Assembly (NCBI GenBank): GCA_002070755.1
Contig: MWDY01000061.1
Coordinates: 1 to 9,220 of the forward strand
Source of the DNA: Spirochaetes bacterium ADurb.Bin110
GTDB lineage: Bacteria; Spirochaetota; Spirochaetia; Treponematales; Rectinemataceae
Direction of reading: 5' to 3'
DNA length: 9,220 nt
The translations under genes and the position numbers were made by a program. Below, piece after piece: positions 1 through 9,220 of this stretch. A model generated the notes under the pieces. The model searched no databases. It worked only from the letters and a program-made list of their open reading frames with translations, and was not told where the DNA came from. How positions within the stretch are numbered: position 1 is the stretch's first letter; the number at the start of each line of letters is the position of its first letter.

Positions 1-825
1 GCTAAAGTAGTGCGCAACGCGGGCAGCTCGTGCGGCGTTGGCTTCAGGGAGCTTGGCGAGCTGGACAAGGCCGAGCGCTGCGCGCACTTCGTCGATGCGG
101 TAGTTGAAGCCTGGCTCGAGCACATCGTAGGTGGCTGCACGGCCTTTCATACGGTCGAAGCTCGCCACGGTCATGCCATGCGAGCGCAGGTTCTTGCACT
201 TCTGGTAGAGCTCTGGATCGCGCGTCACGACCATGCCACCTTCTCCCACCGCGAGGTTCTTGTTGGAGAAGAAACTCCAGGCCGATACATCGCCGAAGGT
301 ACCGAGCTTGCGGCCCTTGTAGGTGCCACCATTCGCATGCGCAGAATCCTCGATGAGCTTGAGATTATGCCGCTTGCAGATATCGACAATCGCATCCATA
401 TCACAGGCATAGCCCGCATAGTGCACAATCATCACCGCCTTCGTGCGCGGCGTGATCTTGGCCTCGATATCGGCAGGGTCCATTGCCCAATCGGACAGCG
501 ACGTGACATCCCCAAGCACCACCTTGCCACCCGAAACCTGTACGGTGTTCAAATCTGCAATGAACGTGAGCGACGGCACAATCACCTCATCCCCAGACCC
601 TACCCCACACGCCAGCACCGCAATATGCAGCGCCGCCGTGCCATTGGCCACTGCAAGACACTGCGCCCCCTCGCCCAGCTCTTGTGCGTACGCCGTTTCA
701 AAATCCACCGTCCGCTGCCCCATCGTGATCCAGCCCGACTTGAGCGTCTCCAGCACTGCAGTATATTCTCGCTCATCATAATTGAGCTGAAACAGTTGCA
801 CTTTCCATTGAATTAATCCCGACAT
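1..825 (-). CDS. DegT/DnrJ/EryC1/StrS-family sugar aminotransferase, C-terminus beyond window
   Basis: This is a PLP-dependent aminotransferase of the type that converts a nucleotide-linked keto-sugar to an amino-sugar for surface polysaccharide. The reading frame is open for 275 codons from the start to the window edge; the family is usually about 370-390 residues, so roughly the last quarter is outside. Visible landmarks are NGTAAL at residues 61-66, DEVIVPSLTF at 79-88, the cofactor-contacting EDSAH at 159-163 (D160), and SFFSNKNL at 184-191, where K189 is the expected Schiff-base lysine. These are followed by GEGG at 194-197 and NYR at 241-243. The start is ATG at 825: AGAGGT (832-837) lies six bases upstream, and an in-frame TAA precedes it. 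No key residue is missing, so it should be functional. The gene is clearly GC-richer than the other polysaccharide genes here, which suggests a different origin. The exact sugar substrate cannot be assigned from the sequence. Confidence 0.93.
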   Translation of the reverse strand, partial: MSGLIQWKVQLFQLNYDEREYTAVLETLKSGWITMGQRTVDFETAYAQELGEGAQCLAVANGTAALHIAVLACGVGSGDEVIVPSLTFIADLNTVQVSGGKVVLGDVTSLSDWAMDPADIEAKITPRTKAVMIVHYAGYACDMDAIVDICKRHNLKLIEDSAHANGGTYKGRKLGTFGDVSAWSFFSNKNLAVGEGGMVVTRDPELYQKCKNLRSHGMTVASFDRMKGRAATYDVLEPGFNYRIDEVRAALGLVQLAKLPEANAARAARVAHYFS

Positions 826-1116
826 ACGAATACCTCTTTAATCGGACATATTTGCTTAATAATTTAGAAGATTCAAACAATAAATATTCCAAAATGTCAC
901 AGTCTGGATTGACCCCATTCGGCGCTTGAGTATGCCACACCGGCAGAGGCCAGAAAAAATAGCAGCCTAATGGTCTGAAAACAAAGGAATCACTACATTC
1001 TTTCATCACAATAACCTATCAAAAATTAATGTTCGTATTTTTTCCTATCAACAACTTTTGAGTATATCTTTTATCTGTTAGATCCATATTCAGCCCAAGA
1101 CTATAACAGCCTATTT
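826..1116 (-). other. Intergenic stretch with a doubtful small ORF
   Basis: These 291 bases separate the FemAB-like gene from the aminotransferase, and I recognise no gene in them. A 77-codon frame (1009-776, GTG followed by ATG, with a weak AGGT upstream) crosses it. It overlaps the aminotransferase start by about 50 bases in another frame and has no recognisable motif, so I treat it as probably not a gene. AGAGGT at 832-837 is the ribosome binding site of the aminotransferase. A 6-base-stem hairpin (1105-1110 with 1120-1125) straddles the upstream stop codon but has no T-run, so it is not a convincing terminator. Any promoter for the aminotransferase should lie here; I could not pick one with confidence. 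Confidence 0.4.
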
Positions 1117-2103
1117 TTAGCTGTTTCTTAATAACGAGAAAGCTAATCTCATCTTCTTATAAAGCTTTAAACCTAGGCTTTCATAAACAAAGTATTTATA
1201 ATTCAGCTTTTCTGCACCAAAAGATTCTTTGAACCTCTGGACCCCTGGTAAACCAATGCTAGCACCCATATTCAAGAATCTATACCTATCATTACAAGCG
1301 CTTTGAATAATATTACTAAGTAACAAATTATTGGAACAATATTTACCATACTCTTTTAGCAATACACTGCTCCAATAAAAACAATTCATATCTCCATAAA
1401 ATATAATAGCCCCAGAAATGTATTTTTCTTCATACTTTGCAAGATAAAACCTAACTTTATCTCCACCTATCTGAAACAAGTTTTTAAAAAATCGAAATGG
1501 CCTAATTGACTCTTCTTGAGCACCCCATCTATGTGCTGACTCTAAATATAGATCATAATAGATTTTAACCTCAGAAATATTAGTTGCTGGTATTATCATC
1601 ACACCGCTTTTTAGTGCTTTTCTCACTTGATTTCTATTCTTGCTATCGAACCTATTCGCCCAAACCAAGCCAAAGTCACTATCTAAGTTCAAAATGTGAG
1701 TAAATGCTTCCTTGGCATGAAATCCCTCCTCTTCTAAGAACAGATGACTTTGCCAGTCGAAAGGATCAGGGAATATTGTCAAAGATGAAGCCCTTAGATC
1801 GAAGAAATAACTAAGTATCTTCTTCAATTGCCAATTAGATGGCATCTTGTTCCAAATGAACCCACCGTAGCCGCCACCTGATAGAGACTCATAGGATCTA
1901 AAACCAAGTTTATTCCTTGTTTCTATCAATGGAACTAGTACCTGTATTCCATCATCAAAAATAAAGAATCTTGTAGCTATTCTGCAATTAGGATAAGTTC
2001 TTTCATAAGCCTGCGACCATATTGGCAATTGAAAAAAATTGTAATTAGGCAGGCTTTTCACAAACTCTTCCCATTCTTGGACAGTAATAGATTTTACCTT
2101 CAT
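1117..2103 (-). CDS. FemAB-like / GNAT-fold acyltransferase of a polysaccharide locus
   Basis: This 328-residue protein resembles the acetyltransferase family related to FemAB (the Acetyltransf_6 type), which transfers acyl or aminoacyl groups and is often found in polysaccharide clusters. The N-terminal part has the typical FFQLPIWSQAYE (23-34). A central basic stretch NRNQVRKALKSGV (156-168) corresponds to the region that opens the second GNAT-like half. The C-terminal GVQRFKESFGAE (287-298) matches the conserved G-x-x-x-FK-x-x-FGA signature of this family. No signal peptide or membrane segment is obvious, so it is probably cytoplasmic, modifying a sugar or lipid-linked intermediate; the acceptor is unknown. 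It starts with ATG at 2103, and a modest AGAG lies upstream. The left end of an IS110 element lies only about 33 bases upstream in the opposite orientation, so its link to the glycosyltransferase operon is interrupted and expression may depend on a promoter in or near the element. Confidence 0.75.
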   Translation of the reverse strand: MKVKSITVQEWEEFVKSLPNYNFFQLPIWSQAYERTYPNCRIATRFFIFDDGIQVLVPLIETRNKLGFRSYESLSGGGYGGFIWNKMPSNWQLKKILSYFFDLRASSLTIFPDPFDWQSHLFLEEEGFHAKEAFTHILNLDSDFGLVWANRFDSKNRNQVRKALKSGVMIIPATNISEVKIYYDLYLESAHRWGAQEESIRPFRFFKNLFQIGGDKVRFYLAKYEEKYISGAIIFYGDMNCFYWSSVLLKEYGKYCSNNLLLSNIIQSACNDRYRFLNMGASIGLPGVQRFKESFGAEKLNYKYFVYESLGLKLYKKMRLAFSLLRNS

Positions 2104-2136
2104 ATTTAACTCTATTTTCCAGAGATAGACGAGTAG

Positions 2137-2149
2137 CTATGTTTTAAGT
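2137..2149 (+). repeat. Left terminal inverted repeat of the IS110 element
   Basis: CTATGTTTTAAGT is matched without mismatch by its reverse complement at 3689-3701 and at 3797-3809. It begins 33 bases from the start codon of the FemAB-like gene. Confidence 0.85.
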
Positions 2150-2159
2150 ACGGTGCGTT

Positions 2160-2345
2160 CGCGGTATCCTGAGTCTGACGGGACTCGGGAGCCGGTGGCA
2201 GGTAGTCCGTTATCCGGAAGGCGCCAACTTCGAAAGAAGCGAGGATGACCTTGATGACGAGTAGAATCTAAACCGGCCATCGAACATCTAGGTGCGGCGC
2301 GCCTCAAAGGAATATGGTGTGACCGCGAATAGGAGATTTCGCGTA
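2160..2345 (+). ncRNA. Candidate bridge/seek RNA encoded in the IS110 leader
   Basis: IS110 elements are known to carry a non-coding bridge (seek) RNA next to the recombinase gene, whose loops pair with target and donor DNA. Here the only space for it is the 254-base leader, because the terminal repeat follows the transposase reading frames directly. The leader can form several hairpins by eye. The stem 2168-2175/2182-2189 has eight pairs including one G-T. CTTC-GAAA-GAAG lies at 2228-2239. CGCGAA/TTCGCG pairs 2324-2329 with 2338-2343. Nine bases at 2256-2264 are identical to the left insertion flank, and seven at 2209-2215 are complementary to the right flank. The RNA ends given here are guesses; a covariance or folding analysis of related elements would fix them. 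Confidence 0.55.
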
Positions 2346-2403
2346 CAGCTGAGCGCATCACAAGACTCCCGGTTTCCTTTTATTCTCATCCAGGGAGGAT
2401 AGC

Positions 2404-3591
2404 ATGGAAGGAAAGCGGTTTGTGGGTATTGATTTAGCCAAGCGGCACTATGAAGCCTGTGTACTTGAGGAGCAGAGGCCGATAAGGCGCTGGAGTGGGA
2501 AGACTGATTTTGAAGGCAGAGCCCAGCTTGCAAGAAATCTTTGTGCAGGGGATGTGGTGGCCCTCGAAGCAGGTGCCTCTGCGATAAACCTTGCACGGCG
2601 ACTTATGAAGGTAGAGGGAGTGGAGGTAGTGCTCTTAAATCCTGCGAGTCTTGCGATCATCTATGGCTCGATGAAGAAGACAGATAAAGAGGATTCGCTC
2701 AAGCTTGCACGGATCATACAGACAATGCCAAAGGAGAGTTTACCCATTGTGGCACTGCCCAGTAAGGAGGAAGAACAAGCGCGAAGGCTTGCAAATCAAC
2801 AGATGTTCTTAAAGCAAGAGCGCACGAGGATGCTGAATAGGCTGCATGGGCTTTTTGTGGAGCAAGGGGTGACGACGATCACCAAGAAGGACCTTGCGAA
2901 GCAGAAGGCACGCAGCGCCACGCTCCTGCAGCTTTCTGGAGTCTATCGGACCATGGCGAGCCAAGATTGTACCCTGCTTGCTGCAATAGAGGAGCAGATT
3001 GTCTTGGTCAATGAAGAGATTCACCAGATGCTTTGTGCGAGGCAAGGTGAGGCAGAGATCCTCATGTCGATTCCTGGGGTAGGGCCGGTAGCTGCCTTGG
3101 CGTTTCTTGGGTTTATTGGAAACGGGGATAGATTTGCGAATGCGTCCCAAGTGAGCTACTACGCAGGACTGGTACCGAGAGTCGATTTCTCAGGGGATAG
3201 TGTTCACCATGTAGGACATATCACGAAGAAGGGCAGTCCTGCCTTACGGAGGGCCTTAGTGCAGGCAGCCTGGTCAGCAGTGCGTACGCCAATGGGCTCG
3301 CATTTCCGGGAAGTCTACGATCGAATTGCGGCACGCAGAGGCAAGAGAATTGCGATCGTGGCAGTGGCCCGTAAGATCCTCGAACTCATGTATACGCTTA
3401 TGAAAAAGCATGAGCTCTATTGCTATGCTACAGCTGAGCAACGTCAACGGAAACTGAAGCTCTATAAACTTGGTTCTCTGCAAAGCGGTACAGTCCTGAA
3501 CTCTACGATAGGGTCGCCGCACGCCGAGGAGAAAAGATCGCAATTATGCCAGTTGCCCATAGGATATGTACACCTATGCATATCCTCATGA
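2404..3591 (+). CDS. IS110-family DEDD transposase with aberrant C-terminal tail
   Basis: This is the recombinase that excises and inserts the element as a circle. The N-terminal RuvC-like domain shows the DEDD set: D10 in VGIDLAK, E55 in ALEAG, and D94 and D97 in KKTDKED. A helical middle region (about 120-215) leads to the C-terminal Transposase_20 domain with SIPGVGPVAALAFLG (222-236) and YYAGLVPRVDFSGDS (252-266). S263 is the likely catalytic serine, and HITKKGSPALRRALVQ follows (272-287). The start ATG has GGAGG (2394-2398) five bases upstream. The natural protein probably ended near residue 361. Residues 363-395 come from reading, in the wrong frame, through a remnant of another IS110 transposase, so the tail is not family-like. 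Both catalytic domains are intact; whether the altered tail permits activity is unknown. Confidence 0.9.
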   Translation: MEGKRFVGIDLAKRHYEACVLEEQRPIRRWSGKTDFEGRAQLARNLCAGDVVALEAGASAINLARRLMKVEGVEVVLLNPASLAIIYGSMKKTDKEDSLKLARIIQTMPKESLPIVALPSKEEEQARRLANQQMFLKQERTRMLNRLHGLFVEQGVTTITKKDLAKQKARSATLLQLSGVYRTMASQDCTLLAAIEEQIVLVNEEIHQMLCARQGEAEILMSIPGVGPVAALAFLGFIGNGDRFANASQVSYYAGLVPRVDFSGDSVHHVGHITKKGSPALRRALVQAAWSAVRTPMGSHFREVYDRIAARRGKRIAIVAVARKILELMYTLMKKHELYCYATAEQRQRKLKLYKLGSLQSGTVLNSTIGSPHAEEKRSQLCQLPIGYVHLCISS

Positions 3592-3689
3592 GGAAGCATA
3601 TGGTCTATCGCTCTAGTACCGAGGAGGAGGAGTACCAGCGGAAACTAAAATTCTCTACATTTGGTTTTTTGGAAACCGAGCGGTCTTGA
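3492..3689 (+). pseudogene. C-terminal remnant of a second, divergent IS110 transposase
   Basis: In a different frame from the transposase before it, these 66 codons (65 residues and TGA) start SPELYDRVAARRGEKIA and end in a TGA that overlaps the inverted repeat. They align along their length with residues about 300-361 of the upstream protein (FREVYDRIAARRGKRIA, then LMKKHEL against LMRKHMV, and QRKLKLYKLGSL against QRKLKFSTFGFL), but with many substitutions. It is therefore a paralogue's tail, not a recent copy. The joint lies at about 3484-3491, where AGCGGT also occurs; the same hexamer recurs at 3679-3684 and 3787-3792. This points to recombination between two related elements. Confidence 0.75.
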
Positions 3690-3701
3690 CTTAAAACATA
3701 G
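3689..3701 (+). repeat. Internal copy of the right inverted repeat
   Basis: ACTTAAAACATAG overlaps the stop codon of the transposase remnant (TGA at 3687-3689). It is followed by GAGCAT, not by the sequence that pairs with the leader, which suggests it is not the true outer end. Confidence 0.8.
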
Positions 3702-3796
3702 GAGCATATGGTCTATCGCTCTAGTACCGAGGAGGAGGAGTACCAGCGGAAACTGAAATTCTCTACATTTGGTTTTTTGGAAACCGAGCGGTCTTG

Positions 3797-3809
3797 ACTT
3801 AAAACATAG
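3797..3809 (+). repeat. Outer right inverted repeat of the IS110 element
   Basis: This is a second identical ACTTAAAACATAG, 108 bases after the first. It is followed by GGGATAACTCGT, which forms an inverted match with the left flank and is partly complementary to the leader, so it is the more likely functional end. Confidence 0.8.
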
Positions 3810-4165
3810 GGGATAACTCGTAAAACTTCTCTTGTTAATTTTTCATTTTCTTTTAATATTATCAATATTATATCTCTCTTTCTACTTAATTAATTCTTTT
3901 ATTGAAGCAATAAATAGTCAGCACCAAGATACACAATTTCGAAAATTTTGGCTCTAAAACCACGTTGACTTTTTATTATCTCGCTAATTTCTTCTATGCT
4001 TATCGTTTAGTGTTTTATATCGATATATTTAATGATTTTTTTCCTTTTGTACACGAAATGAGAATAAATTATTTACTTTGCTATATTTTAAGCTATTGGT
4101 TAACTATATACCTAGCCAACTCAATAAAACGACCCTAAAATATGTTTCCCTAGGGTATAGATAAG
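3810..4165. other. AT-rich intergenic DNA downstream of the GT4 gene
   Basis: This is a strongly AT-rich stretch without a recognisable gene. On the minus strand a 35-codon open segment (4006-3902, ending at TAA 3899-3901) reads like protein (EEISEIIKSQRGFRAKIFE) but has no ATG or clear ribosome binding site. It may be the trace of a decayed gene. Bases 3816-3821 (ACTCGT) are the inverted counterpart of ACGAGT at 2129-2134 on the other side of the IS element. A CCCTAGGG palindrome lies just after the GT4 stop, but no hairpin followed by a T-run is evident. Confidence 0.5.
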
Positions 4166-5413
4166 TTAGCGATTATTTTGCGCTATTAGCCCTTCTAATT
4201 GCTTTATCTCCATTGTAATTCTTTCTTCCCATGTTTGGAAGTGTTCTTGAGCATAGATTCTGGCGTTATATCCTAGCCTTGTCCGGAGATAATCATCCTG
4301 TAAGACATCTAAAATAGCCTTTGATAGCTCACTGACAATTTCGTCCTCTTTTCCTACCCTCACCAACCTTCCGGTCTTACTTTCTTTGATTAGTTCCCCC
4401 GTATCTCCGGTATCTAATGTAACAATACATTTGCCGCACACCATTGCCTCAATTAGTCCATTTGAGACGTTGCTTAGGTCATTCACCGAGACAAATATAT
4501 CAGCAGCATTCATATAATCTGCTACATTCTCATGCGGTACCGCACCAATAAATCGAATATATTGGCTTACCTCCAAGTTTTGAGTGAGTGTTTCTAATGC
4601 CTTTCTTTCAGGCCCATCTCCTACAACTATAAAAACAACCTTTCTGTCCTGTAATATTATAGAGGGCACAGCTTTTACTAATCTATCTAATCGCTTCCAG
4701 CTTACCAGACGACTCACGGCTAGAACAATTCTATTCTTATAGTCTAGGCCCAATTCTTTCATAAATTCATTGGTATCAAAGTCTGGATTATACATTTGTT
4801 TATCTACGCCATTTCGCCAGAACCTCAGCTTTTTATTAGGAACACCCAATTCTTTGGCAACTTTATCACCTTGAGTACCATCATTAGTTACTATCAGCTG
4901 CGTTACCGGAAGCCTAAATCCAATAATCTCTTGAAAATTAAGAAGCATCCTATGACAGCTCCCAAGACAAGGGTAAAGGAAGGTGCCGTATAGCCTTATG
5001 ATGGAAGGTATCCTATACATTCTGCCCACTAAATAAGTAGCAGGCCCACTTAATGCTGTATGACCATATACTAAGTCAAAACTCTCGTTGCGCGATAATC
5101 TTCTAATTAGAGCTAATGACCTAAAATTAAACAAGAACCAGGACATAACTTGTGATAGAAATTGTAAGACAAAAGTTCCTTGCAGATATATAAATGGATT
5201 TTTTATTCTAATTATTTTTATTCCTTCAAAAATTTCGCTAGGGTCCTGGCCTTTGTCTAGCGGTGTGATATGAACAACTCTCCATCCCATTTTGACCATT
5301 CCATTAAGAATATTATAATCAGATTCTGCGCCCATTTTTTCTCCCATTGACCAGAACCTAGACCATGGAGAAATGCTTACAATATTTATTTGTTTTTTCT
5401 CTTGGTTCACCAA
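4166..5413 (-). CDS. GT4-family glycosyltransferase (GT-B fold)
   Basis: This 415-residue cytoplasmic or membrane-associated enzyme would add a sugar from a nucleotide donor to a lipid-linked oligosaccharide. The N-terminal acceptor domain (about 9-200) begins with INIVSISPWSR. It includes a hydrophobic stretch at about 80-103 that could contact the membrane. The C-terminal donor domain shows AVSRLVSWKRLDRLVKA (232-248), VVGDGPER (263-270), FIGAVPHENVADYM (288-301) and NGLIEAMVCGK (318-328), typical of Glycos_transf_1. In the usual E-x7-E motif the second glutamate (E322) is present, but the position of the first is serine (S314) within a NDLSNVSN context; some GT4 members share this. The start is probably TTG at 5413 with AGGA about eight bases upstream; GTG at 5410 is the alternative. 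Only ten bases separate it from the upstream aminotransferase remnant, so it belongs to that operon. Confidence 0.9.
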   Translation of the reverse strand: MVNQEKKQINIVSISPWSRFWSMGEKMGAESDYNILNGMVKMGWRVVHITPLDKGQDPSEIFEGIKIIRIKNPFIYLQGTFVLQFLSQVMSWFLFNFRSLALIRRLSRNESFDLVYGHTALSGPATYLVGRMYRIPSIIRLYGTFLYPCLGSCHRMLLNFQEIIGFRLPVTQLIVTNDGTQGDKVAKELGVPNKKLRFWRNGVDKQMYNPDFDTNEFMKELGLDYKNRIVLAVSRLVSWKRLDRLVKAVPSIILQDRKVVFIVVGDGPERKALETLTQNLEVSQYIRFIGAVPHENVADYMNAADIFVSVNDLSNVSNGLIEAMVCGKCIVTLDTGDTGELIKESKTGRLVRVGKEDEIVSELSKAILDVLQDDYLRTRLGYNARIYAQEHFQTWEERITMEIKQLEGLIAQNNR

Positions 5414-5423
5414 ATTAGGCTTC

Positions 5424-6532
5424 CTAAATTAAAGAATCTATTACCTTGTTTATAATGTTAATCTCCTCAGATTCAATTGCTGAGCTCACTTTGAAGTTTA
5501 GTATCCTATCAGCAATATATTCTGCTGCTGGCAGCGCCTCACGATTGCAAGCGTACAGTCTATGAAGCGCTGGAAAATATAACCTAGAGCAGAAAATACC
5601 TTGTATTCTCAATGCTACCATGATTTTGTCTCTCTTTTCGGGGGACACCAGAATACTGTATCGAAAACAAGTCCCCTGATCAGGGTTGTATTTAAGATGT
5701 TTGAAAGATCTACTTACTATTCCTTCCTTAAATATCAATGCAGATTTTCTTCTTTCTCTTAAAGTATCGCTTATATTTTCGAGATTATCTCTTATCCTTT
5801 CTGCAATGGAATCATTAGCTCTATAGAGGAACATTGGTTTTAGAATATGAATTAGTATAAGCATAATAGGATAAATGTTAATATTTTTAGATTGTAATAC
5901 ATTCGCACATCGATGAAAATGAATATAAATTCTCTCATATTCTAGTCTACATTTTTTATCCAATATCGGCAATTTTTCGACTAGCCCCCTAATCTTGTCG
6001 TATAAATACTTATAACTAGTAAATAGCGCCTCACTTCCTTCACAGTCAAGGATTTTTTAACTGCCAAAACTTTTAATGCTGATATCTCCAAAGTCCCCAA
6101 TCATCCTTGCGCCGATCTTATCGCCAAATGATTGTGCAAAATCTTCAATAAGAAATAAGCAATTCTCATTAGCAAAATCTCTCAGTGCCTCCAAATCCTC
6201 GGGTTGCCCAAAATGATGAATTGCAATTATTCCCTTAACATTGTTATTAAATTTACGATTCATAGACTCCTTTTTTAATGATAAGGTGTTGGGATCAATA
6301 TCTATGAACACAGGAATGTATCCTGCAAATCTAATAGCGATAATAACACTATGGCAAGTTAGGCTTGAAACAAAAAACCTGACCCCTTAGGTACGTTTAG
6401 TGATTTCAAAGCTACTATAAGAGCAATAGTTCCCGTACCAACCAAGATACAATAGCGTTGTCCAATAAATCTCGCAAGTTTATCCTCTACTGACAGAATT
6501 AAATTGCTTTCAGAAATCTTTGACTCAACCAT
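5424..6532 (-). pseudogene. DegT/DnrJ/EryC1-family aminotransferase, broken by frameshift and stop
   Basis: Three frame segments together give a normal-length (about 369-residue) sugar aminotransferase. The first segment starts at ATG 6532 (MVESKISESN) and has VGTGTIAL. It loses frame in a run of six T on the coding strand (6377-6372); one extra T would restore VPKGSGFFVSSLTCHSV. The second segment carries PVFIDIDPNTLSLKKE, IIAIHHFGQPEDLEAL and LIEDFAQSFG. It ends SIKSFGS at an in-frame TAA (6059-6057), directly before the KILDC lysine expected to bind PLP. Beyond it the same frame runs to 5424 with the family C-terminus (FRYSILVS, LPAAEYIADRIL). The following GEGG-type motif is also degraded (DCEGSEA). 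Two independent lesions make it very likely non-functional, unless one is a sequencing error. It lies 20 bases after wzx and ten before the GT4 gene, in one operon. Confidence 0.87.
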
Positions 6533-6552
6533 GATAGTTTATTCCAATTTGA

Positions 6553-8073
6553 TTATCTTTTTAGCATCGCTCTAGCAAGTTTCCAGAAGTCCCTTAAAGT
6601 TTCACGATAGGAAAAATACCAAATTATGAGTACTATACAGCTTGATGCAGCAAGGCCAATGAAAAACTGCATAAGATAGCTTAGATTAGCACAGGTAATA
6701 AACAAAATTGATTTTGTTACGATAGCAGCGATTAAAGATTCTACAAATATCTGAAGGAAATGCTTCCTTACAGCAGCCCCAAAAGGTGCCTCGCCTATTA
6801 CCTTACGTGATTCACTCCAGAGGTAGGCAGCGCTGACAAAATTAGCGATAACTGTTCCTATTGCTGGTCCCACTAATCCCAAAAATTTGAGTAAAAACAA
6901 GCTTAAAATAACATTTACTATCAAGAATATTATAGAAGATACAAAAATTGGCTTAGTATTTCCTGTTCCTTGAAGAAATATATCAAAGGTGAGCAAATAC
7001 GAAGGAATTAGAAAGAGAAAAGCCTGAAAAATTGGAACTGAATCAATATATTTTGTGGTATATAAGCCAACAATAAACTCATAGCTAAAAATTTCGAGAA
7101 ACACAAAAGCTGGAATGATTATTAATGCCGTTAGTTGGATTGCTCTCCTCCAGACATGGAGGGTTTCTTTGGATATTCCGCCTGTTTCATGATATTTATC
7201 AGCAATTTCAGGAACAAGCGTATTAACAAGAGCTGTCCTGAGTGTTGGCAAGAAAGGAATTACCACTGCACCAATAGTATACACGGCAAAAGAGTTGGCA
7301 GAAAGATATCCCATGATGATAAGCTTAGCGAAGTCTTTAGATAGCAAAGCCATGGGCAAGCGAGCAACAAAATAGATTGAATACCTCAATTGCTCTCTCC
7401 AGTTTTGCTGAATAAAGCAAAACAGCTTTCGTAGGCTGAGCTTAAATGAATCTTTTTGCTTTGCTTTGCTTCTAAGAAAGTAAGAGACTGCTATTGCTGC
7501 ACCTATTACACTTTGAGTGACCACAGCTAATATAATGAATTCAAGCTTTTGTCCTTCATTACTGGCTAAAAAATAAGCAGCAATAGGCAGAAATGAGCAT
7601 AAGGCATAAACAATTCCGAAGGAAAATAGTATTTTTAATTCTCGAATAGTAATAAGTATTTGACGAAAAAAGCTTACTAGGAAAGTGAAGGGAGCAGCAA
7701 TAGAAATAAGTATAAAAAGATTAGCTGTTCCTTGTACTTTTGTGCCTTTAGCTTCAAGAAGAGGAGAAAGAAAAAAGAATAGCAGGATAAAAGCGATTCC
7801 AACGACAATGCTGAAGATATACGTGGATTTGATATAGAGCCATCTCTCTTCTCCCTTAAATCTAGGCAGGAAATACAACGTCGCTGTTGGCAACTCTAAA
7901 AGCATAAATGGAGTAACAAAGGAGAATACAAATGAAACTTCCCTATATATTCCTAGATTGGTCTGAGAAAGCAATCTGGCTAATACAACCCCTACAAATA
8001 GGCTGATTAGACTGCTAAGACTATCTGTAATGGTAAAAATAGAAAATGTTTTTCCTCTGGTCATATTGTTCAT
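6553..8073 (-). CDS. wzx: Wzx-type oligosaccharide flippase (polysaccharide transporter)
   Basis: This 506-residue membrane protein would flip undecaprenyl-linked oligosaccharide across the inner membrane. It is hydrophobic throughout, with about 12-14 candidate membrane helices. It starts MNNMTRGKTFSIFTITDSLSS, typical of the first helix of Polysacc_synt/MOP-superfamily exporters, and has a basic C-terminus (KLARAMLKR). Loop residues such as ARLPMALLSKDFAKL and PFLPTLRTALVNTLVPEI fit O-antigen/teichoic-acid exporters. The frame is open upstream for 66 more codons, but the first part of that reads into the IS3 end. I therefore chose ATG at 8073, which has a modest GAAAG upstream and overlaps a possible small ORF by ATGA. 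A start at 8222 (MKSCKFF) would add a hydrophilic 50-residue extension and has no ribosome binding site. The gene symbol rests on family and context only. Confidence 0.88.
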   Translation of the reverse strand: MNNMTRGKTFSIFTITDSLSSLISLFVGVVLARLLSQTNLGIYREVSFVFSFVTPFMLLELPTATLYFLPRFKGEERWLYIKSTYIFSIVVGIAFILLFFFLSPLLEAKGTKVQGTANLFILISIAAPFTFLVSFFRQILITIRELKILFSFGIVYALCSFLPIAAYFLASNEGQKLEFIILAVVTQSVIGAAIAVSYFLRSKAKQKDSFKLSLRKLFCFIQQNWREQLRYSIYFVARLPMALLSKDFAKLIIMGYLSANSFAVYTIGAVVIPFLPTLRTALVNTLVPEIADKYHETGGISKETLHVWRRAIQLTALIIIPAFVFLEIFSYEFIVGLYTTKYIDSVPIFQAFLFLIPSYLLTFDIFLQGTGNTKPIFVSSIIFLIVNVILSLFLLKFLGLVGPAIGTVIANFVSAAYLWSESRKVIGEAPFGAAVRKHFLQIFVESLIAAIVTKSILFITCANLSYLMQFFIGLAASSCIVLIIWYFSYRETLRDFWKLARAMLKR

Positions 8074-8186
8074 GATATAAGATCTTTCGGCGGCTGCATT
8101 AGATTCTCTCGCATTTGGCTGTCTCTGAACTGTAGGTAATTGCTCCTTTTTGCTTTGGCACAAATGATCTTGTGAGCTGATATCAT
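8070..8186 (-). CDS. Possible 38-codon ORF overlapping the wzx start (unknown)
   Basis: I do not recognise this frame. It begins with ATG at 8186, preceded by AGAGGT with four bases spacing (8191-8196). It encodes MISAHKIICAKAKRS at its N-terminus and is hydrophilic and basic, with no membrane segment. Its TGA overlaps the wzx ATG in the sequence ATGA, the arrangement seen in translationally coupled genes. It may be a leader peptide that helps translate wzx, or a chance frame. An in-frame TGA about 36 bases upstream of its ATG, at the IS3 border, argues against it being the tail of a longer gene cut by the IS. Codons are too few to judge coding bias. Confidence 0.35.
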   Translation of the reverse strand: MISAHKIICAKAKRSNYLQFRDSQMRENLMQPPKDLIS

Positions 8187-8224
8187 AATTACCTCTTCGC
8201 GCAAAAAATTTGCAACTCTTCATC

Positions 8225-8254
8225 TGAATCGTACCGGGTTTGTCGGAGCCTGTT
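8225..8254 (-). repeat. Terminal repeat of the IS3-family element
   Basis: On the plus strand the element border begins TGAATCGTACCGGG and continues to the base next to the OrfB stop (8255). The TG start is typical of IS3-family ends. The partner repeat at the other end is not visible, presumably lost or cut off by the second IS110 element. This border marks where element sequence meets the region upstream of wzx. Confidence 0.6.
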
Positions 8255-8945
8255 CTATGTGAATCCCACACTTATTGATGGACTCATCTGGCTAGTATAA
8301 TACAGTTTTTCATATTCTGCTGGTGGTATGTTGCCAAGAGATTCCAGCAGTCGTTTGCTATTAAACCAAGATACCCAATCCAGCGTTGCATATTCAACCG
8401 CATCGAAGTTCTTCCACGAGCTTTTTTTATAGATCACCTCAGTTTTAAAAAGCCCGATCACACTTTCTGCCAGTGCGTTATCATATGCATCACCGACACT
8501 GCCTACGGACGGCGTGATTCCTTCTTCGGCAAGTCGATCAGTGTAGCGAATAGAAAGATATTGGCTTCCACGATCGCTATGGTGAAATTAGCGACCCACA
8601 GCTGGTTCGGCCGGTCGGCCCAGAATGCCCTTTGGACGAGATCTAAAGGCCTCAGATTACTTTTTGAAGGTATTGTTGTGTGCTTAATTGTCCGATTACG
8701 TGTGCCGCCCTGCAGCCCCATGGTCTTCATTATCCGCTCTGTAGTACAGTGAGCTATTTTGAAACCTTCACGGTGTTAATTGTCGCCATACTTTACGGGC
8801 ACCATATACCTCATGGTTTTCTTCCCATACGCGCTGGATTTCATGCATATCTATTTCGTCTTTTCGATGTTGGGCAGATTGTTTCTCTGGGTACTTCTTT
8901 CAGCCAGCGTCGCAAGGATTCGGCACTGCTGTAATCCGTCACGGT
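8225..8945 (-). mobile_element. Decayed IS3-family insertion sequence
   Basis: This is a fragmentary IS3-type element with a DDE transposase, no longer active. From its 5' side there is an OrfA-like piece (TDYSSAESLRRWLKEV, about 8945-8885) followed directly by an OrfB N-terminal piece (EIDMHEIQRVWEENHEVYG) in another frame. A one-base insertion at about 8773-8778 then shifts frame to REGFKIAHCTTERIMKTMG. The first catalytic aspartate is changed (WVANFT instead of WVADFT, N codon at 8589-8587). At about 8581 the middle of the catalytic core, including the usual stretch up to the second D, is missing. A third frame (8581-8255) continues HSDRGSQYLS to GDAYDNALAES, with the expected 35 residues between D and E, and ends at TAG. 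A terminal repeat follows at 8225-8254. Confidence 0.85.
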
Positions 8946-9032
8946 TAATGATGATATGAGAGCGCTGCACCTGAAGCGCCGGGTAAAGTATGATTACTTC
9001 AATCTTGAATAGCGTTAAGGAGGTGCAGCAAG
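8946..9032 (+). other. Short leader of the second IS110-family element
   Basis: Between the IS3 remnant and the transposase start lie about 90 bases, containing a small hairpin (GCGCT at about 8963-8967 with AGCGC downstream) and a strong ribosome binding site AAGGAGGTG (9017-9025). The left border of the element cannot be fixed, because no flank outside the IS3 remnant is available. The leader looks too short to hold a full bridge RNA of the length reported for IS110-group elements, so any such RNA would more likely be beyond the window on the 3' side. Confidence 0.45.
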
Positions 9033-9220
9033 GTGCAGTATATCGCATTTGATTCGCATAAGCGATACACCTATGCGGTGGTAGAAGAAAAAGAGAAAGG
9101 GCGGGTGATGGAAAAGCGTATCGAGCATAGGAGAGGTGAAATAGGAGCTTTCCTTTCACAGTGTGAAGTTGGCTCGCCTGTAGCCCTTGAGACTATAGGT
9201 TCCTGGTATTGGATTGTGGA
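9033..9220 (+). CDS. IS110-family transposase, N-terminal part (runs off window)
   Basis: The first 62 codons of a second IS110-type recombinase are present. It starts at GTG 9033, eight bases after AAGGAGGTG. The protein begins (V/M)[18 protein letters not shown], the usual first strand of the DEDD domain with the first aspartate at residue 7. It continues to [13 protein letters not shown] with the expected glutamate (ALET). The remaining catalytic residues lie outside the window. It is clearly different from the 2404-3591 transposase ([10 protein letters not shown] against VGIDLAKRHY), so two unrelated IS110 lineages occur in this locus. It lies directly next to the decayed IS3 element and may have inserted into it. 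Confidence 0.85.

Follow-up and report, generated by a model that had tools for sequence, protein, structure and literature searches.

An upstream leader resembling a bridge RNA, with guides to both flanks of an IS110-family element in Spirochaetes bacterium ADurb.Bin110

The window analysed here, the whole 9,220-nt stretch of contig MWDY01000061.1 from Spirochaetes bacterium ADurb.Bin110, carries an IS110-family element whose leader very probably encodes a bridge RNA for the DEDD transposase specified downstream, with target guides that still match the present insertion site. A loop of the leader matches both target strands and covaries with the target, as does that of a bridge RNA or seekRNA. 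The structure, both target guides, the right donor guide and the target-loop handshake positions are supported by covariation, and the core AG rests on uninterrupted target repeats; transcription, protein binding, catalysis and the activity of the window copy we infer. The features, in window positions, are as follows.

2132 to 2133, plus strand: left core dinucleotide AG, adjoining the left target ...GACG (2128–2131); placed from the relatives' register and the LT-AG-RT target repeats
2134 to 3810, plus strand: IS110-family element, left end TAGCTATG..., right end ...ACATAGG; placed from the relatives' ends and the core of uninterrupted target repeats
2137 to 2149, plus strand: left arm of the 13-bp subterminal inverted repeat, containing the -10-like TATGTT (2138–2143)
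2168 to 2189, plus strand: 5' stem-loop of the probable bridge RNA (helix 1, changes on both sides at 8 of 9 pairs)
2191 to 2277, plus strand: target-binding stem-loop (helices 2–5)
2209 to 2215, plus strand: right target guide GTTATCC (target loop, 5' side), complement of 3811–3817
2255 to 2259, plus strand: left target guide TGACG (target loop, 3' side), matching AGACG of the left flank at 4 of 5
2260 to 2261, plus strand: core-matching AG of the target loop
2262 to 2263, plus strand: putative handshake guide TA, the same two bases with which the element begins (2134–2135)
2278 to 2343, plus strand: donor-binding stem-loop (helices 6–7)
2284 to 2290, plus strand: right donor guide ACATCTA (donor loop, 5' side), in which 5 of 7 bases agree with the left end's complement (CTA with TAG)
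2329 to 2335, plus strand: left donor guide ATAGGAG (donor loop, 3' side), the sequence of the usual right end followed by the core (ATAGG-AG)
2404 to 3591, plus strand: IS110-family DEDD transposase ORF, 395 aa, with an ending unlike that of close relatives (many 356–366 aa); identified by PF01548, PF02371, NF033542 and alignment
3595 to 3810, plus strand: right-end tail, two tandem 108-nt copies
3794 to 3799, plus strand: -35-like TTGACT, 17 bp from TATGTT in the joined circle
3797 to 3809, plus strand: right arm of the 13-bp inverted repeat, with an inner copy at 3689–3701
3811 to 3812, plus strand: right core, GG in the window copy and AG in most relatives

The transposase has the DEDD/RuvC-like N-terminal and Tnp_20 C-terminal domains of the IS110 family in the broad sense (PF01548, 1.4e-14; PF02371, 2.3e-24), and scores 229 bits against NF033542 (cut-off 140). 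Relatives came from a scan of genome contigs (seven loci, six in Treponema), from a protein database (1406 proteins at E <= 0.001, the best 120 considered, those nearest the window mostly metagenomic) and from whole-genome searches confined to the phylum of Treponema, which found matches in 17 of 392 genomes at E <= 1e-40, in 9 of 195 with P0002 as query, and in 3 of 30, 1 of 22 and 7 of 145 genomes in further searches; these sets overlap. Viral contigs gave one remote fragment with an alignment query and no occurrence of the left-end pattern, and a phage set gave 18 records with remote matches. The leader lies upstream in the window and in the relatives with a readable leader. The left end measures about 240–310 nt, and in nine relatives the right repeat begins between 6 nt before and 81 nt after the stop codon; the corresponding distances in the window, where the tail is rearranged, are 97 and 205 nt.

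The inverted repeats of the window element are perfect (13 bp, 100%). The left ends of relatives mostly read AG-(3 to 5 bases)-TATG(A/T)T and their right ends CTTGAC...CATAGG-AG. Left cores are AG across the tabulated copies, and right cores deviate in five: GG in the window, L018 and L051, AC in L055 and AA in L039. The position of the core follows from genome G602, where one pattern led to five places, namely the inserted copies L054 and L056 and the uninterrupted repeat members L061–L063 (one mismatch each to the pattern). The latter have a single AG in the sequence LT-AG-CGAGGGGG, so that the core is AG and the window element spans 2134–3810. L062 is close to the left flank of L054, with two differences over the final 44 bases (hand count), and L061 resembles that of L056. 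Since their right sides are shuffled among the members, L061–L063 are paralogous repeats and not the pre-insertion locus; by eye these target sites look REP-like, a dispersed repeat with palindromic stretches alongside. A core at 2135–2136/3808–3809 was dropped, as the spacer in the circle would shrink to about 11 bp (hand count) and the relatives' register would be lost. In 18 of 22 copies, joining the ends places a TTGACA, TTGACT or (L019) TTGAAA box 17 bp from a TATGAT-like box, which in two of them is CATGAT or TACGAT; the exceptions are L020 and L034, with no -10 at the expected place, and L057 and L058, with a spacer of 20 bp.

The transposase frame departs from the relatives' ending near residue 354–366. 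The same odd ending occurs in P0010 (86% identical over 63%; from the best 120 of the 1406 proteins), and the rearrangement is therefore shared. Judging from this ending and the tail, the window copy may be inactive. Beyond the usual transposase end, at 3475–3700, lies a second, degenerate C-terminal piece of a related transposase in another frame (YDRVAARRGEKIAI...). The 108-nt tail duplication begins at AG and each copy ends in CATAGG, giving a joint between the copies, CATAGG-AG, that is like the recombination core. Elsewhere the window carries FemAB-like, glycosyltransferase and polysaccharide-flippase genes, a DegT/DnrJ/EryC1 aminotransferase split over two ORFs and probably broken (5424–6311) and, by eye, IS3-type transposase fragments and the start of a second IS110-type transposase (8280–8930 and 9033–9220).

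The leader structure was derived with RNAalifold from 22 leaders aligned by MAFFT, blind to structure, and its statistics refer to that same alignment. Of the 39 pairs, 31 have changed on both sides; pairing holds in 93.6% of cells, versus 76.2% after shuffling and 35–47% after sliding by 1–3 columns, and the covariation score is 0.597 versus 0.268 shuffled and at most 0.164 slid. The fold, supported by this covariation, consists of a 5' hairpin and two stem-loops with internal loops (2168–2343), the layout of the IS621 bridge RNA. The two segments to which an earlier note on this DNA had drawn attention, GTTATCC (guide 1) and the 3' segment (guide 2), lie on the 5' and 3' sides, respectively, of one and the same loop, the first internal loop, between covarying basal and apical stems, and each covaries with its flank; a conserved stem between them was not found in the covariation structure of the 22 leaders. 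Folded singly (z -2.58), the window leader has its guides partly paired to each other because the target is a partial inverted repeat. No match to Rfam reached the gathering score. Extra hairpins were seen by eye in the leaders of L004, L005 and L006, outside the guides and at or before the base of the target loop.

Guides and flanks were compared across 29 tabulated copies including the window, with guide segments and core registers set from hand-chosen anchors. The left tests used 25 of the 29, leaving aside L046 (no left end) and L036, L039 and L056 (copies of one leader or cut flank), and the right tests 21, six copies having no usable right flank and L036 and L056 being omitted; the right test with one-base shifts used 20 (L001 has 7 bases of flank). 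Kept out of the guide tests were L003 and L033 (leader truncated where the contig stops), L048 and L051 (broken or fragment), L007 and L015–L017 (remote or partial), second views of places already used (L008–L014, L040, L041, L043, L044, L047 and L049) and elements with other ends (L024–L029, L031, L032, L037 and L038), among which L028, L029, L031, L032, L037 and L038 were tested apart. Thinned sets were made by hand, dropping L002, L006, L034, L050, L052 and L058 on the left (n = 19) and L001, L034, L052 and L058 on the right (n = 17); they still contain the moderately close pairs L053/L055, L004/L042 and window/L018.

With free local matching, guide 2 reached a score of 8.12 on its own left flank as opposed to 4.76 on those of other copies (n = 25), and guide 1, compared with the complement of the right flank, reached 5.95 on its own and 3.98 on others (n = 21); in neither case did any of 20,000 permutations reach the observed sum. 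Four controls on the wrong strand or wrong side were null, the observed sum being reached in 80%, 88%, 16% and 39% of permutations. Trimming the six bases nearest TATG from the left flank lowered the guide 2 signal to 4.88 versus 4.00 (2 of 20,000), because those bases are the core and left end. In a fixed register, left positions -5 to -1 agreed in 76–88% of own pairs and 23–28% of other pairs (n = 25, three of them, L004m, L020 and L034, one base out of register here and in register in the column scan and thinned sets), and agreement at -9 to -6 was near background. On the right, core position 2 and positions +1 to +7 agreed in 45–65% of own pairs (others, 45% at the core position and 23–32% beyond), falling to 30% versus 20% at +8; when the register was free to shift by one base, 119 of 160 positions agreed versus 70.6 permuted (0 of 100,000 as high, n = 20). 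The thinned sets gave 85 of 95 positions on the left (permuted mean 27.9) and 105 of 136 on the right (59.5), each reached in 0 of 100,000 permutations, with at least 4/5 in 17 of 19 copies and at least 6/8 in 11 of 17. Among all 26 copies with a usable left flank, 22 agreed at 4/5 or better, 15 of these at 5/5, and four fitted poorly (L005, L023 and L058 at 3/5, L056 at 2/5); poor right fits, 4/8, were seen in L018, L034 and L035 out of 20 copies.

A column scan, free of leader anchors and reliant on hand-set flank registers, led to the same places. The top peak was at columns 135–139 for the left target in the same sense (window 2255–2259; own 4.55/5, others 1.29, z 11.5; n = 22, 242 columns) and, with the right target taken as its complement, at column 88 (window 2208; z 6.9; n = 17, 237 columns). 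Weaker peaks in the wrong sense were at column 89 (left target complement, z 3.9) and column 253 (right target same sense, z 4.2), the latter coinciding with the donor-loop handshake place described below. Relatedness is an unlikely source of the signal since the flanks belong to different sites; some relatives do have a common target (L022/L052, L035/L050). L020 and L034, from the same genome, differ in both guides, and their left guides track the flanks (CTCAG/CGCAG and CACGG/CACGG); the right guide tracks the flank in L020 (TCGCAGA) and only partly in L034 (4/8). A single 5.5-kb contig (L004) holds two related elements with different guides in opposite orientation.

In the window copy guide 1 agrees at 7/7 and guide 2 at 4/5 plus core. 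GTTATCC (2209–2215) and its complement GGATAAC (3811–3817) each occur once in the window, a letter-exact correspondence as the earlier note had it, and GGATAAC occurs in full at none of 15,052 non-element positions. The nine-base identity that it had reported between 2256–2264 and 2128–2136 is also exact, GACGAGTAG being found at these two places and nowhere else in the window on either strand. Its reading changes, however: the element starts at 2134, so the nine bases are not wholly left of it, and the match divides into four target bases (GACG), two of the core (AG) and three of the element's own end (TAG), two of which look like handshake positions. For guide 2, 10 of 973 AG sites in the non-element window (both strands, relatives' register) have at least 4/5 to their left. 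The flanks are in part inverted copies of each other, as had been cautioned, sharing ACGAG/CTCGT; the consequence for independence is minor, as GGATAAC overlaps CTCGT only by its last C. The proposal of a bridge RNA with its target preserved is supported by relatives at other sites, which do not retain the two segments but change them with their flanks, apart from the minority of poor fits.

The donor loop matches the element's own ends. Among seven registers, a single one shows covariation of the loop's 5' side with the complement of the variable bases at the left end (108 of 176 versus 78.9 permuted, 0 of 100,000; n = 22); the donor guide and left end are, it should be kept in mind, parts of one element and partly co-inherited. 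ATAGGAG on the 3' side equals the right end plus core and is conserved, so that the left donor guide provides no covariation evidence. In the target loop, the pair of bases following the AG of guide 2 agrees with the element's first two left-end bases in 43 of 50 cells (29.8 permuted, 0 of 50,000), or 46 of 75 with a third base added (p 0.006); leader and left end are inherited together, which makes this test less independent than the flank tests. In the donor loop, the pair following ATAGGAG agrees with the right target's first two bases in 18 of 42 cells (10.3 permuted, p 0.004), a modest signal for handshake positions there.

Two readings without a bridge RNA were weighed against these data. 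The flanks do share an inverted stretch, and five of the nine matched left bases are core or element, yet the permutation tests on relatives and the column scan leave only a minimal probability that the matches arose by chance or merely from flanks that are inverted copies of each other. Co-transcription of the leader with the transposase gene would also suit a cis-acting mRNA structure (an attenuator or translation control) with flank-like segments copied from the site after insertion. We regard this as very unlikely, though slightly less so: both loops match DNA partners in fixed registers and with one strand polarity, and the left guide of L054, TTCGG, equals the uninterrupted repeat L062 of the same genome and is one base off its own left flank, TTCGA.

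A tree was built from 36 transposases: the window, 28 relatives (sister clade included), partial IS621 and ISCro4, and IS4321, IS1492, IS5708, ISKpn2 and ISShdy1, which we take to be IS1111-group references. The window and its relatives fall outside both reference groups (92/98), where the references are few and both groups meet on long branches; with the same reservations, the five IS1111 references form a clade of their own without the window. The nearest relative found with a readable leader, L018 (transposase identity 61–62%, leader 79% identical over 250 bases), has the same ends, left core AG and right core GG, and differs in its guides, in one stop in the transposase frame and in a poorly fitting right guide (4/8). 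ISLin1 of Leptospira plasmids (L058, with the close copy L057; about 39% transposase identity) lies inside the window's clade and shares the leader, ends and guide order, but has a left extension one base longer and a circle spacer of 20, not 17. The sister clade comprises six elements (L028, L029, L031, L032, L037, L038; 33–37% identity), also with an upstream leader, and with different inverted repeats, by eye of the GAGCCCGTAAGTCA type. Its 3'-side segment tracks the left flank (sum 51, reached in 2 of 720 permutations, one of them the true arrangement), and the guide order may therefore be older than the window clade; a right-guide match (8 bases) is, by eye, clear only in L029. These elements sit at A-rich stretches, possibly terminator tails (by eye).

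The earlier note had urged caution over the order of the two segments, the right-flank piece first. The order is real, and is that reported for IS1111 elements in PMC11187229, where tested members have the top-strand match first and ISEc21, with an upstream RNA, has the reverse. According to PMC11208160, the RNA lies in the left end of most IS110 and in the right end of IS1111 elements. The window agrees with the IS110 group in having the RNA in a long left end, with a short right end; it departs in guide order, in its AG core where that group has the bottom-strand guide first and CT, and in inverted repeats of 13 bp where they are absent or 2–3 bp. With the IS1111 group it shares the top-strand guide before the bottom-strand guide, as in the seekRNAs of ISEc11, ISPa11 and ISKpn4, the long subterminal inverted repeats (7–17 bp in that group) and a promoter in the circle, as far as PMC11187229 describes them; it differs in its non-coding region upstream and not downstream of the transposase gene, in a transposase outside the references used, and in the bases outside the repeats, 3 bp left and 1 bp right plus core (hand count) versus 7 and 3 bp. 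A direct IS621-type label was rejected since guide order and core differ, and a direct IS1111 label since the RNA is upstream.

The closest model in layout is IS621, an IS110-group element (PMC11208160, PMC11208158; PDB 8wt6). It has the two-domain DEDD/Tnp_20 transposase, an upstream RNA in the left end, the order 5' stem-loop, target loop, donor loop, a 2-nt core, a promoter across the RE-LE junction, and a target-loop 3' side of 5 guide, 2 core and 2 handshake positions, all as in the window. In contrast, the window has the reversed guide strand polarity, top-strand AG instead of CT, 13-bp inverted repeats instead of 2–3 bp, and a 5-2-7 target; in IS621 the CT core occupies positions 8–9 and the right guide binds 10–14 of a 14-bp target, that is 7-2-5 (PMC11208158). 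Transposase similarity is remote (2.8e-16 to IS621, 2.6e-17 to ISCro4) and mainly in the C-terminal domain.

In the mechanism we propose, excision would yield a circle in which the right end adjoins the left, and this junction would form a TTGACT-N17-TATGTT promoter for the bridge RNA and transposase. In the target loop, 2209–2215 (5' side) would pair to the right of the core, on the top strand, and 2255–2261 (3' side) would pair on the bottom strand with the core and the bases to its left. Once strands have been exchanged, positions 2262–2263, which match the element's own left end, probably act as a handshake guide. The donor loop would pair by its 5' side with the left end and by ATAGGAG on its 3' side with the right end. 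Guide order, core (AG being CT on the other strand) and target shape (5-2-7 versus 7-2-5) would then be those of IS621 with the ends inverted relative to the gene and RNA. On balance we think it likely that the reversed order of IS1111 versus IS110 elements need not mean a different mechanism, and that this clade uses an upstream IS621-type bridge RNA with inverted ends: order, core and target asymmetry flip together, and the two sides of the RNA retain their roles, the 5+2+2 guide-core-handshake layout among them. A simpler alternative, which we hold possible and rather doubtful, is an ordinary IS1111-group element whose non-coding region merely lies upstream, as in ISMtsp17, so that the order needs no new idea. 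The 13-bp subterminal repeats and the guide order suit it, as do exceptions in print, a few IS1111 members with an upstream region of which PMC11187229 names ISMtsp17, and the listing of the Leptospira element IS1533 in the IS1111 group (PMC11187229 and PMC13046281). Against it stand the position of the transposase clade outside the five IS1111 references and partial IS621 and ISCro4, on long branches and with few references, and the two plain internal loops, as in IS621, where many IS1111 RNAs are reported to have the donor-binding bases in a multiloop (PMC11208160). No report combining an upstream RNA with the top-strand-first order was found in the open-access literature searched (text, without figures or supplements).

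A mirrored clade with an upstream RNA would make guide order separable from RNA position. The elements described here provide a clade of probable bridge RNAs with readable guides, far from IS621 and of opposite polarity, and the handshake positions gain covariation support outside the IS621 lineage. The mirrored arrangement offers a testable reason for the opposite guide order of IS1111 and IS110 elements, a question left open in PMC11187229, and the AG core of such a system could add to the cores available for programmable recombination.
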